Source: Phycisphaerae bacterium RAS2 (GTDB lineage Bacteria; Planctomycetota; Phycisphaerae; UBA1845; UTPLA1). From it: a stretch of 64,000 nucleotides of DNA. This document shows positions 1 through 64,000 of this stretch, piece by piece (within the stretch, counting starts at the first letter, position 1; each line of letters begins with the position of its first letter). A program made the position numbers and the translations under genes. The notes below the pieces were generated by a model. It was not told where the DNA came from. It searched no databases and saw nothing but the letters and a program-made list of their open reading frames with translations. The stretch spans positions 62,001 to 126,000 of the forward strand of contig CP036352.1 of the NCBI GenBank assembly GCA_007753915.1. Reading direction: 5' to 3'.

Positions 1-384
1 CACGATCGCGTCCAGTTCGCGGTATTCGATTTCGTCAATAATGACAAGATACATGCCATCTTCAAAGGCCTCCAGTGCCGTCGCAATGGCCGACTCGACG
101 TCGACGGGCTTCTCCTTGAACGCCCGCGGCAGGCCGTCACGCCCCTCGGGGCTGACTTTTCCGCGTTCAAGCCCCTCTTCAATTTGGCGAGGGGACAGCA
201 CCCGGTCCAGCTTTCGCGCTTCCCGCCGCCGCTCAAACGCGGCCACTTCCTGCGTTACGACATGGGTAATCAGGGCGCGGAGCGTCAGCGGCCCGCCGTC
301 GCCGACTTCCTCCGGCGGAGGGACGGAGAAGTCCTCAAAGAGCCTCCGCCGCTGGCCGATGCCTTTGCCGGTGATGGTGAGCAT
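1..384 (-). CDS. Hypothetical protein, 3' end outside window
   Basis: An open frame of 128 codons begins with ATG at 384 and runs off the left edge. The start reads MLTITGKGIGQRR, followed by an acidic, Pro-rich segment and a stretch rich in charged helix formers (ERRREARKLDR). The visible end is hydrophobic then acidic (YLVIIDEIEYRELDAIV). I do not recognise a family. The long frame on the opposite strand looks like its shadow, because the minus-strand reading has normal soluble-protein composition. It is soluble as far as it can be seen, with no signal peptide or membrane segment. Confidence 0.55.
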   Translation of the reverse strand, partial: MLTITGKGIGQRRRLFEDFSVPPPEEVGDGGPLTLRALITHVVTQEVAAFERRREARKLDRVLSPRQIEEGLERGKVSPEGRDGLPRAFKEKPVDVESAIATALEAFEDGMYLVIIDEIEYRELDAIV

Positions 385-752
385 GACACAATTCTAACAC
401 ACGAACCGCGCCGCCATTTGACGGGTTCTTGCCCCGGAGACAACTTCATTTCGGCACGGCAACCGCTTGCAGGCAACAAGTGGGTAGGGCCAGTGAGAGC
501 TTCGTTCGAATGAGTTTACAGGCTAAAGCCGATTAGCCCCTGGATGGAGCCTTGGGACAATCTGGTGCCCCTCCCATGCCGCGGCTTGACCGTCAAGATA
601 TGTGATTATCCAATTGGCGGATAAGCAGCTGTATCGGTGGAATGCCTAAACCCTTCCTATGGAGCTCTATTCCGATGAGCCAGCCTTAAGCTCGCTTACT
701 ACCGCCCTAAGCACACAGCAAGGAATGCTGGCGACAATGGTCGATCGTCACT
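385..752. other. Intergenic stretch, no gene seen
   Basis: This 368-bp gap lies between two minus-strand genes. It is less G+C-rich than the core genome further right. I see no convincing coding frame, tRNA or strong hairpin. It presumably carries the promoter of the gene ending at the left edge, but I cannot place one. Confidence 0.4.
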
Positions 753-1106
753 TTACCCGCGGCTTGTCGGTCGGCAATTGGATTCAATTAGGCAGTCGTC
801 ACCATGCGCTGCGAGGCCCGAGTATTGGAACACCTCATTCCATCGGGGAACTAATTCAGAGATTTTGTGAGATCGACTACATTGCCGACACCGGTAAAAG
901 TAGTTTGATCCATCGAGCTTCTCAACCTGCATTGGGGCTTTGCACATATCGCATTGAATTCTAGGAATCTGAGATGCGTTAACATAAGCTGGCTCGCCGC
1001 AGCATAAGCAGTTGCGAGACAAGAAGCCTCCCTCGCGACTTTTCACTATCTGGGCTTCTGACCGACAACACTTCGAGAGCTCTGTACTGATCAACTTGGT
1101 AGCCAT
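753..1106 (-). CDS. Zinc-ribbon hypothetical protein
   Basis: A 117-aa protein with paired Cys motifs: a CLCCG knuckle near residue 33, a CDMC knuckle near 52 and a CRQC knuckle near 73. This is the pattern of one or two zinc ribbons and suggests metal binding with nucleic-acid or protein contacts; no specific family is recognised. An in-frame ATG lies 18 bases further upstream at 1124, but the ATG at 1106 is preceded by AAGGAG with a seven-base spacer and is preferred. The gene lies 17 bases after the minus-strand gene ending at 1124, so the two are probably cotranscribed. Confidence 0.55.
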   Translation of the reverse strand: MATKLISTELSKCCRSEAQIVKSREGGFLSRNCLCCGEPAYVNASQIPRIQCDMCKAPMQVEKLDGSNYFYRCRQCSRSHKISELVPRWNEVFQYSGLAAHGDDCLIESNCRPTSRG

Positions 1107-1123
1107 GTCATTTCTCCTTCGCA

Positions 1124-1432
1124 TTAGGCAGCATTGATCCAGTTCTCATGGGTATGAATGCTGCGATTTGCATCGCCATTTAAGAGCCTTACCGAAAGAA
1201 GACCTACGTGTAGGTTGTTGTCAATCGTAATCTTAAGGGCCTGCGCATCGTTCTTGATCGCCATTCGCAAGTTGGCGTTCTTTAGGACGTAGAGTCTTGC
1301 CCGAGTGCGTCCCCTGGCGAGCTTTGCAAGGTGGTTGCAAACGACTGCTCGCTCAAAACATACTGCGGCCGAATCACCATCAAAGGGGGCAAGCTGATCT
1401 AGGCACGAGCTGGTAATGCGTTTGGTGGACAT
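1124..1432 (-). CDS. Small hypothetical protein
   Basis: A 102-aa product starting MSTKRITSSCLDQLAPFDGD. The frame extends upstream to 1513, but the ATG at 1432 has a good GGAGG site nine bases before it and was chosen. The middle is basic (KLARGRTRARLYVLKNANLRMAIKN) and the rest mixed. There is no signal peptide and no family I recognise. It is followed closely by the zinc-ribbon gene, which suggests a two-gene unit. Confidence 0.5.
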   Translation of the reverse strand: MSTKRITSSCLDQLAPFDGDSAAVCFERAVVCNHLAKLARGRTRARLYVLKNANLRMAIKNDAQALKITIDNNLHVGLLSVRLLNGDANRSIHTHENWINAA

Positions 1433-1988
1433 TGTAGCACCTCCATTAATAGGCGGGCCCGTGAATTCCTGACCAAGGGAGCCCACGGGGCCAATCCGAC
1501 TTGTGCAATTCAAGAATCGCCCACGATGGGCGACTTGGAGCTAGCCGGCGTGAAATTGTCGATTCAAGAGTGGCAGAGCAATTGCCCCGCCGATCAACGA
1601 CGGTTGCGGCAAACTACAAGAGTTGACTTCTTTTCCGCATCTGGAAGGGCCTGCCTGCTCAACGGCCAATCTGGTTGATTCAGCGAGCAATACTCGAATG
1701 CTTCTCGAAATTAAACCAAGGCCCGGTAGAGATACGCCTACCTAATTAGAATTTTGCTGCCATTAGGGCAGCAGTCCAATTGTGTTCGTCGTGGTACGCT
1801 TGCAAACGACCCGACCAGTGCTTTGGAAACTTGATACAGGAATCTCGATCGTATCCTTGGGTAGATCCGCGACCGGTGGTATCGCCATCAAACTTACTGC
1901 TCACGTTCACCAAGACGGGGGGCTCGCCGAGAGGGTAGCCGGCGTAAAGGGCTGTTGATCAATGAGTTAAGAAATTCCTGCTAAGCTG
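1433..1988. other. Intergenic stretch with one perfect hairpin
   Basis: This 556-bp gap has no convincing coding frame on either strand. The only structure seen is a perfect 7-bp inverted repeat at 1517-1533 (TCGCCCA, loop CGA, TGGGCGA), upstream of the gene starting at 1432. It could be an operator or the stem of a terminator without a T tract. The low gene density fits an accessory region. Confidence 0.4.
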
Positions 1989-2276
1989 CTATTGTTCACT
2001 TTCCGGTTCATCGGCTTCCTGCTTCTTGGGCTTGCTCTTGAACGCCCCTACTCCCGCCAGTGCCTTCCGTCGACTCCTTTCGTCACGCTTTGCTGCTGAA
2101 TAGACCTTCCAAGCGTAGGTGCTATGAACTGCACCCAGCGAAAGATTTGCATATCTGGCAATGTTGCGCACTGTCCATTTGAAGTCATTTGCTTTTACGG
2201 AGCGACAAATGACCTCCCACACCCTGCCTTCCGCCGTGATACGTTTCAGTTTAGTTCGGGATTCAGCACGCCCCAT
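1989..2276 (-). CDS. Small basic HTH-like hypothetical protein
   Basis: A 95-aa, strongly basic protein. Residues around 34-55 (TVRNIARYANLSLGAVHSTY) have the spacing of a helix-turn-helix (alpha, turn at NLSLG, recognition helix), so DNA binding is plausible but inferred. The C-terminal third is Lys/Arg-rich, then acidic (KPKKQEADEPESEQ). A purine-rich GAGGG lies about eight bases before the ATG. No family is recognised. Confidence 0.45.
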   Translation of the reverse strand: MGRAESRTKLKRITAEGRVWEVICRSVKANDFKWTVRNIARYANLSLGAVHSTYAWKVYSAAKRDERSRRKALAGVGAFKSKPKKQEADEPESEQ

Positions 2277-2552
2277 GAGAGTGCCCTCTTCATTGCCTAT
2301 CCTATCTCAATCCACTTTGAGCCCGGGAATGGTGAAGGGCCAGCTCCATCCTACCCCGAGAAACCCTGCTCGCAGAAGCCCTGATTTGAAATCCGGTTCG
2401 ATGCGAGTATGGAGTTGGCCGTTCCCCGGCAATTGTCATTCTTCAAATCGCCGCTTGCATGTCGAACTCGGAGCGGGCGGACATCGCCTGTGTTCAGTTG
2501 CACCGGCCACCCGACTGGTATAATGGCTCCCGGCCGGGCGTAGCCGGTTGGC

Positions 2553-2769
2553 GTGAGTGGCGCGGAAGTCTGGGTCAAAGTGGACGGCCCGCCGCCGGTC
2601 GATCCGGTCGTGCTGGAGTTTCTGGCCGTTGGCACGCGCGACCCGTACACGCGCGATTACTCTGGCCCGCATGGCGGCAAGTCGGCGCACTACATGCTGC
2701 GATGGGTCAATTCGCGGCGGCGAGACGGGTCCGTGGAGTGAGACGGCCACGGCGACGATTGAGGCGTAG
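2553..2769 (+). pseudogene. Frameshifted 3' remnant of a larger gene
   Basis: The frame from 2553 reads AEVWVKVDGPPPVDP and continues to SAHYMLRWVNSR. It then fails, while the frame one base on continues GETGPWSETATATIEA and stops at 2769. The joined text resembles the C-terminal fibronectin-like tail (LRW-N-RG--GPWSE) that I recall from many hypothetical bacterial proteins. The break falls in a CGGCGG run near 2715-2721, as expected of an indel. No start or upstream half of the parent gene is visible, so this is a decayed 3' fragment ending four bases before the DUF4238 gene. Confidence 0.5.
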
Positions 2770-2773
2770 CAAA

Positions 2774-3628
2774 ATGGCGGGAGAGACTACTATCGCAAGA
2801 CCCGCGCGCCGCCAGCATTTCATCGCGCGCTTCTATCTCCGAAACTTCGCCGAGCCACTTTTTTCAGACAACCTTTGCGTCTACGACATACGAAAGCAGC
2901 GTTGGGAAAGGCGGACTCCTGAGGGCGTTGGCTGGTCTCCGCACCTGTGCTCAATGATCGAGATGGACGGAACCCGAACGGATGCATTCGATCAGTATCT
3001 CAAACTCCATGTCGAGGACCCGGCTGCACCTGCCCTGAAGAAGCTCGCCATCGGCGGAAGCCTCGACAACGAAGAACGTGCCGCCGTAGCGATGTTCATC
3101 GCGCTCACTGCCGCGCGTTCGCCCCAGCCAATGAGCACGTTGCTGGAAGGCCATTTGAGCGGCCTTGCCGAATCCGATCGTGCGGAGATAGACGCGCTGG
3201 TCCGCCTTTGGTGCCAGTGGACCCAAACACGGTACGGCCCAAACGCCCACCGCGAGTTCCTCAAACCAAGCAGCTTCGGCGCAATTTGGGTTTGGTCGCA
3301 GAGCATTCAGCGATGCCTTCTGCAATGGGAATGGCACCTCATCCATACCACGCGGGATAAACCGTTCATTACCAGCGACAGGCCGGTGTTGGCGCAGTGG
3401 GATAGAACACAGAATGTTCGCTTGGTGACCTTTCCGGTATCGTCGGAGGTTGCGCTGGTAATCATCTCGGGCGGCCAATTCAACGACGCCCGGGACCGCT
3501 CTATCGAAGCTCGGGCCCTAAACCTCGGGACGATGGACGGGGCGACCGAATTCGTCGTTTCGCGCAGCCAGACTTTTCCCTGCGACGATTTTCTGACGGC
3601 CGCGAGAACGCGCGCGGTCAAGTCGTGA
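2774..3628 (+). CDS. DUF4238 domain protein
   Basis: A 284-aa protein whose N-terminus carries the family hallmark RRQHFIARFYLRNFAE (residues about 12-27), followed by a conserved-looking VYDIRKQRWE. DUF4238 proteins are soluble and of unknown biochemical role. The open frame extends back to 2459, but that part overlaps the degraded remnant; ATG at 2774 directly before MAGETTIARP is the sensible start. Two small membrane-protein genes follow after nine bases, probably in one operon. A role in membrane stress or defence could be imagined from the setting, but nothing in the sequence proves it. Confidence 0.75.
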   Translation: MAGETTIARPARRQHFIARFYLRNFAEPLFSDNLCVYDIRKQRWERRTPEGVGWSPHLCSMIEMDGTRTDAFDQYLKLHVEDPAAPALKKLAIGGSLDNEERAAVAMFIALTAARSPQPMSTLLEGHLSGLAESDRAEIDALVRLWCQWTQTRYGPNAHREFLKPSSFGAIWVWSQSIQRCLLQWEWHLIHTTRDKPFITSDRPVLAQWDRTQNVRLVTFPVSSEVALVIISGGQFNDARDRSIEARALNLGTMDGATEFVVSRSQTFPCDDFLTAARTRAVKS

Positions 3629-3637
3629 GGCTCGTCC

Positions 3638-4081
3638 ATGACCCACCGACGGCCGCTCTGGATTACGGTGTTTCGCTGGGTCGCGGTCTTGCCGGCTTCC
3701 TTCGTCGCCGCCTGGCTTGCCTATCTGCTCGTCGTGTTTGGGAATCGCTTGACAATGTTGGGCTACGTTGACCCGGATTCCTTTCTCGCGCGCGGATTCG
3801 TCGCATTAATGTCGCACATGGTACTGGGCGCGGTCATCATCTATGTGGCGTGCTTCGTTGCGCCATCGAATCGACCGGCCGTCGCCGCAATAATGACGGC
3901 GCTGACCCTCCTCTTGATTGGCGTGGCAGCCTACTTTGCTGTGTTGAAACCCGACTACTGGGCGTTGTTTGGCGGTGTATGCGCGGCCGCAGGCACGTGC
4001 GTCACAGGATATAGCGTGCATTCCGGCGAGATCACGTTCAAAGAAGACGCTACCCGCGAACGATTGGAGGATACCGAATGA
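3638..4081 (+). CDS. Four-helix membrane protein
   Basis: A 147-aa protein with four hydrophobic segments (about residues 12-32, 52-75, 80-101 and 106-124) and a charged C-terminal tail (FKEDATRERLEDTE). It starts nine bases after the DUF4238 gene, and its last codons overlap the next start by four bases (ATGA), indicating translational coupling. No known family is recognised. It probably sits in the inner membrane with both ends in the cytoplasm. Confidence 0.6.
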   Translation: MTHRRPLWITVFRWVAVLPASFVAAWLAYLLVVFGNRLTMLGYVDPDSFLARGFVALMSHMVLGAVIIYVACFVAPSNRPAVAAIMTALTLLLIGVAAYFAVLKPDYWALFGGVCAAAGTCVTGYSVHSGEITFKEDATRERLEDTE

Positions 4082-4647
4082 ACCCAGATGTGCACAAAGT
4101 GAACAGGCCGAAGTCGCCCACTGCGAAGGTGATTGTCTTCGTGAAGAGCGTGGCCATCTTCGTCTTGGGGCTGGGCGTGTTGGGGTTCTACCTCTTCATT
4201 GGCTCGGAGTCCTTTCGAACCATCCCCGACAGCGCCATCGTGTACGTTGACGAGGAAAGCAAGACGTATTTCTCTCCGCCGCTCCTTCGAACGGATTCGC
4301 GAGATTTCTGCACACCAGCTCGATACTCCTGCGCTTGTGAGAAAGCAATTCCGGTGGCAAGTTCCGAAGTTGAGGCGATGATTAAGGTAGTTCCACCGGA
4401 TCCCGATGACATCATATATATTGATTTGAAGCGAGAAGTCTTTGCGGTATTGCCCATCAAAGGCGCGCGGGTCGTTGTTCCAATGAAGAATGGCGAGATT
4501 CGCGGAAAGAGGGAATTCTCGCCAGACTTGGAGCATCGCGACAAGAGCGGATTTATTGACAAGCCGCGCGGTTGGTTCGGCTGCGCCATGGAGATGGTCG
4601 GTTTCCAGAAGCCGCGCTGGACTGAAAGCGGTGAGTGGAACTGGTAA
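4078..4647 (+). CDS. Single-pass membrane protein, unknown
   Basis: A 189-aa protein with one N-terminal membrane helix (about residues 19-42, VIVFVKSVAIFVLGLGVLGF) and a soluble domain of about 145 residues. That domain holds three close cysteines (DFCTPARYSCACEK, about 79-88) and a further one near 170, so disulfides or metal binding are possible if it faces the periplasm. Its start overlaps the upstream stop by four bases. No family is recognised. Confidence 0.55.
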   Translation: MNPDVHKVNRPKSPTAKVIVFVKSVAIFVLGLGVLGFYLFIGSESFRTIPDSAIVYVDEESKTYFSPPLLRTDSRDFCTPARYSCACEKAIPVASSEVEAMIKVVPPDPDDIIYIDLKREVFAVLPIKGARVVVPMKNGEIRGKREFSPDLEHRDKSGFIDKPRGWFGCAMEMVGFQKPRWTESGEWNW

Positions 4648-4843
4648 GCCGTTGATGCCCGAATCGCCGCTGCCGGGCTTGGAACCGGCGGCGTGAGGGG
4701 GTTCCAATGCAAGTTCGGCCGATAGCCCGAAGCGATTGGGCGCAACAACCCTTCCTTTCGAGCGAGCATCTTCGGGTAGGGAGCCTGACGAGGCGAGCGA
4801 GGCTTTGCTTGGCGGGGCACAATGCGGGTAGGATCAGTACAAA

Positions 4844-5320
4844 ATGATGCGTTGCAATGAACACGGTCCGCTTACGGGTAACCCGGCCTATTGTCCTAGG
4901 TGTGGGAAGCCTGCGTTGGCTGATTCCTTAGGGTTTGGAAGGGCTCTACGACATTGGAGGGTGATGTCATTGATTTTGGTGGGAATTGGGGTGGCCGTTG
5001 TATTCGTTGTAATCGCTCCAGTGTGCTCGGAACATCGAAAAGAGGTACAGCGGCAAGAGACGGAAAAGCAGCGGAAACAGGAAGCTGAGGTGGCGGCGTT
5101 GCCGGAGGGGTGGCGGTTCATTTACGAGACGACGAGGCAGCTGAGCAGTCAGTACGCCAAACGGGACCACATTAGGCGAATGATAAAAGAGCGTGGGGAG
5201 AAATTGTCGGAACTGAGTCCGAGTCAGATTGCGTTGTTCACGGAGTTTTTTGGGGCGGATTACAGGCCGGAGATTCTCGATATTTTGACGCATGTGGGAA
5301 ATAAGGCAGTTCATGAGTAG
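4844..5320 (+). CDS. Zinc-ribbon membrane protein with coiled coil
   Basis: A 158-aa protein. The start has a Cys-pair pattern (MRCNEHGPLTGNPAYCPRCG) typical of a zinc ribbon. A membrane helix follows (about 40-60, VMSLILVGIGVAVVFVVIAP), then a Gln/Glu/Lys-rich coiled coil (RKEVQRQETEKQRKQEAE), and a helical C-terminal domain. The Cys region is probably cytoplasmic. The gene stands alone, about 200 bases after the previous one. No family is recognised. Confidence 0.55.
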   Translation: MMRCNEHGPLTGNPAYCPRCGKPALADSLGFGRALRHWRVMSLILVGIGVAVVFVVIAPVCSEHRKEVQRQETEKQRKQEAEVAALPEGWRFIYETTRQLSSQYAKRDHIRRMIKERGEKLSELSPSQIALFTEFFGADYRPEILDILTHVGNKAVHE

Positions 5321-5541
5321 ATTTGCGACATAGTGACGGCTACGCCGCTGGACCAAGGGAGAAAGGCAGGGGGACTACAGTGTGTTTTGCACGAAGTTTA
5401 CTGGGTCTGTGGCTGTGAGAACTTCGTTTATGCAGCCTCGAATCTCTTGAGATGAGTAGTGGGCCTGGGTCCTGAAACGAAGCAACCTAATCCGTGATCG
5501 TGCGATTCGTGCCGCCGAGTGACAAGAGTTATAGTTTCTCC

Positions 5542-5898
5542 ATGAGCGGCCTATTCGACGGCACTCCGCTTGAGCGACCCATGACCTGCGAACATTGCGG
5601 CGCTGCAATGGCCGAGTGTCGTTGTCCGCGCGGCGAGGATGGTCGCGTTGTGCTGCCCAAGGACCAGCCGGTACGCGTCTCGCGAAAGCGGGTCAGCGGC
5701 GGGCGATTCGTGACGACGATCACCGGGCTTGTCCTGGGCGACGAGGATAAGGCGGCGATGCTGAAGCGGTTCAAGGCCTCGCTTGGCACCGGCGGCACGA
5801 TTCAGGATGGTTGCATCGAACTTCAGGGTGACCACCGCGACAAGCTTGTCGATCTCCTCCGACAAGAAGGCTACCGAGCCAAACCATCCGGCGGATAG
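5542..5898 (+). CDS. yciH: YciH/SUI1-family translation factor
   Basis: A 118-aa protein. Residues about 60-115 match the SUI1/eIF1 fold, with the diagnostic LGTGGTIQDG loop followed by IELQGDHRDKLVDLL. A short Cys cluster precedes it (MTCEHCGAAMAECRC), probably a small zinc knuckle. Bacterial YciH proteins bind the 30S subunit and influence the fidelity of start selection. The frame is open from 5494, but ATG at 5542 (MSGLFDGTPLERP) gives the usual length. It sits alone among hypothetical genes; whether it belongs to the host core or the accessory region is unclear. Confidence 0.85.
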   Translation: MSGLFDGTPLERPMTCEHCGAAMAECRCPRGEDGRVVLPKDQPVRVSRKRVSGGRFVTTITGLVLGDEDKAAMLKRFKASLGTGGTIQDGCIELQGDHRDKLVDLLRQEGYRAKPSGG

Positions 5899-5968
5899 CG
5901 GTTGTCCTTGCGACGTTCAACCTCGGAAGGCCAGGCTGCTGGAAAGTTCAGGGACTCATTGCGGTTGG

Positions 5969-6193
5969 CTATTTCTTCCTTCCAATCCCAGTCAAGGCAA
6001 TCTTCGTTAGAAGCACGATCAAGGGCACGACAATTTGAGCCAGAAGCATCAGGGTGGTGGTGCGGGGACTGACTGCTATTGGCCAATTGGGGTAGTACTT
6101 GGACCAAAAGTATGTGAGCGGCGTCAGGCCAATTATGGCAAATGACATTATGACAAGGAACCGTTCCTGTCGAGTCAGGGTCATGCTCTCCAT
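5969..6193 (-). CDS. Small two-helix membrane protein
   Basis: A 74-aa product with two hydrophobic segments (about residues 13-30 and 47-68) separated by a short loop (SKYYPNWPIAVSPRTTT), ending in GIGRKK. It may start at the second ATG (6184, MTLTRQERF). The positive C-terminus suggests a hairpin with both ends in the cytoplasm. It is convergent with yciH. No family is recognised and expression is unproven. Confidence 0.4.
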   Translation of the reverse strand: MESMTLTRQERFLVIMSFAIIGLTPLTYFWSKYYPNWPIAVSPRTTTLMLLAQIVVPLIVLLTKIALTGIGRKK

Positions 6194-6491
6194 GCTAACA
6201 GATCAATTCCTCAGTCGTCCAGATATGACCGGCATGACCCGCGGCCTCAGACCCGTCTGAATGGACAATCCATTCGCCGCCCTTGGGCCCCCAGACTCTT
6301 TCCATCTTGGTCGAGAACCTACAGGGACTCCACGGGCGGCTTGACCAAGGCAACTTCGACGGAGGTATAATCCCGCTTAATCGAGACGGCCGCGCGCCGA
6401 GTGCGTGCGGCGGGGCGTACGGGTCTCACTTGGCCGCAGAACCCAAACTCGGCGGCGCGGTGAGACCGGCTTACCAGCAAAGGATTGCGAC

Positions 6492-7556
6492 ATGTCCGCA
6501 GCGCTGCACACTGACCCGCGCGTCGATGCTACTGCCGCCGCCATTGAAGCGGTCAACCTCTCGCAGATCCTCGTTTCACAGGCACGCTCGGTGGCAGCCG
6601 AGCGCGGCAGTAACAAGCAACAAGTTGAGGCGCTTGTTTCGTTATTGGAGGAGGCCGCGCGCGTTCAGGAGCGGTGGGGCCGCGTGGACGATGAATGGAG
6701 AATGCGTCTTGCGGGCATTGTCCATCACACGCCCAAGACGTGGCAAGCCTTCACCGCGCGGTCGTTTCACGCGCTGGCGATCGAGATGCTGGAATGTGTG
6801 CGTGGCTGGATCGTTAGTGTTGTAGTCGGCATTCCGTCTTTTCAGCAATTACCCCGGAATGCCGTGGACTTGGCAGTGCGCTCGTTGGCGTCTTGCCATC
6901 CGCAAGTCATCGAATGGGCCGATGCGATTCAAATCGACACGATGGCGCATCGGGCCGTTATTGAAGAGGAGTGGGCCGGTGCGGTCCGCGATTTCGCGGG
7001 AGCGGCGAGCGATGCAGAGCACAGGCTCGGCTTCAACCCCAGTCATGGGCTGGCCTTGCTGGGCGTCGTCGCGCGACTGCAGGATAAGACGCCGCTGCCC
7101 GATGACCCGCACGATACAACCGATCACTATATTCCATGCAGCCATGAAATCATGAAATGGATGGAGGCAAAGCACGGGTGCTCATCAAGTGAGTATGCGA
7201 ACCTGGAGCGAGAGCTTGTCGGGCTAGGCTATCTGATTCGGGAGCCAGCCTATAACGCGACGCTTCTGGAGATCACAAGAAGCGGAAGGCGCGTGCTCCA
7301 AGTGGGCGCGTTTGCGAGTGAGGCGCCTCTTCAAGGCTTAGTTTCAGCGAAAGGCAATCAACAGGATTTGGATACTCTCTTCTATCCAGTCAGTTTCTAT
7401 GGCAAAGTGTTGGCGGCGCGACTGCGAAAAGCGGCTCAGCCGGCGCGAGCGAAGAAGCGCGTGCGAAGGATCAAGCAAAACGATGTTTTTCGCTATTGCT
7501 ATGAAGACGTTTTACGCTATTGGCCGAGAGACTGTCCGCCCCGTCCGCGTCAGTAG
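6492..7556 (+). CDS. Hypothetical protein, possible winged-helix segment
   Basis: A 354-aa soluble protein. The ATG at 6492 (MSAALHTDPRVDATAAAIE) has AAAGGA a few bases upstream and is preferred over the open upstream frame. The first 110 residues look helical. Around 215-280 the order HEIMKWMEAKHG, YANLERELVGLGYL, LLEITRSGRRVL suggests a winged-helix DNA-binding fold, an inference from pattern only. The end is very basic (RKAAQPARAKKRVRRIK). It lies just before the tandem repeat and the excisionase-like genes, so it may be cargo or the border gene of the integrative element. Confidence 0.5.
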   Translation: MSAALHTDPRVDATAAAIEAVNLSQILVSQARSVAAERGSNKQQVEALVSLLEEAARVQERWGRVDDEWRMRLAGIVHHTPKTWQAFTARSFHALAIEMLECVRGWIVSVVVGIPSFQQLPRNAVDLAVRSLASCHPQVIEWADAIQIDTMAHRAVIEEEWAGAVRDFAGAASDAEHRLGFNPSHGLALLGVVARLQDKTPLPDDPHDTTDHYIPCSHEIMKWMEAKHGCSSSEYANLERELVGLGYLIREPAYNATLLEITRSGRRVLQVGAFASEAPLQGLVSAKGNQQDLDTLFYPVSFYGKVLAARLRKAAQPARAKKRVRRIKQNDVFRYCYEDVLRYWPRDCPPRPRQ

Positions 7557-7560
7557 GCCC

Positions 7561-7610
7561 GCGTCCCGTTGTGTGAATCTGCGTCCCGCAGCGTGAATCT
7601 GCGTCCCGCG
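7561..7610. repeat. 20-bp tandem repeat, 2.5 units
   Basis: Units GCGTCCCGTTGTGTGAATCT (7561), GCGTCCCGCAGCGTGAATCT (7581) and a partial GCGTCCCGCG (7601) lie head to tail directly after the hypothetical gene and about 50 bases before the first excisionase-like gene. The 20-bp period is about two helical turns. Iterons or an operator for the neighbouring HTH proteins are the likely options. Confidence 0.6.
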
Positions 7611-7657
7611 CGACATTTTGTGCTTCTCAAACAAAATTCGCGGCGTATGGTTCACCC

Positions 7658-7855
7658 ATGCAAAGCGAAAACTACATCACACTGGTAAAGGTCTCGGACG
7701 TGACAGGGCTCCCCGTGGCATGGCTTCGGGCGGAAGCCGACGCGGGGCGAATTCCCTGTCTGCGCGTTGGCCGACGACGGCTCTTCAACCTGGAAGCGGT
7801 TCGCCGCGTCCTCGCAGAGCGGGCGGCGATGAAGCCTGCGGAGGTGCGTTCATGA
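7658..7855 (+). CDS. Excisionase-like HTH protein
   Basis: A 65-aa protein with the MerR/excisionase helix-turn-helix arrangement: ITLVKVSDVTGLPVAWLRAEADAGRIP, then a wing (CLRVGRRRLFNLEAVRRVL). Such proteins bind element DNA and direct recombination or repress early promoters. Its stop overlaps the ATG of the next HTH gene (ATGA), so the two are translated together. The context of primase-helicase and integrase supports a recombination-directionality or control role. Confidence 0.65.
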   Translation: MQSENYITLVKVSDVTGLPVAWLRAEADAGRIPCLRVGRRRLFNLEAVRRVLAERAAMKPAEVRS

Positions 7856-8121
7856 CTTCACGCGATCCCGGCACCAGCACGCCCACCACAACGTTTGCCG
7901 TCGACACTTATGAACTGGCGGAGTTGCTGGGTGTTTCAGAGCGACATGTCCAGCGGCTGGACGCTGCAGGCAAGATTGGGCCCCGGGCGATTCGGCTTGG
8001 AAGATCCAAACGCTACGTCTTGGACGGCCCGAACGGCATTCGCGCGTGGCTCGCGGCTGGCGCGCCAGATCGGCGCGAGTGGGAGGCTCGGCGTCGAGCG
8101 GAAGGGGGGGACAATGACTAG
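7852..8121 (+). CDS. Second HTH (MerR/excisionase-like) protein
   Basis: An 89-aa protein with the helix-turn-helix TYELAELLGVSERHVQRLDAAG (about residues 17-38), a basic wing (IRLGRSKRYVL) and an acidic-basic tail. The frame is open much further upstream, but ATG at 7852 overlaps the previous stop by four bases and gives the expected domain length. Its last eight bases overlap the start of the primase-helicase gene, so the three genes are one translational unit. Confidence 0.65.
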   Translation: MTSRDPGTSTPTTTFAVDTYELAELLGVSERHVQRLDAAGKIGPRAIRLGRSKRYVLDGPNGIRAWLAAGAPDRREWEARRRAEGGDND

Positions 8122-10207
8122 CGCAAGCGAAGGGCCGCGCCCCGGCGAAGGAAACGCGGCCCCTATCAACAGACCACCGAATTCTATCATCACGCCCGAA
8201 GCGGTTCAAGAAGCAAAGCGCCAGATCGCAATCTTTGTGCGCGTCATCTTTGAGCCGGAAGACATCGTGGAAGTACGAACTCTTCCAAACGGACGAAGCT
8301 ATTGGTACACCGCTGGGGAGCTGCCCGACCAGGCGGAGTTGCTACTCCGTGACAACAGCGTCGGACAGAACATCTACATCGGCGTCAATCCGCGCAAATC
8401 GAAAGGCGGCAAGGGCGCAGCTGACGTTGCGCTCTGTCGGTGCCTCTTCGCCGACTTCGACGGGATCGGCGTCGAAGAAGCCCTGCGCCGTTGGCACGAT
8501 GCCGGGCTGGGCGTGCCGAGCCTCGTGGACAACAGCGGCCACGGCGTCCATTCTTACCTGAGGTTGGAGCACCCGATCGCGCCCGACAAGTTCACCGAGC
8601 TGCAAAAGCGGCTCATTGCGCGCGTGGACAGCGACAAATCGATCCACGACCCACCGCGCATCATGCGGCTGACCGGCTTCTTGAATGTAAAGGACCGGGA
8701 CAAGCCGGTTCCTTGCGAGATTGTCGAATACGACGAAGTGCGGCGCGTTGAGTTGGCTGACCTGCATCAGCTCTTGCCCTCAGTCAAACCCGAACCTGCT
8801 TCGCTCCCGTCAACCGGATCGGAATCAACCGCAAGCAAGGACGTTACACGGGATACACGGGGCCTCGTGAGCGAGCCCGATCGTCTGGCGGCGGCCTTGG
8901 CTGCCTCACTGCGCATCAAGCCGACCAAGAAGGAGAACGACGGCTCGAATCGCCTCCTCGCTGTTGCCTGCCGGTGCGTGGAAAATGACCTTTCGGACGC
9001 CAGTGCAGTCAGCTTGGTGCGTCTGTATTCAAGCGTCTACTCGTTCCCCAAGCATTACGACGACGACCAGATTGTCAGGCGGATCCGAGACGCTGAAAAG
9101 AAGACGGCCCGAGGCAGTGCGAATTCGAATCCGGCATCTAAGGATGGGAGCTTGCCGGAATCGAATTGGGGGCCGCCGGTGCCAGCCTCTCAACTCGGGC
9201 CGGGCGACGCCGTCGAGTGGATTTGGGATGGATACATCGCGCGAGGCTACAGGACGCTGCTGACTGGCATTTGGAAAGCCGGCAAGTCCACGCTGCTTGG
9301 CCATCTTTTGAAAGGGATTGGCCGCGGCGGTGACGTTGGCGGTGCAATCAAGCAGGGACGGGCCTTGCTCATAGCCGAAGAAAGTAGCGGACTCTGGGCC
9401 AAGCGGCGAGATCAAATCGGTTTGACGGACAGTTGCGAGTTTTTTTGTTTGCCTTTCAAGGGTCGCCCAACCTTTGTCGAGTGGCGCGCATTCATCAAGT
9501 ACGTCGCCGGACTCGTTGAGGACAAGAAGTACGACCTTGTCGTATTCGACACTATCAGCATTCTCCTGCCGGTCGTTTCGGAGAATGATGCCGCCGAAGT
9601 GAACTCGGCGCTGATGCCCCTTCACGCTATCACCGAAGCCGGAGCCGGGCTCTTGCTGGTACACCACCCCCGGAAGGGTGATGGCACCGAGGGGCAGGCG
9701 TCGCGCGGCAGTGGTGCATTGCCAGGCTGGGTGGACATCATTCTTGAGTTTCGGCGCTACGACGCCCAGAACAACGAGGATTGTCGACGGACACTGAAGG
9801 CGTTCTCGCGTTTCGACGAAACGCCCAACGAAGCGGTCATTGAACTTCGCGATGGCCAATACCGGCTCGTCGGGAGCAAGTCCGATGCCAGGCAAGGTGA
9901 CCGACTGGAGGTTCTCCGGGAGATCATCGGGAACAACAGCGCAGGCATGACAGCCGAGGAAGTTCACGAGGCGTGGCCGGAGTCGGGGACGGTCCCCAAG
10001 CCCGGCATCCGTACGATCCGGGGGGACTTCGCCAAAGGGGTTACGGCGGGCTGGTTCAAGTCGAGTGGCACCGGCAAGAGAGATGATCCCCTTCGTTACT
10101 TCAACCATTCAATTCCGGCAAGCACGACCTCTATAGGTGCCGGAATCGAATCGGATGGGGAGTTGTACGGGGACAGCGGCTTTGAATCAGAGGGCGAGGC
10201 CGCGTGA
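8114..10207 (+). CDS. Primase-helicase of an integrative element
   Basis: A 697-aa replication protein. The N-terminal half is a prim-pol (AEP/RepB-type) primase: a DFD metal motif at Asp114/Asp116 (LFADFDGIG), then the NSGHGVHSYLRL motif near 138-149. The C-terminal half is a RecA-like AAA_25 ATPase, with Walker A GIWKAGKSTLL (Lys391), Walker B YDLVVFDTISILL near 480 and a following LLVHHPRKG motif. ATG at 8114 has a run of seven Gs just upstream and overlaps the preceding HTH gene. It would prime and unwind element DNA during excision or replication. Such fusions are typical of plasmids, phages and satellite elements; no capsid genes are present. Confidence 0.8.
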   Translation: MTSASEGPRPGEGNAAPINRPPNSIITPEAVQEAKRQIAIFVRVIFEPEDIVEVRTLPNGRSYWYTAGELPDQAELLLRDNSVGQNIYIGVNPRKSKGGKGAADVALCRCLFADFDGIGVEEALRRWHDAGLGVPSLVDNSGHGVHSYLRLEHPIAPDKFTELQKRLIARVDSDKSIHDPPRIMRLTGFLNVKDRDKPVPCEIVEYDEVRRVELADLHQLLPSVKPEPASLPSTGSESTASKDVTRDTRGLVSEPDRLAAALAASLRIKPTKKENDGSNRLLAVACRCVENDLSDASAVSLVRLYSSVYSFPKHYDDDQIVRRIRDAEKKTARGSANSNPASKDGSLPESNWGPPVPASQLGPGDAVEWIWDGYIARGYRTLLTGIWKAGKSTLLGHLLKGIGRGGDVGGAIKQGRALLIAEESSGLWAKRRDQIGLTDSCEFFCLPFKGRPTFVEWRAFIKYVAGLVEDKKYDLVVFDTISILLPVVSENDAAEVNSALMPLHAITEAGAGLLLVHHPRKGDGTEGQASRGSGALPGWVDIILEFRRYDAQNNEDCRRTLKAFSRFDETPNEAVIELRDGQYRLVGSKSDARQGDRLEVLREIIGNNSAGMTAEEVHEAWPESGTVPKPGIRTIRGDFAKGVTAGWFKSSGTGKRDDPLRYFNHSIPASTTSIGAGIESDGELYGDSGFESEGEAA

Positions 10208-10352
10208 AGAGGAGCCTGAAACACGGGGGAAATGCGGCATGTGGATAGACCCCGGCCCGACACCGTATCGTCGATCTAGACGGCTGACAACGTCCGGCCC
10301 GCAAGAAGGGTAAGCCCGGGCCGGTTGGGAGTGGCCGAAGCAGAGGAGAATC

Positions 10353-11822
10353 ATGGCGAGACTATTCAGGCAATCGTGGTCGAAGAAGAGGCCCGACGGC
10401 ACTGTCCGGCGGGGCAAAGCCGCCAAGTGGTACATCGAGTACCGCGATGGCGACGGCATCCTTCGCAAGGCTGTCGGCTTCAAGGACAAGACCGCAACGA
10501 CTCAACTCGCTGCCGAGTTGGAACGCAGGGCCGATCGGCAACAATCCGGCCTGCGTGATCGCTTCGAGGATCACCGCAAGCGCCCGCTGGCCGAGCATCT
10601 TGAGGACTGGCAGAACGACATCCTCCATCGTGGCCGGACGCAGCGACATGCTGACCTACTCTATGTCCGCGCCAAGAAACTCCTCGACGGGTGCAAGTTC
10701 GCGTTCTGGCCGGACATCACTCCCAGCGCCGTGCAGACGCAAATCACCAAGCTCAAGGACCGCGACGGCATCGGCACGCGGACCGCGAACTTCCACATTC
10801 AGGCGGTCCGGCAGTTTTGTCGGTGGATGGTTCAGGATGGCAGAGCGCCGGACAGTCCGCTTGCCGGATTGCGGCCGCAGACCATCACCGAGGAGCGCGA
10901 GCGGCGAGCCTTTGAAGTCGATGAACTGAGGCGGCTGATCGACGCGGCTGAGCATGGTGAGCCATGGCGCGGTATCTCAGGCCCGGAGAGAGCAATCCTC
11001 TACAAGGTAGCCGTTCAAACCGGCTTGCGAGCGAGCGAGTTGCGGAGCCTGAAAGTCGCGAGTTTCGATCTTGAGAGCGATCCGCCAATCGTGACTGTTA
11101 CTGCCGTAAACTCAAAGCGGCGGCGAGAAGACACTTTGCCGATTCCGCAACAGCTTGCAGCGGACCTTCGGCACCACTTCGCCGCAAAACTGCCAGCTGC
11201 CGCGGCCTTCGCGATTCCAGCGTCCTACGACACAGCGGACTTGCTGCGGTCTGACCTTGCCAAGGCCCGTGCGGATTGGCTCGATGCCGCGGAGGATGAT
11301 GAGGAGCGCCAAACGCGAACGAAGTCTTATTTCCTTCTGCCAACCGACGGCGAAGGCCGCGTGCTGGACTTCCACGCCCTGCGGCACACATTCATCACCA
11401 ACCTTGCCCGTGGTGGCGTGCATCCCAAGCTCGCCCAGGACCTCGCCCGCCACAGCGACATCAACCTTACGCTTTCCCGCTATTCGCACACCAAGATTGG
11501 CGACTTGTCCGAGGCACTCTCCGCCCTGCCGGATATCTCCGTCCCGCCAGCGGAGAAAGTCAGCCAACGGGCAACCGGAACACATGGAGCCGGACGGCCA
11601 GAACACCGGAGCGCATCAGCGAAGCAGGCCGCGCCGCGCGGACATCGACAACGGTCTGCGCTTACCCCTTTTCTTACCGGAACGGGTGACGCAACAGGTC
11701 GCGACATGACGGTGGTATGCGCTGCGACCCCTGGTGGCGATAGGAAAAACTGCGTTGAACAGCCGCCGATCGGACTCGAACCGATGACCTGCGGTTTACA
11801 AAACCGCTGCTCTACCAACTGA
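10353..11822 (+). CDS. Tyrosine recombinase (integrase)
   Basis: A 489-aa phage-type integrase with an N-terminal arm-binding segment, a core-binding SAM-like domain (about 70-180) and a catalytic domain. The catalytic set is visible: Arg226 in TGLRASEL, His341 and Arg344 in HALRH, His367 in LARHSDINLT and the nucleophile Tyr377 in LSRYSHT. A GAGGAG site precedes the ATG. The catalytic fold ends near residue 395; the following 90 residues are low-complexity, and the last 20 are encoded antisense to tRNA-Thr. This is the classic placement of an integrase whose attachment site is the tRNA 3' end. Confidence 0.9.
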   Translation: MARLFRQSWSKKRPDGTVRRGKAAKWYIEYRDGDGILRKAVGFKDKTATTQLAAELERRADRQQSGLRDRFEDHRKRPLAEHLEDWQNDILHRGRTQRHADLLYVRAKKLLDGCKFAFWPDITPSAVQTQITKLKDRDGIGTRTANFHIQAVRQFCRWMVQDGRAPDSPLAGLRPQTITEERERRAFEVDELRRLIDAAEHGEPWRGISGPERAILYKVAVQTGLRASELRSLKVASFDLESDPPIVTVTAVNSKRRREDTLPIPQQLAADLRHHFAAKLPAAAAFAIPASYDTADLLRSDLAKARADWLDAAEDDEERQTRTKSYFLLPTDGEGRVLDFHALRHTFITNLARGGVHPKLAQDLARHSDINLTLSRYSHTKIGDLSEALSALPDISVPPAEKVSQRATGTHGAGRPEHRSASAKQAAPRGHRQRSALTPFLTGTGDATGRDMTVVCAATPGGDRKNCVEQPPIGLEPMTCGLQNRCSTN

Positions 11823-11833
11823 GCTACGGCGGC
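11761..11833 (-). tRNA. tRNA-Thr (anticodon TGT)
   Basis: A 73-nt cloverleaf. The acceptor stem is GCCGCCG/CGGCGGC, the D stem GCTC/GAGC, the anticodon stem GCGGT/ACCGC with loop TTTGTAA, and the T arm ATCGG/CCGAT with TTCGAGT. The anticodon TGT reads ACA. CCA is not encoded. The 3' half overlaps the end of the integrase gene on the opposite strand and is the presumed attachment site. Confidence 0.95.
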
Positions 11834-11888
11834 GAGGCCGTTTCGATTGCCCTCGCCGGCCAAGGCTATGGCTGCGACGGGGGCGCGA

Positions 11889-11961
11889 TGAGAGCGCTGG
11901 GGCTCGAACCCAGGACCCGCGGCTTAAAAGGCCGCTGCTCTACCGACTGAGCTACGCTCTC
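11889..11961 (-). tRNA. tRNA-Lys (anticodon TTT)
   Basis: A 73-nt cloverleaf. The acceptor is GAGAGCG/CGCTCTC, the D stem GCTC/GAGC, the anticodon stem GCGGC/GCCGC with loop CTTTTAA, and the T arm CTGGG/CCCAG. The anticodon TTT reads AAA and AAG. CCA is not encoded. It lies 55 bases upstream of tRNA-Thr in the same direction and is probably cotranscribed with it. Confidence 0.95.
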
Positions 11962-12025
11962 GGGCTTTCGCCATTTTAGCCCGCAAAGGCCGGCCTGTTA
12001 AGGATCGGTACTGGTGGCGTTTGAA

Positions 12026-12101
12026 CCGAGCCGCGCGCGTTACCGAGCGGGTTACATACATTTGGCCGTCCCCAACCCGCTCCCTCACGGTCGCGGCTCG
12101 G
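12026..12101. repeat. 76-bp intergenic palindromic element
   Basis: The outer arms CCGAGCCGCG (12026-12035) and CGCGGCTCGG (12092-12101) are perfect inverted repeats. Inside them GAGCGGGTT (12045-12053) pairs with AACCCGCTC (12074-12082). The unit would fold into one long two-part hairpin. It stands between tRNA-Lys and the ygfZ stop, in a gap of about 280 bases with no gene. Its end sequence CCGAGCCG is shared with the hairpin inside dapF. Confidence 0.65.
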
Positions 12102-12242
12102 GTGGACAGTCAAACACGACCAGTATTTAAGGATCGCTGTAGCCCCGCATGGCCTTTTGTTTCCGTGCCCCGGCGCGGTCGGCCAATTGCCGAATGGCGA
12201 TTCGCCTTTCGTGTGGTTGCGGCGGCGAGACGCGCGGACACA

Positions 12243-13250
12243 TTACGCGGGTTTTGCCGGCAACGAGACAACCTTCGCGTTTGCTTCGCCCGAAGCGTCG
12301 CGGACGAGGATCGCCGTGCCGGGCGATGCGTGTGCCGATTTGATGTATCCCAACGCGAGCGGCGCGCTGAATGTTTCGCTCCAGCACGCGCTCGTTAGGC
12401 TCCCGATCTCCGCGCCATCGTGCACGATGGCAGCGCCGCGCGGCGGCGGCGACTGTGCCTCGACAACGATGCCGACAAGCCTTCGCGCGAGAACGTTGTG
12501 CGCGCGCATACGCTCGATGACTTCCTGCCCGAGATAGCACCCTTTGTGATAGCTGATGCCTTGCTCGATGCGGCCGGTCTCAGGCGGCACAACCGTGTCG
12601 TCGATATCGTCCACCGACGCCGGGATTCCGGCCTCAATTCGAAGAATCTCCGCCGCGTCGTGACCGATCTCGGCCAGCCCCAGTTCCGTTGCGAGCGCTC
12701 GCGCGGCGGCCGAGGCCTCACCAGCGCGTGCATCGATCAGATAGACATCCCCGGAGGGCAGACCGAGAAAGTCGTTTCGCACGATTCGCCCCGCGGCATC
12801 GCCGAGCGTCGCCGTGACGTGTTGCCACTGCGCCATGGCAGCCAGGTTTCCGCAGCCGACTCGCGAGGCGAAGGCGGCGGCTGACGGCCCAATGGTCGCA
12901 AGGCGAACGGCACCATCGCTGGGCGCAAGCGTTACGTCCTCGGCGATGATGTAGCGATTCAAATGCTTGAGTGCGGCGTCAAGCCAGCGGCGATCGAGGT
13001 CGAGCCAGAGGCGGTCCTCCAGCACCACGATGCCGGCGTCGAAGACGCAACGGCCCTTGACGTTTGTCGCGAATGCGTAGTTGCCCTCGCCGGGCGAGAG
13101 CGTTTTCACGGTGTTCGTCACGAGGTTATGCAGCCACGCGGCGCGATCGCGGCCGGTGATCTCGACCACCGTGCGGTCGGAGCGCAAGAGCAATCCGCCG
13201 CGCTCGCGCGCAGCGCGGACCTGTGCTTGAATTTCGGGCGTGTTTGCCAT
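12243..13250 (-). CDS. ygfZ: YgfZ/GcvT-like folate-binding Fe-S maintenance protein
   Basis: A 335-aa protein of the YgfZ (COG0354) family, related to aminomethyltransferase GcvT. The family signature KGCYLGQE is present near residue 237, including the conserved Cys. The N-terminal region (ITGRDRAAWLHNLVTN) also fits the family. YgfZ uses tetrahydrofolate and helps maintain iron-sulfur enzymes such as MiaB in the cytoplasm. I prefer ATG at 13250 (MANTPEIQAQ) to the ATG seven codons upstream. It stands alone, about 90 bases from the next gene. Confidence 0.88.
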   Translation of the reverse strand: MANTPEIQAQVRAARERGGLLLRSDRTVVEITGRDRAAWLHNLVTNTVKTLSPGEGNYAFATNVKGRCVFDAGIVVLEDRLWLDLDRRWLDAALKHLNRYIIAEDVTLAPSDGAVRLATIGPSAAAFASRVGCGNLAAMAQWQHVTATLGDAAGRIVRNDFLGLPSGDVYLIDARAGEASAAARALATELGLAEIGHDAAEILRIEAGIPASVDDIDDTVVPPETGRIEQGISYHKGCYLGQEVIERMRAHNVLARRLVGIVVEAQSPPPRGAAIVHDGAEIGSLTSACWSETFSAPLALGYIKSAHASPGTAILVRDASGEANAKVVSLPAKPA

Positions 13251-13340
13251 GCGGAGTATTGTAGGGGGCACTCGCGCCGGCGCGCGAAGTCATGCGCGCG
13301 GGGGGCGCGCGCGACCTTTGTTCCGGGACGGGACGGGTGT

Positions 13341-14318
13341 TTACTGCCCGCCGCCGGAATTCGAGGGCGGTTCGGACGATTCGCTCGGCGGGACGGGCAG
13401 CTCTTCGCGCGGGGCGGCCGTATCGCGCCGCGCCTCGGCGGCGACGGTGCGTGCTCGCGGCTCCTGCGCGCGAATGTGGCTGAAATCTTCGTCGGAGAGC
13501 TGCTCAATGCGTGTCGCGGCGAACTTCTGGTTGGAGACGTTTCCGTCTTCCTGAAGCTCGATCACCTGGTGATAAAGCGGCAGGGAATTCGAGCGATCGT
13601 GCCGGCGGAAATCCAGCACGACGGCCAACTGAAAGCGGACCGGGTGCGGCGTGTTCGGATCGAGGGCCAGCGCCCAGCGGTAATAGCGAATCGCCAGTTC
13701 GTCGTCGGGGTCGTCCTCGCGCAGGTACTCCTTGTAAATCTCCGCGATGTAGAAGGCACAATCGTCCACCTTGTCGGACGTGGGATACTCGTGAATCACG
13801 CGCTTGAACATCTCCAGCGCCTGGCGCGCCTTGTCTTTCACGTGCGGCAGCGCGCCGGCCAGCGGGATCAGCCCGACTTCCTTGCGAATCTTGAGCGCAT
13901 CGTTGTAGGCTGCGTCGGCCGCGGGGATCGCGTCCTTCGGCTCCACGCGAACAGCGGTTTGTTCGGGCGTTTCCTGCGTCAAATAAGGATAGACTTCTAC
14001 TTTGTCGGTGAGGTTGCGCTGGCGTCTGGCCCAGTTCGCGCGGACCGCATCGCCGCCGGCGAGGAACGCGCGCTCCAATTCAACGAGTTGTTGCAGGTAC
14101 GCCGCACGGCGAGCCATCATCTCTTCGACGATGTCAGGAATGTGACCTGTTGAGGCCCGCGCGCCGCCCGCGGGCGTGTCCATCTCCGTGGGGTCGGGCG
14201 GCGTGACGTCCACGACCTTGTAGTCATGCTTGCGATCGTAGCCCTCGCAGCCGCAGAGCCATGGCGCGGCGACGATCAAAGCGAGGGCGAAGACATGGAG
14301 CGATTGGCGGCGGGACAT
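13341..14318 (-). CDS. TPR-type lipoprotein (BamD-like layout)
   Basis: A 325-aa secreted lipoprotein. The signal peptide ends in a lipobox (WLCGC, Cys near residue 23). The body is helical, with TPR-like pairs between about 150 and 245 (QALEMFKRVIHEYPTSDKVDDCAFY is split here as QALEMFKRVIHEYP and DDCAFYIAEIYKEYL), then YYRWALALDPNTPHP. The C-terminus is Pro/Ser/Glu-rich and disordered. A GGGAGG site precedes ATG at 14318. The layout recalls BamD/YfgL-type envelope scaffolds, but the exact partner is unknown. It is divergent from the DUF1573 gene. Confidence 0.7.
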   Translation of the reverse strand: MSRRQSLHVFALALIVAAPWLCGCEGYDRKHDYKVVDVTPPDPTEMDTPAGGARASTGHIPDIVEEMMARRAAYLQQLVELERAFLAGGDAVRANWARRQRNLTDKVEVYPYLTQETPEQTAVRVEPKDAIPAADAAYNDALKIRKEVGLIPLAGALPHVKDKARQALEMFKRVIHEYPTSDKVDDCAFYIAEIYKEYLREDDPDDELAIRYYRWALALDPNTPHPVRFQLAVVLDFRRHDRSNSLPLYHQVIELQEDGNVSNQKFAATRIEQLSDEDFSHIRAQEPRARTVAAEARRDTAAPREELPVPPSESSEPPSNSGGGQ

Positions 14319-14619
14319 GGACGTTCCTCCCTGATGCAGCAGCGGCCCCCAGCCGGATGGCGGAACCTGCCGCGCGAGTCCTTCGGAATGCAATTTCCGG
14401 GGGGTATTGGACCGCCGCGCGACGGCCGGGTCAAGCGGGCAAGGCGGTTGGATGTGGTGGGCATCCTTTGGCGGGAGCGATGGTTACGAGGCGGCCAAGG
14501 CGGATTGGCGCGTCGGTTTACGGCCGCGTTACACATGGCGCAATCGCGAATGTGATATAGTTGACGGCTTGCCGCCCGCCGGCGCGGACGGAATCTAAGT
14601 TTCGATTCGGGAAACACCT
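14319..14619. other. Divergent intergenic region
   Basis: This 301-bp gap separates the TPR lipoprotein gene (leftward) from the DUF1573 gene (rightward) and must hold both promoters. I could not identify convincing -35/-10 pairs or operators by eye, and no coding frame looks real here. Confidence 0.4.
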
Positions 14620-15864
14620 ATGAACAGAGCAGCGTGGATCATTGTCCGGGCCGTCCTTGTCCTGGGGCTGGCTGTGAATTCATCTTATTCGCAGCAGCCG
14701 CCATCGAATGTCGAGCCGGACGCGAATCAGAAGAAGGGCGGCGAGGCGGAAGTGAAGGACGCCGCCAAGCGGGTCTCGGTTCACGGTGGGGTGACGAAGC
14801 AGAAGGTCGCGCCGCCACCCTCCGCGCCAACCGTCGTGCTTAAGCCGGGGGAAGTTCCCGCGATCAAGTTCGACACGCCGACGTTCAACTTCGGCCGCGT
14901 GCGATCGGGCACGGACGTGAATCACGATTTCTGGTTCACCAACACGGGTACCGGGCCGCTGGAGCTGCTGTCTGTGCGTCCCAGCTGCGGTTGCACGACG
15001 AGCGGGCAGTACGACCGCGTGGTGCAGCCCGGCCAGAGCGGCAAGATTCCGATCAAGTTGAGCACGGGGCACGGAGCCGGCCCGATGACCAAGTCGATCT
15101 CGGTTCAGACCAACGCGCCGGGCGATGGCGCGACGATGACGCTGCAGGTGACCGGGACGCTGTGGCAGGTCGTGCAGGCGGTTCCCACAAACGTCAATTT
15201 CAGCAGCCTGCGCGCGTCGGGCCTGACCGAGGAGCAGTTGACCAAGAAGGTCGTCATCACGAACAACGATCAGACGCCGATGAAGCCGAGCGAGCCGAAG
15301 GTATCGGGCGGGCCGTTCAAGGCGACGCTCAAGACACTGACTGAAGGCAAGGAGTATGAGCTGACGGTCGTGGCGCAGCAGCCGCTGTCGAAGGGCAGCA
15401 ACACGGCATCGATCCAGATTGCGACCGGCAACTCCGAGATCCCGATGCTGAACATCCCGGTGAGCCTGTATGTCATGTCGGACGTGGAGGTCTCGCCGGC
15501 GCAGCTGCAGATTCCGCCGACGGCGACCATCGTGAAGCCGCTGGATCGTATGTTCTATATTCGCAATTACACCGACAAGCCGGTCAAGGTCATGGAAGTC
15601 ACCACGACGAACACGGCGATCAAGACGCAATTGACCGAGCTTCAGTCCGGAACGGCCTGGCGGCTGACCGTGACGCTGCCGGAGCAATACACGGCGGCGG
15701 CGGGTGAGCGGATGGTCCTGAAGACGGACAGCCCGACGGTTCCGGAGTTGATCGTACCGTTCATGCAGTCGTCGCCGACGATCGCGGCGGGAAGCCCGGT
15801 GAAGCCGGCGGCGCGGCCCTCGGCGCCAGGTGTCACCAACGCGGCAGAGAATTCACGCGAGTAG
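14620..15864 (+). CDS. Exported DUF1573 protein
   Basis: A 414-aa protein with an N-terminal signal peptide (IIVRAVLVLGLAVNSSYSQQ), a charged linker and then a DUF1573 (ASH-like immunoglobulin) domain. Its hallmarks are FNFGRVRSGTDVNHDFWFTN and PSCGCTTS near residues 122-129. Two further beta-rich repeats follow to the C-terminus. DUF1573 proteins are abundant in planctomycetes and Bacteroidetes and are thought to be periplasmic or surface structural proteins. The gene is convergent with nupC, with only five bases between their stops. Confidence 0.85.
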   Translation: MNRAAWIIVRAVLVLGLAVNSSYSQQPPSNVEPDANQKKGGEAEVKDAAKRVSVHGGVTKQKVAPPPSAPTVVLKPGEVPAIKFDTPTFNFGRVRSGTDVNHDFWFTNTGTGPLELLSVRPSCGCTTSGQYDRVVQPGQSGKIPIKLSTGHGAGPMTKSISVQTNAPGDGATMTLQVTGTLWQVVQAVPTNVNFSSLRASGLTEEQLTKKVVITNNDQTPMKPSEPKVSGGPFKATLKTLTEGKEYELTVVAQQPLSKGSNTASIQIATGNSEIPMLNIPVSLYVMSDVEVSPAQLQIPPTATIVKPLDRMFYIRNYTDKPVKVMEVTTTNTAIKTQLTELQSGTAWRLTVTLPEQYTAAAGERMVLKTDSPTVPELIVPFMQSSPTIAAGSPVKPAARPSAPGVTNAAENSRE

Positions 15865-15869
15865 GCTGC

Positions 15870-17156
15870 TTACAACAGCGCGCCGGCGATCGCGCCGGTC
15901 ATCCAACACGCCATCGCCCCGGCGAGCATCGCGCGCGGTCCGAGCGCCAGCAGATCGGCGCGGCGGGTCGGCGCGAGGCTGCCGATGCCGCCGACCTGAA
16001 TTCCAATCGAGCTGAAATTGGCAAACCCGCAGAGCGAGTAGATCGCGATGAGGCGCGAGCGCTCGGCCAGCGCGCCGGCGTCGGACAGCTCCGCAAGGCG
16101 GCCGTAGGCGATTATTTCATTGGTCGCCATCGACTTGGCCAGCAGCGCGCCGACGGTTCGCGCATCATCCGCGTGAACGCCGTTGAGCCATGCGATCGGT
16201 GCGAAGAGAAGGCCCAGCAGGGAATCGAGATTGAGCTGGCGGATTCCGACGGCGCCCAGCACGCCCGACAGGCCGGGAATGCGCCCGATCTGCGCCAGGC
16301 CCATGTCGAGCAGGGCGATCAGTGCGATGAAGGCGATCAGCATGGCCAGCACGTTGATGGCCAGTTTCATGCCTTCTGCCGCGCCGTGCGTGGCGGCATC
16401 GAGCAGGCCGCGCGTGTGGATCGGGGCGGCCGGCATGGCGCGATCGAGTTCGCGCAGGGCGTCCGGTGACGGCGGCACCATGATCTTTGCGAACACGAAC
16501 GCCGCCGGAGCGGACATGAGCGATGCGGTCATGAGATGCCGCGCGACGGCGAGGCGAGCGGTCTGGTCGCCGTGCCCAAGCAGGTCGACGTAAAACGCCA
16601 TGACGCCGGCGGCGACCGTCGCGAAGCCGCCGGTCATCAAGGCCATCAACTCCGAACGCGACATGCTGTCGAGATAGGGGCGCACCAGCAGCGGCGCTTC
16701 AGTCTGGCCGAAGAAGACATTGGCCGCCCCCGAGAGGCTTTCCGGGCCGGAAAGGCGGAGCAGCCGCGACATGGCCCAGGCCATGGCGACGACCACCCTC
16801 TGAAGAATGCCGTAGTGATAGCCGATCGCCGACAGCGTCGAGACGATGATGATGGTGGAGAGAATCTTGATGCCCGCGACGGCTTTCCATGTGACGGATT
16901 CGTTGTTGCCCGCGAGCGGTCCGAAGACAAACGCCGCGCCTTCGTCCGCGCCGCGCAAGACAGCGGTGACGACGTGCGCCATGGCGTCGAAGATCGCCCG
17001 CCCCGCCTCGGTGCGCAGGACAAACAGCGCGAGCACCCATTGCAGCGCCAACCCGCCCAGGACGGTGCGAATCGGAAACCGCCGCCGGTCGCTGGAGAGC
17101 AGCCAGGCGATTGCCAGGAGCGTGGTGATTCCAAGCAGGCCGCGGGCGGCGTTCAT
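15870..17156 (-). CDS. nupC: Concentrative nucleoside transporter NupC
   Basis: A 428-aa inner-membrane protein of the CNT family, which imports nucleosides with H+ or Na+. Recognisable features are the gate-like region LSTIIIVSTLSAIGYHYGILQ, split here as LSTIIIVSTLSAIGYHYG, the FFGQTEAPL motif (about residues 150-158), MTGGFATVAAGVMA, and near the end SLCGFANFSSIGIQVGG with the NFSSIGI transport motif. Its ATG overlaps the tdk stop by four bases (ATGA), so nucleoside uptake and thymidine phosphorylation are translationally coupled as a salvage unit. Confidence 0.93.
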   Translation of the reverse strand: MNAARGLLGITTLLAIAWLLSSDRRRFPIRTVLGGLALQWVLALFVLRTEAGRAIFDAMAHVVTAVLRGADEGAAFVFGPLAGNNESVTWKAVAGIKILSTIIIVSTLSAIGYHYGILQRVVVAMAWAMSRLLRLSGPESLSGAANVFFGQTEAPLLVRPYLDSMSRSELMALMTGGFATVAAGVMAFYVDLLGHGDQTARLAVARHLMTASLMSAPAAFVFAKIMVPPSPDALRELDRAMPAAPIHTRGLLDAATHGAAEGMKLAINVLAMLIAFIALIALLDMGLAQIGRIPGLSGVLGAVGIRQLNLDSLLGLLFAPIAWLNGVHADDARTVGALLAKSMATNEIIAYGRLAELSDAGALAERSRLIAIYSLCGFANFSSIGIQVGGIGSLAPTRRADLLALGPRAMLAGAMACWMTGAIAGALL

Positions 17157-17734
17157 TCGCGAGTTTCCGGTGGGCCGGGAAGCGGCGTGAAGTGCGCCCG
17201 GCAGCGCGGTTCGTAGTCATCCAGCCCGCCGACCATGTGCAACGTACTGATCGGCGTCAGGCGCTGGGTGTAGGGCGCGGGACTGCCACAAACGCGGCAC
17301 GGCGCCCGGCAGACGATTTCCTCCTGCGACCGGGCGATCAGATCGGGGATCGGCTCGAACGGCCGACCCCACGCGTCGTGGGTGATTCCGGCGACGAGCA
17401 CGGTCTTGCCGCGTCGCAGGAGTTCTTCAATCACGGGCACGAGCGCGCGCTTGAAAAACTGACCCTCATCGACAGCCACGACATCGACATCGGCGACGCG
17501 GTCGAGAATGGCCGCGGCGTCGGGCACGGGTTGAGCGTCGAAGCGGTCCTGCCGGTGCGTGACGAGGTGGGTCGGGTCGTATCGGTTGTCGATGGCGTGC
17601 TTGAACGCGCGGACGCGAAGGCCGTCGGTGACGGCCTGACGGAGGAGTGCGATCATGCGCTCGGTTTTTCCGCCGAACATGGAGCCGTGAATGACGACAA
17701 GGCGCGGCGGGGAGTGGGGCGTGGAAGGGCTCAC
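17153..17734 (-). CDS. tdk: Thymidine kinase
   Basis: A 193-aa type II thymidine kinase that phosphorylates thymidine or deoxyuridine with ATP in the pyrimidine salvage pathway. The P-loop GSMFGGKTERM starts near residue 16, VDEGQFF carries the catalytic Glu, and the C-terminal lasso has the zinc cysteines (CRAPCRVCG, later RC). The frame is open far upstream, but GTG at 17734 directly before SPSTPHSPPRLVVIHGS gives the family length. Its stop overlaps the nupC start. Confidence 0.92.
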   Translation of the reverse strand: MSPSTPHSPPRLVVIHGSMFGGKTERMIALLRQAVTDGLRVRAFKHAIDNRYDPTHLVTHRQDRFDAQPVPDAAAILDRVADVDVVAVDEGQFFKRALVPVIEELLRRGKTVLVAGITHDAWGRPFEPIPDLIARSQEEIVCRAPCRVCGSPAPYTQRLTPISTLHMVGGLDDYEPRCRAHFTPLPGPPETRE

Positions 17735-17831
17735 GCGGCGAATTGTGGCGGAATAACGTGCGTTGGCAAGTATCGAGTATCGACCCACAAATGGCCGTCC
17801 GGGCAAGCAATTGAAACGCTCGCGCGTGCTA

Positions 17832-17851
17832 CTCCGATTGCCTGCGCAATC
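17832..17851. repeat. 20-bp palindrome, copy 1 (intergenic)
   Basis: CCGATTGCCTGCGCAATCGG, followed by CTCTTCG. It lies between the tdk start and the stop of the large uvrA gene. The arms CCGATTG and CAATCGG pair perfectly. It is the same unit as at 19964 and 22071, and inverted at 22031. Confidence 0.75.
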
Positions 17852-17862
17852 GGCTCTTCGGG

Positions 17863-20800
17863 TTACTTCGTATTTGTGGCGGCTGATTCCTTTAGCACCA
17901 CTGTGAATTGCTTCGTGTCGATTTCGGTCATAGCACGGAACCAGAATGTGACGGTCGCGCCGCTGCTGCCTGGGCGATTCAACTCCTGCCGAAAGCCCAG
18001 CTTCTCCACCTGCGTCGGCGTGAATCGCCCGACGGGCGGGTGCAGATCGACGCGCAGGGCATCGCCCTGATGGGTGATGACCTTGCCGACGCGCGACCCG
18101 TTCAAAGAAAACTCGACGAACACCTTGCCCGACCAGTCGATCTTCGCACCGGGCAGCACCTTGGTCACGAGTCCGACGAGCGCCGCGAGGTCGGCGGGCT
18201 TCCAGTTTTTTGTTTGGCAGTGCGGCACCTGGCGCTGCGAGAGATGCCATGCGCGGCCGTCGGTCTTCCACGGCTGCGCGCCGCCCTCCTTCTTCGCCAT
18301 GCCCGCGACGTATTTGAGGTAGGCGTCGATGCCCTTGCGGATGAACTGGTCGAACGCGCGCGTCGAGATTTCTTTCTTGTCGTGAATCTGGACGCGCACC
18401 TGCTCAAATCCCTCGCCGGCCGGGCGCACGTGGACGCGCGGCTCCGCGGAATAGGCGTGAATGTCGTCTCGTTCGTTCAGTGTCAGCAGGCCAAGCTCGC
18501 GATTCAGCGTGCGGGCGTTGAAGGTCCCGCTTGGCACGCGGAACAAACAGTCCACCATCCATCGGCCGCCGGTGAGCGCGTGCAGAAGCCACGGCACGGC
18601 TGATTGTGCGACGCCGGCCGGCGCTGCGCCGACGATCTCAACGCGCGCGCGATCGTTCCAGCCGGTTGGTTGCAGTCGTCCCTTGCCGCGTTTTTCGATC
18701 TGTGTGACGAGATGTTCGAGGGCCGCGCCTTCCCAATCGACCGGTTTTCCATCGCGACTAAGGCGGTCGAGCGTGTGCCACTTTTTCCCGTCGCGCTCCC
18801 ACGGCATGCGCACTTGCTCGGCATCAGGCGGCGCGGTGATTCGCTCCTCAGCGACGCGCGATGCCCTGGCAGGCGGCGAGTAGACCTCACGCAGCGCGCG
18901 CGGGCCCGAGTCGAGCACGGGCCGGAGCAACCGCCCGGTGTGCGACGCAGCGATCTGCGCAATGTTCTCCGGCGTGCCGGCGGCGACGATTCGCCCGCCC
19001 TCCTCGCCTGCTTCGGGGCCGAGGTCGATCACCCAGTCGGCGGTCTTGATGACATCAAGATTGTGTTCGATGCAGACAACCGTGTTGCCGAGATCGACGA
19101 GGCGGTGCAACACGTCGAGCAGTTTGCGAAGGTCTTCGAAGTGCAGGCCGGTCGTCGGTTCGTCGAGAACGTAGAGGGTCTTTCCTGTGCTGGGGCGGGC
19201 CAGTTCGGCGGCGAGCTTGACGCGTTGTGCCTCGCCGCCCGAGAGCGTGGGCGCGCTTTGGCCGAGAGGCAGGTAACCCAGCCCGACGTCGTCGAGTGTT
19301 TTAAGCAGGCGCACGAGGCGGGGAACGTTGGCGAAGTGTTCCAGTGCCTGCGCGACGGTCATGTTCAGCACGTCGGAGATGTTCCGGCCCTTGTAGCGCA
19401 CTTCGAGCGTGTCGCGCTGGTAGCGTGTGCCGCCGCACGTCTCACAGGTGACCCACACGTCGGGGAGAAAATGCATCTCGTGGCAGACCTGGCCCTGCCC
19501 CTCGCAGTCGTCGCAGCGGCCGCCGGAACGGTTGAACGAGAATCGGTTGGTGGTGTAGCCGCGGACCTTCGCGTCGGGCAGCCGGGCGAAGAGTTCGCGT
19601 ACGAGATCGAAGATGCCGCAATAAGTGGCGGGGTTGGAGAGCGGCGACTCGCCGATGGGGTTCTGGTCGACGCTGATGATCTTGTCGACGTGTTCGATGC
19701 CGTCGATTTGTTCGTGCGCGCCGGGTGTGAGCCGGGCGCGGTGCAGCCGAGTGGCCAGCGCGGGAAGGAGGATTTCGGTGACGAGCGAAGACTTGCCCGA
19801 GCCGGAGACGCCGGTGATGCAGATGAATCGAGAAAGAGGAATCTCGACGGTGATGTTCTTGAGATTGTGATGCCGCGCGCCGACGATGCGGAGGGCATTC
19901 AGAGCAATTGAGTGTTGCTCATTCAGGGCCTCGGCGTATCGCTCCGGTGCATGCGCGCCAACCCCGATTGCTCGCGCAATCGGCTGTTTGTTGCGGCGAC
20001 TTCGCCTTGGCGCGTCGATTGGTTCGCCGTCATCGTCGACCAGCACCCGAGTCGGCTCCGGCGCGGTCTGCAAATCGATGGGCATCTCAAGGAGCCGAGC
20101 GCGCGAGCGATCTGTCTCTCTCAAAAGGGGCGCGCCAGTTTGAATCACGGGGCGTCGATTGGTCGGCACGGCGATGGCGGCGGTGCCGGCGAGGAATCGC
20201 GCCGTATAGGATTCGAGTTCGACTGCGCCGCCGCCGCGCGTTCGAGCGGTGCGACGCAATTGCTCCGGCGCGCCTTGCGCCACAACGCGCCCGCCACCCG
20301 CGCCGGCATCGGGGCCGAAATCCAGGATGTGATCGGCCGAGTCCATGACTTCGCGATCGTGCTCGACCATCAGCAGCGTGTTGCCCAGATCGCGCAGCTT
20401 GTGCAGCGCCGCGACGAGTCGCTGATTGTCGCGCGGGTGCAGGCCGATCGTGGGTTCGTCGAGAACGTAGAGCACGCCCGCGAGGCCGCTGCCGATTTGC
20501 GACGCCAGTCTGATTCGCTGCGATTCGCCGCCGGAGAGCGTCGGCGCGGACCGGCCCAGCGACAGATAGCCCAGGCCGACATCGAGCAGGAACTGCAACC
20601 GCGAGCGAATCTCGTGCAGCAGTTCGCCGGCGATGGAGGCCTCGCGCCGCGCGAGTTTGAGCTTTGCAAAGAACTCCGCCGCGCGCGAGATCGTCATGGC
20701 GCATGCCTCGCCGATCGTGCGCCCGTCGAGACGTGTCGCGGCCGGCTGCGGCGCGATGCGCCCGCCTTCGCACGCAAGACACGGCACGTCGGTGACCAGC

Positions 20801-23202
20801 TCCTGCAAGCGCGTGCGGTACTGCCAGCTCACGCGCGTGGCTTCGTCAATCGCCGGGAAGAAGCCCTTCCACTGGAACCGCAGCCCCGGCCGCCTCGGAT
20901 CGAGCGCGATCCAGCGGTCGCCGAGACCGAACAGCAGCGCGTGTCGTTGCTCTGCGGTCATCTCGGTCGCCGGCGCGCCGGGATCGGCGCCGATCTCCCT
21001 CGCAAGCGAGCGGATCATCGCCGCGAGCATCGGCCGTTCGCGCGCTTGCTCCCATCCCGCAATCGCGCCGTCAAGGAGCGTTGCATCGGGTCGAACGATC
21101 ACGCTGTCTGCACTCGTGCCGCGCTGCACGCCCAATCCCTCGCAGCGGTGGCACCAGCCGAGGCGGGCGTTGAAGCTGTAGTGGTGTGGGGTGAGTTCGT
21201 CGTAGCTGTTTCCGCATCGGTCGCAGGAGAGGTGCTGCGAGAATCGCGTCGCCGCGCCGTCGGATGTCCCCGCCGTGTCGTCCGCGCGGTCGTCCATGTC
21301 GATTGCGAGCATCACGCCGTTTCCGAGTGAGAGGCAATGTTCGACGGAGTCCGCGATTCGACCGCGCGACGACGGGTTTACCACGATGCGATCGACGACA
21401 AGCTCGACGGCGTGTTTGCGTCGCGCGTCGATCGTGGGAAGCGGTTCGAGCGGCGTGACCTCGCCGTCGATTCGCGCGCGGCGGTAGCTCTGCGCAGCGC
21501 AGCGCTTGAGCAATGCCTGCCAGGTCTCGCCGGGCGACGGCTCGACCGGGGCGCAGAGCATGAGTTTCGCGCCGGCGGGGCGGGTCAGGATTCGATCGAT
21601 GATTTCGTCCGATGTCTGTGTTCCGATGGGGATGCGGCAATCGGGACAATGCGGCTGTCCGATCCGCGCCCAGAGCACACGCATGTAGTCATATATCTCG
21701 GTGACCGTTCCGACGGTGGAACGTGGGCTCTTGCTGGCGGCCTTCTGCTCGATGGCGATGGCGGGCGAAAGACCGTGGATGTGATCCACGCGGGGCTTTT
21801 GCAGTTGCCCGAGGAACTGGCGGGCATAGGCGGAGAGCGATTCGACGTATCGGCGCTGGCCTTCGGCATAGACCGTGTCGATGGCGAAGGATGATTTGCC
21901 CGAGCCGGAGACGCCGGAGCAGACGGTCAGCTTTCCGCGCGGGATGTCGACGGTGACATCCTTGAGATTGTGTTCCCGCGCGCCGCCGACGCGGATCACG
22001 TTGGCGGCGGCAGATTCGTGCGCCAAGGAGCCGGTTGCACGAGCAATCGACGATCCCGGCACCGGCGAATCCGATTGCTTGCGCAATCGGCTCTTTGAAG
22101 CGCCGCCGAGGACTTCCGCGAGCACCTGGCCGGTGTACGACGTTGTTATGCGCGCGACGTCTTCCGGCGTGCCCTCGGCGATGATTCGCCCGCCCGCTTC
22201 GCCGCCCTCCGGCCCCAGGTCGATCACCCAGTCCGCCGTCTTGATCACATCGAGATTGTGTTCAATGACAACCACAGTGTTGCCGGCGTCGACGAAGCCG
22301 TGCAACACAGTGAGCAGGCGGCGGATGTCTTCGAAGTGAAGCCCCGTCGTCGGCTCGTCGAGGAGATAGAGCGTGCGGCCGGTCGATCGTTTCACCAGCT
22401 CACGGGCGAGCTTGATCCGTTGCGCCTCGCCGCCCGAGAGCGTCGTGCTGGATTGGCCGAGCTTGAGGTAGTCAAGCCCCACGTCGTGCAGGGTTTGCAG
22501 CATCGCGCTGACTTTCGGAATCGCCGCGAAGTGCTCCATGGCCTGCTGCACGTCCATGTCGAGTACGTCGAAGATGCTTTTGCCCTTGAAGTGAACCTGC
22601 AGCGTCTCATGGTTGAAACGGCGACCGTTGCAGACGGGGCAGTCGGCCCAGACATCGGCGAGGAAATCCATCTCGATGCGCGTCGCGCCGTTGCCCTCGC
22701 AGGCTTCGCACCGCCCGCCGCCTTCGGTGCCGGATACGTTGAACGAGAATCGGCCGGGCGCGTAGCCGCGCACCTTGCTGTCGGGCAACTGGGCGTAGAG
22801 CGCGCGAATCTCGTCGAACAGTTTGATGTACGTCGCGGGGTTGGATCGCGGCGTGCGGCCGATGGGCGACTGGTCGATATCGATGACTTTGTCGAGGTGC
22901 TCGGCACCGTCGATGGCGTCGTGCGCGCCGGGCTGCGCGCCCTCGGCGCCGTTGAGATCGCGGGCAAGGCGTTCACGAAGGATGTCGTTGACGAGCGAGG
23001 ACTTCCCCGAACCGGACACACCAGTGACTGCGACGAATCGCCCCAGCGGTATCGCGGCGTCGATGTTCTTGAGGTTGTTGTGCCGCGCGCCGCGGACGAT
23101 GAGCCAGTTTGCGTGCGCGTCATCAGATTCACTTGGCGACCCAGGATTCGGGTTCGACAAACCTCGTCGTTGACTCTGCGGGCGTGCGGCGTGCCTCGTC
23201 AC
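17863..23202 (-). CDS. uvrA: UvrA multi-cassette protein: C-half, then full UvrA, plus extra domain
   Basis: A 1779-aa protein with three UvrA half-cassettes in order. Residues about 30-370 are a UvrA C-terminal ATPase half (Walker A Lys67, zinc module CEAC/CPVC). About 400-1035 are a complete N-terminal half (Walker A Lys436, IGQPHCPDC zinc module, LSGGESQR). About 1100-1430 are a second C-terminal half (Walker A Lys1137, [16 protein letters not shown]). About 1440-1779 are a non-UvrA extension. UvrA finds bulky DNA lesions and loads UvrB. Together with the upstream gene, whose stop it overlaps by four bases, this makes two complete UvrA sequences. Linkers near 380-395 and 1080 contain the translated 20-bp palindromes. 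Confidence 0.9.
19964..19983. repeat. 20-bp palindrome, copy 2 (inside uvrA)
   Basis: CCGATTGCTCGCGCAATCGG, followed by CTGTTTG. It is translated from the minus strand as KQPIARAIG in the linker between the second N-half and second C-half of the UvrA protein. Its reading frame differs from that of copy 3. Confidence 0.75.
22031..22090. repeat. Inverted pair of the 20-bp palindrome, copies 4 and 3
   Basis: Copy 3 is CCGATTGCTTGCGCAATCGG at 22071-22090, followed by CTCTTTG. Copy 4 at 22031-22050 is a diverged unit in the opposite orientation: its minus strand reads TCGATTGCTCGTGCAACCGG followed by CTCCTTGG, so the flank matches too. Both are translated in the UvrA linker after the first C-half ([10 protein letters not shown] and SSIARATGS). 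Confidence 0.7.
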
Positions 23203-25199
23203 GGCTTACGCGCCTTTCTTCGGGATTGAGGGCGAAGACCGGGTCGTTTCTCGACCGGCCGGCGTTGTTTCGGCACCTCAATCACCCGCTTGCCCGACAG
23301 ATACTGCCCTGTCAACGATTTGTCGCAATCAAGCACTGCGTCGAAATCGCCCTCGGCCACGACGTGACCGCCGCGGATGCCGGGGCCGGGGCCGAAATCG
23401 ACGACGTAATCCGCCGCGCGCATCGTGTCCTCGTCGTGTTCCACCACGATCACCGTGTTGCCCATGTCGCGCAGGGCCAGCAGGCTCGCCAGGAGTTTCT
23501 GATTATCGCGGTGGTGCAAGCCGATCGAAGGCTCGTCGAGAATGTACAGCACGCCGGCCAGGCCCGAGCCGATCTGTCCCGCGAGCCGAATGCGCTGCAA
23601 CTCGCCGCCCGAAAGCGTCGGCGCGGTTCGGTCGAGGCTTAAATAGTCCAGCCCCACGTTGAGTAGAAAATCCATCCGCGTGCGAAGCTCCTTCAGTACT
23701 TCTTCGGAGACGATTTTCTGCACGGGCGAAAGCGCCAGGCCGTCGAGCATGGCACGCGCCTGTGCGACCGACAGGCCGCAGAACTCCGCGAGGTTTGGCC
23801 CCTTCGCATTGCCGGTTGCCGCCGCACGCGCCTTGTTGCTGACCGGCAACCGCACCGCGCGCGCCTGCGCGTTCAAGCGCGCCCCGGCACAATCCGGACA
23901 CGGCCCGCGGCGCATGTATTTCTCGTAGTAATCGCGTATGAACGTTGCCTTCGCCTTGCGATGCTTCTCGCGCAATTCCTCCAGGACGCCGTCAAACGTG
24001 CCGCCGTGTTTCCACACGCCGCCCGACCATTTCCACTCGAACGTCAGATGTCGATCACCGGTTCCGTACAGCAACGCCTCGCGCGCCTTGGCCGGCAGCT
24101 TCTTCCACGGCAGATTGATGTCGAACCCGACCGCGCGGGCGACCGCCTCATAAACATGCCGCCGCCATTTACCCACTTTCGTGCGCATCGGCTCGATGCA
24201 CGGCGCGTAGAAGTTCTTCGACGGATCAGGCACGAGCAGTTCGGGGTCGAAGTCGAGCAGTTCGCCCAGGCCGTCGCACTTCATGCACATGCCCGTCGGC
24301 GAATTAAAGGAGAACAGTTGCGGGGAGAGCGGCTCGAACGAGATGCCGCAGCGCGTGCAGGCCGAGCTTGACGAAAACACTTTCTCGCGGGCAGCGGATT
24401 CTCGTTTGGTCGCCGTGCGCTTCGGACTTGTGCCGGTTTCTTCGGCCGCATCGACGGCCTCCACCGCGACAATCAATGAGCCTTTGCCGATACGCAGGGC
24501 ATTTTCTACCGCTTCGGCGATGCGCGATCGATTCTCCGGCGCGAGGACAAGCCGATCCACGACGACTTCGATATCGTGGCGGCGGTTCTTTTCCAGCGCC
24601 AGATCATCGGTCAGCATCACGACGCGGCCATCGACGCGCGCCCGGACGTACCCCGCTCGCACAAGGTCTTCAAATAGATCGCGGAACTCGCCCTTCTGCG
24701 CGCGGGCCTGCGGCGCGAGTATGAGCGCCCGAATGCCGCCCCTGCCATCGGCCGAACCCGGCGCAAAGGAGTCGAGAATCCCTGCGACGATCTGCTCGCG
24801 CGACTGCGCGGAGATGGGTCGGCCGCATTGCGTGCAATGCTGCGCGCCGATGCGCGCGAAGAGGACACGGAGAAAATCGTGAATTGCGGTGATCGTGGCG
24901 ACGGTCGAGCGTGGGTTCCAGCCGGTCGTCTTCTGCTGGATGGCGACGGCGGGGGAGAGGCCGCTGATGAGATCGCAGTCGGGCTTCTGCATCTGGCCCA
25001 TGAACTGTCGCGCGTAGGACGAGAGGGATTCGATGTATCGCCGCTGCCCTTCGGCGTAGAACGTGTCGAAGGCGAGTGATGATTTGCCGCTGCCGGAGAC
25101 GCCAGTGAAGACGATCAACTTGTTTCGAGGCAGGGAGAGGCACACCTCGCGCAGGTTATGAACGCGGGCGTTCTTGATGTCGATGGTCGCGGGTTCCAC
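23199..25199 (-). CDS. uvrA: UvrA N-terminal half as a separate gene
   Basis: A 666-aa protein equal to one UvrA N-terminal half. It has Walker [10 protein letters not shown] (Lys39), [32 protein letters not shown], the first zinc module (CTQCG), a UvrB-interaction region, a second zinc module (CTRCG, CMKCDGLG), the LSGGELQRIRLA signature and the LDEPSIGLH Walker B. It ends with VVDFGPGPGIRGG and a basic tail, just where the C-terminal half would start. That half opens the downstream gene, which begins four bases before this stop (ATGA). The pair must be coupled and probably assembles into a split UvrA. A natural split looks more likely than a sequencing error. Confidence 0.9.
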   Translation of the reverse strand: MEPATIDIKNARVHNLREVCLSLPRNKLIVFTGVSGSGKSSLAFDTFYAEGQRRYIESLSSYARQFMGQMQKPDCDLISGLSPAVAIQQKTTGWNPRSTVATITAIHDFLRVLFARIGAQHCTQCGRPISAQSREQIVAGILDSFAPGSADGRGGIRALILAPQARAQKGEFRDLFEDLVRAGYVRARVDGRVVMLTDDLALEKNRRHDIEVVVDRLVLAPENRSRIAEAVENALRIGKGSLIVAVEAVDAAEETGTSPKRTATKRESAAREKVFSSSSACTRCGISFEPLSPQLFSFNSPTGMCMKCDGLGELLDFDPELLVPDPSKNFYAPCIEPMRTKVGKWRRHVYEAVARAVGFDINLPWKKLPAKAREALLYGTGDRHLTFEWKWSGGVWKHGGTFDGVLEELREKHRKAKATFIRDYYEKYMRRGPCPDCAGARLNAQARAVRLPVSNKARAAATGNAKGPNLAEFCGLSVAQARAMLDGLALSPVQKIVSEEVLKELRTRMDFLLNVGLDYLSLDRTAPTLSGGELQRIRLAGQIGSGLAGVLYILDEPSIGLHHRDNQKLLASLLALRDMGNTVIVVEHDEDTMRAADYVVDFGPGPGIRGGHVVAEGDFDAVLDCDKSLTGQYLSGKRVIEVPKQRRPVEKRPGLRPQSRRKARKP

Positions 25200-25265
25200 G
25201 GCGCGGCGATCCCCTCTTGGGGACGATTGTAGCCGCTGCGCCGGGGTGCGTCAGAGAGTTGGGGG

Positions 25266-26192
25266 TCAGGCTGTCTTGGCGGTCCGCCGTGTGCGCGAAA
25301 CGTGTTCGAGCATTTCCACCTTGAGTTGGCGGATTTTCTCGTCGTCGTAAAGCCAGCGGGGGTAGCTGCGCGTCGGCTCGCTGACCTTGGCCGCGTTGAC
25401 CAGGAGGCGCGTGTGCAGGCACGGCTCGGCGAGGCCGGTCTCGGCACGCAGGTCGGCGACCAGTCGCTTGAAGAGTCGCCGCCGCCACCAGCTTCCGCCA
25501 AGCGCCGGCCCGGGCACGACGGAGGTGATCGATTCGACGCGCCAGCCGGTGCCGTTGAGCAGCTCTTCAATCTCCTGTGGAGCGTAGCGCCGCCAGGCGG
25601 ATTCGGGGCCGTGTTCGATTCGCGCGCTTTGCGGCGCGCCGCGCAGAATCGAATGCGTCGCCTGGAGGCTGACCGGGTTCTCGGCAAGGAGGACCAGTCG
25701 CCCGCGCGGCTGAACGACGCGGTTCAATTCATAGAAGACAAACTCGGGGTCGTCGCGCAGCGCTTCGATCCGTCCGAGGTAAACAACCAGTCCGAAGGAA
25801 TGATCCTCCAGCGGGAGGGCATCGGTCTCCGGGTCCTGCTCGATCAATGTGAACGGAAAAGACGCGTCAGTATTCGGGTGCGGCCGGGCGCGGCGCAGGC
25901 GGCGTTTCGCGCGGCAGGTTGGCGGGGCGACGCAGGTGACGTCCTTCCAGCCGAGTTTGCCGGCGAGGTAAGGCACCTCCGCGCCGGTCGAGCCGACAAG
26001 AAGGCATTTGTCGCAATTCTCGGTTGCCGCGGGGAGGCCCGCAAGCGCTTCGTGCAGTTCCGCCGCGCGATGGAGCAGTCGCCGGGATTCGCCTTCGGCG
26101 TCGTGCGGCGCGGCGAGGTCGTCTTCAGAAACGAGCCAGTGCAGAGTTTCGCGCACGGCGCGAGAGAGGCGAACCGGAGGGCAATCAAGCAT
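25266..26192 (-). CDS. SAM-dependent methyltransferase-like protein
   Basis: A protein of about 308 aa with a class I methyltransferase fold. NCDKCLLVGSTGAEVPYLAG resembles motif I (about residues 57-76), DHSFGLVVYLGRIEAL motif IV and VVQPRGRLVLLAENP motif V. The substrate is unknown. The C-terminal third (SYPRWLYDDEKIRQLKVEML) is not typical. A GTG at 26234 would add 14 residues; ATG at 26192 (MLDCPPVRLSRAV) is my choice, without a strong ribosome site for either. It stands between the UvrA genes and a lipoprotein gene, probably independent of both. Confidence 0.6.
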   Translation of the reverse strand: MLDCPPVRLSRAVRETLHWLVSEDDLAAPHDAEGESRRLLHRAAELHEALAGLPAATENCDKCLLVGSTGAEVPYLAGKLGWKDVTCVAPPTCRAKRRLRRARPHPNTDASFPFTLIEQDPETDALPLEDHSFGLVVYLGRIEALRDDPEFVFYELNRVVQPRGRLVLLAENPVSLQATHSILRGAPQSARIEHGPESAWRRYAPQEIEELLNGTGWRVESITSVVPGPALGGSWWRRRLFKRLVADLRAETGLAEPCLHTRLLVNAAKVSEPTRSYPRWLYDDEKIRQLKVEMLEHVSRTRRTAKTA

Positions 26193-26356
26193 GGGCAATG
26201 GATCCGTTCTATGCGGCGCGGCGACGCCGGGCACTACATGAATCGGATATTGCGCGGGCTTCGGGCGAGTCGGTTGCGCCGCGCGGGGCAGTTTCGCGCA
26301 GGATCGGCCGACGTCGCGCAGGGAATGCCTGACTTGCTTTCGGCGATAGCGCTGGT

Positions 26357-27298
26357 CTAAGGCTGCGCGATGCCGGCGAATTCGATGTCGCCGTCCTCGA
26401 TGACGGCCTCGACGCGCCCGCCCCCGCCATTCAGATCGGCGGTGAGGAATCCGGCGGCCGTGGCGATGTTGGAGACCGTGAACCCGTTGAGATTGGCCGA
26501 GACGGCGCCGTCATCGGTGATGAGCTTCAGGGCGGCGCCGAATCCCTGTTGCACGAGAATGCGGGCGTTGCCGCCGACCGTCCGCGCGAGAACCTGCGAG
26601 CCGATTGACGGCATCGCCCGAATCGAAACGTCCGCGTTGGATGTCACTGCGTCGACGTTTCCCTTCGCGTCACGAATCTCGACCGGATGATTCGTCGTCT
26701 TGGCGACAATGTTCCCGGCCGCCTCGGTCACGAGAATTGCGCCGTCGGCCGTGGCGATTTCAACATTGGCGGCGAGTCGGATGATCTCCACCGGGCCGCT
26801 GGTCAGGTAGATCTCCGTTCCCGCGCCGCGCGGGACCGTCAGCTTCACATCCAGGGCGACATCCTTTGGTTGAAGGCCCTGCGAGATGATCGAGGTGACG
26901 TTCAGCCGCGCCGGGTCCACAAAGGATCGCTCGGCGCGCACTTCCGTCGCGAGCAGATGATTCTCAAGATCGTTCTTGCCGAGCCAGCCGGCTGTAATGA
27001 TTTCGGTCACCTGAATCGTGGCTTCGTCCGCGGCGCTGTCGATCTGTTCGATCACAAGCCGTGCAGTGTGAAGCTCGACACGGATGGTCCGAACTCCGGA
27101 AAAGTCGAGCGTTCGCGTGGACCGCTCGATGTTCGGCTCGCGCGGGTCGATGCCGCTGACTTGCGGAAGCGGCGCGGGATTCTCCGAGCCGCTCGGGCCC
27201 GGCAGCGGGACAAAACCGCATCCCGCAGCGAGGCTGAACAGAATCGAAACAAGTGCGAGTACCGGTAAGGCGCGGTGAACCGAGCGAGAGATCGTCAC
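26357..27298 (-). CDS. Lipoprotein with DUF4097-like beta repeats
   Basis: A 313-aa lipoprotein with a signal peptide ending in LAAGC (Cys near residue 27). The mature part is almost all short beta strands with repeating patterns such as VEIATADGAILVTEAAGNI, VEIRDAKGNVDAVTSNADV and ANLNGFTVSNIATAAG. This is the right-handed beta repeat seen in DUF4097/DUF2807 putative adhesins. It is anchored in the envelope; the function is unknown. It is divergent from the htrA-like gene across a gap of 177 bases. Confidence 0.7.
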   Translation of the reverse strand: MTISRSVHRALPVLALVSILFSLAAGCGFVPLPGPSGSENPAPLPQVSGIDPREPNIERSTRTLDFSGVRTIRVELHTARLVIEQIDSAADEATIQVTEIITAGWLGKNDLENHLLATEVRAERSFVDPARLNVTSIISQGLQPKDVALDVKLTVPRGAGTEIYLTSGPVEIIRLAANVEIATADGAILVTEAAGNIVAKTTNHPVEIRDAKGNVDAVTSNADVSIRAMPSIGSQVLARTVGGNARILVQQGFGAALKLITDDGAVSANLNGFTVSNIATAAGFLTADLNGGGGRVEAVIEDGDIEFAGIAQP

Positions 27299-27475
27299 AG
27301 GCTGCTCCTCAAGGCAGAGTATGGACTTCCGTCGTGGGTTTATCGGTCAAACCGGTGAGTGACTTGGCTTGGTCTTCCTGCCGCGCGAGGGGTGATCGGT
27401 GCGCGTCAATGGGCGGCAAACTCGGCCGAAGCGTCCGATAGTTTGGCGCCATCTTCCGTATTATCATTCTCCGTC

Positions 27476-28666
27476 ATGAGCGTGATGGATTCCCCGCCCG
27501 GCTTTGAAGAGCGACCGGCCCTGCGCGTGCAGAAACGCCAGTCGCTGCTGGTCGGCATTCTTGTCGGGTTGACGGTCGGTTACTTCGTCGTCGGGCAGCT
27601 GCGCGGGTATCTTGAGGCGCGCAACGCCGGGACGCGCGCGATCACGCCGCGCGGTGATCTCGCGGCCGACGAGAAGTCGTCCATTGAGCTGTTCGCCAAC
27701 GCTTCGCCGTCGGTGGTTTATGTCCAGAGTGTGCGTCTGGTCGAGCGGCGGCGCGGGCTGTTCTCGCGCGAAGTCTTTGAGGTTCCCGAGGGCACCGGAA
27801 CGGGCTTCATCTGGGACAATCTTGGGCACATCGTCACGAATTATCACGTTGTCGAGCCGGGCCAGCGGCGCAACGCCGAACTCAAAGTCATCCTCGCTGA
27901 TCGTTCATCATGGGATGCACGCGTCGTCGGCGCCGAGCCGGACCGTGATCTGGCCGTTCTGAAGATCGACGCGCCAGCCGCCCGGCTGCGGCCCATCCCG
28001 GTCGGCACGTCAACCGATCTTCAGGTCGGGCAGAAGGTCTATGCCATCGGCAATCCATTCGGATTTGATCAGACGCTGACGACGGGGATCGTCAGCGCGA
28101 CGGGTCGCACGATCACCGCGCGAAACGGGCGCACGATCGACGGCGTGATTCAGACCGATGCAGCGATCAATCCGGGCAATTCGGGCGGGCCGCTGCTGGA
28201 CAGTGCCGGTCGATTGATCGGTGTCAACACGATGATTTTCAGCCCCAGCGGCGCGAGCGTCGGCATCGGGTTTGCCGTGCCGGTAGACATCGTCAACGAA
28301 ATCGCGCCGCAGTTGATTCGACACGGACGTGTCGTTCGGCCGTTGCTGGGCATCGAGCCGGTCGATGCCGGCATTGCGCGACAACTGGGAGTGACGCGCG
28401 GCGTGTTGATAGGCGGGGTGGCCGAGGGCGGCGGCGCGGAGAAGGCGGGGCTGGAGGGGACCTATCGCCTGGGCGATGGATCGATCGTGCTGGGGGATGT
28501 GATTGTCGGCATCGACGATCGCGAGATTGGTGACTACAACGCGCTACGCGACGTGCTGGAAAGCAAGCGCGCCGGTGACACGGTGACGCTGACGGTCGTT
28601 CGTGATGGCCGCACGCGCACGGCGAAGGTGAAGCTTAGCAGTTCGGTTGACGGCGCGGGCGAGTGA
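27476..28666 (+). CDS. HtrA/DegP-type serine protease
   Basis: A 396-aa membrane-anchored protease with one N-terminal helix (about residues 21-42, LLVGILVGLTVGYFVVG), a trypsin-like domain and one C-terminal PDZ domain (about 295-385). The catalytic triad is His124 (TNYHVV), Asp158 (DRDLAVLK) and Ser236 (GNSGGPLL). These enzymes degrade or refold damaged envelope proteins. ATG at 27476 (MSVMDSPPGFEE) is preferred to the open upstream frame because it places the helix at the N-terminus. The PDZ core VRPLLGIEPVD to GVLIGGVAEGGGAEKAGL is clear. Convergent with the next gene. Confidence 0.92.
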   Translation: MSVMDSPPGFEERPALRVQKRQSLLVGILVGLTVGYFVVGQLRGYLEARNAGTRAITPRGDLAADEKSSIELFANASPSVVYVQSVRLVERRRGLFSREVFEVPEGTGTGFIWDNLGHIVTNYHVVEPGQRRNAELKVILADRSSWDARVVGAEPDRDLAVLKIDAPAARLRPIPVGTSTDLQVGQKVYAIGNPFGFDQTLTTGIVSATGRTITARNGRTIDGVIQTDAAINPGNSGGPLLDSAGRLIGVNTMIFSPSGASVGIGFAVPVDIVNEIAPQLIRHGRVVRPLLGIEPVDAGIARQLGVTRGVLIGGVAEGGGAEKAGLEGTYRLGDGSIVLGDVIVGIDDREIGDYNALRDVLESKRAGDTVTLTVVRDGRTRTAKVKLSSSVDGAGE

Positions 28667-28699
28667 CGATGCTGTGTCGCCTCGGATGAGCGGCACGGG

Positions 28700-30946
28700 T
28701 TAACACGCTTTCAGAGAATCGCCGGATCGTGCTCGCACGGCGCGCTCGACCGTGAGCGGCACGCGATGCGGCGCCGTTGGTTCGATCGTGACCCATATTG
28801 ATTTGAACGCCGGCGTTTTTGAGCGCGGGTCCACGCGCGAAGGCACAAGCACGTTCGCCTCGGGGAAATACATCAGGCAGTTGCCTTCGCGAATCTCGAA
28901 CGGCCGTACGCGCAGGCCCGCCATTTCACCGGCTTCGCTTCGGACGGTAACGAGTTGGTCGGAAACGAGGGAGCGCTGTTCCATGTCGCGCTCGTTCAGC
29001 AGAATCACATCGCGCCGCTCCTGCCCGCGGTAGAGGTCCTCGTCTTCATAGACGACGGTATTGAATTGCCCCTCGGATCGCACGGTCATCAACCGCAGTG
29101 CCCCGTCGCGCGGGGGCGCTCCATCCGGCAGCGGCGTCTCGTGGAATCGCGCCCTGCCGTCGGCCGTGGGAAATCGCGGCCGATGTTGCGTGCGTCCGTC
29201 AATGTGAAATTCGGCCTTCGTGGCGCCGATGGACTCCAGCTTCTCAAAGCCCGGTACGATCCTCGCGATGGCGGCGCGAATGGACTCGTGCGATTGCATT
29301 GCTCGCCAGTCGATCGGTCCGCCGCCGCCCAGCACCGCGTGCGCCAGGTCGGCCACGATTGCTACTTCGCTGCGCGGGCCGTCGTGTCGCGCGGGGCCGC
29401 CGTCGCTTAACCGCACGTAATTGAACATCGATTCCTGCGTGGTCGATTGCGATTCCTCGTCGCGCGCCAGCACCGGCAGCACGATGGTCTCCTGCCCGCG
29501 GCCCCACACATGGCCGAGATTGAGCGTCGTGTTGAGGTGGACGATCAGGCCGAGCCGGCTCATCGCACGCCGGGCAAACGACGAGTCGGGATTCGCGGCG
29601 AACAGATTGCCGCCGAGGCACACGCCCACGTCCATCTCGCCGGCGTCGGCCGCTTCCATGCACTGCATCGTGTCGCGGCCCCCCCACGCTGGAAGTGTGA
29701 CGCCAAAGTGTCGCTGTAATCGCTCGAAGATTGCCTCCTTCAGTGCCGGCGTTACGCCCATGGAGCCGACGCCCTGCACGTTGCTGTGCCCGCGGATCGG
29801 CAGCAGGCCAGCGTGCGGGCGACCGACCATGCCGCGCAGCAAAGCGAGATTCGCAATCGCGTGGATGTTCTGCACGCCGTGTAAATGGTGCGTGATGCCC
29901 ATCGTCCAGGCAAAAACCGTCGCGCGCGATCGCGCATAGCGCTCGGCGACGCGCTCGATCATCGGCCGCTCCACGCCGCTGCGATGCACGATTTCATCCC
30001 ACGGAGTCGCGCGAATGGCGGTTTGCCAATCTTGCGCGCCGGTCGTCGCGGTGTCGATGAACGCGCGATCGGCCGCCCCGCTCTCCAGCACGGCTTTCGC
30101 GATTCCGCAAAGCAGTGCGATGTCCCCGCCGATGTGCGGCTGGACGTACATGCTTGCGATGCGCGAGCCGAACAGCATGCTTCGCACATCGGACGGTACG
30201 CGGAAGTTCACCAGTCCCGGCTCGACGACGGGGTTGATCACGATGACGTCGCCGCCGCGCCGCCGTAGCTGCATGAGCGTGCGCATCAGGCGCGGGTGGT
30301 TCGATGCCGGGTTGCCGCCGATGAGGAAGAGCAGGTCGGTGTGTTCAAGATCGTCCAGTGTGATCGTGGCCGTTCCGCTGCCGACTGCGTCGTTCAGCGC
30401 GACGCCGCTGGCCTGGTGGCAGTAGTACGAGCAGTTGTTGACATGATTCGTGCCGTACATCCTGGCGAAGAGCTGCAGCAGGAATGCGGCTTCGTTCGAG
30501 GATCGGCCGCTCATGTAGAAGAACGCGCGGCGCGGGTCGGTCGCCTTGAGTCGCTGCGCGATGCGCGACATCGCCTCGCTCCAGTCGATCGGCTGGTAAT
30601 GGGTCGCGCCCGGTGCGGCGTAGAGCGGCTGCACGACCCGGCCGGCGGCCTCCAGCTCGCGCGAGGTAAGCAGCTCCAACTGTTCGAAGTTGTAACGCTC
30701 GAAGAATTCGCGGCGCAGGCCGTCCTGCATGTCGGCCGCCATTGCCTGAAGGGATTTCTTGCAGATCTCCGGCCAGTGTCCCGACTCGTTGCGCATGCCG
30801 CCGAGCTGGCCGCCCATGCCCAGCGCGCAGGTCTTGCAGGCGTTTTTCGATCGCACGCTTTGCCACGCGCGCCGCCACCCGACGCGCTGCGCGACGCGCA
30901 GCGCATACGCGATAGCCTGCCAGCCGCCGCCGCGAACCTTAGCCAT
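28700..30946 (-). CDS. YdeP/FdhF-family molybdopterin oxidoreductase
   Basis: A 748-aa protein of the FdhF/YdeP group of bis-MGD oxidoreductases. The N-terminus has CKTCALGMGGQLGGM and ICKKSLQAM, typical of YdeP proteins. Next come GRSSNEAAFLLQLFAR and CSYYCHQASGVAL, then the pterin-binding dehydrogenase core (GGNPASNHPRLM, RGHSNVQGVGSMG) and the C-terminal molydopterin dinucleotide-binding domain (about 620-740). E. coli YdeP is linked to acid resistance; the true substrate is unsettled. There is no twin-arginine signal, so it is cytoplasmic. It follows ettA after 45 bases in the same direction. Confidence 0.85.
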   Translation of the reverse strand: MAKVRGGGWQAIAYALRVAQRVGWRRAWQSVRSKNACKTCALGMGGQLGGMRNESGHWPEICKKSLQAMAADMQDGLRREFFERYNFEQLELLTSRELEAAGRVVQPLYAAPGATHYQPIDWSEAMSRIAQRLKATDPRRAFFYMSGRSSNEAAFLLQLFARMYGTNHVNNCSYYCHQASGVALNDAVGSGTATITLDDLEHTDLLFLIGGNPASNHPRLMRTLMQLRRRGGDVIVINPVVEPGLVNFRVPSDVRSMLFGSRIASMYVQPHIGGDIALLCGIAKAVLESGAADRAFIDTATTGAQDWQTAIRATPWDEIVHRSGVERPMIERVAERYARSRATVFAWTMGITHHLHGVQNIHAIANLALLRGMVGRPHAGLLPIRGHSNVQGVGSMGVTPALKEAIFERLQRHFGVTLPAWGGRDTMQCMEAADAGEMDVGVCLGGNLFAANPDSSFARRAMSRLGLIVHLNTTLNLGHVWGRGQETIVLPVLARDEESQSTTQESMFNYVRLSDGGPARHDGPRSEVAIVADLAHAVLGGGGPIDWRAMQSHESIRAAIARIVPGFEKLESIGATKAEFHIDGRTQHRPRFPTADGRARFHETPLPDGAPPRDGALRLMTVRSEGQFNTVVYEDEDLYRGQERRDVILLNERDMEQRSLVSDQLVTVRSEAGEMAGLRVRPFEIREGNCLMYFPEANVLVPSRVDPRSKTPAFKSIWVTIEPTAPHRVPLTVERAVRARSGDSLKAC

Positions 30947-30991
30947 GCCCCTTGTCCTCGTGGTGCGGCGACGATTGTACCCGACGCGGCG

Positions 30992-32674
30992 CTACAGTTT
31001 CAGTTCGCGATACTTGACGCGGTGTGGTCGGTCGGCCGCTTCGCCCATGCGTGCCCGCCGGTCGGCTTCGTACGCCGTGTAGTTTCCGTCGAACCAGTGC
31101 ACGACGCTCTCGCCCTCGAAGGCGAGGATGTGCGTCGCGACGCGGTCGAGGAACCACCGATCGTGGCTGATGATGAGGGCGCAACCGGCGAATGCCTCGA
31201 GTGCTTCCTCCAATGCGCGCATCGTGTTCACGTCGAGATCGTTGGTCGGCTCGTCGAGAAGAATCACGTTCGCGCCCTGGCGCAGCATGCGCGCGAGGTG
31301 CACGCGGTTGCGCTCGCCGCCCGACATCGTGTCGACGGCCTGCTGCTGATCCGTCCCGGTGAAGCCGAATCGCCCGACATAGGCCCGGCTGTTCACGCGC
31401 TGCGAGCCGAGGGCGATCAGCTCATCACCGCCGGAGATGGCCTCCCACACCGTCTGGCCGGCCTTGAGCGAATCGCGGCTCTGCTCGACGTATGCCAGCT
31501 TGACGCTGTCGCCGATCTCGATCGTCCCGGTGTCGGGCTTCTCCTGCCCCGTGATCATGCGAAAGAGCGTGGTCTTGCCGGCTCCGTTGCCGCCGATGAT
31601 GCCGACGATCGCGCCGGGCGGCACGGAGAACGTCACGTCCTGCATCAGCAGTTGCCGGCCGTATGCCTTGGTCAGGTTCTTCGCCTCGATGACTCGGTCG
31701 CCCAGCCGCGGCCCCGGCGGAATGTAGATTTCAATCTCTTTCAGCTTCTCGCCTGCGTCCTGCGTCAGCAGTTGATCGTAGGCCTTGAGGCGGGCTTTGC
31801 TCTTGGCCTGGCGCGCCTGGGGCGAGCGGCGGATCCAGTCCAGCTCGCGCTGAAGTGCGCGCTGTCGGGCCGACTCGGTCTTCTCCTCGACTTTCAGCCG
31901 CGCGTCCTTCTGTTCCAGCCACGAGGAGTAATTGCCCTTCCACGGGATGCCTCGTCCGCGATCCAATTCCAGAATCCACCCCGCCACGTTGTCGAGGAAA
32001 TACCGATCGTGCGTCACCGCGATGACTGTGCCCGCGTAGCGCTGCAGGTGCAGCTCCAACCAGCCGACCGATTCGGCGTCCAGATGGTTCGTCGGCTCGT
32101 CGAGCAGCAGGACGTCCGGCTCGCGCAGCAGCAATCGACAGAGCGCCACGCGCCGGCGCTCGCCGCCTGAAAGAACGTTTACGGGCTTGTCGCTGTCCGG
32201 ACATCGCAGCGCGTCCATCGCGACTTCCAGCTGCGTCTCCAGCTCCCATGCGTTCAGCGCGTCGAGCCGTTCCTGCACACGACCCTGATCTTCCAGCAGC
32301 TTCGTCATCTCGTCATCAGAGAGATTCTCCCCCAGTCGCTCGTTGATGCGCTCGAACTCCTTCAGCAGGTCGATGGATTCCTGCTTGCCCTGCTCGACGG
32401 CTTGCCGCACGGTGAGTGTGTCGTCCAGATGCGGCTCCTGTTCGAGGAATCCGACGGTGAAGCCCGGCTGGAGAGATATTTGTCCTTCGTAGTCCTTGTC
32501 GACGCCGGCAAGGATGCGCAGCAAGGTACTCTTTCCCGAGCCGTTCAGGCCCAGCACGCCGATCTTGGCGCCGTAAAAGTACGAGAGGTAGATGTCCTTG
32601 AGGATCTGCTTCTTCTCGTGGCGCTTGCTGACGCCGATCATCGAATAAATGATTTTGTATGCTTCATCTGCCAT
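30992..32674 (-). CDS. ettA: Energy-dependent translational throttle protein EttA
   Basis: A 560-aa ABC-F protein with two ATPase cassettes and no membrane domain. Cassette 1 has GLNGSGKSTLLR (about residues 41-52) and VLSGGERRRVALC; cassette 2 has GGNGAGKTTLFR and TMSGGERNRVHLA. The linker between them is the ABC-F P-site tRNA interaction region (KARLKAYDQLLTQDAGEK). EttA binds the ribosomal E site and gates the first elongation step according to ATP/ADP. The N-terminus IIYSMIGVSKRHEKKQILKD is typical of EttA. It lies 24 bases downstream of the antiporter gene. Confidence 0.93.
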   Translation of the reverse strand: MADEAYKIIYSMIGVSKRHEKKQILKDIYLSYFYGAKIGVLGLNGSGKSTLLRILAGVDKDYEGQISLQPGFTVGFLEQEPHLDDTLTVRQAVEQGKQESIDLLKEFERINERLGENLSDDEMTKLLEDQGRVQERLDALNAWELETQLEVAMDALRCPDSDKPVNVLSGGERRRVALCRLLLREPDVLLLDEPTNHLDAESVGWLELHLQRYAGTVIAVTHDRYFLDNVAGWILELDRGRGIPWKGNYSSWLEQKDARLKVEEKTESARQRALQRELDWIRRSPQARQAKSKARLKAYDQLLTQDAGEKLKEIEIYIPPGPRLGDRVIEAKNLTKAYGRQLLMQDVTFSVPPGAIVGIIGGNGAGKTTLFRMITGQEKPDTGTIEIGDSVKLAYVEQSRDSLKAGQTVWEAISGGDELIALGSQRVNSRAYVGRFGFTGTDQQQAVDTMSGGERNRVHLARMLRQGANVILLDEPTNDLDVNTMRALEEALEAFAGCALIISHDRWFLDRVATHILAFEGESVVHWFDGNYTAYEADRRARMGEAADRPHRVKYRELKL

Positions 32675-32698
32675 GAGTCCCGGCTCGCTCCTGTGTTG

Positions 32699-34780
32699 CT
32701 ATCCTTGTTGGCTTGGACCTCCGACGCCTTTGCGCACGATCAACATCGAGCAGGGGCAGTCTGCCGCGATGCGCTCGGCCTTCCAGCCGAACACATGCGA
32801 CTCGAGGCCCCACTTCTCGGCCACGCCGATCAAGACCAGATCGTGCGACGCGGCTTCACGAATCACCGCGTCGATCGGCGAATCATCTTCGACCATGCGA
32901 AACGTCACCGGCGTCGGCTGCGTCGGATCGGCGAACACCTTGTCCACCGCGCCCTGCGCGCCGAGCGGCGGTGCATCGCGCCGCGTTCGTGGTGTCACGT
33001 GCAGCACGGTCACGGCGGCGCCGGCGCTGCGCGCCAGCCGCCTCGCCAGTTCCAGTGCCAGCCGATCATGCGTGCCGCCGAGAAACGGGACCAGCACCCT
33101 CCCCGCGGTCGCGAAGCGGCGATCGACAAAAACGCCGATGTCGCACGCGGCGCGCGACATGACTTTGTGCACCGTGCCGCCAAGCAGGGTTTGCCCGAAG
33201 ATCGGCCGGTGAAACCCCATGAGGATCAAGTCCGCGTGCCGTGCCGCCGCGACCTCCGATATGTCCGTCGCGACATCCGTCGTGACCAGTGAGAGCGGCT
33301 CCAGCTCGATCCCCGCCTCCTTCGCCGCCGCGGCGAGCGGCGCCACGGCCGAGTCTTCCTCCGCGCTTCCGCGGTCCGCCGCGCTGCGATAGGCGTCGCG
33401 ATCGACGGCCGGCTTGAGGTGCAGCGCCACCAGTTTGCCGGCGCTGCCGGCGATCTGCCCCCCGAGTCGCAACAGGCCCGCCGCCGTGTCGGGCCGCGCG
33501 ATGGACACCAGCAGGCTCCACGGCCGATCGGCAGCCGGCGCCGCGATGGGTCGATCGCGAAAGAGCCGATCGGGATAGACCCAGCTTAATACAGGTGTCG
33601 TCAACGCGGTGGTCACCAGCGCCATGATGACCATCATGGCGAAGACAACATCGGAGATGACGCCCAGTTCGCGGCCGATGTTGAGGATGACCAGCTCCAT
33701 CAGTCCTCGCGTGTTCATGAGGATGCCGATGGCGGAGGATTCACGCCAGGACAGCCCGCAGGCGCGCGCCGCGATGGATGCGCCGCCGATCTTTCCGGCG
33801 CAGGCGACGAGCACAATGAGCCCGGCGTCGAACCAAAGGCGGCCGGAACTCAAGAGCCCGATTTGCGTTTGAAGTCCCGCGAAGGCGAAAAAGATCGGCA
33901 ACAGGAAAACGACGGTGATGTCCTCGAGTCGTTCGGTCAGGTCGCGGACGAACGCCGAGCCCTTTGGCATGATCACGCCGACGAGGAACGCGCCGAACAG
34001 CGCGTGAATCCCGATCGCTTCCGTTGCGAGCGCCGAAGCGACGATCAGCAACATGACCAGTCCGAACATGCCCTGCGAAAGGCGCCCGCGAAGTTTGTAA
34101 TAGGCTTCCAGTCGCCCCATGAGCGGTCGGCCGATCCAGAACATGATCGCGACATAACCCGTGGCCAGGATGGCCGTCAGTCCGGCGCTGTGCAATCCAC
34201 GGGCGCGGCAAATCGCGACAACGAACGCCAGCATGCACCATGCAATGACGTCATTCATCGCCGCGCAAACAATCGCCAGCGCGCCCACCGTGGTCTTGTG
34301 TAGATTCCGCTCTGTCAGGATGCGAGCCAGCACAGGAAACGCCGTCACACTCATGGCCGCGCCCATGAACAGGCTAACCGTGGTCAACGACATGGCGGGC
34401 GGGTTTCCGAACAGCCGCGGATACAGATAGCAAGTCAGTGCCGCGCCAAGCAAAAAAGGAAGCACGATGCTGGACGCCCCGATGCCGGCTGCCGTGCGCC
34501 CCTGCTTTCGCAATAGGCGGGGGTCAAGGTCCACGCCGATCAGAAAGAGAAACAGCACGACTCCGACCTGGCTAAGGATTTGCAGGTATTGGAGTGATGC
34601 GGCCGGGAAGACCGCTGCCCAGGCGGTCGGTGCCACCATTCCGAATACGCTCGGCCCCAGCACGATGCCAGCGACCATTTCGCCGACAACCTGCGGCTGT
34701 CCGACGCGCGCAAAGAGCCGGCCCATTGCGCGCGACGCGACAAGGATCAACCCCAGTTGCCAGAGAAGCGTTAGAAACAA
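32699..34780 (-). CDS. CPA2 cation/proton antiporter with Usp domains
   Basis: A 693-aa membrane protein. Residues about 1-410 form a CPA2 (Kef/NapA-like) exchanger with some 12 helices, including GEMVAGIVLGPSVFG and LIGVDLDPRLLRKQG. Two universal-stress (UspA-like) domains follow in the cytoplasm, at about 420-545 (PWSLLVSIARPDTAAG) and 550-690 (RVLVPFLGGTHDRLALELA, ending CSMLIVRKG). Usp domains often bind ATP and may sense energy status to gate the exchanger. It is the first gene of a same-strand run with ettA and the YdeP-like gene. Confidence 0.88.
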   Translation of the reverse strand: MFLTLLWQLGLILVASRAMGRLFARVGQPQVVGEMVAGIVLGPSVFGMVAPTAWAAVFPAASLQYLQILSQVGVVLFLFLIGVDLDPRLLRKQGRTAAGIGASSIVLPFLLGAALTCYLYPRLFGNPPAMSLTTVSLFMGAAMSVTAFPVLARILTERNLHKTTVGALAIVCAAMNDVIAWCMLAFVVAICRARGLHSAGLTAILATGYVAIMFWIGRPLMGRLEAYYKLRGRLSQGMFGLVMLLIVASALATEAIGIHALFGAFLVGVIMPKGSAFVRDLTERLEDITVVFLLPIFFAFAGLQTQIGLLSSGRLWFDAGLIVLVACAGKIGGASIAARACGLSWRESSAIGILMNTRGLMELVILNIGRELGVISDVVFAMMVIMALVTTALTTPVLSWVYPDRLFRDRPIAAPAADRPWSLLVSIARPDTAAGLLRLGGQIAGSAGKLVALHLKPAVDRDAYRSAADRGSAEEDSAVAPLAAAAKEAGIELEPLSLVTTDVATDISEVAAARHADLILMGFHRPIFGQTLLGGTVHKVMSRAACDIGVFVDRRFATAGRVLVPFLGGTHDRLALELARRLARSAGAAVTVLHVTPRTRRDAPPLGAQGAVDKVFADPTQPTPVTFRMVEDDSPIDAVIREAASHDLVLIGVAEKWGLESHVFGWKAERIAADCPCSMLIVRKGVGGPSQQG

Positions 34781-34902
34781 AGGTCGGTTGTTCCGCCTTG
34801 TCGGGCGGCTCCGCGGAAGAGGCTATTCCAGCCCGCCCCCGAACGCGGGAACTTAAGGCAATCGTGGCCGCATGCCAACGAAAAGCGATTCGCCGAACGA
34901 AG

Positions 34903-35029
34903 GGGCGCAGAGCGGACGACCCACCGTCGGCGAGTTGGTCGCCGGCTGTTCAGCGTCATTGCGCCATCGCGCCAACGCATTACCGCTTCGCGGTCCTGGT
35001 GTCTTGGCGCTTCGGGGCTGTGGAGTTGC
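34903..35029. repeat. GCGCCAAGACACC-type dispersed repeat, probable
   Basis: On the minus strand this gap contains GAAGCGCCAAGACACCAGG, then ACCGCGAAGCGG, then TTGGCGCGATGGCGCAATG, made of short GGCGC/GCGCC modules. I recall similar low-complexity repeats between genes of many environmental bacteria. There is no coding frame. It lies directly downstream of the tricorn stop. Confidence 0.35.
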
Positions 35030-38000
35030 CTACTTGTCCTCTTCGCGGATGCCCATGCCGCTGCGATCCGGGTAGGTCGGTCGATTCGGCGCGCGATAGG
35101 GATTGCGCTGCAATTCGCCCAACATGTGCGCAATGGCTGCGTCGAGCTGCGGATCGCCGCCGTCGACCATGAGCGCCGGGTCGTCGACGACTTCCATATC
35201 GGGATCGACGCCGTGCCCCTCGATGCCCCAGGTGCCGTCTTTCTTGTAATACCCGAACGTCGGCACCGTTGTGAACGCGCCGTCAATCAACCCCGGGTTG
35301 CCCGAGATGCCGATCAGCCCGCCCCACGTCCGCATCCCGATCAGCTTGCCCAGGCCCGACTGGCGGAAGTATGCCGGGAACGCGTCACCACCCGACCCGG
35401 CGAGGCCGTTGATCAACATGCATTTCGGTCCCTGGTGGCTGTCCGGCGGCCACGGCCAGTCGTGACCGTCGCGCCGCGCCCAGTAGTTCGTGATCGGCCG
35501 ATTGAGCAGTTCGATGAAGCGCGTGGGGATCTGCCCGCCGCCGTTCCATCGTTCGTCGATGATCAACGCGCCCTTGTCCATCTGGCCGTAGAACTGGCGG
35601 AACAGGTCATTCTGCCCATCGACGCCGGTGTTGGGCACATAAATGTATCCGACCTTGCCGTCGGTCTTCTCGGCGACGTACGCCCGGTTGCGCTCGATCC
35701 ATGCGCGATAGCGCAGATTGCTCTCGTCGGAGAGCAGCTTCACCACCACGTCGCGGGCTTTGTCATCCATCGTCGCCTTGTCGCTTACCGTCAGCGTCAC
35801 CGTCTGATCGGCCAGCCCTTGGAAACTCGCCCACGGATCGCGCGCGGTATCCACCGGCATCCGGTTCACCGCCAGGAGGTAGTCGCCGACCTTCACATCG
35901 ACGCCGGGTTGACTCAACGGTCCGCGCGCGTCGCTGTCCCACGGTGCGCCCTCGTGAATCCGAGCGATGCGATACGCCGCCGTATCGCCCTTGACCAGCT
36001 CGAAATCACAACCCAGCATGCCGACCGATACGCTCGGCTGGCCTTCCAGGTCGCCGCCGCCGTAATAAGTGTGTCCGGCGTTCAATTCGGAGATCATCTC
36101 GGCTGCCACAAAGCCGACATCTTCGCGGCTCGCACAGTCGGCCAGCATCGCCGCGTACCGCTTGTACACGGCCTCCCAGTCGACGCCGTGCATGTGCGGG
36201 TCGTAGAAGTAATCCCGCTGCAAGCGCCACACCTCGGTGAGGATCTGCTTCCACTCTTCGCGCGGCGAGACCATCGAACCCATGCCGGCCGTGGAAATCG
36301 ACTTGTCCAGCTTCTGGTCCTTCGCCGGGTCAACGATCGCCATCTTGTTGTCCTTGCGAACCAGCAGCTTCTTGCCGTCCGGCGAGATGGCGAAGAAGGC
36401 CGCACCGGCCAGCACCGTGTTCTCTTCCTTCTTCTCATCCGCCAGGTCGAAAATGCGGATGGACGGCTCGGTCTCGGCGCCACGGCCCGCGAACCGCGAG
36501 AAGATCAGCTTGGCATCGTGCGCGACGGCGAGGTTTCCGAAGCTGCCGCGCTTGATCTCCAGTTGCACGGCGCGGCGCTCGAATTCTTCCAGCTCGATGA
36601 TGACCGGCTTTTTCTCATCCTTTTTCTCGCCCGGCTGGGATGCTTGCGTGCTGGTCGGCGACGAAGCGGGCTGCGAATCCGCCGTCTGGCTGGAGGCGGG
36701 CTGGCTCGTCGCAGGCTGGGTGGTGGCCGGCTCTTCGTCACTCTTGGGCGCGAAGGGCAGCTTCACGTCCTTTCGCAGCGGAACGACATAAAGCAAAGCC
36801 GTCTCGTTATAGACGAAAGTCGTTCCAATGTCCTCGTAGCGCGGGCTGTTCCAGGCGCGGTTGCTGGCGAAGTATAGATAGTCCCCCGCCCGGTCGAAGG
36901 TCGGCGCCCAATCGTTGAACATGCCGGTCGTCACCTGGTGCACTTTGCCCGACGCCATCTCGTACAGATAAATCGCCGATTGGCGGTTTAAACCGTTCTT
37001 CGGGTAGGCGATCCAGCCGGAGTCGCGGCTCCAGCTTATTCGCGGCGCATTGGCCCATGGGTCGGTGTCAATGGCTTTCGTCTCCTTCTTCTCCACGTCG
37101 CAGAGCAGGATGTTGCCGGCCTTGTCGGTGAGGGCAATGTGCTTCGAGTCGGGCGACCAAATGGGCGCGTAATAAAACGTCTTGCTGCCCTTGGTCAGTT
37201 GCTCCGGCTCGCCTTTCTCATCCGCCGAGCGGCGGTACAACTCGTACTCGCCCGTTGCATCGGAGAAGTATGCGATCCACTTGCCGTCCGGGCTCCACAT
37301 CGGGTCGCGATCGAACACGCCGCTGCTGCGCGTCAGGTTTCGCGGCGAGCCGTGTTCGGCCGGGAGCGTCCAGATGTCGCCCCGCGCCTCGACCACCGCG
37401 CGCTTGCCGGTGGCCGAAATGTCGAGCGCCGGCATGTTGCCCGCCACATCCACGCGCCGCGGACGAAGCTTCGGCCGATCGCCGGGGATCGTGACCGACA
37501 CAACCTTGTCGGACTTCGCGCCGAGGTTGAACAGGCGCAGCTCCGCGCCGACCTGAAAGACGATTTCGCCCTCTCCATTGGCGCCCGGACCATTCGATGC
37601 CCACTTGATGTCGAAATCTTTGTAGTTTGTGTGCTGCTGCGTGCGACCGCTGGCTGTGTCGTACGACCAGATGTTCTGGCGATGCTCCGGCCCGGCGTCG
37701 CTTAGGTAGTACACGGTCTGCCCCTGCCACATCGGTTGGGTGTCGGTGCCCTCCCACGTCGTCATTTGTTTTGATTGCTTCGTCTTGAGGTTGAACAGCC
37801 AGATGTCGGTCGCCATGCCGCCTCGGTAGCGCTTCCACGTGCGGAAGTCCGTCGTGTGTGGCGTGTAGGCCAGCCACTCGCCATCGGCGCTGATCGCCGC
37901 CGTCGCGCCATAGGGTACGGGCAGCTTCACGGGCATGCCGCCCGAAGCGTCGACGGTGAAGAGCTGCATCTGGCGGCGCAAACCGGCCAAGCCGTTTGTA

Positions 38001-38434
38001 TAAAACAGTAGCCGATCGCCCGTCGCGCCGCCGGCGACGAGACCGGCATTCGCCGCGGGAACCCAGTCGCACATCGTCTCGCCGTCGGGATGATGGGTGA
38101 CGCGCCGGGGCGGGCCGCCCTCGACCGGCACGACGTACAAATCTCTATTGCCGTCGTAATTCCCCACAAAGGCGAGTTGAGCGCCGTCGGGGCTGAACCG
38201 TGGGAACAACTCTGTCCCCGGCGGGCTGGCCAGCGGCGTCGCCGTGCCGCCATCGCGCGAGACGACCCAGATGTCGTTCGCGTACACGAACGCGATCTTG
38301 TCGCGGCTTACGTCGGGATAGCGCAGCATCCCGCCATGCGGCTGGACCTGCGCCCGCGCCGAAAGAGCAAACATGAACACAAACAGGAAGGGGCAACAGA
38401 ATTGGAACGCGCGGGAAGCTACCAAGCGGTGCAT
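35030..38434 (-). CDS. tri: Tricorn protease homologue
   Basis: A 1134-aa exported protein. After a signal peptide (FQFCCPFLFVFMFALSARA) come two beta-propellers made of WD/TolB-like repeats (FSPDGAQLAFVGNYDG, WSPDGKWIAYFSDATGEYE). A low-complexity linker rich in Ala, Thr, Gln, Pro and Ser follows near residues 570-620, then a PDZ domain and the C-terminal protease core. Catalytic candidates are His788 (ELNAGHTYYGG) and Ser1014 (AGSGGDAFP), with EGHGVDPDMEV near the end. Tricorn trims peptides released by other proteases. GAGGAGG stands seven bases before ATG at 38434, which decides the start over an open upstream frame. Confidence 0.9.
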   Translation of the reverse strand: MHRLVASRAFQFCCPFLFVFMFALSARAQVQPHGGMLRYPDVSRDKIAFVYANDIWVVSRDGGTATPLASPPGTELFPRFSPDGAQLAFVGNYDGNRDLYVVPVEGGPPRRVTHHPDGETMCDWVPAANAGLVAGGATGDRLLFYTNGLAGLRRQMQLFTVDASGGMPVKLPVPYGATAAISADGEWLAYTPHTTDFRTWKRYRGGMATDIWLFNLKTKQSKQMTTWEGTDTQPMWQGQTVYYLSDAGPEHRQNIWSYDTASGRTQQHTNYKDFDIKWASNGPGANGEGEIVFQVGAELRLFNLGAKSDKVVSVTIPGDRPKLRPRRVDVAGNMPALDISATGKRAVVEARGDIWTLPAEHGSPRNLTRSSGVFDRDPMWSPDGKWIAYFSDATGEYELYRRSADEKGEPEQLTKGSKTFYYAPIWSPDSKHIALTDKAGNILLCDVEKKETKAIDTDPWANAPRISWSRDSGWIAYPKNGLNRQSAIYLYEMASGKVHQVTTGMFNDWAPTFDRAGDYLYFASNRAWNSPRYEDIGTTFVYNETALLYVVPLRKDVKLPFAPKSDEEPATTQPATSQPASSQTADSQPASSPTSTQASQPGEKKDEKKPVIIELEEFERRAVQLEIKRGSFGNLAVAHDAKLIFSRFAGRGAETEPSIRIFDLADEKKEENTVLAGAAFFAISPDGKKLLVRKDNKMAIVDPAKDQKLDKSISTAGMGSMVSPREEWKQILTEVWRLQRDYFYDPHMHGVDWEAVYKRYAAMLADCASREDVGFVAAEMISELNAGHTYYGGGDLEGQPSVSVGMLGCDFELVKGDTAAYRIARIHEGAPWDSDARGPLSQPGVDVKVGDYLLAVNRMPVDTARDPWASFQGLADQTVTLTVSDKATMDDKARDVVVKLLSDESNLRYRAWIERNRAYVAEKTDGKVGYIYVPNTGVDGQNDLFRQFYGQMDKGALIIDERWNGGGQIPTRFIELLNRPITNYWARRDGHDWPWPPDSHQGPKCMLINGLAGSGGDAFPAYFRQSGLGKLIGMRTWGGLIGISGNPGLIDGAFTTVPTFGYYKKDGTWGIEGHGVDPDMEVVDDPALMVDGGDPQLDAAIAHMLGELQRNPYRAPNRPTYPDRSGMGIREEDK

Positions 38435-38557
38435 CGATCCTCCTCGAATTAGAAAGGTCGCCGCCAAGAGCATAACCGCTCCGGCTCGATTCGAGCAGGA
38501 GGATCGATTCGGTTCTTGCACGAGGAAACGCAAGGAATGGGGCCGGGCACAGCGGGG

Positions 38558-39496
38558 TCAGACGTGCATCAGTTCATCGCGGCACGGCGTTTTCGCGAGC
38601 GACGATACCGGCACGGCGCAGGGATCTGCAACGCTCGCCCGCCTGGCAAGCCGGCGGCGAAACCGCCGACCGATCCACAAGACACACAACGCGCCGGCCA
38701 CGCCGAAATTCAGCACGACCATGCATGTGTATTTAGGATAAGTGTACCAGAGTGGTCGCACGGGAAGGTAGGGGCCGTTCTCGCCCCAGATGGCGACCAG
38801 CGTTTTGTAGACCGGCCAGCGCAGTGCGCCCAACCACTTGTAATTGAAATAATAGGCGTGGTCGAAATTGTACAGGTCATGGGGCAAGGCGATGGTGACT
38901 TCCTTGCCCTTCGGCCCCCAGCCGTAAGCAAAGCCAGTCACGGCGTTGCGTAGAAACAACTCGCGATCCTTTTGCAATTCCTTGAGCGTCGCCGGTCTGC
39001 CGTCTTCGTGCTGATAAATGACCCCGTTTGTGGGTCCGACGATTCCCTGCGTTCCGGCGTAGTCCACTTCCACCACCGAGTGCCGGCCGTACAGGCGAGG
39101 GCCGTGTTGAACGACCATTCGCGAACTGATCCCATGTGCGGCGAGCAGCGCCATGAAGGCGCGGCTGTTGGACTGGCATGGGCCGATGTGATGCGTGCCA
39201 TATTCGAGCGTCGGTCGCGGTCCGGTGCGAAACGGATTGTAAAGGAAGTTCAGCCGTACCCAGAAAGGAAAGCGATCGACTTCCTCGGGCGTTGGATGGT
39301 AGATCTCTTCATGCACATAGCGCGTGACGGCCCGGACAACCTCGATATCCGGCGTGCCAGGCGGAGCGATTTTGTACGCGATATCGCGAATGAAGGCGCG
39401 GTCCATCTGCGCGCTGACATAGAGTGTCGCGTTGACGACAACCACTGACGCAAAGATGACGCGAGCCGCGTAGTTCGGATTGCGAGCGCGATTCAC
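38558..39496 (-). CDS. Membrane-anchored transglutaminase-like protein
   Basis: A protein of about 312 aa with an N-terminal membrane helix (YAARVIFASVVVVNATLYV), a periplasmic domain, and a second helix near the C-terminus (YTCMVVLNFGVAGALCVLWIG). The middle has a transglutaminase-like pattern: Cys in HIGPCQSNSRAFMALLAAHGI and His in YGRHSVVEVDYAG. This fold serves as a cysteine protease or acyl-transfer enzyme; the third catalytic residue is not obvious. The start is uncertain: TTG at 39565 would add 23 residues, and I chose GTG at 39496. The SGNH-hydrolase gene lies upstream on the same strand. Confidence 0.6.
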   Translation of the reverse strand: MNRARNPNYAARVIFASVVVVNATLYVSAQMDRAFIRDIAYKIAPPGTPDIEVVRAVTRYVHEEIYHPTPEEVDRFPFWVRLNFLYNPFRTGPRPTLEYGTHHIGPCQSNSRAFMALLAAHGISSRMVVQHGPRLYGRHSVVEVDYAGTQGIVGPTNGVIYQHEDGRPATLKELQKDRELFLRNAVTGFAYGWGPKGKEVTIALPHDLYNFDHAYYFNYKWLGALRWPVYKTLVAIWGENGPYLPVRPLWYTYPKYTCMVVLNFGVAGALCVLWIGRRFRRRLARRASVADPCAVPVSSLAKTPCRDELMHV

Positions 39497-39762
39497 TTTT
39501 TTGACCCAACTCCAGGCTACCCACTGCTGCGTCGAGCCGTGGAAGATGGCAATCGACGCACCCAATACTCCAAGTCGCCTTATTCTATTCGCAGGCGAAC
39601 GGTCAGCGACCCTAATTTTTCGCTAGATTGTGCTGGTTCTTCACGATCGGAATCGCGCGCCCCATGGGCGATTCCGCAGCCAATGCTCGGATTCGCGCAA
39701 TCGCCGGGAGCCGCCGCGAGTTCTCGGGCCTGTCGTCAGTCGCGCGTCGCCCCCGCAAGCAC

Positions 39763-41151
39763 CTATTGGCGACCAATGTTGTCTGTTATTCCGCCCGGCC
39801 CGCGCAGCCATTTCAATATGGTGTCGGCGAAAACCTGATTGCCCAGTTCGTTGAAATGTTTGTCGTGGCCCCAGTGTGTCATGTGGCCGGCGTGATGCGA
39901 TGCCAGCAGCGCATCAGATAGACAAACATAGTTAATTGAATGGCTTGAGCAATAGGCCTTGAGGCGTTGCGAAATGGGTTCCTCCGCGTTGCTGTAGTAA
40001 AGGCACGCGTCCACAACCACCAATCGGGCGCCGGCGGCCGAGACGGATCGATTCAGTTCAAGGAGAATCCGCTCGTTGAGCCGCAGTGCCTGCTCGTCCA
40101 GCGGGGAGGTAACCGGCAGAGGATGAAACTTCCATTGGATTCCCATCAGCATCTCGTGGGCACCGGCGGCGATTCGATGTACCAGGAATGACTTCCTCGG
40201 CCGCTTGCGCGTTCGTCCACCGCCAAAGCGGCTTTGAATCAAGTCCGCCTGGGCCGCTTCAAACTTGGCCAGGTCCTGCGGAGGGTCCCAGGCCAGCCGG
40301 TCCTCCTCGATTCGAAACGTCGGCCGCACGCGCAACGACTCCTGGCTCGCGCCGGGAAAGGCGCCGCGCTCCATCGGCGTTACGGTTCGGATCATGTGGA
40401 GTCCCGCTACGTAAACAAAGACTATGTCGGGGCGGTAGGGGCGAACGCGCGTTTCCCAGTTCAGAAACATCTGTCCAAGTCCGTAATTCGAAACGCCGAA
40501 GTTCAGGACCTCAAATCTCCGACCGCCCGGCTTGTTCAGCGATTCTTCCGCCAGCCGTGTTGCCGTCAGATCTGATGGCACCTGAAGGGCTTCCACCATC
40601 GAGTCACCGATGACCGCAATCCGCGTTGAGCCCGGCGTTTTCTCCCGTGCGCGCTCAAGATCGTGAAACCCCTCGGAGTTCAACTTGATCGGCACGCTGA
40701 AATCGCGTGCATACCATTCGTGCCCGGCCCAGGTGAACTCAAGCTCCGGAACCGGTCGCCAACCCAGAATCGGGTCGGGCTTCAAGTGAAGCACTTCGTA
40801 GGACGGCTTGAGGGTGACATAAAACTGCCCGGCCAGCTCGGTGACGCCCAGCGCCAGGATCAGTCCAGTCGCCGGCACCATCAGCACCGCTCTTCGACCC
40901 CGAAAGCGGATCCAGAAGAACAGCGCGAGCCAGGTTCCAAGCCCGCCCACAGCCATCATCGCGACATAGGCGATCGACCAGCGACCCAACACCCAGGCTT
41001 CATTGGATCGTCGGGTAGCCATGGCCGCGACGACCAATGCGCCCGCAACCAGCGCGGGCAGCATGGCCCCGGAGCTGTTTGCAGTCGCGCGCGGCGGCAT
41101 GGACGGCGTCAAGGAGGAGTGGTGCGGCGGGCCGCCGTGATCAGGATTCAT
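39763..41151 (-). CDS. Membrane SGNH/GDSL hydrolase
   Basis: A 462-aa protein with three N-terminal hydrophobic helices (about residues 28-46, 57-79 and 88-110) and a C-terminal SGNH hydrolase domain. The nucleophile block is IAVIGDSMVEALQV, the second block NFGVSNYGLGQ, and the catalytic Asp/His pair DKHFNELGN near residue 440. Such enzymes add or remove acyl groups on cell-surface glycans or lipids, as in AlgX/AlgJ-like proteins. The gene lies about 200 bases upstream of the transglutaminase-like gene, so the two may act on the same envelope polymer. Confidence 0.75.
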   Translation of the reverse strand: MNPDHGGPPHHSSLTPSMPPRATANSSGAMLPALVAGALVVAAMATRRSNEAWVLGRWSIAYVAMMAVGGLGTWLALFFWIRFRGRRAVLMVPATGLILALGVTELAGQFYVTLKPSYEVLHLKPDPILGWRPVPELEFTWAGHEWYARDFSVPIKLNSEGFHDLERAREKTPGSTRIAVIGDSMVEALQVPSDLTATRLAEESLNKPGGRRFEVLNFGVSNYGLGQMFLNWETRVRPYRPDIVFVYVAGLHMIRTVTPMERGAFPGASQESLRVRPTFRIEEDRLAWDPPQDLAKFEAAQADLIQSRFGGGRTRKRPRKSFLVHRIAAGAHEMLMGIQWKFHPLPVTSPLDEQALRLNERILLELNRSVSAAGARLVVVDACLYYSNAEEPISQRLKAYCSSHSINYVCLSDALLASHHAGHMTHWGHDKHFNELGNQVFADTILKWLRGPGGITDNIGRQ

Positions 41152-41330
41152 GTGAGTAGACTATCCGCCCAGGATCGAAGTGGCGAGCGGTCGCGGGAGC
41201 GCCAGCTTGCGATTATCATGAGTCAGACAAGTCGCTTTGCCATGGGATCGGCCCGGGCTGGCCCTCGGTCGAAAACTCCGAGTGCCGTTGATGTCCCCGG
41301 AGCGTGGAATACCAATCGGAGGTTTGCAGC

Positions 41331-41669
41331 GTGAGTGGGCTTCAATGTCAGGTGCGTCGTCACGACAAGGGATTCGTGGCGCGGTTGGCGGGAACGTTCG
41401 GCTCCGCGGAGGCGGGCACGCTGGACCAGGAGTTGGTTCCGGCGCTGGGAGCCGCGCCGGGTCGAGTCATCCTCGATCTGTCCGGGCTGGAGATGCTCGG
41501 CAGCGCCGGGGTCGGCGCGATGCTCAAGCTGCGCCGCAAGGTGGACGAAGCCGGCGGCAAGCTCGTGCTGGCCGACGTGCCGGAGAACATCATGAAGATC
41601 CTTGAGTTCTCCGAATTGCATCGTGTGTTCACGACAGCCATGTCGGTGGACAGCGCGATGCATGATTAG
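41331..41669 (+). CDS. STAS-domain anti-sigma factor antagonist
   Basis: A 112-aa protein consisting of a single STAS domain. LDLSGLEMLGSAGVGAMLKL (about residues 46-65) carries the conserved Ser that partner kinases phosphorylate, and LVLADVPENIMKILEFSEL follows. Such proteins bind RsbW-type kinases and release sigma factors, or act in other signalling modules. GTG at 41331 with a GGAGG site nine bases upstream is preferred to the ATG at 41304. No kinase or phosphatase partner is adjacent. Confidence 0.85.
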   Translation: MSGLQCQVRRHDKGFVARLAGTFGSAEAGTLDQELVPALGAAPGRVILDLSGLEMLGSAGVGAMLKLRRKVDEAGGKLVLADVPENIMKILEFSELHRVFTTAMSVDSAMHD

Positions 41670-41670
41670 C

Positions 41671-41688
41671 GCGTCCTGAATTGGACGC
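41671..41688. terminator. Terminator-like hairpin between convergent genes
   Basis: GCGTCC, loop TGAATT, GGACGC directly follows the STAS stop and precedes the convergent phosphoesterase stop. There is a 6-bp perfect stem with no T tract on either side, so a rho-independent role is uncertain. Confidence 0.35.
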
Positions 41689-41734
41689 TCGGCATCGCAA
41701 ACGAAACCGGCGTTGCCGCGTTGAGCTTTCGATC

Positions 41735-42772
41735 TCACGGTTGCGAATCGGTCTCAACCGCCTGCCAGCCGTAATCGAAATACTGATGTAAAAATGTTCC
41801 GTCGGGGCGCACGTCGATGATGCCGAAGCCCTCCTCGACGCCGCGGTGCGGCCCCTTCCACCACTTGGCGCAGACCGCGCCGTCGTTGATGAACGTGATG
41901 CCGTTCAACTCGCACCGGTCGCGCTCGTGAATGTGCCCCGACAGACACAGTTGCACGTTGCGCGTCTGGTAGAGCGGCAAGCGCTTCGGCCCGTCGCTGC
42001 AAATGAGCGAGTTTTGCAGCTTCCAGTGGATGCCGTCGATCAGATGATCGTGGCCGTAGGGCGTTGCGGAGACAGTCGGGATGTGCTCGCAGGTGATGAT
42101 CGGCGTGGCCGGGTCGGTCGCGCCGAACTCGGCCTTCAGCCAGTCGAATTGTTCGCCATCGACGAAGCCCTGGTAGGGGTAGCGGGTCGTGCCGCCGGGC
42201 TGGAGATTGTCGAGACAGAAGAACCGCCAGCCTTTGTGCGCAAAGGTGTGCCACGTTCGAGGCAGCCCCAGCTCGTCGCAATAAAGCGCCTTGCCGTAGC
42301 CGGCGGCGTCGGGCTTGAGGCCGCTCTTCTCCGACCAGCCGAGGATGTCATGGTTGCCGATGGTGTGGTAAGCCGGCAGGTCGATGTGGTCGGCGAGGAC
42401 TTTCTTGAAGAGCGCGAACTGCGCGCGGGCCTTTTCGCGGTCGACTTCCAGCGCGTCCCAGATAAGGTCGCCGCCGGTGAGGATGAAATCGGGCTTGGGC
42501 TTCAGCGCGCCCGCTGCCTTGAGCGCCGCGGCGAAACCCTTGTCGCCGTGCCGCTCGGTCGTGAGGTGGATGTCGGTGAAGTGGACGAATCGAAAGGCCT
42601 GCGGCCGCGCGGCGGTGGCGCTCCCTCGCGGTGCACCGGTTTGATCGCCGTTTCCTCCTGCGCCGGCCAATTCCATCGCCCGCGCGATCGGCGCGAGCGG
42701 ATCAATCGCAGCGGTCGCAGCCCCGGCGACGGCAGCTTTCAGTAATTCGCGTCGAGTTGGATTGGCGGGCAT
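41735..42772 (-). CDS. Tat-exported metallophosphoesterase
   Basis: A 345-aa calcineurin-like phosphoesterase. The start has a twin-arginine signal (NPTRRELLKAAVAGAATAA). Metal and active-site motifs appear in order: HFTDIHL, TGGDLIWD, TIGNHDILGW, CEHIP and LSGHIHERD. It hydrolyses a phosphoester in the periplasm or at the surface; the substrate is unknown. ATG at 42772 (MPANPTRRE) puts the Arg pair near the N-terminus and is preferred to the ATG seven codons earlier. Convergent with the STAS gene. Confidence 0.9.
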   Translation of the reverse strand: MPANPTRRELLKAAVAGAATAAIDPLAPIARAMELAGAGGNGDQTGAPRGSATAARPQAFRFVHFTDIHLTTERHGDKGFAAALKAAGALKPKPDFILTGGDLIWDALEVDREKARAQFALFKKVLADHIDLPAYHTIGNHDILGWSEKSGLKPDAAGYGKALYCDELGLPRTWHTFAHKGWRFFCLDNLQPGGTTRYPYQGFVDGEQFDWLKAEFGATDPATPIITCEHIPTVSATPYGHDHLIDGIHWKLQNSLICSDGPKRLPLYQTRNVQLCLSGHIHERDRCELNGITFINDGAVCAKWWKGPHRGVEEGFGIIDVRPDGTFLHQYFDYGWQAVETDSQP

Positions 42773-42840
42773 TGCGGATTGCTCCAACGGCACTAGAAAG
42801 CTACTAGGAATCCCATGCGATGCAAAGCGGCACTTGCTTT

Positions 42841-43776
42841 CTAATCGCCAGGGACGTTATTCGCTTGCTTCCCAACGGGTTGAGTGGTGGGGGGCGTTTG
42901 CTTGGACTTGTGATTGAGGACGCTTGCTAACAGGTCAGCGATGATCAAGCGACGCGTGTTCGAAATCCTCGCATTTTTGAACGCGTTGCTGCTGCTGATG
43001 AATCCTGCGTGCACTAGCGCCAGATGAAACAGATCTCTGTCTGGGCGAAGACTCTCGTCTTCCAAGACGATCTTGAGTATCGCTTCGAAGTTAGGCGAAT
43101 CAGGCCGGGAATAACTAAGGTACATCAATCTCGGCAGTCCGGGTGTCTTGGCGAGCCCTTCGATCGTTGCGTCCAGTTTCTGAGCAAGGTCGGGCTGCGG
43201 TCCTCCACGGCCCTTGATTGAGTCTACCACGTAGGCAAGGAGTGTTTGATTCATGCCGGCGAGGTCAGCTTTCTTAAACCAATTCAACAGCAGTTCGCGG
43301 GGGAGTACGCCGACGAACACAGAAGCACCGGTTTCGGTGACAGAAGATAGCCGCATCGTGGAGGCCATCATTTGATCAAACGTGGGTTGGGGTCGAGGCC
43401 TGGCAAGCTCCGCAACGGCGTCGCCACTCAACTGCAGGCTCGCGCCTTCGTCGAGTTGAAGGACAATGCGTGATGCCGCCTCAAGACAGTCTTCGGGCGA
43501 GACCTTTCGCAAGCCTAAAAAGCCTGCATAGACGAGGACCGGGTGCTTTCGCTGCCGTGTCATTTCCCAAAAGAGTGTCTTGTTTCTGGCAGTTATCGCG
43601 GAGCTGTACGGGGGAATCGCAGCAAATAGCTGATAATCTTCATGGCCTTGGCCCGTCTCAAGGCATCTCCATGCCGCTCGCGCCAAGTCTTCCCACGAAT
43701 CAATGAAGGGCTCGTCTGCTACAGCCAGGCCTGTGCCCAATAGAACGAGGACGGCGATCCATCTTGAACCAGCCAT
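42841..43776 (-). CDS. Secreted hypothetical protein
   Basis: A 311-aa protein with a signal peptide (WIAVLVLLGTGLAVADE). The rest is helical and HEAT-like in texture (LARAAWRCLETGQGHEDY, AILKIVLEDESLRPDRD), and the tail is Thr/Gln/Pro-rich (KQTPPTTQPVGKQ), as in other exported proteins of this genome. GAGGAG precedes ATG at 43776. No family is recognised. Confidence 0.6.
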   Translation of the reverse strand: MAGSRWIAVLVLLGTGLAVADEPFIDSWEDLARAAWRCLETGQGHEDYQLFAAIPPYSSAITARNKTLFWEMTRQRKHPVLVYAGFLGLRKVSPEDCLEAASRIVLQLDEGASLQLSGDAVAELARPRPQPTFDQMMASTMRLSSVTETGASVFVGVLPRELLLNWFKKADLAGMNQTLLAYVVDSIKGRGGPQPDLAQKLDATIEGLAKTPGLPRLMYLSYSRPDSPNFEAILKIVLEDESLRPDRDLFHLALVHAGFISSSNAFKNARISNTRRLIIADLLASVLNHKSKQTPPTTQPVGKQANNVPGD

Positions 43777-44048
43777 GTGTTATCTCCTCAACCGAGGCAT
43801 GATTATCTCTGCCGCACTTCGGGCGTATCAAAGATGCGTTGGCTCTTACAGAACTCTCAACATTGGTCCCGCATTCCGGACAACAGCACACGTGATCGTC
43901 ACAGAAAAGGCACCCCAGCAAGACCCTTGAAGTTGTTCGACGATATCAATTGCGGAGCGCAGCGCACGATGCGAGAACACCGCGCTCGGGGACGCAGCAA
44001 ATGTCTCGTGGAAGCCCTGACCTCCGAGCCCTGCGCCTCAAGCCTCAA

Positions 44049-45116
44049 TCACGCCTCAAACAATGGCGCGGTTTCGTTCGGCGCAGCCCCCATTGTGCTT
44101 TGCGCCGGCGTGTACGGCCGTTTCAGGTGCAGGCAGGCGGCTTGTGTCGCGCAGCGGCCCTGCCGCGTGCGCGTGACAAAGCCGATCTGAAGCAGAAACG
44201 GCTCGACCACGTCCTCCAGAGTGTCACGATCCTGTCCCATTGTGGCGGCGAGGGCTTCAATGCCGGCTGGCCCGCACTGGTAAACGTCAATCAGCGCCGC
44301 CAGAAACGCGCGATCGAGCTTGTCCAGCCCCAGTTCGTCGATCTCCTCGATGGCCAGCGCCTGCTGCACGACCGCCGCGCTCAATTTCCCGTTTGCACGC
44401 ACCTGGGCGTAGTCCCGCGCGCGGCGCAGCAGCCGATTGGCGACGCGCGGGGTGCCGCGCGACCTCGCGGCAATGGCTGCCAGCGCGCCCGGCTCGGCCG
44501 GGGCATCGAGCTTTTCGGCCGAGCGCCGGAGTATCTCCACGAGATCGTCCGCCGAGTAGAAGTCGAGGTGATAGCGCAGCCCGAAGCGGTCGCGCAGCGC
44601 CGCGGAGAGCATCCCCGCGCGCGTCGTCGCGCCGATGAGCGTGAAGCGCTTGAGTTGAAAGTTCACGGTGCGACCGCCGAGGCCGCCCTCGATGGTGTAG
44701 TCGACGCGGAAGTCTTCCATCGCGGGGTAGAGGAACTCTTCTACAACGGTGTTCAGCCGGTGAATCTCGTCGATGAACAGCACGTCGCCCTCGTCGAGGT
44801 TGGTCAGCGTGCTCATCAGCTCGCCCTGGCGCGTGATGGCCGGGCCGCTGGTGACGCGGATTCGGTCGGCGACGCCCATTTCTTCCGCGATAACGTGCGC
44901 GAGCGTGGTCTTGCCTAGGCCGGGTGGGCCGTCGAGGAGGACATGTTCGAGCGGTTCGCGGCGCTTCGTCGCAGCCGCAAGGGCGATGCGAAGCTGCTCG
45001 ATCACCTGACGCTGGCCGATGCACTCGTCGAGCCGGCGCGGGCGGAGGGCCCAGTTGACCGTCTCCTCGCGGGTGTCGTCGGCGGCCTCGGCGGATATGA
45101 TTCGTTCGCGCGGCAT
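44049..45116 (-). CDS. ruvB: Holliday junction helicase subunit RuvB
   Basis: A 355-aa AAA+ motor that drives branch migration with RuvA. Visible are LRPRRLDECIGQRQVIEQL, Walker A GPPGLGKTTLAH (about residues 49-60), Walker B DVLFIDEIHRL, sensor LIGATTRAG and Arg finger region LRDRFGL. The C-terminal winged helix ends in GFVTRTRQGR, followed by about 35 extra residues. ATG at 45116 (MPRERIISAEA) is the usual start. It lies about 90 bases after ruvA with a repeat hairpin between. Confidence 0.97.
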   Translation of the reverse strand: MPRERIISAEAADDTREETVNWALRPRRLDECIGQRQVIEQLRIALAAATKRREPLEHVLLDGPPGLGKTTLAHVIAEEMGVADRIRVTSGPAITRQGELMSTLTNLDEGDVLFIDEIHRLNTVVEEFLYPAMEDFRVDYTIEGGLGGRTVNFQLKRFTLIGATTRAGMLSAALRDRFGLRYHLDFYSADDLVEILRRSAEKLDAPAEPGALAAIAARSRGTPRVANRLLRRARDYAQVRANGKLSAAVVQQALAIEEIDELGLDKLDRAFLAALIDVYQCGPAGIEALAATMGQDRDTLEDVVEPFLLQIGFVTRTRQGRCATQAACLHLKRPYTPAQSTMGAAPNETAPLFEA

Positions 45117-45173
45117 GGGGAAAGGGTAACACGAATGCCTGATAGCGTGAACCGCCACAAACCCTCACCCCGG

Positions 45174-45196
45174 CCCTCTCCCTGAAAGGGGGAGGG
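45174..45196. repeat. Intergenic hairpin repeat between ruvA and ruvB
   Basis: CCCTCTCCCT, loop GAA, AGGGGGAGGG: a 10-bp stem with one G-T pair, preceded by ACCCTCACCCCGG. This text recurs between genes in many unrelated bacteria. It may act as a weak attenuator between ruvA and ruvB. Confidence 0.6.
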
Positions 45197-45207
45197 AGTG
45201 CGGCGCG

Positions 45208-45840
45208 TCAGCGTTCCGCGCCGGCGCGAATGCGATAGGCGGCTTTCACCCACTCATCGGGCGCGGCGATGTCGCCGTGGAGCTGCGCGGCGCGGGCGAT
45301 CCACCGCTCGGCATCCGTGCGACTGTCGCCCCAGGCGACGATGATCTCAATCGCGTCGCGCTGCTGCGGCGTGAACGGGCCGGCGGCCGCGGGCGGAATG
45401 CCGCCGGCGGCGAGTGCGTGCTCGCGCAGCTTGCCGCGCAGTTCGGCGATGATCTGCTCGGCCATGCGCTTGCCGATGCCGGGCAGCCGTGCCAGCGCAG
45501 CGGCATCGCCCGACTCGATGAATGCGGCGATTTGAGCGGCGGGGGCCGCCAGCGCCCGGAGCGCCTTGCGCACGCCGACGCCCTTGACGGTAATGAGTTG
45601 TCGAAAGAACACGCGATCTTCGGCATGCATGAAACCGATCATGCGCGGCGTCAGGTTGCCGCCGGCGGCATTGCCTTCGAGGTACTCCAGTGTGTGGAGT
45701 TGAATCGTGCCCCCGCGCGACGCGGCCAGCTCCGGCAGCGCGTAGGCCGGCACGAGCACTTCGCGAGCGAGGCCGTCATGCTCGATGACGACGGACTCGT
45801 CGCCGGCGTCGGTCAGTGTGCCGCGCAGCTTAACGATCAT
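45208..45840 (-). CDS. ruvA: Holliday junction subunit RuvA
   Basis: A 210-aa protein that binds four-way junctions and recruits RuvB. It has an N-terminal OB fold (MIVKLRGTLTDAG), two helix-hairpin-helix motifs (LITVKGVGVRKALRAL and LARLPGIGKRMAEQIIAEL), and a C-terminal RuvB-binding domain (about 160-205). Six bases separate it from the ruvC stop, so ruvC, ruvA and ruvB form one operon. Confidence 0.96.
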   Translation of the reverse strand: MIVKLRGTLTDAGDESVVIEHDGLAREVLVPAYALPELAASRGGTIQLHTLEYLEGNAAGGNLTPRMIGFMHAEDRVFFRQLITVKGVGVRKALRALAAPAAQIAAFIESGDAAALARLPGIGKRMAEQIIAELRGKLREHALAAGGIPPAAAGPFTPQQRDAIEIIVAWGDSRTDAERWIARAAQLHGDIAAPDEWVKAAYRIRAGAER

Positions 45841-45846
45841 GGCTGG

Positions 45847-46494
45847 TCAGGCTCCTGCCGCGTGGCGCTTGTCGGAATCCCGCCTCAACGTCGCGACCGC
45901 GGCCCGGAGGGTGCGTCCTCGACGAACCGGCGCTTCTCGACCGCGCGATCTTGACGCATCATTCAAGTCCGCCCCTCGGGCTTCGACTCGCGGAGCGGCG
46001 CTCATGGCGGCGCACCACGCAATGGCCATCGCATCGGCCACGTCGGCCGGCTCGGGCATGCTTCGCAGCTTGAACGTGGATGCGATGGCGCGTTGCATCT
46101 GAATCTTGCTCGCGTGGCCGTTGCCGGTGAGCGTCTTCTTCACGGCGGTCGCGGGAAGGCTGGCGACGGCGATGCCGCGCCGTGCGGCGGCGAGCAGGAT
46201 CACGCCGCGCGCGTGGCCCATGAGAATCGCGGTGCGCGGGTGTTTGTAGTGCGCGTACAGCTCTTCGACGGCGACAAGGCGAACGCGGTGCTCGGCGAGA
46301 ATCTCATTCAGGCCTGCGTCGATTTCGGCCAGCCGTTCAGCGAGCGGCCGGTTGGCAGCGGTACGAATGACGCCGGCATCGACGACGCGCGGAGCGAGCG
46401 AGCCGGGCGACGCCGCGAGGATCGCATAGCCGGTGCAATTCAGACCGGGGTCAATCCCGAGAACCAGCGAGGCGGCGCGATGGGCGGCGGTCAT
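45847..46494 (-). CDS. ruvC: Holliday junction resolvase RuvC
   Basis: A 215-aa endonuclease that cuts Holliday junctions symmetrically. The acidic active site is seen as Asp in LGIDPGLNCTGYA, Glu in VAVEELYAHY and Asp residues in ADVADAMAIAWC. The C-terminus is extended by about 45 basic residues (SRGREAPVRRGRTLR) beyond the usual length. ATG at 46494 overlaps the cysS stop by four bases, which favours it over the ATG at 46506. Confidence 0.95.
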   Translation of the reverse strand: MTAAHRAASLVLGIDPGLNCTGYAILAASPGSLAPRVVDAGVIRTAANRPLAERLAEIDAGLNEILAEHRVRLVAVEELYAHYKHPRTAILMGHARGVILLAAARRGIAVASLPATAVKKTLTGNGHASKIQMQRAIASTFKLRSMPEPADVADAMAIAWCAAMSAAPRVEARGADLNDASRSRGREAPVRRGRTLRAAVATLRRDSDKRHAAGA

Positions 46495-47999
46495 TCGAGT
46501 CGCCATAGGGTTCCGTCCGGTCGGTCTTCGAGCGTGATGCCCAGGGCGGTCAGTTGTTTGCGCACGTGGTCGGCGATTTGAAACTGCTTGGCCTGTCGCG
46601 CCTGATTGCGGACCTCGATCAGCAGTTCGACGAGCTTGGCCGTCTTGTCGTCGCCCACCGACTTCGTCATTGGCGGTTGTTCAAACAGACCCAGCAACCG
46701 GCCAAGCGTGATGAAGGTTCCGGCGGCGTCGACGGCAATGCCCCGGGCGGACTTGTCTTCGCTCGTCTCCAGCCGCGTTGCATCGAGGAAGCGATTGATC
46801 AGGCCGGCGATATCAAACAGCACTCCGATCGCGCCGGCGGTGTTGAAGTCGTCGTCCATGGCCTCGAGGAAGCGGATTCGTGCCTTGAGCATGTCATCAA
46901 TCAGCGCGAGCGAGTGGCCCTGCAGCGCCGGCTCGGTGAGGCGATCGATGTCGCCGGCAGGCTGATAGGGGTCGTGCTCGGTTGCGCGGTGCAGGCGCTC
47001 CAGGAGGCGGTGGAACGTGGACAGACCGGTCCGGGCGGCTTCGAGCGTCGCGTCGGAAAAGTCGATCGGCGAACGATACTGCGACTGGAGAATGAGAAAG
47101 CGCAGCAGCTCCGGCGGGTGCTGCTTCAGCAGGTTCACCAGTTGCAGCGACGCCATGACCTTTTCGAATTCGGGATCGCTCTTGGAAATCTTCTTGGTGT
47201 TGAATCGCGTCAGGCCGTTGTGCAGCCAGAATCGCGCGAAGGGCTTGCAGGTGGCCGACTCGGCCTGCGCGATTTCATTTTCGTGATGCGGAAACTTGAG
47301 ATCCAATCCGCCGCCGTGGATGTCAAATGTCTCGCCGAGGTATTTCATCGCCATGGCGGAGCACTCGATGTGCCAGCCGGGTCGGCCCTTGCCCCACGGC
47401 GAATCGTATTTCACGTCGTCGGGTTCTTCGGGCTTTGCGGCCTTCCACAGGGCGAAGTCGCCGGGGTTGCGCTTGCCGCCGCGGACGAGTCCCTCGCGCG
47501 TGCCGGCGTGCTGCTCTTCGGCCTTTCGGCGCGAGAGCTTGCCGTAGTCGGCGTCCTTGCTCACGTCGAAATAGACGTCGCCGTCGACGGCATAGGCTGC
47601 GTCGTTGGCGATGAGCTGCTGGATGTGCGCGATGATCTCGGCGATGTGTTCGCTGGCGCGCGGCATGTGGTCGATCGCGCGGACGCCGAGCGTGTTCAAG
47701 ACCTCCACGTACTGCTGCTCAAGGCTGCGAGCTAGTTGCATGACCGACGTGCCCTGTTGGGCGGCCTGGGCGATCAGCTTGTCCTCCACGTCGGTGACAT
47801 TGACGATCCAGGTGACCTTGTAGCCCTTGTGGGTCAGGTAGCGCTTGATGACATCGAAGATGACGGGGCCGACGGCGTGACCGATGTGCGCGGGTTTGTA
47901 GACCGTGGGGCCGCACAGGTAGATGCTGACAAGGCCGGGGATGACCGGTTCGAAGAGTTCCTTCTCGCCGGAGAGGGTGTTGTAGACACGTAGCGTCAT
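46491..47999 (-). CDS. cysS: Cysteinyl-tRNA synthetase
   Basis: A 502-aa class I synthetase that charges tRNA-Cys. The zinc Cys29 (YLCGPTVY), the HIGH motif at 38-41, the SAMAMKYLGETFDIHGGG block, FPHHENEIAQ and the KISKS version of KMSKS are all present, followed by the anticodon-binding C-terminal domain. Its stop overlaps the ruvC start by four bases. It is the first gene of the cysS-ruvC-ruvA-ruvB run; about 110 bases separate it from ispF. Confidence 0.97.
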   Translation of the reverse strand: MTLRVYNTLSGEKELFEPVIPGLVSIYLCGPTVYKPAHIGHAVGPVIFDVIKRYLTHKGYKVTWIVNVTDVEDKLIAQAAQQGTSVMQLARSLEQQYVEVLNTLGVRAIDHMPRASEHIAEIIAHIQQLIANDAAYAVDGDVYFDVSKDADYGKLSRRKAEEQHAGTREGLVRGGKRNPGDFALWKAAKPEEPDDVKYDSPWGKGRPGWHIECSAMAMKYLGETFDIHGGGLDLKFPHHENEIAQAESATCKPFARFWLHNGLTRFNTKKISKSDPEFEKVMASLQLVNLLKQHPPELLRFLILQSQYRSPIDFSDATLEAARTGLSTFHRLLERLHRATEHDPYQPAGDIDRLTEPALQGHSLALIDDMLKARIRFLEAMDDDFNTAGAIGVLFDIAGLINRFLDATRLETSEDKSARGIAVDAAGTFITLGRLLGLFEQPPMTKSVGDDKTAKLVELLIEVRNQARQAKQFQIADHVRKQLTALGITLEDRPDGTLWRLE

Positions 48000-48108
48000 G
48001 CAGGGTCCGTTCCAGTCTCATGCGAGCATGGGCGCCAGGGGCCGCGACCATGCTACCCGTTGAATGTTTTGATACAGGATAACGAAGCAAAGCGAGGCGT
48101 GGAAGCGC

Positions 48109-48609
48109 TCACGCGCGGATGCGGTGCGTCATGCCGACCACGCACGTGCAGCCCATTGCCTCGCCGCGGCCGATGGCGTCGACGCCCTCGTTGGTTTTGG
48201 CTTTGATGCTGACGCGATCTTCGGAGATTCCGAGCAGGGCAGCGACGTTGGCGCGGATGGCGGCTTTGTGCGGCGAGAGCTTTGGCCGTTCGGCGTGAAT
48301 CACGACATCGACGTTGGCCGGTGCGAGGCCGCGCGACGCGGCGACGGCGAGGGCGTGCGTGAGAAAGCGCGTGCTGTCGGCGGCGGCGTTCGCCGGGTCG
48401 GTATCGGGAAAGTGCTCGCCGATGTCCGGCAGGCCGGCCGCGCCGAGGATGGCGTCGGTGACGGCGTGCAGCACGAGGTCGGCGTCGCTGTGGCCGACGA
48501 GATGCTGGTCGATGGGCAGCTTGAGTCCGCCGAGCGTAAGCGGCCCCCCGGGCGCAAGGCGGTGCAGATCGGTGCCGATGCCGACGCGGTGGATGGGAGT
48601 GTCATTCAT
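48109..48609 (-). CDS. ispF: 2-C-methyl-D-erythritol 2,4-cyclodiphosphate synthase
   Basis: A 166-aa MEP-pathway enzyme that makes the cyclic diphosphate for isoprenoid synthesis. Zinc ligands are in GTDLHRL and VGHSDADLVLHA, substrate contacts in DIGEHFPDTDP, and the C-terminal motif is IKAKTNEGVDAIGRGEA. It begins three bases after the dapF stop, so the two are probably cotranscribed. Confidence 0.96.
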   Translation of the reverse strand: MNDTPIHRVGIGTDLHRLAPGGPLTLGGLKLPIDQHLVGHSDADLVLHAVTDAILGAAGLPDIGEHFPDTDPANAAADSTRFLTHALAVAASRGLAPANVDVVIHAERPKLSPHKAAIRANVAALLGISEDRVSIKAKTNEGVDAIGRGEAMGCTCVVGMTHRIRA

Positions 48610-48612
48610 GCG

Positions 48613-49617
48613 TCACGCATCCTCGTCGCGCGGCCAGACACCGCTGAAGACCTCTACCGCCGGACCGGTTTTGTAAACATGATTCGGCGATGGTTGTTGA
48701 TTGTCCGAGCCGGGCCAGTTTTGGCCCGAAGTGGATGTCGCGCGCTTCGCCGCTTGATTGCGGCGGCTCGGATCGGTTGAGGGATCGTGCATCCATTCGA
48801 TTTCCAGATCGCCACCGGGCAAATGCAGCAGTGCACTCGCATCGAGCCGATCTTCCAGCACGCCGGCGACAAGCACGGCGCAGGCGCCGGTGCCGCAGGC
48901 CTTCGTGATGCCGCTTCCGCGCTCCCAGGTGCGCATCGTGACTTCGCGCGGCGAGATGACCTGCGCGAAGTGGGCGTTGACGCGATTGGGAAAGGCCGCG
49001 TGCCGCTCGATGAGCGGGCCGATGTGTTTCAGGTCAATCGCGGCGACATCCTCGACGAAGAAGACCGCGTGGGGATTGCCCATCGAGACACAGGTCATCG
49101 TGAGGCGCTCGCTACCGACTTGCAGCGGCTGTTTGATGCAGCGCTCGACCTGGGAAAGCGAGGCCGTGCCGCCGAGATCAACGGGAATCTCGCACGGGGC
49201 GAGAATCGGCGGCCCCATGTCAACACGCACCCGCTCGACGCGACCATCGCGCAGAAAGCACGTTGTCTCCAGCACGCCGCGGTCGGTTTCGATGCGAATC
49301 GTTCGCGTGTCGCCGCCGCTCTGCTCTCGCCCGGCCAGCGCGTGATCGACGGCGTACTTGGCGACGCAGCGGATGCCGTTGCCGCACATTTCGCCGCGCG
49401 AGCCGTCGGCGTTGTACATCTCCATGCGCACATCGGCGGGCACGCCAGGCTGCGGCGGGCCGATCAAGATGAGGCCGTCCGAGCCGATGCCGCGATGACG
49501 ATCGCTCACGGCGCGAGCCAGCGGCGCATGTTGCTCGACGGGGATCGGATGGCGAAACGCGTCTACGTAGACGTAGTCGTTTCCGAGGCCGTGCATCTTG
49601 GTGAAATCAAATCTCAT
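48613..49617 (-). CDS. dapF: Diaminopimelate epimerase with inserted segment
   Basis: A 334-aa enzyme that interconverts LL- and meso-diaminopimelate for lysine and peptidoglycan. The two catalytic Cys are in EMCGNGIRCVAKY and KACGTGACAV. Between LEIEW and HVYKTGPAVEV, where the family normally has about five residues, there are about 35 (residues about 275-308), encoded by a hairpin-forming DNA element. The segment is polar and low in hydrophobics (TDPSRRNQAAKRATS), so it could loop out. The reading frame is kept. The Met usually seen before TGPA is Lys. Confidence 0.95.
   Translation of the reverse strand: MRFDFTKMHGLGNDYVYVDAFRHPIPVEQHAPLARAVSDRHRGIGSDGLILIGPPQPGVPADVRMEMYNADGSRGEMCGNGIRCVAKYAVDHALAGREQSGGDTRTIRIETDRGVLETTCFLRDGRVERVRVDMGPPILAPCEIPVDLGGTASLSQVERCIKQPLQVGSERLTMTCVSMGNPHAVFFVEDVAAIDLKHIGPLIERHAAFPNRVNAHFAQVISPREVTMRTWERGSGITKACGTGACAVLVAGVLEDRLDASALLHLPGGDLEIEWMHDPSTDPSRRNQAAKRATSTSGQNWPGSDNQQPSPNHVYKTGPAVEVFSGVWPRDEDA
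48704..48772. repeat. Hairpin element inserted in frame in dapF
   Basis: The outer arms are TCCGAGCCG (48704-48712) and CGGCTCGGA (48764-48772). Inside are two hairpins: CGGGCCA-GTTT-TGGCCCG (48711-48728) and GCCGC-TTGATT-GCGGC (48749-48764). The element coincides with the extra segment of the DapF protein. Its ends match those of the intergenic palindrome at 12026. Confidence 0.7.
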
Positions 49618-49626
49618 GAGTGCCGA

Positions 49627-50058
49627 TCAATCTGGATTGATTTTCGTCTGCGGTGCCTTGGGCAACGCATCGAGGTTTTCGTTGGAGCGAAGATCGCTTC
49701 GGAGGTGCGTCTTGCGAGTTGCCTTATCGTACGCAATCACGAATCGATCCGGCCCGGGCTTCTCTGACTTCTTGAGATACTCGTACAGTTGCAAATCGTG
49801 GACGACGTACATGCCGTTCTCTTTTGGAGTATGGCGACGCCAAAAGACCATGAGTTCATAGTCGGTACAGGAAAGTTCCCATCCGGATTCTGTCAGCGCG
49901 TTCGTCGCGTGTTCTTCCGCAAGGCCCCATCTGACTTTCTCATTATGATTCGGGTCATTTATTAGACAACCTGAAAGGAACAGCGTTGTGCCGCTGGCCA
50001 GCATCAAGAGCGTCGCATGACAGATATGCTTCGACAAGGGCATTGCTGGCTTAATCAT
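49627..50058 (-). CDS. Small lipoprotein, unknown
   Basis: A protein of about 143 aa with a signal peptide and lipobox (LFLSGC, Cys near residue 31). A short mature domain follows, with paired Trp/Tyr positions (GWELSCTDYELMVFWRRH, YVVHDLQLYEYLKKS). The start may be ATG at 50058, which overlaps the upstream megasynthase stop, or ATG at 50043; neither has a strong ribosome site. The overlap suggests coupling to the lipid synthase operon, but a functional link is unproven. Confidence 0.6.
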   Translation of the reverse strand: MIKPAMPLSKHICHATLLMLASGTTLFLSGCLINDPNHNEKVRWGLAEEHATNALTESGWELSCTDYELMVFWRRHTPKENGMYVVHDLQLYEYLKKSEKPGPDRFVIAYDKATRKTHLRSDLRSNENLDALPKAPQTKINPD

Positions 50059-53000
50059 TCGCAACGAGCCGAATCCCGAACTCTTTCATCTCGTAGATGA
50101 TAATCCCGTCCACGCTCAAAAACCCGTCGGCGACGAGCAGCGGTTCGGGGCTGTCGTCGCGGCGAGTGATGGCGGCGGAAACTTCGACGCGCCGATTTCG
50201 CGGGATAATCTGCCCTCGGTATTGCCACTCGTGGGCCAGCCCGACGGCGATGGATTCGAATCGATGCGTCGCTGCCAGCGCCGGCCAGCGATCGCGTGCA
50301 TAAGCCTTGAGAAGTTGCAGGAACGACTCCAGCCCCAGCGAACCAGGCCAGACCGGGTCTTGGTAGAAATGTGCCTTGAAGAACCACGCCGATGGATCGA
50401 CGGTCGTTGAGCCGGCGATGTAGCCCAACCCTTGCGGGCCGCCGTCGGGGAGCAAGGCGTCGATGCGATCGATCATGCGAAATGCACGGCCGGGCAGGGC
50501 AAGGCCGGCTTCGAGATCGCGATTCGATTCAGCCGCATCGTCCGGCGCGAACGGCGGATCGTCAGGCAGATCGAACGGCGCGCGGCCGGCGGAGAGTTGC
50601 TCGGCGGCGGGGACGAATCGCCGCGCGGCGGCATCCCGAATACCGACCTGCTGTGCAAGCGCGGTCGCCGAGAAAAAGCCGAATGACGTATCGCCGCTGT
50701 AGATCAATTCATCGCCGCGGCGCATTTCGAAATCGAACTTTTGGATAATCATGCCGCCGGCGCGGGAGACGCTCGTCATTCGAACGCGAGTCGTGAGCGT
50801 GGCGGGTTCAGCAAAAACTTCGGCGTGCTGCACCGCGCGGCCGCCCAGATTGCGGAAGCTTAAATCGACGTCGCTCGTGAGCGCAGAGCCGCAGTAGGCA
50901 GCGAGCCAGCCGCAGGGCTGCAAGGCGATTTCGAGCAGCACGGCGAATGGCATCGCGCGTTGTCGATTCGCGGCGAAATACCACGCGCCGGGTTGCGGCA
51001 CGCCGTCTGTCGCAACAGGCACGTCGTACTCGGCCGTGATCCAACCGCCCGGTTCGAGCACCCACGGCGGCGGCTCGATGTCCACGACGCGATCGAGGAA
51101 TTGATACGGCGGACCCGGCAGGCGAGCGATGCGTCGCTGCGAATCGAAAATGGCGTACGGCTCGCCGAACGCGTCGGAGGGTTTGCCGATGGCGAAAGCG
51201 AGAATGCGGTCCGTGTCGTAAATCGCCGCGCGGCGCGGGGCGATCGCGCTGAAAGTCGACGGATCGCTATCCATCGATTTCGCTATTGTCTGTGAATCGG
51301 GGTGGCATGGCCGCGGCTGTTGGCGGCCATGCTCTGCTGTGTCCGGGCGGACATATTCCCATGCCGCCTCAATCTCCTCGCGCGAAAGTCCCGTCACCTG
51401 CAGCGACATATTGTCCATGCGTACGATGCGTTTGTCGTCGGCGTACATGAGTGCGTCGGCGAGAACGTAGGGCGCCTGCATGCCGTCGGCCTTGGCGCGA
51501 TAGCCGATCTCTTTGATATGCAGTTCGTATCGTACGGTGCGAGTGCTTGTGGTGACAGGTCCGCGACACTGCAAAGCGCTGGCGACCCCGGGAATCGGCT
51601 CGTAGCAAACGCCGTCGCGCTCGCCGACCCAGCCGACGCGGAGCAGGAAGAATCGCAGCGTGTGCACGCAGCACTCGTACATGAGCGTGCCGGGCATGAC
51701 CATGTCATCCACAAAATGGCACGTCAGGTACCAGTCGTCGGGTTGCACGTCGGCCTCGGCGATGACGAGACCGAGTCCGAACCGTCCGCCGTGCAAATCG
51801 AGCGTCGTCACGCGATGGATGAGCGTCATGCGTCCGTCGGGCAGGCGCAGTGGATCGCGAAGCGACAATTTATCGAACGGTGCGCCGAAGCATCCGCCGA
51901 GGTCGCCGCGGCGCAGCGCATCGAGCTGCGCATCGCCGAACGACTGCGGTGCGTCTTGCTGCACGATTGGTGCAAAGTCGCCCGTGACGCGTCCGCCGGC
52001 CGGGGCTTTGTCATCGGCGGTGAGAACGATGCCGTGCGAATTCTCGATTTCCCGCGTGGTAAAGAAACCGGCGCAGCCGTCGCGCATGGTGAGGACGGTC
52101 TCCCCGTTGATCGTGCCGTCGAACTGGAAAAAGAACAGGTACGTTTCGCCTTGTCGGACGAAGCGGTCGATGGTGATGTCGTAACGAATCGTCTTGCCGG
52201 GCCGCGGCAGGCCGCGATGAAACGTGACGGTCGCATCAAGCAGGCGGTAGGCGCGGACGCCTTTGGCGACGAAATCAATACCGAGGTAGCCGGACAGGAA
52301 CAGATCGGCCTGGCCCGCTTCGACCGTGATGCTGATCGGAGCCCGGTCGCCGTCGAGGTACCACGCGCCGGGGAGCACGTCGTGCTCGGTGACGACGCGG
52401 CCGTGCGTGAGCGAGCCTTTCTCGCCGTCGATTTCGAGAATGCGATCGACGAGCATGAGCGGTTCGTCGGGCAGGCGCACGCGGACGGGATAGGTGTCTA
52501 CGACGGCGAACTCGGGGCCGAGAACGCCGGCGACGCGGCCGACCGCGAATTCAAGACATTTGGCGCGATCCAGCAGGGGCGGCGCGGCGACGATCCGAGC
52601 CGGATGACTCGGCGGTGTGTTTTGCGCGATCACCGGGGCGACACGTCCCGGCTCTGTAGGGTCGGCGTGCTCCGACTCCGCGAAATCTGTCAGCAACTTC
52701 GCCGTGTCCGCCAGCGCGTTGCGCGAGAATCGAAGAAACGTCTCGTGGGCCTGCGATGCGGCATTCGTTGTCACGTGAAACGCCGTGATCAATTCTGATT
52801 CGCTTTGTCCGGCGAGCGATGGCGCGGTCGCAGAAGATGGAACGGCAATCGGGTGTGTGATTGCCGTTGCGGCCGCGTCGAGTGCCGGCGCGGCGTGGCG
52901 ACGTGTGGATGGCAATCGCGGCTTGCCCAGACGCACGCCAACTGGAACGCGAACGGTCGCGTCGGTGCGCGTCGGTGTCTTCTCCCCGCTCTGCCCGGGC

Positions 53001-56000
53001 GACGGCGCATCAGCCGATTGAAACAACGGCGCGAAGTCAATCGGAACGCCCTCCGCGTAGAGCGCCGCCAATAGGTGAATGAACTCGCCGGTTTCGTCTT
53101 CGCCGCGCGGCACGGCCGACCGCGCGAAGTGCGGCCGCCCCTCGAGGATGCGACCGATCATGCGCGTGCAACTCGCCTGCGGGCCGATCTCGACGAACCG
53201 GCGCACGCCGTCGGTCCAGGCCCGTTCGATGAGCGCGGGAAAGTCGAAGCCCGTCATCGCCTGGCGCGTGATGGATTCGGCGGCGCTGGCGCGCGTCACC
53301 TCATACGATGTCGCCGCCGCCGCGCTGTAGTAGCGCACGCCGCTCGGTGGAGTCGTCTCAAGCAAATGAATGTCGCGATACGCCTGCTCGACCGATTTCG
53401 CCGCATCGCAGTGAACGGTCGGCACGCCGTCCGGCACGACCCCGCGACAACGCAGTGCCTTCATCATGGCATCCACATCGGACCGCAGGCCGCCGATCAC
53501 GCACTCATCGGGCGTGTTGACGATCAACAGCCGCGCCCGGAGCGGCCGGCCCTCGCGCTCGTATTCGGCCAGCGCCTTGCGCACGACGTCGGCCGATCGC
53601 GGGACGACGACCGCGTGCCAGTCGATGTTGTCATGGTCCGGCAGGCTCCAGCTTCGGCGCAGCGAGTCATACGGCGGGCCTAACTCCGAACCGAACAACG
53701 GCGACGCCGACATGCGGCGCAGAATCTCGTCGGGGGCTTGCCAGGCGCGCGTGGCGAAGAGACCGACCGATTCACCGAGGCTGTAGCCGATGACGGCGCT
53801 GGGACGGACGCCGAAGCTGGCCAGCAAATCGGTGACGGCCATGCCGAAGCCGACCTGTCCGAAGATCGGGCGGCGCAGATCGGCCGCGACCGTGCGTTCG
53901 AAATCGTGCCGCGCGGCGTCGTCGGCAAAACGCCACGGCGCGAACCAGCCAGCCATCATCAGCGAGGCGGCGTGCTCGGAATCGCGTTCCAGAGCAGCGA
54001 GCGCCGAGGGGAACGCATTGAACAGCGCGCTGCCCATGCCGAGGTAGTGATTGCCGGAACCGGGATAGACGAACGCGATATCGCCCGCGCGGCGGTGCGC
54101 ATCGGGTGAGTAATACACGCCATCGCGCCCATCGAGCGCAACGTCGGCATGGAGCGACAGCGCGGCGAGTGCGGCATCGATGGCGCAGCGCAGCGCAGAC
54201 ATGTCCATGGCGACCAGCGCAAGCGTTCGAGAGTCATTCGGCGCGGGGCCGGACTGACGACGCGCGGTGTTCCCGTCATTTGTCTTGAACCATCGATGGG
54301 CGATCCGGTGCACGTCGTCGTCCGACCGCTCCGCGAAATGCGCCAACTGGTCAAGCTGCGAGATGAGTTGGGAATTGGTGACGGCGCACAGGCAGAAGAC
54401 CGCCGGAGCGGCGGAATGGGTCGACCAAGGAGCGATCGTCGCGTGCGGTTTCCGCGCTGGCTCTTCCAACAGGATCGCAACGGATTCGCCGAGCGCAGAC
54501 GACGCTGCGGCGACGGCGCGGCGCGGGCCGATGGCTCGATCGTGCAGCCAGTGAGTCGGTCGCGCAAGGCAGCGCGAAGAATCGGCGAGATCGAGCGAGT
54601 CGGATGGAAGGGTCTTGTGGTGCAGCGCCAGCGCGGCACGGACCAGCGAGCCGATTCCGGTGGCAGCGCCGGCGGCACCGTGCGTGGCGTTCACGTCCCA
54701 CGCGCCGCGTGGGCTGAAGCCCGCGGCTCGTTGGGCGGGCGAGATACCTCGGGCGCGCGCGGAGGAAAATTCGGTCAATAAAGCGTAAACGCGATCACCG
54801 TCTCGCTCGGCATCGTCCAGTCGCTTGAGCACGACGGTTGCCGCGCCCTCGGCAACTTGCTTCGGCTCTTCACCTGAATCACGCTTTGATTGCGTCGTCG
54901 CCCACACGGCGCGCACGTCGCCGGCCAGATCGACCGCTCCGGCGACGGCCGCATCGATCTCGCCGCGCTGCAACATTCGCGCGGCGATCTCCACCGCTCG
55001 CAAGCCCGACGCGTCCTCGCATGAGACTGCAAAGCACGGTCCCCCGAACTGGAACTCCCGCGCAATGCGGCTGGCGATCATGCCACCCAGCGCGCCGACG
55101 GTTCGCGGCGCGTTTAACGCCGGACCGGTGGCGTCGCGCAGCTCGTCCAGCCACGATTCGAGATGCTCTTCATCCAGCGCCAGCCCCAGCGCCTCCGCCC
55201 AGCGGCGCACCTGCTCCGCGAGCCACCACCGCAGGTGAAAGTTCGTCGTCTCGAAGTCCAGCGTCATTCCGATCAGCGCCGCGACGCGCGGCCGTCGACC
55301 TCGCATCGGCATCTTTGCGTCGGTCATCGCGGCGGCGACGGATTCGAGCATGACGAGCTGTTGCGGCAAAATCTCGGGCAACTCCGCCGGAGGAATGTGA
55401 TAGCGGGTAATGGGAACTTCCAGATCGCGCAGGTAGACCCCGCGCGCGGCCGATCGCGCAAGTCCGTCGTGAAGCAGACTGTCGAGGTAGTCTTCAACTC
55501 CGCGCCAGCGATTGGGTGGTCGCGTCCGCGCCGTGGCGCCGTCACCGGCTGGATCATCATGAAACATCGCGCGTGCAATTGCATCGAGCGATTCGCACCG
55601 CCCGAATCGGGCGTCCATGCCGACGATTGCGATGGGCGATTCGGTCGCAATCCTGCCGGTGATTGACATGGGACGGGCAGCAGCCGAATCCGTAGCGTGT
55701 TCCTCAATCAGCACGTGTGCATTGATGCCGCCGAAGCCGAAGGCGCTGATCGCGGCGCGCCGCGGCGCGTTCTCTTCGCGGCGATTCCACGGCTGCGGCG
55801 CAGTGAGTACGCGGAACGGCGAATCGACGAGCGGGCTGCTTGGCCCGGGGCGTGTGAAGTTTGCCGACGGCGGCAGCACGCCCTCTCGCATGGCCAACAG
55901 CACCTTGATCAACCCGGCCGCACCGGCTGCCGTCAGCAAGTGGCCGACATTGGACTTGACCGATCCGATCGGCACGGGCGATTGCGATTCCGGCACACCG

Positions 56001-57058
56001 GCCCACATCGTGCGCAGCGAGGCCAGTTCGACGGCGTCGCCCGCCGGAGTGCCGGTTCCATGGCACTCAACAAGGTCGATCTCCCCCGGTGACCAGCCCG
56101 CCTGCTCGTAGGCCGCGCGCATCGCGCGAAGCTGCCCCTCGCTGTCGGGCGCGAGCAGGCTGCCGCCGATGTCGTTGGACAGGCCGATTCCCCGGATGAC
56201 GGCGTGAATGCGATCGCCGTCGCGCCGGGCGTCATCCAGCCGTTTGAGCAGGACGATCCCCGCGCCCTCTCCGACGACCAGCCCATCGGCCGATTCGTCG
56301 AACGGCGCGCAGCGACCGCTCGCCGACAGCGCCCGCAATTGCGAGAACCCCATTTGCGTGTACAGACATTCGGGGCGCGACACACCACCGGCGAGCATCG
56401 CGTCGGCGCGCCCGGCGGCGAGTTCGTCGCACGCGAGCTTGAGGGCGTACAACGACGACGCGCAGGCCGCATCGAGCGTGTAGGCACATCCGCCCAGTCC
56501 GAGCGCTTCAGCCAGCAGCGCGGCGGGCAGGCCGACGGCGGCGGCGTTTAGCGGGTGCGGCGATTTGCTTGCAGGCAGCACGGCATCCACGGGGCGACCG
56601 AGCACGCTTCGCGCGAAAGCCCGGCCGATCACCGCGCGCGTGATGGCCGATGCGCCGTCGGTGGGCAGGGCGATGGCGGCGAGAATCACGCCGGTTCGCG
56701 CGCGATCAAGTCGCTCGATCCCCGCCGCCGCGTCCTCCATCGCATCGCGGCCGGCATGCAGCACGAAGTGGTAAAGCGGATCAAGCCGGTTCAGCGACTC
56801 ATGCAGGTCGGGCGCGAGCGCCAGCCCGCGCGGATCAAGGCGAAAGTCCTCAACGTAGCACGCGCGGAGCGAATAGACCTTGTCGGGCGCGGGGCCGTCG
56901 GCGAGGGCATCCGCCGGGTTGAGAATCCATCGGCCCGGCGGCACATCGCGCGCGGCGTCGGCGCGCTGCACGATGTTGCGCCAGAAGTCAGCGAGCGACG
57001 CCGCGCCGGGGAAGACGCCGCCGATGCCGACGATTGCAATCGGGACCGAAGCACTCAT
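50051..57058 (-). CDS. pfaC: Pfa3/PfaC-type polyunsaturated lipid synthase
   Basis: A 2335-aa iterative synthase. KS is at about 5-455 with Cys199 (DAACASSL), His333 (HGTGTP) and His373 (NVGHLLTAAG). A KS-like chain-length factor at about 470-870 has Asp682 in place of the active Cys. AT at about 985-1290 has Ser1093 (GYSLGES). Four FabA-like hotdog folds run from about 1505 to the end; the second and fourth keep a catalytic His (His1781 in HFVDDMVMPG, His2230 in HFYQDPVWPG), while the first and third read PGAWYLDGDRAP and PGAWYFAANRQ without it. This order matches myxobacterial Pfa3, without its C-terminal acyltransferase. It condenses and dehydrates ACP-bound chains. It lies 21 bases after the partner synthase. 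Confidence 0.88.
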   Translation of the reverse strand: MSASVPIAIVGIGGVFPGAASLADFWRNIVQRADAARDVPPGRWILNPADALADGPAPDKVYSLRACYVEDFRLDPRGLALAPDLHESLNRLDPLYHFVLHAGRDAMEDAAAGIERLDRARTGVILAAIALPTDGASAITRAVIGRAFARSVLGRPVDAVLPASKSPHPLNAAAVGLPAALLAEALGLGGCAYTLDAACASSLYALKLACDELAAGRADAMLAGGVSRPECLYTQMGFSQLRALSASGRCAPFDESADGLVVGEGAGIVLLKRLDDARRDGDRIHAVIRGIGLSNDIGGSLLAPDSEGQLRAMRAAYEQAGWSPGEIDLVECHGTGTPAGDAVELASLRTMWAGVPESQSPVPIGSVKSNVGHLLTAAGAAGLIKVLLAMREGVLPPSANFTRPGPSSPLVDSPFRVLTAPQPWNRREENAPRRAAISAFGFGGINAHVLIEEHATDSAAARPMSITGRIATESPIAIVGMDARFGRCESLDAIARAMFHDDPAGDGATARTRPPNRWRGVEDYLDSLLHDGLARSAARGVYLRDLEVPITRYHIPPAELPEILPQQLVMLESVAAAMTDAKMPMRGRRPRVAALIGMTLDFETTNFHLRWWLAEQVRRWAEALGLALDEEHLESWLDELRDATGPALNAPRTVGALGGMIASRIAREFQFGGPCFAVSCEDASGLRAVEIAARMLQRGEIDAAVAGAVDLAGDVRAVWATTQSKRDSGEEPKQVAEGAATVVLKRLDDAERDGDRVYALLTEFSSARARGISPAQRAAGFSPRGAWDVNATHGAAGAATGIGSLVRAALALHHKTLPSDSLDLADSSRCLARPTHWLHDRAIGPRRAVAAASSALGESVAILLEEPARKPHATIAPWSTHSAAPAVFCLCAVTNSQLISQLDQLAHFAERSDDDVHRIAHRWFKTNDGNTARRQSGPAPNDSRTLALVAMDMSALRCAIDAALAALSLHADVALDGRDGVYYSPDAHRRAGDIAFVYPGSGNHYLGMGSALFNAFPSALAALERDSEHAASLMMAGWFAPWRFADDAARHDFERTVAADLRRPIFGQVGFGMAVTDLLASFGVRPSAVIGYSLGESVGLFATRAWQAPDEILRRMSASPLFGSELGPPYDSLRRSWSLPDHDNIDWHAVVVPRSADVVRKALAEYEREGRPLRARLLIVNTPDECVIGGLRSDVDAMMKALRCRGVVPDGVPTVHCDAAKSVEQAYRDIHLLETTPPSGVRYYSAAAATSYEVTRASAAESITRQAMTGFDFPALIERAWTDGVRRFVEIGPQASCTRMIGRILEGRPHFARSAVPRGEDETGEFIHLLAALYAEGVPIDFAPLFQSADAPSPGQSGEKTPTRTDATVRVPVGVRLGKPRLPSTRRHAAPALDAAATAITHPIAVPSSATAPSLAGQSESELITAFHVTTNAASQAHETFLRFSRNALADTAKLLTDFAESEHADPTEPGRVAPVIAQNTPPSHPARIVAAPPLLDRAKCLEFAVGRVAGVLGPEFAVVDTYPVRVRLPDEPLMLVDRILEIDGEKGSLTHGRVVTEHDVLPGAWYLDGDRAPISITVEAGQADLFLSGYLGIDFVAKGVRAYRLLDATVTFHRGLPRPGKTIRYDITIDRFVRQGETYLFFFQFDGTINGETVLTMRDGCAGFFTTREIENSHGIVLTADDKAPAGGRVTGDFAPIVQQDAPQSFGDAQLDALRRGDLGGCFGAPFDKLSLRDPLRLPDGRMTLIHRVTTLDLHGGRFGLGLVIAEADVQPDDWYLTCHFVDDMVMPGTLMYECCVHTLRFFLLRVGWVGERDGVCYEPIPGVASALQCRGPVTTSTRTVRYELHIKEIGYRAKADGMQAPYVLADALMYADDKRIVRMDNMSLQVTGLSREEIEAAWEYVRPDTAEHGRQQPRPCHPDSQTIAKSMDSDPSTFSAIAPRRAAIYDTDRILAFAIGKPSDAFGEPYAIFDSQRRIARLPGPPYQFLDRVVDIEPPPWVLEPGGWITAEYDVPVATDGVPQPGAWYFAANRQRAMPFAVLLEIALQPCGWLAAYCGSALTSDVDLSFRNLGGRAVQHAEVFAEPATLTTRVRMTSVSRAGGMIIQKFDFEMRRGDELIYSGDTSFGFFSATALAQQVGIRDAAARRFVPAAEQLSAGRAPFDLPDDPPFAPDDAAESNRDLEAGLALPGRAFRMIDRIDALLPDGGPQGLGYIAGSTTVDPSAWFFKAHFYQDPVWPGSLGLESFLQLLKAYARDRWPALAATHRFESIAVGLAHEWQYRGQIIPRNRRVEVSAAITRRDDSPEPLLVADGFLSVDGIIIYEMKEFGIRLVAND

Positions 57059-57079
57059 GGTTTCGTCATCGAGGCCGGA

Positions 57080-60000
57080 TCAGGCTGTCAGGCCGATCGG
57101 CGATTGTTTGCGGAACGCGGCGGACAGGCCGGCGTCGACGGTGCACTGGTAGCCGTCGATCCGCGCGACGATCGCGCCGTGGTGGTCGGTGAAAACAAAA
57201 TCGGCGGTGACGCGGGCACGCGACGACTCGGTCACGTGCATCGTGACGCGAACGCCGTCGCGCGGAAACCGCGCGCGGTGCTGGCGATACGCGGCCAGTC
57301 CGCTCGGCAGCGATAGCGCGGAAAGTTCTTCGTGGCACCAGAGGATCGCCAGTTGAAACGCGGCGTCGATTGCCAGCGGGTCGGTGAGCCATTCGCCGCG
57401 GATCGGCTGGGCCATCCACTCGCGCGCGTTGGGCGCGGTGCGCACTTCGGCGACAAGGCCGCGCGGCGAGATGCCGGAGATGGATTGAATCGCGCGAAAA
57501 TGCTCGCCGTGAAAGAGCACGTTGCCGTAAGCCGCGTCGATGGCCAGCGGGAACGGGCGATCGGTGAGCGTGTCGGTCCCGTTGGCATCGTCACCGGCCG
57601 GCGCGGGCCAGGCGCTGGCCAGCACGGCGCGGGCGCGGGCGTGCAGAATCTCGCGGTCGCCCCGGCCGACGGATCGCATCTCGACCGGAACCACAAATTC
57701 GCCGCCGCGCCGGGTCGGTGCGCCGGTCAGCCAGTGCAGGGTGCGGGCGCCGCCGTCCAGCACGACGCCGCGAAGAATACGAAAGTCTTCAATCCCCCCG
57801 AGCACAAGGCCGGGGTTGGCGTGGATGGCCGCCTGCCCCAGCCATTCCATCGCGACGGCAGCCGGCAGCACCGGATGCCCGTCGAGCAGATGAGAACGGA
57901 GGAACGGATGGCTCTCGATGTCGATGCGGCGGTTGAAAGCCGGGCGCAGGTCAGCGGCGTCGGTCGCCGCGGCATGGGTTGACCGCGCCGGTGTCTCGAA
58001 ACCGTCGCCGAGGATGACTTCCACCGCGCCGGTCGGCCCGACGCACTCGCGCACCATGGCCCGCGCGCCGGCATCAAGCGGAATCAGCGACACGCCGCGC
58101 TGGGCAAACGCGCGCTTAAGGCCCTCGTTAACCATGCCGCCGTTCCACGGCCCCCAGTTGATCGCGCAGACACCGGCGTGCGGCAGGCGCGCGGCGAGCC
58201 GGCGGGCGGATTTGTTCAGCACTTCGTTGGCTGCGGCGTAGTCGGCCTGACCGAGATTGCCGAATCGCCCCGCGACCGACGAAAACAGAATGATCTGTTG
58301 AAGTTCGTTTTGATCCAGTGCACCGAGCAGCGACCCCAGCCCGCACACCTTGGTGTCGTACACGCGGGCGAATTGTTCGTCGGTCTTGTCCTCGATGCGC
58401 CGATCTTCCAGCACGCCCGCGGCGTGAACCAATCCGCGGATCGGTCCCCATTCGCGCCGAATGCGCTCGATGACCGCGCGAGTCGCTGCGGCATCGCGCA
58501 CATCGACCGGCTCGTATCGCACGCGCGCCCCGGCCGCGGTGAGCCGGGCAAGCGTTGCGCGAATCTCGCGCTGCGCCACGTGACGCTCGTATGCAGCGCG
58601 CAGCTCGCGCGGCCCGACGCGCTGACCTGGGAACTCGTTAGCGGCAATGGCCTGCTTAATCGCGGCTTCATCGTCCATGCCGCGCAGCCACGCAGGCTCC
58701 TCGTTCGGAGTGGGCGAGCGGCCCAGGAGAACCAGCGCCGGCTGAACTGCCAGCGCGAGAGCTTCGGCCGCCGCCGCGGTGACACCGCGCGCGCCGCCGC
58801 TGATCACCACCACGTCGCCGGGATGCAGCGCCGGCCTGGCATCCATGGCCGGGGCATCGGCGAGGTCGAGGACGGCACGACCCGTCGCCGACAGGCCGAC
58901 TTCGATTTCGTCGCCGCGTCGCAGTTCCTCCGCCAGCGCGTCGGCGGCTGCGCCGGCTGCCAGATCCGGCGTGATGTCAATCACTCGGCACTGCACGTCG
59001 GGCCATTCGTGCGACGCCGACTTGACGATGCCCGCCAGGCCCGCATGCGCCGCATCGAAGTCTCCGCCGGTCAGGCCGAGCCGGCCGTCCATCCGGGTGA
59101 CGCACGCGAGCAAGGCACCGCCGTTCTTCGCGGCGGACTGGAGCGCCGGTGCGGCGCGCCGCACGAGTGCAAAGAGATTGCGGGTGGCTTGCTCGGTCTC
59201 GCTGCTCCAGAGTTGTGCGCCGGGACGGGTCGGCGGAAGGGTGAGAATCAACGCGGCCGGGTTCGCGGGCGGCACGGTTCCCGCCGCATCATCGAACGCG
59301 ATCGGGACAACGTGCGCGGCGAAACCTTCCGAGCGGAGCCGGTCGACGAGGCGATCGCCGAGGTCGTCGCCCGCGCTTGCGATCCAGACGGTCGCACCCT
59401 TCGGCAATCGCCAGGCGCGATCGGCCGGCGCGGAGGACTCCCGCGCTACCAGGACGCGACGCCGAAGTCGCACCGTGTCGGTCGCATCGTCCTTGCGCGG
59501 CGCAGCCGGTTGAGCGGCATCGCGCGAGTCGGTCTGCTTCGCGGGAGAGTAGTTCGCTGCGCCGCCCTGTGAGGCAAAGTAATCGACGATCTGTGCGAGC
59601 GTGCGGAGGCTGCCCATGTATTCCGGCTTGACCGAGGTGACATCGGGCAGGCGGCCCTCAACCGCCGCGAGAATCTCCACGCGCTTGATCGAGTCGATTC
59701 CGAGATCGGCTTCCATGTCCATGCCGAGATCGAGCATGTCGCGCGGATAACCGGTGAGATGCGCGACCACGTCAAGCAACACATCGGAAAAGATGGATGT
59801 CGGTGACGCGATCGGCGCGGTTGAAGCGGACGGTGTCGTCGCGGCGGCCTGCGTCGAATGCGAGTCGTCCGACAAGGCCGGCCTGCCTTGGGTGAGCGGA
59901 GTATTTACGGACTTGTCCAGGCCCGATTCCACAAACGTGAGAATCTCGCGCAACGTGCGGATGCCGCCCATGTATTCCGGCTTGATGCCGCCGAACGCCG

Positions 60001-63000
60001 GGACGCGCTCCTCGATGGCCGCGACGATCTCCACGCGCTTGATCGAATCGATGCCGAGGTCGGCTTCGATGTCCATGTCCAGCTCGATCATGTCGCGCGG
60101 GTAGCCGGTCTTCTCGCAGACGACATCGAGCACGACGCTTTCGTGCGAGGCGGACGCGGTTGCTGTTGACGCGGGCCGCGCAGGCGTCGTAGCCGGCGGG
60201 GCAACGCGTGCGATCGGAACGGGTGCGGGGTCGGGGGCGACGGGCTTTGCCGGGACGACGGGCGTCGGATGCGGCGCGGCGGTCGACATGGCGAAAGCCG
60301 GGGCGGAGCCGGCCATTGGCTGCACCGTGCGCGCGATCGGCGATGCAGTCGGCGCACCGGAGAGCGCTCGGCCGTGCGTCTCGAGAAGTTGCACGAAGGC
60401 GCGGTGGGCCTGTTCCTGTCCTTCGAGGAAGCGCTGGTGAGCCGCGGCGGTCTGTTGTTGCAGCGCCTGCATGGCTCGCAGCCCCTCGTGGAGCAACTGC
60501 GCGGCGTCCGAGGTCGGAGCGGGCGCCTGGTGACTACCCAGCGCCGGCGATGGGGCGGACGGTGAAAGCTCGTTCATGTTCGTCTCAATCTTCTTTGTGT
60601 TCGGTGAATTGTGCGAAATCGATGCCGCGACGGGGGCAAGTCGCGCCGAAGCGGTCGACGCAGGTGTCGCGGTCGGAGTTCTTGGCGCGATGGATGGCGC
60701 GACGGGATTAGCGTGCGTGGGCACGGCGGCAGCCGATGGTATCGACGCCGGCCGTGCGGTGTCCTTTTCGGGTTTCGTCGTTCTCGGCGCACGGTAATTC
60801 GCGCCGGTCAGCGGAACGACCATTCGCGGTGAGCGCGGCTCGGGCGTTTCACGTTCCCATTTGGCGAGATCAACCCGACGGCCTTGCGCGGCGAGCTGCG
60901 CCAGAACACAGGCAAGGTGGAGCGTGCCGTCGCGGCCGGCGGGCGCTTCGAGCGCCAGTCGCGTGTGCGGTCGATCGCCGAGCGTTGCGTGAACGAGGCC
61001 CGACAACACCTGCTTTGGCCCGACCTCGACGAACGTATCAACCCCGGCATCGGCCAGCGCGCGCGTCACAGCGATGAAATCCACGGGCGATGTGAGTTGC
61101 TCGCCGAGCACGGCCCGCGCCCCCGCTCCGGCGGGATACAGCGCGCCCGTCGCGCCGGCCAGCACCGGCACGCGCCCCGGCGCAAACTCGACGGCTTCCA
61201 GCGCTTGGCGGAACGGTGCCGCGGCCGATTGCATGAGCGAACTGTGGAACGCACCGGAGACATCCAGCGCCTTCGTCGCCCAGCCGCGCGCCTTGCACGC
61301 CTGGGCCGCCGCGGCAATGGACTCGCGCGCGCCGGAGAGCACAGCCTGCGACGGCGCGTTGCGGTTGGCCAGAACCACATCCAGCCTTTCAGCCTCGATG
61401 AGCGCCGCGATCTCGTTGACGGGCGCCTTCACTGCCAGCATCGCGCCGCGCCCGCCATCGCCGGCGGACATCAACCGACCTCGCAGCCGTGCGAGGCGAT
61501 GCAGCGTTGCTTCGTCGTAACGACCGGCGACGCACAGGGCGACCAGCTCGCCAAAGCTATGGCCTGCCAGCAAATCGGGTGCGATGCCGAATCGTTCCAG
61601 CACGCGCGTCATGCCGATCGACACCGCTCCCAGCGCGGGCTGTGCGTGTTCGGTCTGGTTCAACTCGCGCGTGGCGGTTGACTTCCGGGCGTCGTCCAGC
61701 GGACCACGCGGGTAGATCAGATCGCTGACGCGCGCGTCGGATTCGTCGGCCGCCTCCTCCGCTGCTTCCAGCGATGCGATCATCTCCGGGAATGTGCACG
61801 CCAGATCGCGCCCCATGCCGAGATGCTGGCTGCCCTGCCCGGGAAACAGGAACGCGAGCTTGCCGGTGGGCCGGCCCGCGCCGTACAAGACATTTGTATG
61901 TTCCTTGCGGGACGCCGCGTTGAGGTCATGATCGCCGGCCTGCGCGGCATCGATCCTGCTCCGGGCGCGTTGCAACGCCGCGCCGAGGTTCTCGTTAGCG
62001 TCAAGCACCATCGTCAGGCGGTGCGCGTGCTCATGGGAGAACGCTTTGCGCGATCGAGCGGCGAAGTGCGCGAGCCACGCGGGCGACGTGCGGCCCGCGC
62101 GGACGTGCTGCGACCAATCATCCAGCTGTGCGAGCAGTCCGGCCGGCGAATCGCCCGACAGCGCGATGATCTGCGCCGAGCCGTCCCACGCCGGTTCAGC
62201 GAGCGCGCCGGGCGCGGCCTCCAGCAATGCGTGAAAATTGCTTCCCCCGAAACCGAACGAACTGACCCCCGCGCGGCGCGGCCGACCGCGGCGCGCCACC
62301 CACGGACGCAATTCCGTGTTGATGTAAAACGGACTGGTGTCGATATCCAGTTTCGGATTCGGCCGGGCGACCTTGATCGTCGGCGGCAGCGCGCCATGGT
62401 GAATCGCCAGGGCCGCTTTGATCAGCCCCGCCGCGCCGGCCGCCGCCTTGGTATGGCCGATCTGTGATTTCACCGAACCGACAGCGCACCAGCGCGCGTC
62501 GGCGTCATTCGCAGCCTCGCGATACACGCCTGACAGCGCGTCAAACTCGACCGCGTCGCCGACTTTCGTGCCGGTGCCGTGGGCTTCAATCAGCTCGACT
62601 TCATGCGGGGCAAGGCCGGCGATCTTGTACGCATTTCGCAGCGCGCGGGCCTGACCCGCGGCGTGCGGGGCGTAGATGCTCTGCGAACGGCCGTCGCTCG
62701 ACGTACCGATTCCGCGGATGACGGCGTAGATTCGATCGCCGTCGCGCTGGGCGTCGGGCAGACGCTTCAATACGAGCATGCCGATGCCCTCGCCGAGCAC
62801 CGTTCCGTCGGCATCGTCGGCGAAGGGCCGCGCGTCGCCCGTCGGCGAGAGCGCCGGCGTCTTGCTGAAGCACATGTACATGAAGATGTCGTTCAGGGCG
62901 TCGACGCCGCCGGTCAGCGCGAGATCGCACCGCCCCGTGGCCAACTCCATCATGGCGAGGTGCGCGGCGCTCAACGAGCTGGCGCAGGCCGCATCGACCA

Positions 63001-63622
63001 CGCAGTTGGTCCCGCGGAGATTGAGACGATTGGCGATTCTCCCCGCGACCACGTTGCCCAGGAGGCCGGGGAATGAATTCTCCTGCCAGCTCACGTACGC
63101 GTCGGAGATTTTCGCCAAGGCCGACTCGGCCTGATCGGCCGGCACGCCCGCCTCGGCCAGCGCCCGCCGCCAGATCGGATGCCCCAGCCGCGCCCCAAGC
63201 GGCAGGGCCAGCTCCTGCAAGCCCGTTACGCCGAGGATGACACTGGCCCGCTCGCGGTTGAACTCGCGCGACTCGCCGTAGCCCGCGTCCTCCAGGGCCG
63301 CCTTCGCCACGACGAGGCTCAACAGTTGCGACGTGTCGGTCGCTTCGAGAATCGTCGGTGGGATGCCGAACTCCGTCGGGTCAAACTCCGTCGTCGAGAG
63401 AAACCCCCCGCGCCCGCAATATGTGAAGTCCGGCCGCTTCGGATCGGGGTCCACGTAGTCGGCGATGGACCAGTGCGAAGGCGGCGTGGGCGTGATGGCG
63501 TCGTCCCCGCGGCGCAGAAGCCGCCAGAATGCGAGGATGTCCGCCGACTTGGGGAACATGCACCCCATGCCGATGATGGCGATGGGTTGAGCGGGAGTGT
63601 CCGTCGTTCGCGCGATGCTCAT
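57080..63622 (-). CDS. pfaA: Pfa2/PfaA-type polyunsaturated lipid synthase
   Basis: A 2180-aa iterative synthase. KS is at about 10-470 with Cys213 (DAACASS), EAHGTGTK and SQIGHTKAAAG. Malonyl-type AT is at about 587-890 with Ser689 (GHSFGEL). After a Pro/Ala/Thr-rich linker come two tandem ACPs with Ser1193 and Ser1311 (both LGIDSIKR), to be activated by an unlinked phosphopantetheinyl transferase. KR lies at about 1390-1830 with GGARGVT and Tyr1795 (ADYAAANE). A PKS-type double-hotdog DH is at about 1895-2170 with His1911 (HLLDGHPVLP) and Asp2086 (DAAFQ). It extends, reduces and dehydrates a growing acyl chain together with the downstream synthase. Confidence 0.92.
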   Translation of the reverse strand: MSIARTTDTPAQPIAIIGMGCMFPKSADILAFWRLLRRGDDAITPTPPSHWSIADYVDPDPKRPDFTYCGRGGFLSTTEFDPTEFGIPPTILEATDTSQLLSLVVAKAALEDAGYGESREFNRERASVILGVTGLQELALPLGARLGHPIWRRALAEAGVPADQAESALAKISDAYVSWQENSFPGLLGNVVAGRIANRLNLRGTNCVVDAACASSLSAAHLAMMELATGRCDLALTGGVDALNDIFMYMCFSKTPALSPTGDARPFADDADGTVLGEGIGMLVLKRLPDAQRDGDRIYAVIRGIGTSSDGRSQSIYAPHAAGQARALRNAYKIAGLAPHEVELIEAHGTGTKVGDAVEFDALSGVYREAANDADARWCAVGSVKSQIGHTKAAAGAAGLIKAALAIHHGALPPTIKVARPNPKLDIDTSPFYINTELRPWVARRGRPRRAGVSSFGFGGSNFHALLEAAPGALAEPAWDGSAQIIALSGDSPAGLLAQLDDWSQHVRAGRTSPAWLAHFAARSRKAFSHEHAHRLTMVLDANENLGAALQRARSRIDAAQAGDHDLNAASRKEHTNVLYGAGRPTGKLAFLFPGQGSQHLGMGRDLACTFPEMIASLEAAEEAADESDARVSDLIYPRGPLDDARKSTATRELNQTEHAQPALGAVSIGMTRVLERFGIAPDLLAGHSFGELVALCVAGRYDEATLHRLARLRGRLMSAGDGGRGAMLAVKAPVNEIAALIEAERLDVVLANRNAPSQAVLSGARESIAAAAQACKARGWATKALDVSGAFHSSLMQSAAAPFRQALEAVEFAPGRVPVLAGATGALYPAGAGARAVLGEQLTSPVDFIAVTRALADAGVDTFVEVGPKQVLSGLVHATLGDRPHTRLALEAPAGRDGTLHLACVLAQLAAQGRRVDLAKWERETPEPRSPRMVVPLTGANYRAPRTTKPEKDTARPASIPSAAAVPTHANPVAPSIAPRTPTATPASTASARLAPVAASISHNSPNTKKIETNMNELSPSAPSPALGSHQAPAPTSDAAQLLHEGLRAMQALQQQTAAAHQRFLEGQEQAHRAFVQLLETHGRALSGAPTASPIARTVQPMAGSAPAFAMSTAAPHPTPVVPAKPVAPDPAPVPIARVAPPATTPARPASTATASASHESVVLDVVCEKTGYPRDMIELDMDIEADLGIDSIKRVEIVAAIEERVPAFGGIKPEYMGGIRTLREILTFVESGLDKSVNTPLTQGRPALSDDSHSTQAAATTPSASTAPIASPTSIFSDVLLDVVAHLTGYPRDMLDLGMDMEADLGIDSIKRVEILAAVEGRLPDVTSVKPEYMGSLRTLAQIVDYFASQGGAANYSPAKQTDSRDAAQPAAPRKDDATDTVRLRRRVLVARESSAPADRAWRLPKGATVWIASAGDDLGDRLVDRLRSEGFAAHVVPIAFDDAAGTVPPANPAALILTLPPTRPGAQLWSSETEQATRNLFALVRRAAPALQSAAKNGGALLACVTRMDGRLGLTGGDFDAAHAGLAGIVKSASHEWPDVQCRVIDITPDLAAGAAADALAEELRRGDEIEVGLSATGRAVLDLADAPAMDARPALHPGDVVVISGGARGVTAAAAEALALAVQPALVLLGRSPTPNEEPAWLRGMDDEAAIKQAIAANEFPGQRVGPRELRAAYERHVAQREIRATLARLTAAGARVRYEPVDVRDAAATRAVIERIRREWGPIRGLVHAAGVLEDRRIEDKTDEQFARVYDTKVCGLGSLLGALDQNELQQIILFSSVAGRFGNLGQADYAAANEVLNKSARRLAARLPHAGVCAINWGPWNGGMVNEGLKRAFAQRGVSLIPLDAGARAMVRECVGPTGAVEVILGDGFETPARSTHAAATDAADLRPAFNRRIDIESHPFLRSHLLDGHPVLPAAVAMEWLGQAAIHANPGLVLGGIEDFRILRGVVLDGGARTLHWLTGAPTRRGGEFVVPVEMRSVGRGDREILHARARAVLASAWPAPAGDDANGTDTLTDRPFPLAIDAAYGNVLFHGEHFRAIQSISGISPRGLVAEVRTAPNAREWMAQPIRGEWLTDPLAIDAAFQLAILWCHEELSALSLPSGLAAYRQHRARFPRDGVRVTMHVTESSRARVTADFVFTDHHGAIVARIDGYQCTVDAGLSAAFRKQSPIGLTA

Positions 63623-63760
63623 TCAGGGGTCCGACTTCGGAAAGTGCGTTACGTGCCTGGCCGATCCGGGTTGACTGCTTGTGTGAAAGGGGGAAGTATA
63701 AGGGAAAGAGCCTGACGGCCGCACCCCCCACGGCATTCATAAACCTTTTGGTAAAATAAT

Positions 63761-63815
63761 GTTATGGTTGTCAAGAGAATTGAGAAGAGCGAGTTGCGAA
63801 GAGTGAAACCATAAC
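63761..63815. promoter_or_regulatory. Inverted repeat upstream of the lipid synthase genes
   Basis: GTTATGGTT (63761-63769) and AACCATAAC (63807-63815) are perfect 9-bp arms 37 bases apart, in an A+T-rich patch of the gap before the Pfa2-like gene. The right arm lies inside a smaller repeat, GAGTG (63801-63805) and CACTC (63815-63819). This could be an operator with two half-sites or a loop in the leader RNA. Confidence 0.4.
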
Positions 63816-63856
63816 ACTCAAAGCGAACTCGTGTTCGCAGGTGCCTTCGAAATTCG

Positions 63857-64000
63857 CTATTCAGCCAACGCCCCCTGCACGTCCGCCAGTTCCATCGGTT
63901 CGAAGCGCGCCAGGTCCGGGGCAATCTCCACGCCCTGCGCCCGCAACCAGTTTACGCGCGTCAGCACGGCCGCGCCGAGCATCAGGTTCATCGCGACGGC
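63857..64000 (-). CDS. C-terminal end of probable PfaD/Pfa1 enoyl reductase
   Basis: The last 47 codons of a gene that enters from the right edge and stops with TAG at 63857. The text AMNLMLGAAVLTRVNWLRA followed by QGVEIAPDL resembles the C-terminal helix of FMN-dependent enoyl reductases of the PfaD/trans-AT ER family, from memory of that family. The position immediately upstream of the Pfa2-like gene is that of Pfa1 in myxobacteria, which supports the reading. The fragment is too short to be sure. Confidence 0.5.
   Translation of the reverse strand, partial: AVAMNLMLGAAVLTRVNWLRAQGVEIAPDLARFEPMELADVQGALAE

Follow-up and report, generated by a model that had tools for sequence, protein, structure and literature searches.

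An intact Pfa-type synthase locus in Phycisphaerae bacterium RAS2 and its likely link to OleABCD hydrocarbon synthesis

Organisation of the pfa locus

The pfa locus of Phycisphaerae bacterium RAS2 was analysed in a window of 64,000 nucleotides (positions 62,001 to 126,000 of contig CP036352.1) and in the adjoining DNA of the same genome (G000), which consists of a single contig (C1) of 4.32 Mb. The host is a member of the Phycisphaerae order UBA1845, in agreement with the planctomycete origin proposed in an earlier note made from the letters of the window. The pfaD-pfaA-pfaBC gene set is complete, lies entirely on the reverse strand and is located behind ispH, with the following genes (window positions, unless C1 is given).

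50051..57058 (-), pfaC homologue with fused acyltransferase (AT) (pfaBC, Pfa3-like), 2335 aa, assigned by domains and tree
57080..63622 (-), pfaA homologue (Pfa2-like), 2180 aa, TIGR02813 1475 bits (cut-off 1010.1)
63857..64000 (-), 3′ end of pfaD (enoyl reductase, ER), whole gene at G000:C1:125857-127905, 682 aa
C1:127929-128981, ispH, outward of pfaD

The intergenic gaps are 23 bp (ispH-pfaD), 234 bp (pfaD-pfaA) and 21 bp (pfaA-pfaC). Both of the adjacent megasynthases described in the earlier note are thus present as open reading frames, at 50051-57058 (-) and 57080-63622 (-), and what had been read as the end of an enoyl reductase at the right edge belongs to a true pfaD (TIGR02814 666 bits, cut-off 449). 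The search to the right of the window for a complete FMN reductase yielded this PfaD-family gene of 682 aa, ending at window position 63857, where a gene unrelated to PfaD would have counted against a Pfa synthase. Upstream of pfaD are ispH and an M3 peptidase gene, and downstream of pfaC are dapF, ispF, cysS, ruvC, ruvA and ruvB; no PKS, NRPS, type III PKS or glycosyltransferase gene was found in these flanks.

PfaD carries an N-terminal extension at residues 1-135 (gene at L010:3857-5905, i.e. window 63857 to 65905) with a conserved helical stretch, ARSGARLALGTIFAGANVLIDLGVRAARALP. The extension is common to most family members, is missing in G208, and is possibly a membrane or partner docking segment.

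Domain architecture of PfaA and PfaC

In PfaA, the Pfam and NCBIfam models recognised a ketosynthase (KS), an AT, two acyl carrier proteins (ACPs), a ketoreductase (KR) and a PKS-type dehydratase (PS-DH), the tandem ACPs being marked by two copies of the LGIDSIKRVEI motif.

62213..63610 (-), ketosynthase, active Cys in VDAACASS
60968..61861 (-), malonyl/acyltransferase, GHSFGE, His in AFHS
59918..60145 (-), ACP 1, ADLGIDSIKRVEI, bounds approximate
59558..59785 (-), ACP 2, ADLGIDSIKRVEI, bounds approximate
58073..59335 (-), ketoreductase, GGARG nucleotide motif, S-Y-N residues
57140..57973 (-), PS-DH, His in LRSHLLDG, Asp in AIDAAFQ

The same models recognised in PfaC the N- and C-terminal parts of a KS, a weak Acyl_transf_1/PfaB-like AT and three FabA stretches, while the fourth hotdog domain and the chain length factor (CLF) were recognised by alignment. 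The AT is placed between the CLF and the dehydratase (DH) domains, which represents a pfaBC fusion.

55664..57046 (-), ketosynthase, active Cys in LDAACASS
54449..55651 (-), chain length factor, active KS Cys absent (alignment, tree)
53009..54091 (-), PfaB-type acyltransferase, GYSLGE, TIGR02816 110 bits
51989..52471 (-), hotdog 1, carries the E of EAGQADL
51389..51850 (-), hotdog 2, CHFVDDMVMPG, active His
50669..51181 (-), hotdog 3, LLEIALQPCG
50087..50497 (-), hotdog 4, AHFYQDPVWPG, active His

The domain orders read earlier from the letters, KS-AT-ACP-ACP-KR-PSDH for the PfaA-like and KS-CLF-AT followed by four hotdogs for the PfaC-like protein, are the orders found here. Pfa-like synthases of Hgl, Ars and zeamine-like systems make other secondary lipids (PMC3098273; PMC13291983), and a hydroxylated or keto chain destined for a glycolipid, phenolic lipid or lipopeptide might be considered here as well, but such a product is very improbable for a cluster in which all DH pairs look intact, the enoyl reductase is present, and the flanks hold none of the PKS, NRPS, type III PKS or glycosyltransferase genes named above.

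Placement among Pfa synthases

The quick maximum-likelihood tree comprised 103 KS and CLF domains, taken from sequences other than the named Aetherobacter, Sorangium, Shewanella, Moritella, Hgl and Ars ones and other than the Geobacter and Gemmata type members. PfaA-KS, PfaC-KS and CLF each formed one starred (100*) Pfa group, and the window domains fell inside each of the three, which upholds the assignment to Pfa-type synthases. In this quick tree, to which Hgl and Ars did not contribute, the window KS and CLF domains stood apart from modular PKS and FabF, and a modular PKS was thereby ruled out. The window grouped with ER-PfaA-PfaBC loci of Planctomycetota (including Limnoglobus, Gemmataceae), Acidobacteriota, Verrucomicrobiota and 'Deltaproteobacteria', and outside the gammaproteobacterial/Persicobacter group. 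The PfaA-KS and PfaC-KS were also separate from those of Azospirillum, Embleya and L226, the CLFs of which formed very long branches of unsure placement.

The latter group served as a stand-in for the myxobacterial kind, because Azospirillum is listed among the near relatives in the Minicystis paper (PMC8436480), and the exclusion of the myxobacterial kind therefore rests on proxies. The Azospirillum and L226 proteins each carry an AGPAT (PF01553) domain, and none was found in the window PfaC, which stops 98 residues past its last PGSLG motif. The myxobacterial AGPAT-fused kind was rejected on the missing AGPAT. Of the likeness to pfa1-pfa2-pfa3 of terrestrial myxobacteria proposed in the earlier note, the order ER-PfaA-PfaBC stands. 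A tie to myxobacteria beyond this order is not supported, considering the tree, the missing AGPAT and the wide occurrence of the order, which many Planctomycetota, Desulfobacterota/'Deltaproteobacteria', Acidobacteriota and Verrucomicrobiota have as well. The distinction from the marine pfaA-E layout with a free AT was borne out, as the AT is fused and the ER comes first.

The window synthase probably belongs to Type I of Shulse and Allen, the type in which they place Geobacter, Pelobacter and Gemmata (PMC3098273). It was matched to this type by their text, the type members being absent from our tree. With Type I (Shulse and Allen 2011; Geobacter, Gemmata obscuriglobus) the locus shares the pfaBC fusion, tandem ACPs and ole genes, and its KS and CLF fall in a clade containing Gemmataceae and 'Deltaproteobacteria'; it differs from Type I in the N-terminal extension of PfaD (roughly 130 residues), in its linkage to ispH and in a genome without an Sfp/PfaE-type phosphopantetheinyl transferase (PPTase). 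The myxobacterial loci (Aetherobacter, Minicystis, Sorangium; Type L) have the same order of ER, KS-AT-ACPs-KR-DH and KS-CLF-AT-DHs and a cluster likewise devoid of a PPTase gene, but, unlike in Type L, the Pfa3-like protein here has no terminal AGPAT and falls outside the Azospirillum/Embleya proxy group, and the genome has no separate Sfp-type PPTase elsewhere. With the marine gammaproteobacterial pfaABCDE systems (Types A/B) the locus has its catalytic domains and its Pfa KS/CLF clades in common, but its AT is fused (no free PfaB), its ER is first instead of last, two ACPs are present versus 4-6, and PfaE is missing.

Conservation and selection

On the basis of alignment with relatives, the catalytic residues of both KS domains, both ATs, the KR, the PS-DH and both FabA-like hotdog pairs were conserved. 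Omega values against a genome of the same genus (G002) were 0.19 for pfaC, 0.17 for pfaA and 0.13 for pfaD, similar to or lower than those of the neighbouring ispH (0.22) and dapF (0.24). A decayed locus was ruled out by the intact frames and low omega; as judged from its sequence, the Pfa synthase locus is real and intact. The pfaD gene was present in 13 out of 16 sampled genomes of the host family and in 37 out of 397 genomes of the class. In genomes from at least three families ispH was located just upstream of pfaD, a linkage which suggests that the pfa locus is an old one in the order. The ER tree was compatible with a single origin in the order, without demonstrating one.

Irregularities in pfa genes were observed in three other genomes. 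In G184, of the same order, the pfaA frame is in three pieces (L061:5035-12176), perhaps due to sequencing error. No AT was detected in PfaC of G296 (L057:11747-17074), and in G171 (L066) PfaA lacks a detected KR and PfaC a detected AT, the PfaD open frame being 1005 aa long.

Ole genes and the likely product

Outside the window, the genome encodes homologues of the four Ole enzymes. OleA (C1:358457-359494; NF006720 461 bits, cut-off 285) and OleC (C1:466484-468214; NF006754 715 bits, cut-off 478) were identified above cut-off. An OleD homologue adjoining OleC scored 389 bits with NF042422, under the cut-off of 580, and an OleB-like alpha/beta hydrolase is encoded beside OleC, there being no specific model for OleB. 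These OleB and OleD candidates are homologues of OleB and OleD in the pfa-linked operons of relatives. Since oleA is situated ca. 230 kb and oleBCD ca. 340 kb away from pfa, the olefin link in this genome rests on relatives.

Among 57 Phycisphaerae genomes, OleA exceeded the cut-off in 37/37 with pfaD versus 9/20 without (Fisher 9e-7), and OleC was present in 37/37, one split across contigs, versus 10/20 (Fisher 4e-6), both values being uncorrected for shared ancestry. No case of pfa without ole was found in this set, and two f1 genomes and four f5 genomes that lacked pfa had neither OleA nor OleC. In 11 pfa-positive genomes oleA follows right after pfaC on the same strand (from gene positions in ten, from spacing in G266), and oleB, oleC and oleD come next after oleA in G148, G106, G066 and G210, as well as in L219, which is not of this class. 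In G205 and G143 oleA is near pfa but convergent.

Type I synthases were suggested earlier as the source of olefin precursors, Geobacter bemidjiensis (Type I) produces hentriacontanonaene (PMC3098273), and with Shewanella genes OleA draws acyl chains from the PfaA ACPs in vivo (PMC6463001). From the oleA-pfaC operons of relatives and the co-occurrence, the main product is likely to be a head-to-head polyunsaturated hydrocarbon, in place of omega-3 fatty acids such as those of soil myxobacteria, and the comparison lends support to Type I Pfa synthases as suppliers of the Ole enzymes, as suggested before. The arrangement resembles that of Shewanella in that one genome holds both a Pfa synthase and homologues of OleA, OleB, OleC and OleD, with pfa-oleABCD operons in relatives, and differs from it in the type of Pfa synthase, the phylum and the scattered ole genes.

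We therefore regard it as probable that this type I iterative Pfa synthase, itself intact, feeds OleABCD, leading to a very long polyunsaturated olefin. In such a pathway, malonyl units would be loaded by the PfaA AT and condensed by the KS and KS-CLF pairs on the two tandem ACPs, which are presumably charged by AcpS. The KR would reduce the chain, the PS-DH together with the FabA-like hotdog pairs would dehydrate and isomerise it, and PfaD would reduce it in part, giving methylene-interrupted polyenoyl chains made without oxygen. OleA would then take the polyenoyl-ACP intermediate and join two chains head to head, and OleD, OleC and OleB would convert the OleA product to a very-long-chain polyunsaturated olefin comparable to hentriacontanonaene (31:9). 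This route would amount to oxygen-free synthesis of long polyunsaturated hydrocarbons in an order that has been reported mostly from low-oxygen environments (PMC11266412), and for a large, uncultured planctomycete group it replaces a 'PUFA-like gene cluster' with a specific, testable product. As ole is present in relatives without pfa, the Ole enzymes must use other acyl chains there.

A strict PUFA synthase, releasing a C20-C22 chain by the fused AT for membrane phospholipids as in Aetherobacter, Minicystis and Shewanella, would accord with the full set of domains and conserved residues, and with a fused AT at the position of PfaB, a protein that affects which product is made in marine bacteria (PMC3098273). 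We consider it unlikely, given that the window PfaC has no AGPAT, that its place in the tree is apart from the marine gammaproteobacterial and AGPAT-fused groups, and that many relatives have oleA in the pfa operon. Membrane PUFA, among the products considered in the earlier note, is hence not the best supported one, as oleABCD linkage and co-occurrence favour the head-to-head hydrocarbon. The synthase could also make an EPA-like fatty acid alongside that hydrocarbon, as happens in Shewanella pealeana.

Two KAS III proteins (C1:1111230 and C1:4071694, StlD/DarB-like) were judged not to be OleA, and the OleD-like protein beside the latter not to be OleD; the StlD/DarB-like KAS III is followed by an HpnA/OleD-like reductase (L234:3807-6552, G000:C1 about 4070806-4073551). 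In G118 and G052 a single frame encodes OleB and OleC as a fusion (L309:7233-9866, L310:7126-10683).

Phosphopantetheinyl transferases

Pfa synthases normally require an Sfp-type PPTase. The search for a PPTase proposed in the earlier note returned AcpS only: one PPTase was found in the window genome with PF01648, identified as AcpS (TIGR00516 98 bits, cut-off 59.8), and no Sfp-type PPTase was found in the genome by PF01648 or an Sfp-type profile, nor a PUFA-type PPTase near the pfa cluster. A second PPTase hidden elsewhere in the genome was rejected, neither profile having matched a further gene. With PF01648 a single PPTase was also found in 21 out of 21 pfa-positive genomes of the order UBA1845, of AcpS type in the 15 sequences read, the other six open frames of 129-178 aa fitting AcpS. 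Outside the order, all 12 pfa-positive genomes had at least one PPTase open frame of at least 223 aa, as expected of the Sfp type. The Sfp-type profile had no match in 12 genomes of the order; its four positive genomes are the rows of the profile itself and hence no independent control, and PF01648 gave the same contrast. Reading through the AcpS start regions of pfa-positive and pfa-negative genomes revealed no obvious signature. The reverse pattern, i.e. one Sfp-type PPTase and no AcpS detected, was observed in four pfa-positive Phycisphaerae genomes, G143, G205, G300 and G066 (L160, L177, L167, L166).

These conserved Pfa synthases with AcpS as the only detected activating enzyme pose a puzzle. 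AcpS is reported to accept FAS and type II PKS ACPs only (PMC7457351), which leaves the charging of the Pfa ACPs unexplained, and E. coli has its own AcpS, yet pfaE-deficient pfa clones in this host gave no EPA or DHA (PMC2901515). It could be argued from this, and from the missing Sfp-type PPTase, that the synthase is inactive for want of a PfaE-type enzyme to charge its ACPs. Such inactivity is hardly credible for genes under purifying selection as strong as that on ispH and dapF, in a cluster kept in most sampled members of the family and in at least three families, mostly beside ispH. Either AcpS serves the Pfa ACPs, or another PPTase exists. We tentatively suggest, at just under an even chance, that across this low-oxygen planctomycete order an AcpS-type enzyme may activate a type I Pfa megasynthase dedicated to the OleABCD polyunsaturated hydrocarbon; the AcpS could then provide a PPTase of small size for making PUFA or olefins in heterologous hosts.

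At L235:2215-11818 (G000:C1 about 792214-801817) the genome encodes another iterative PKS (KS-AT-KR-DH, 2038 aa), likewise without a PPTase domain. Adjoining it are genes for proteins of the DUF1702 and UnbV/ASPIC FG-GAP kinds, a set reminiscent of enediyne-type cassettes.
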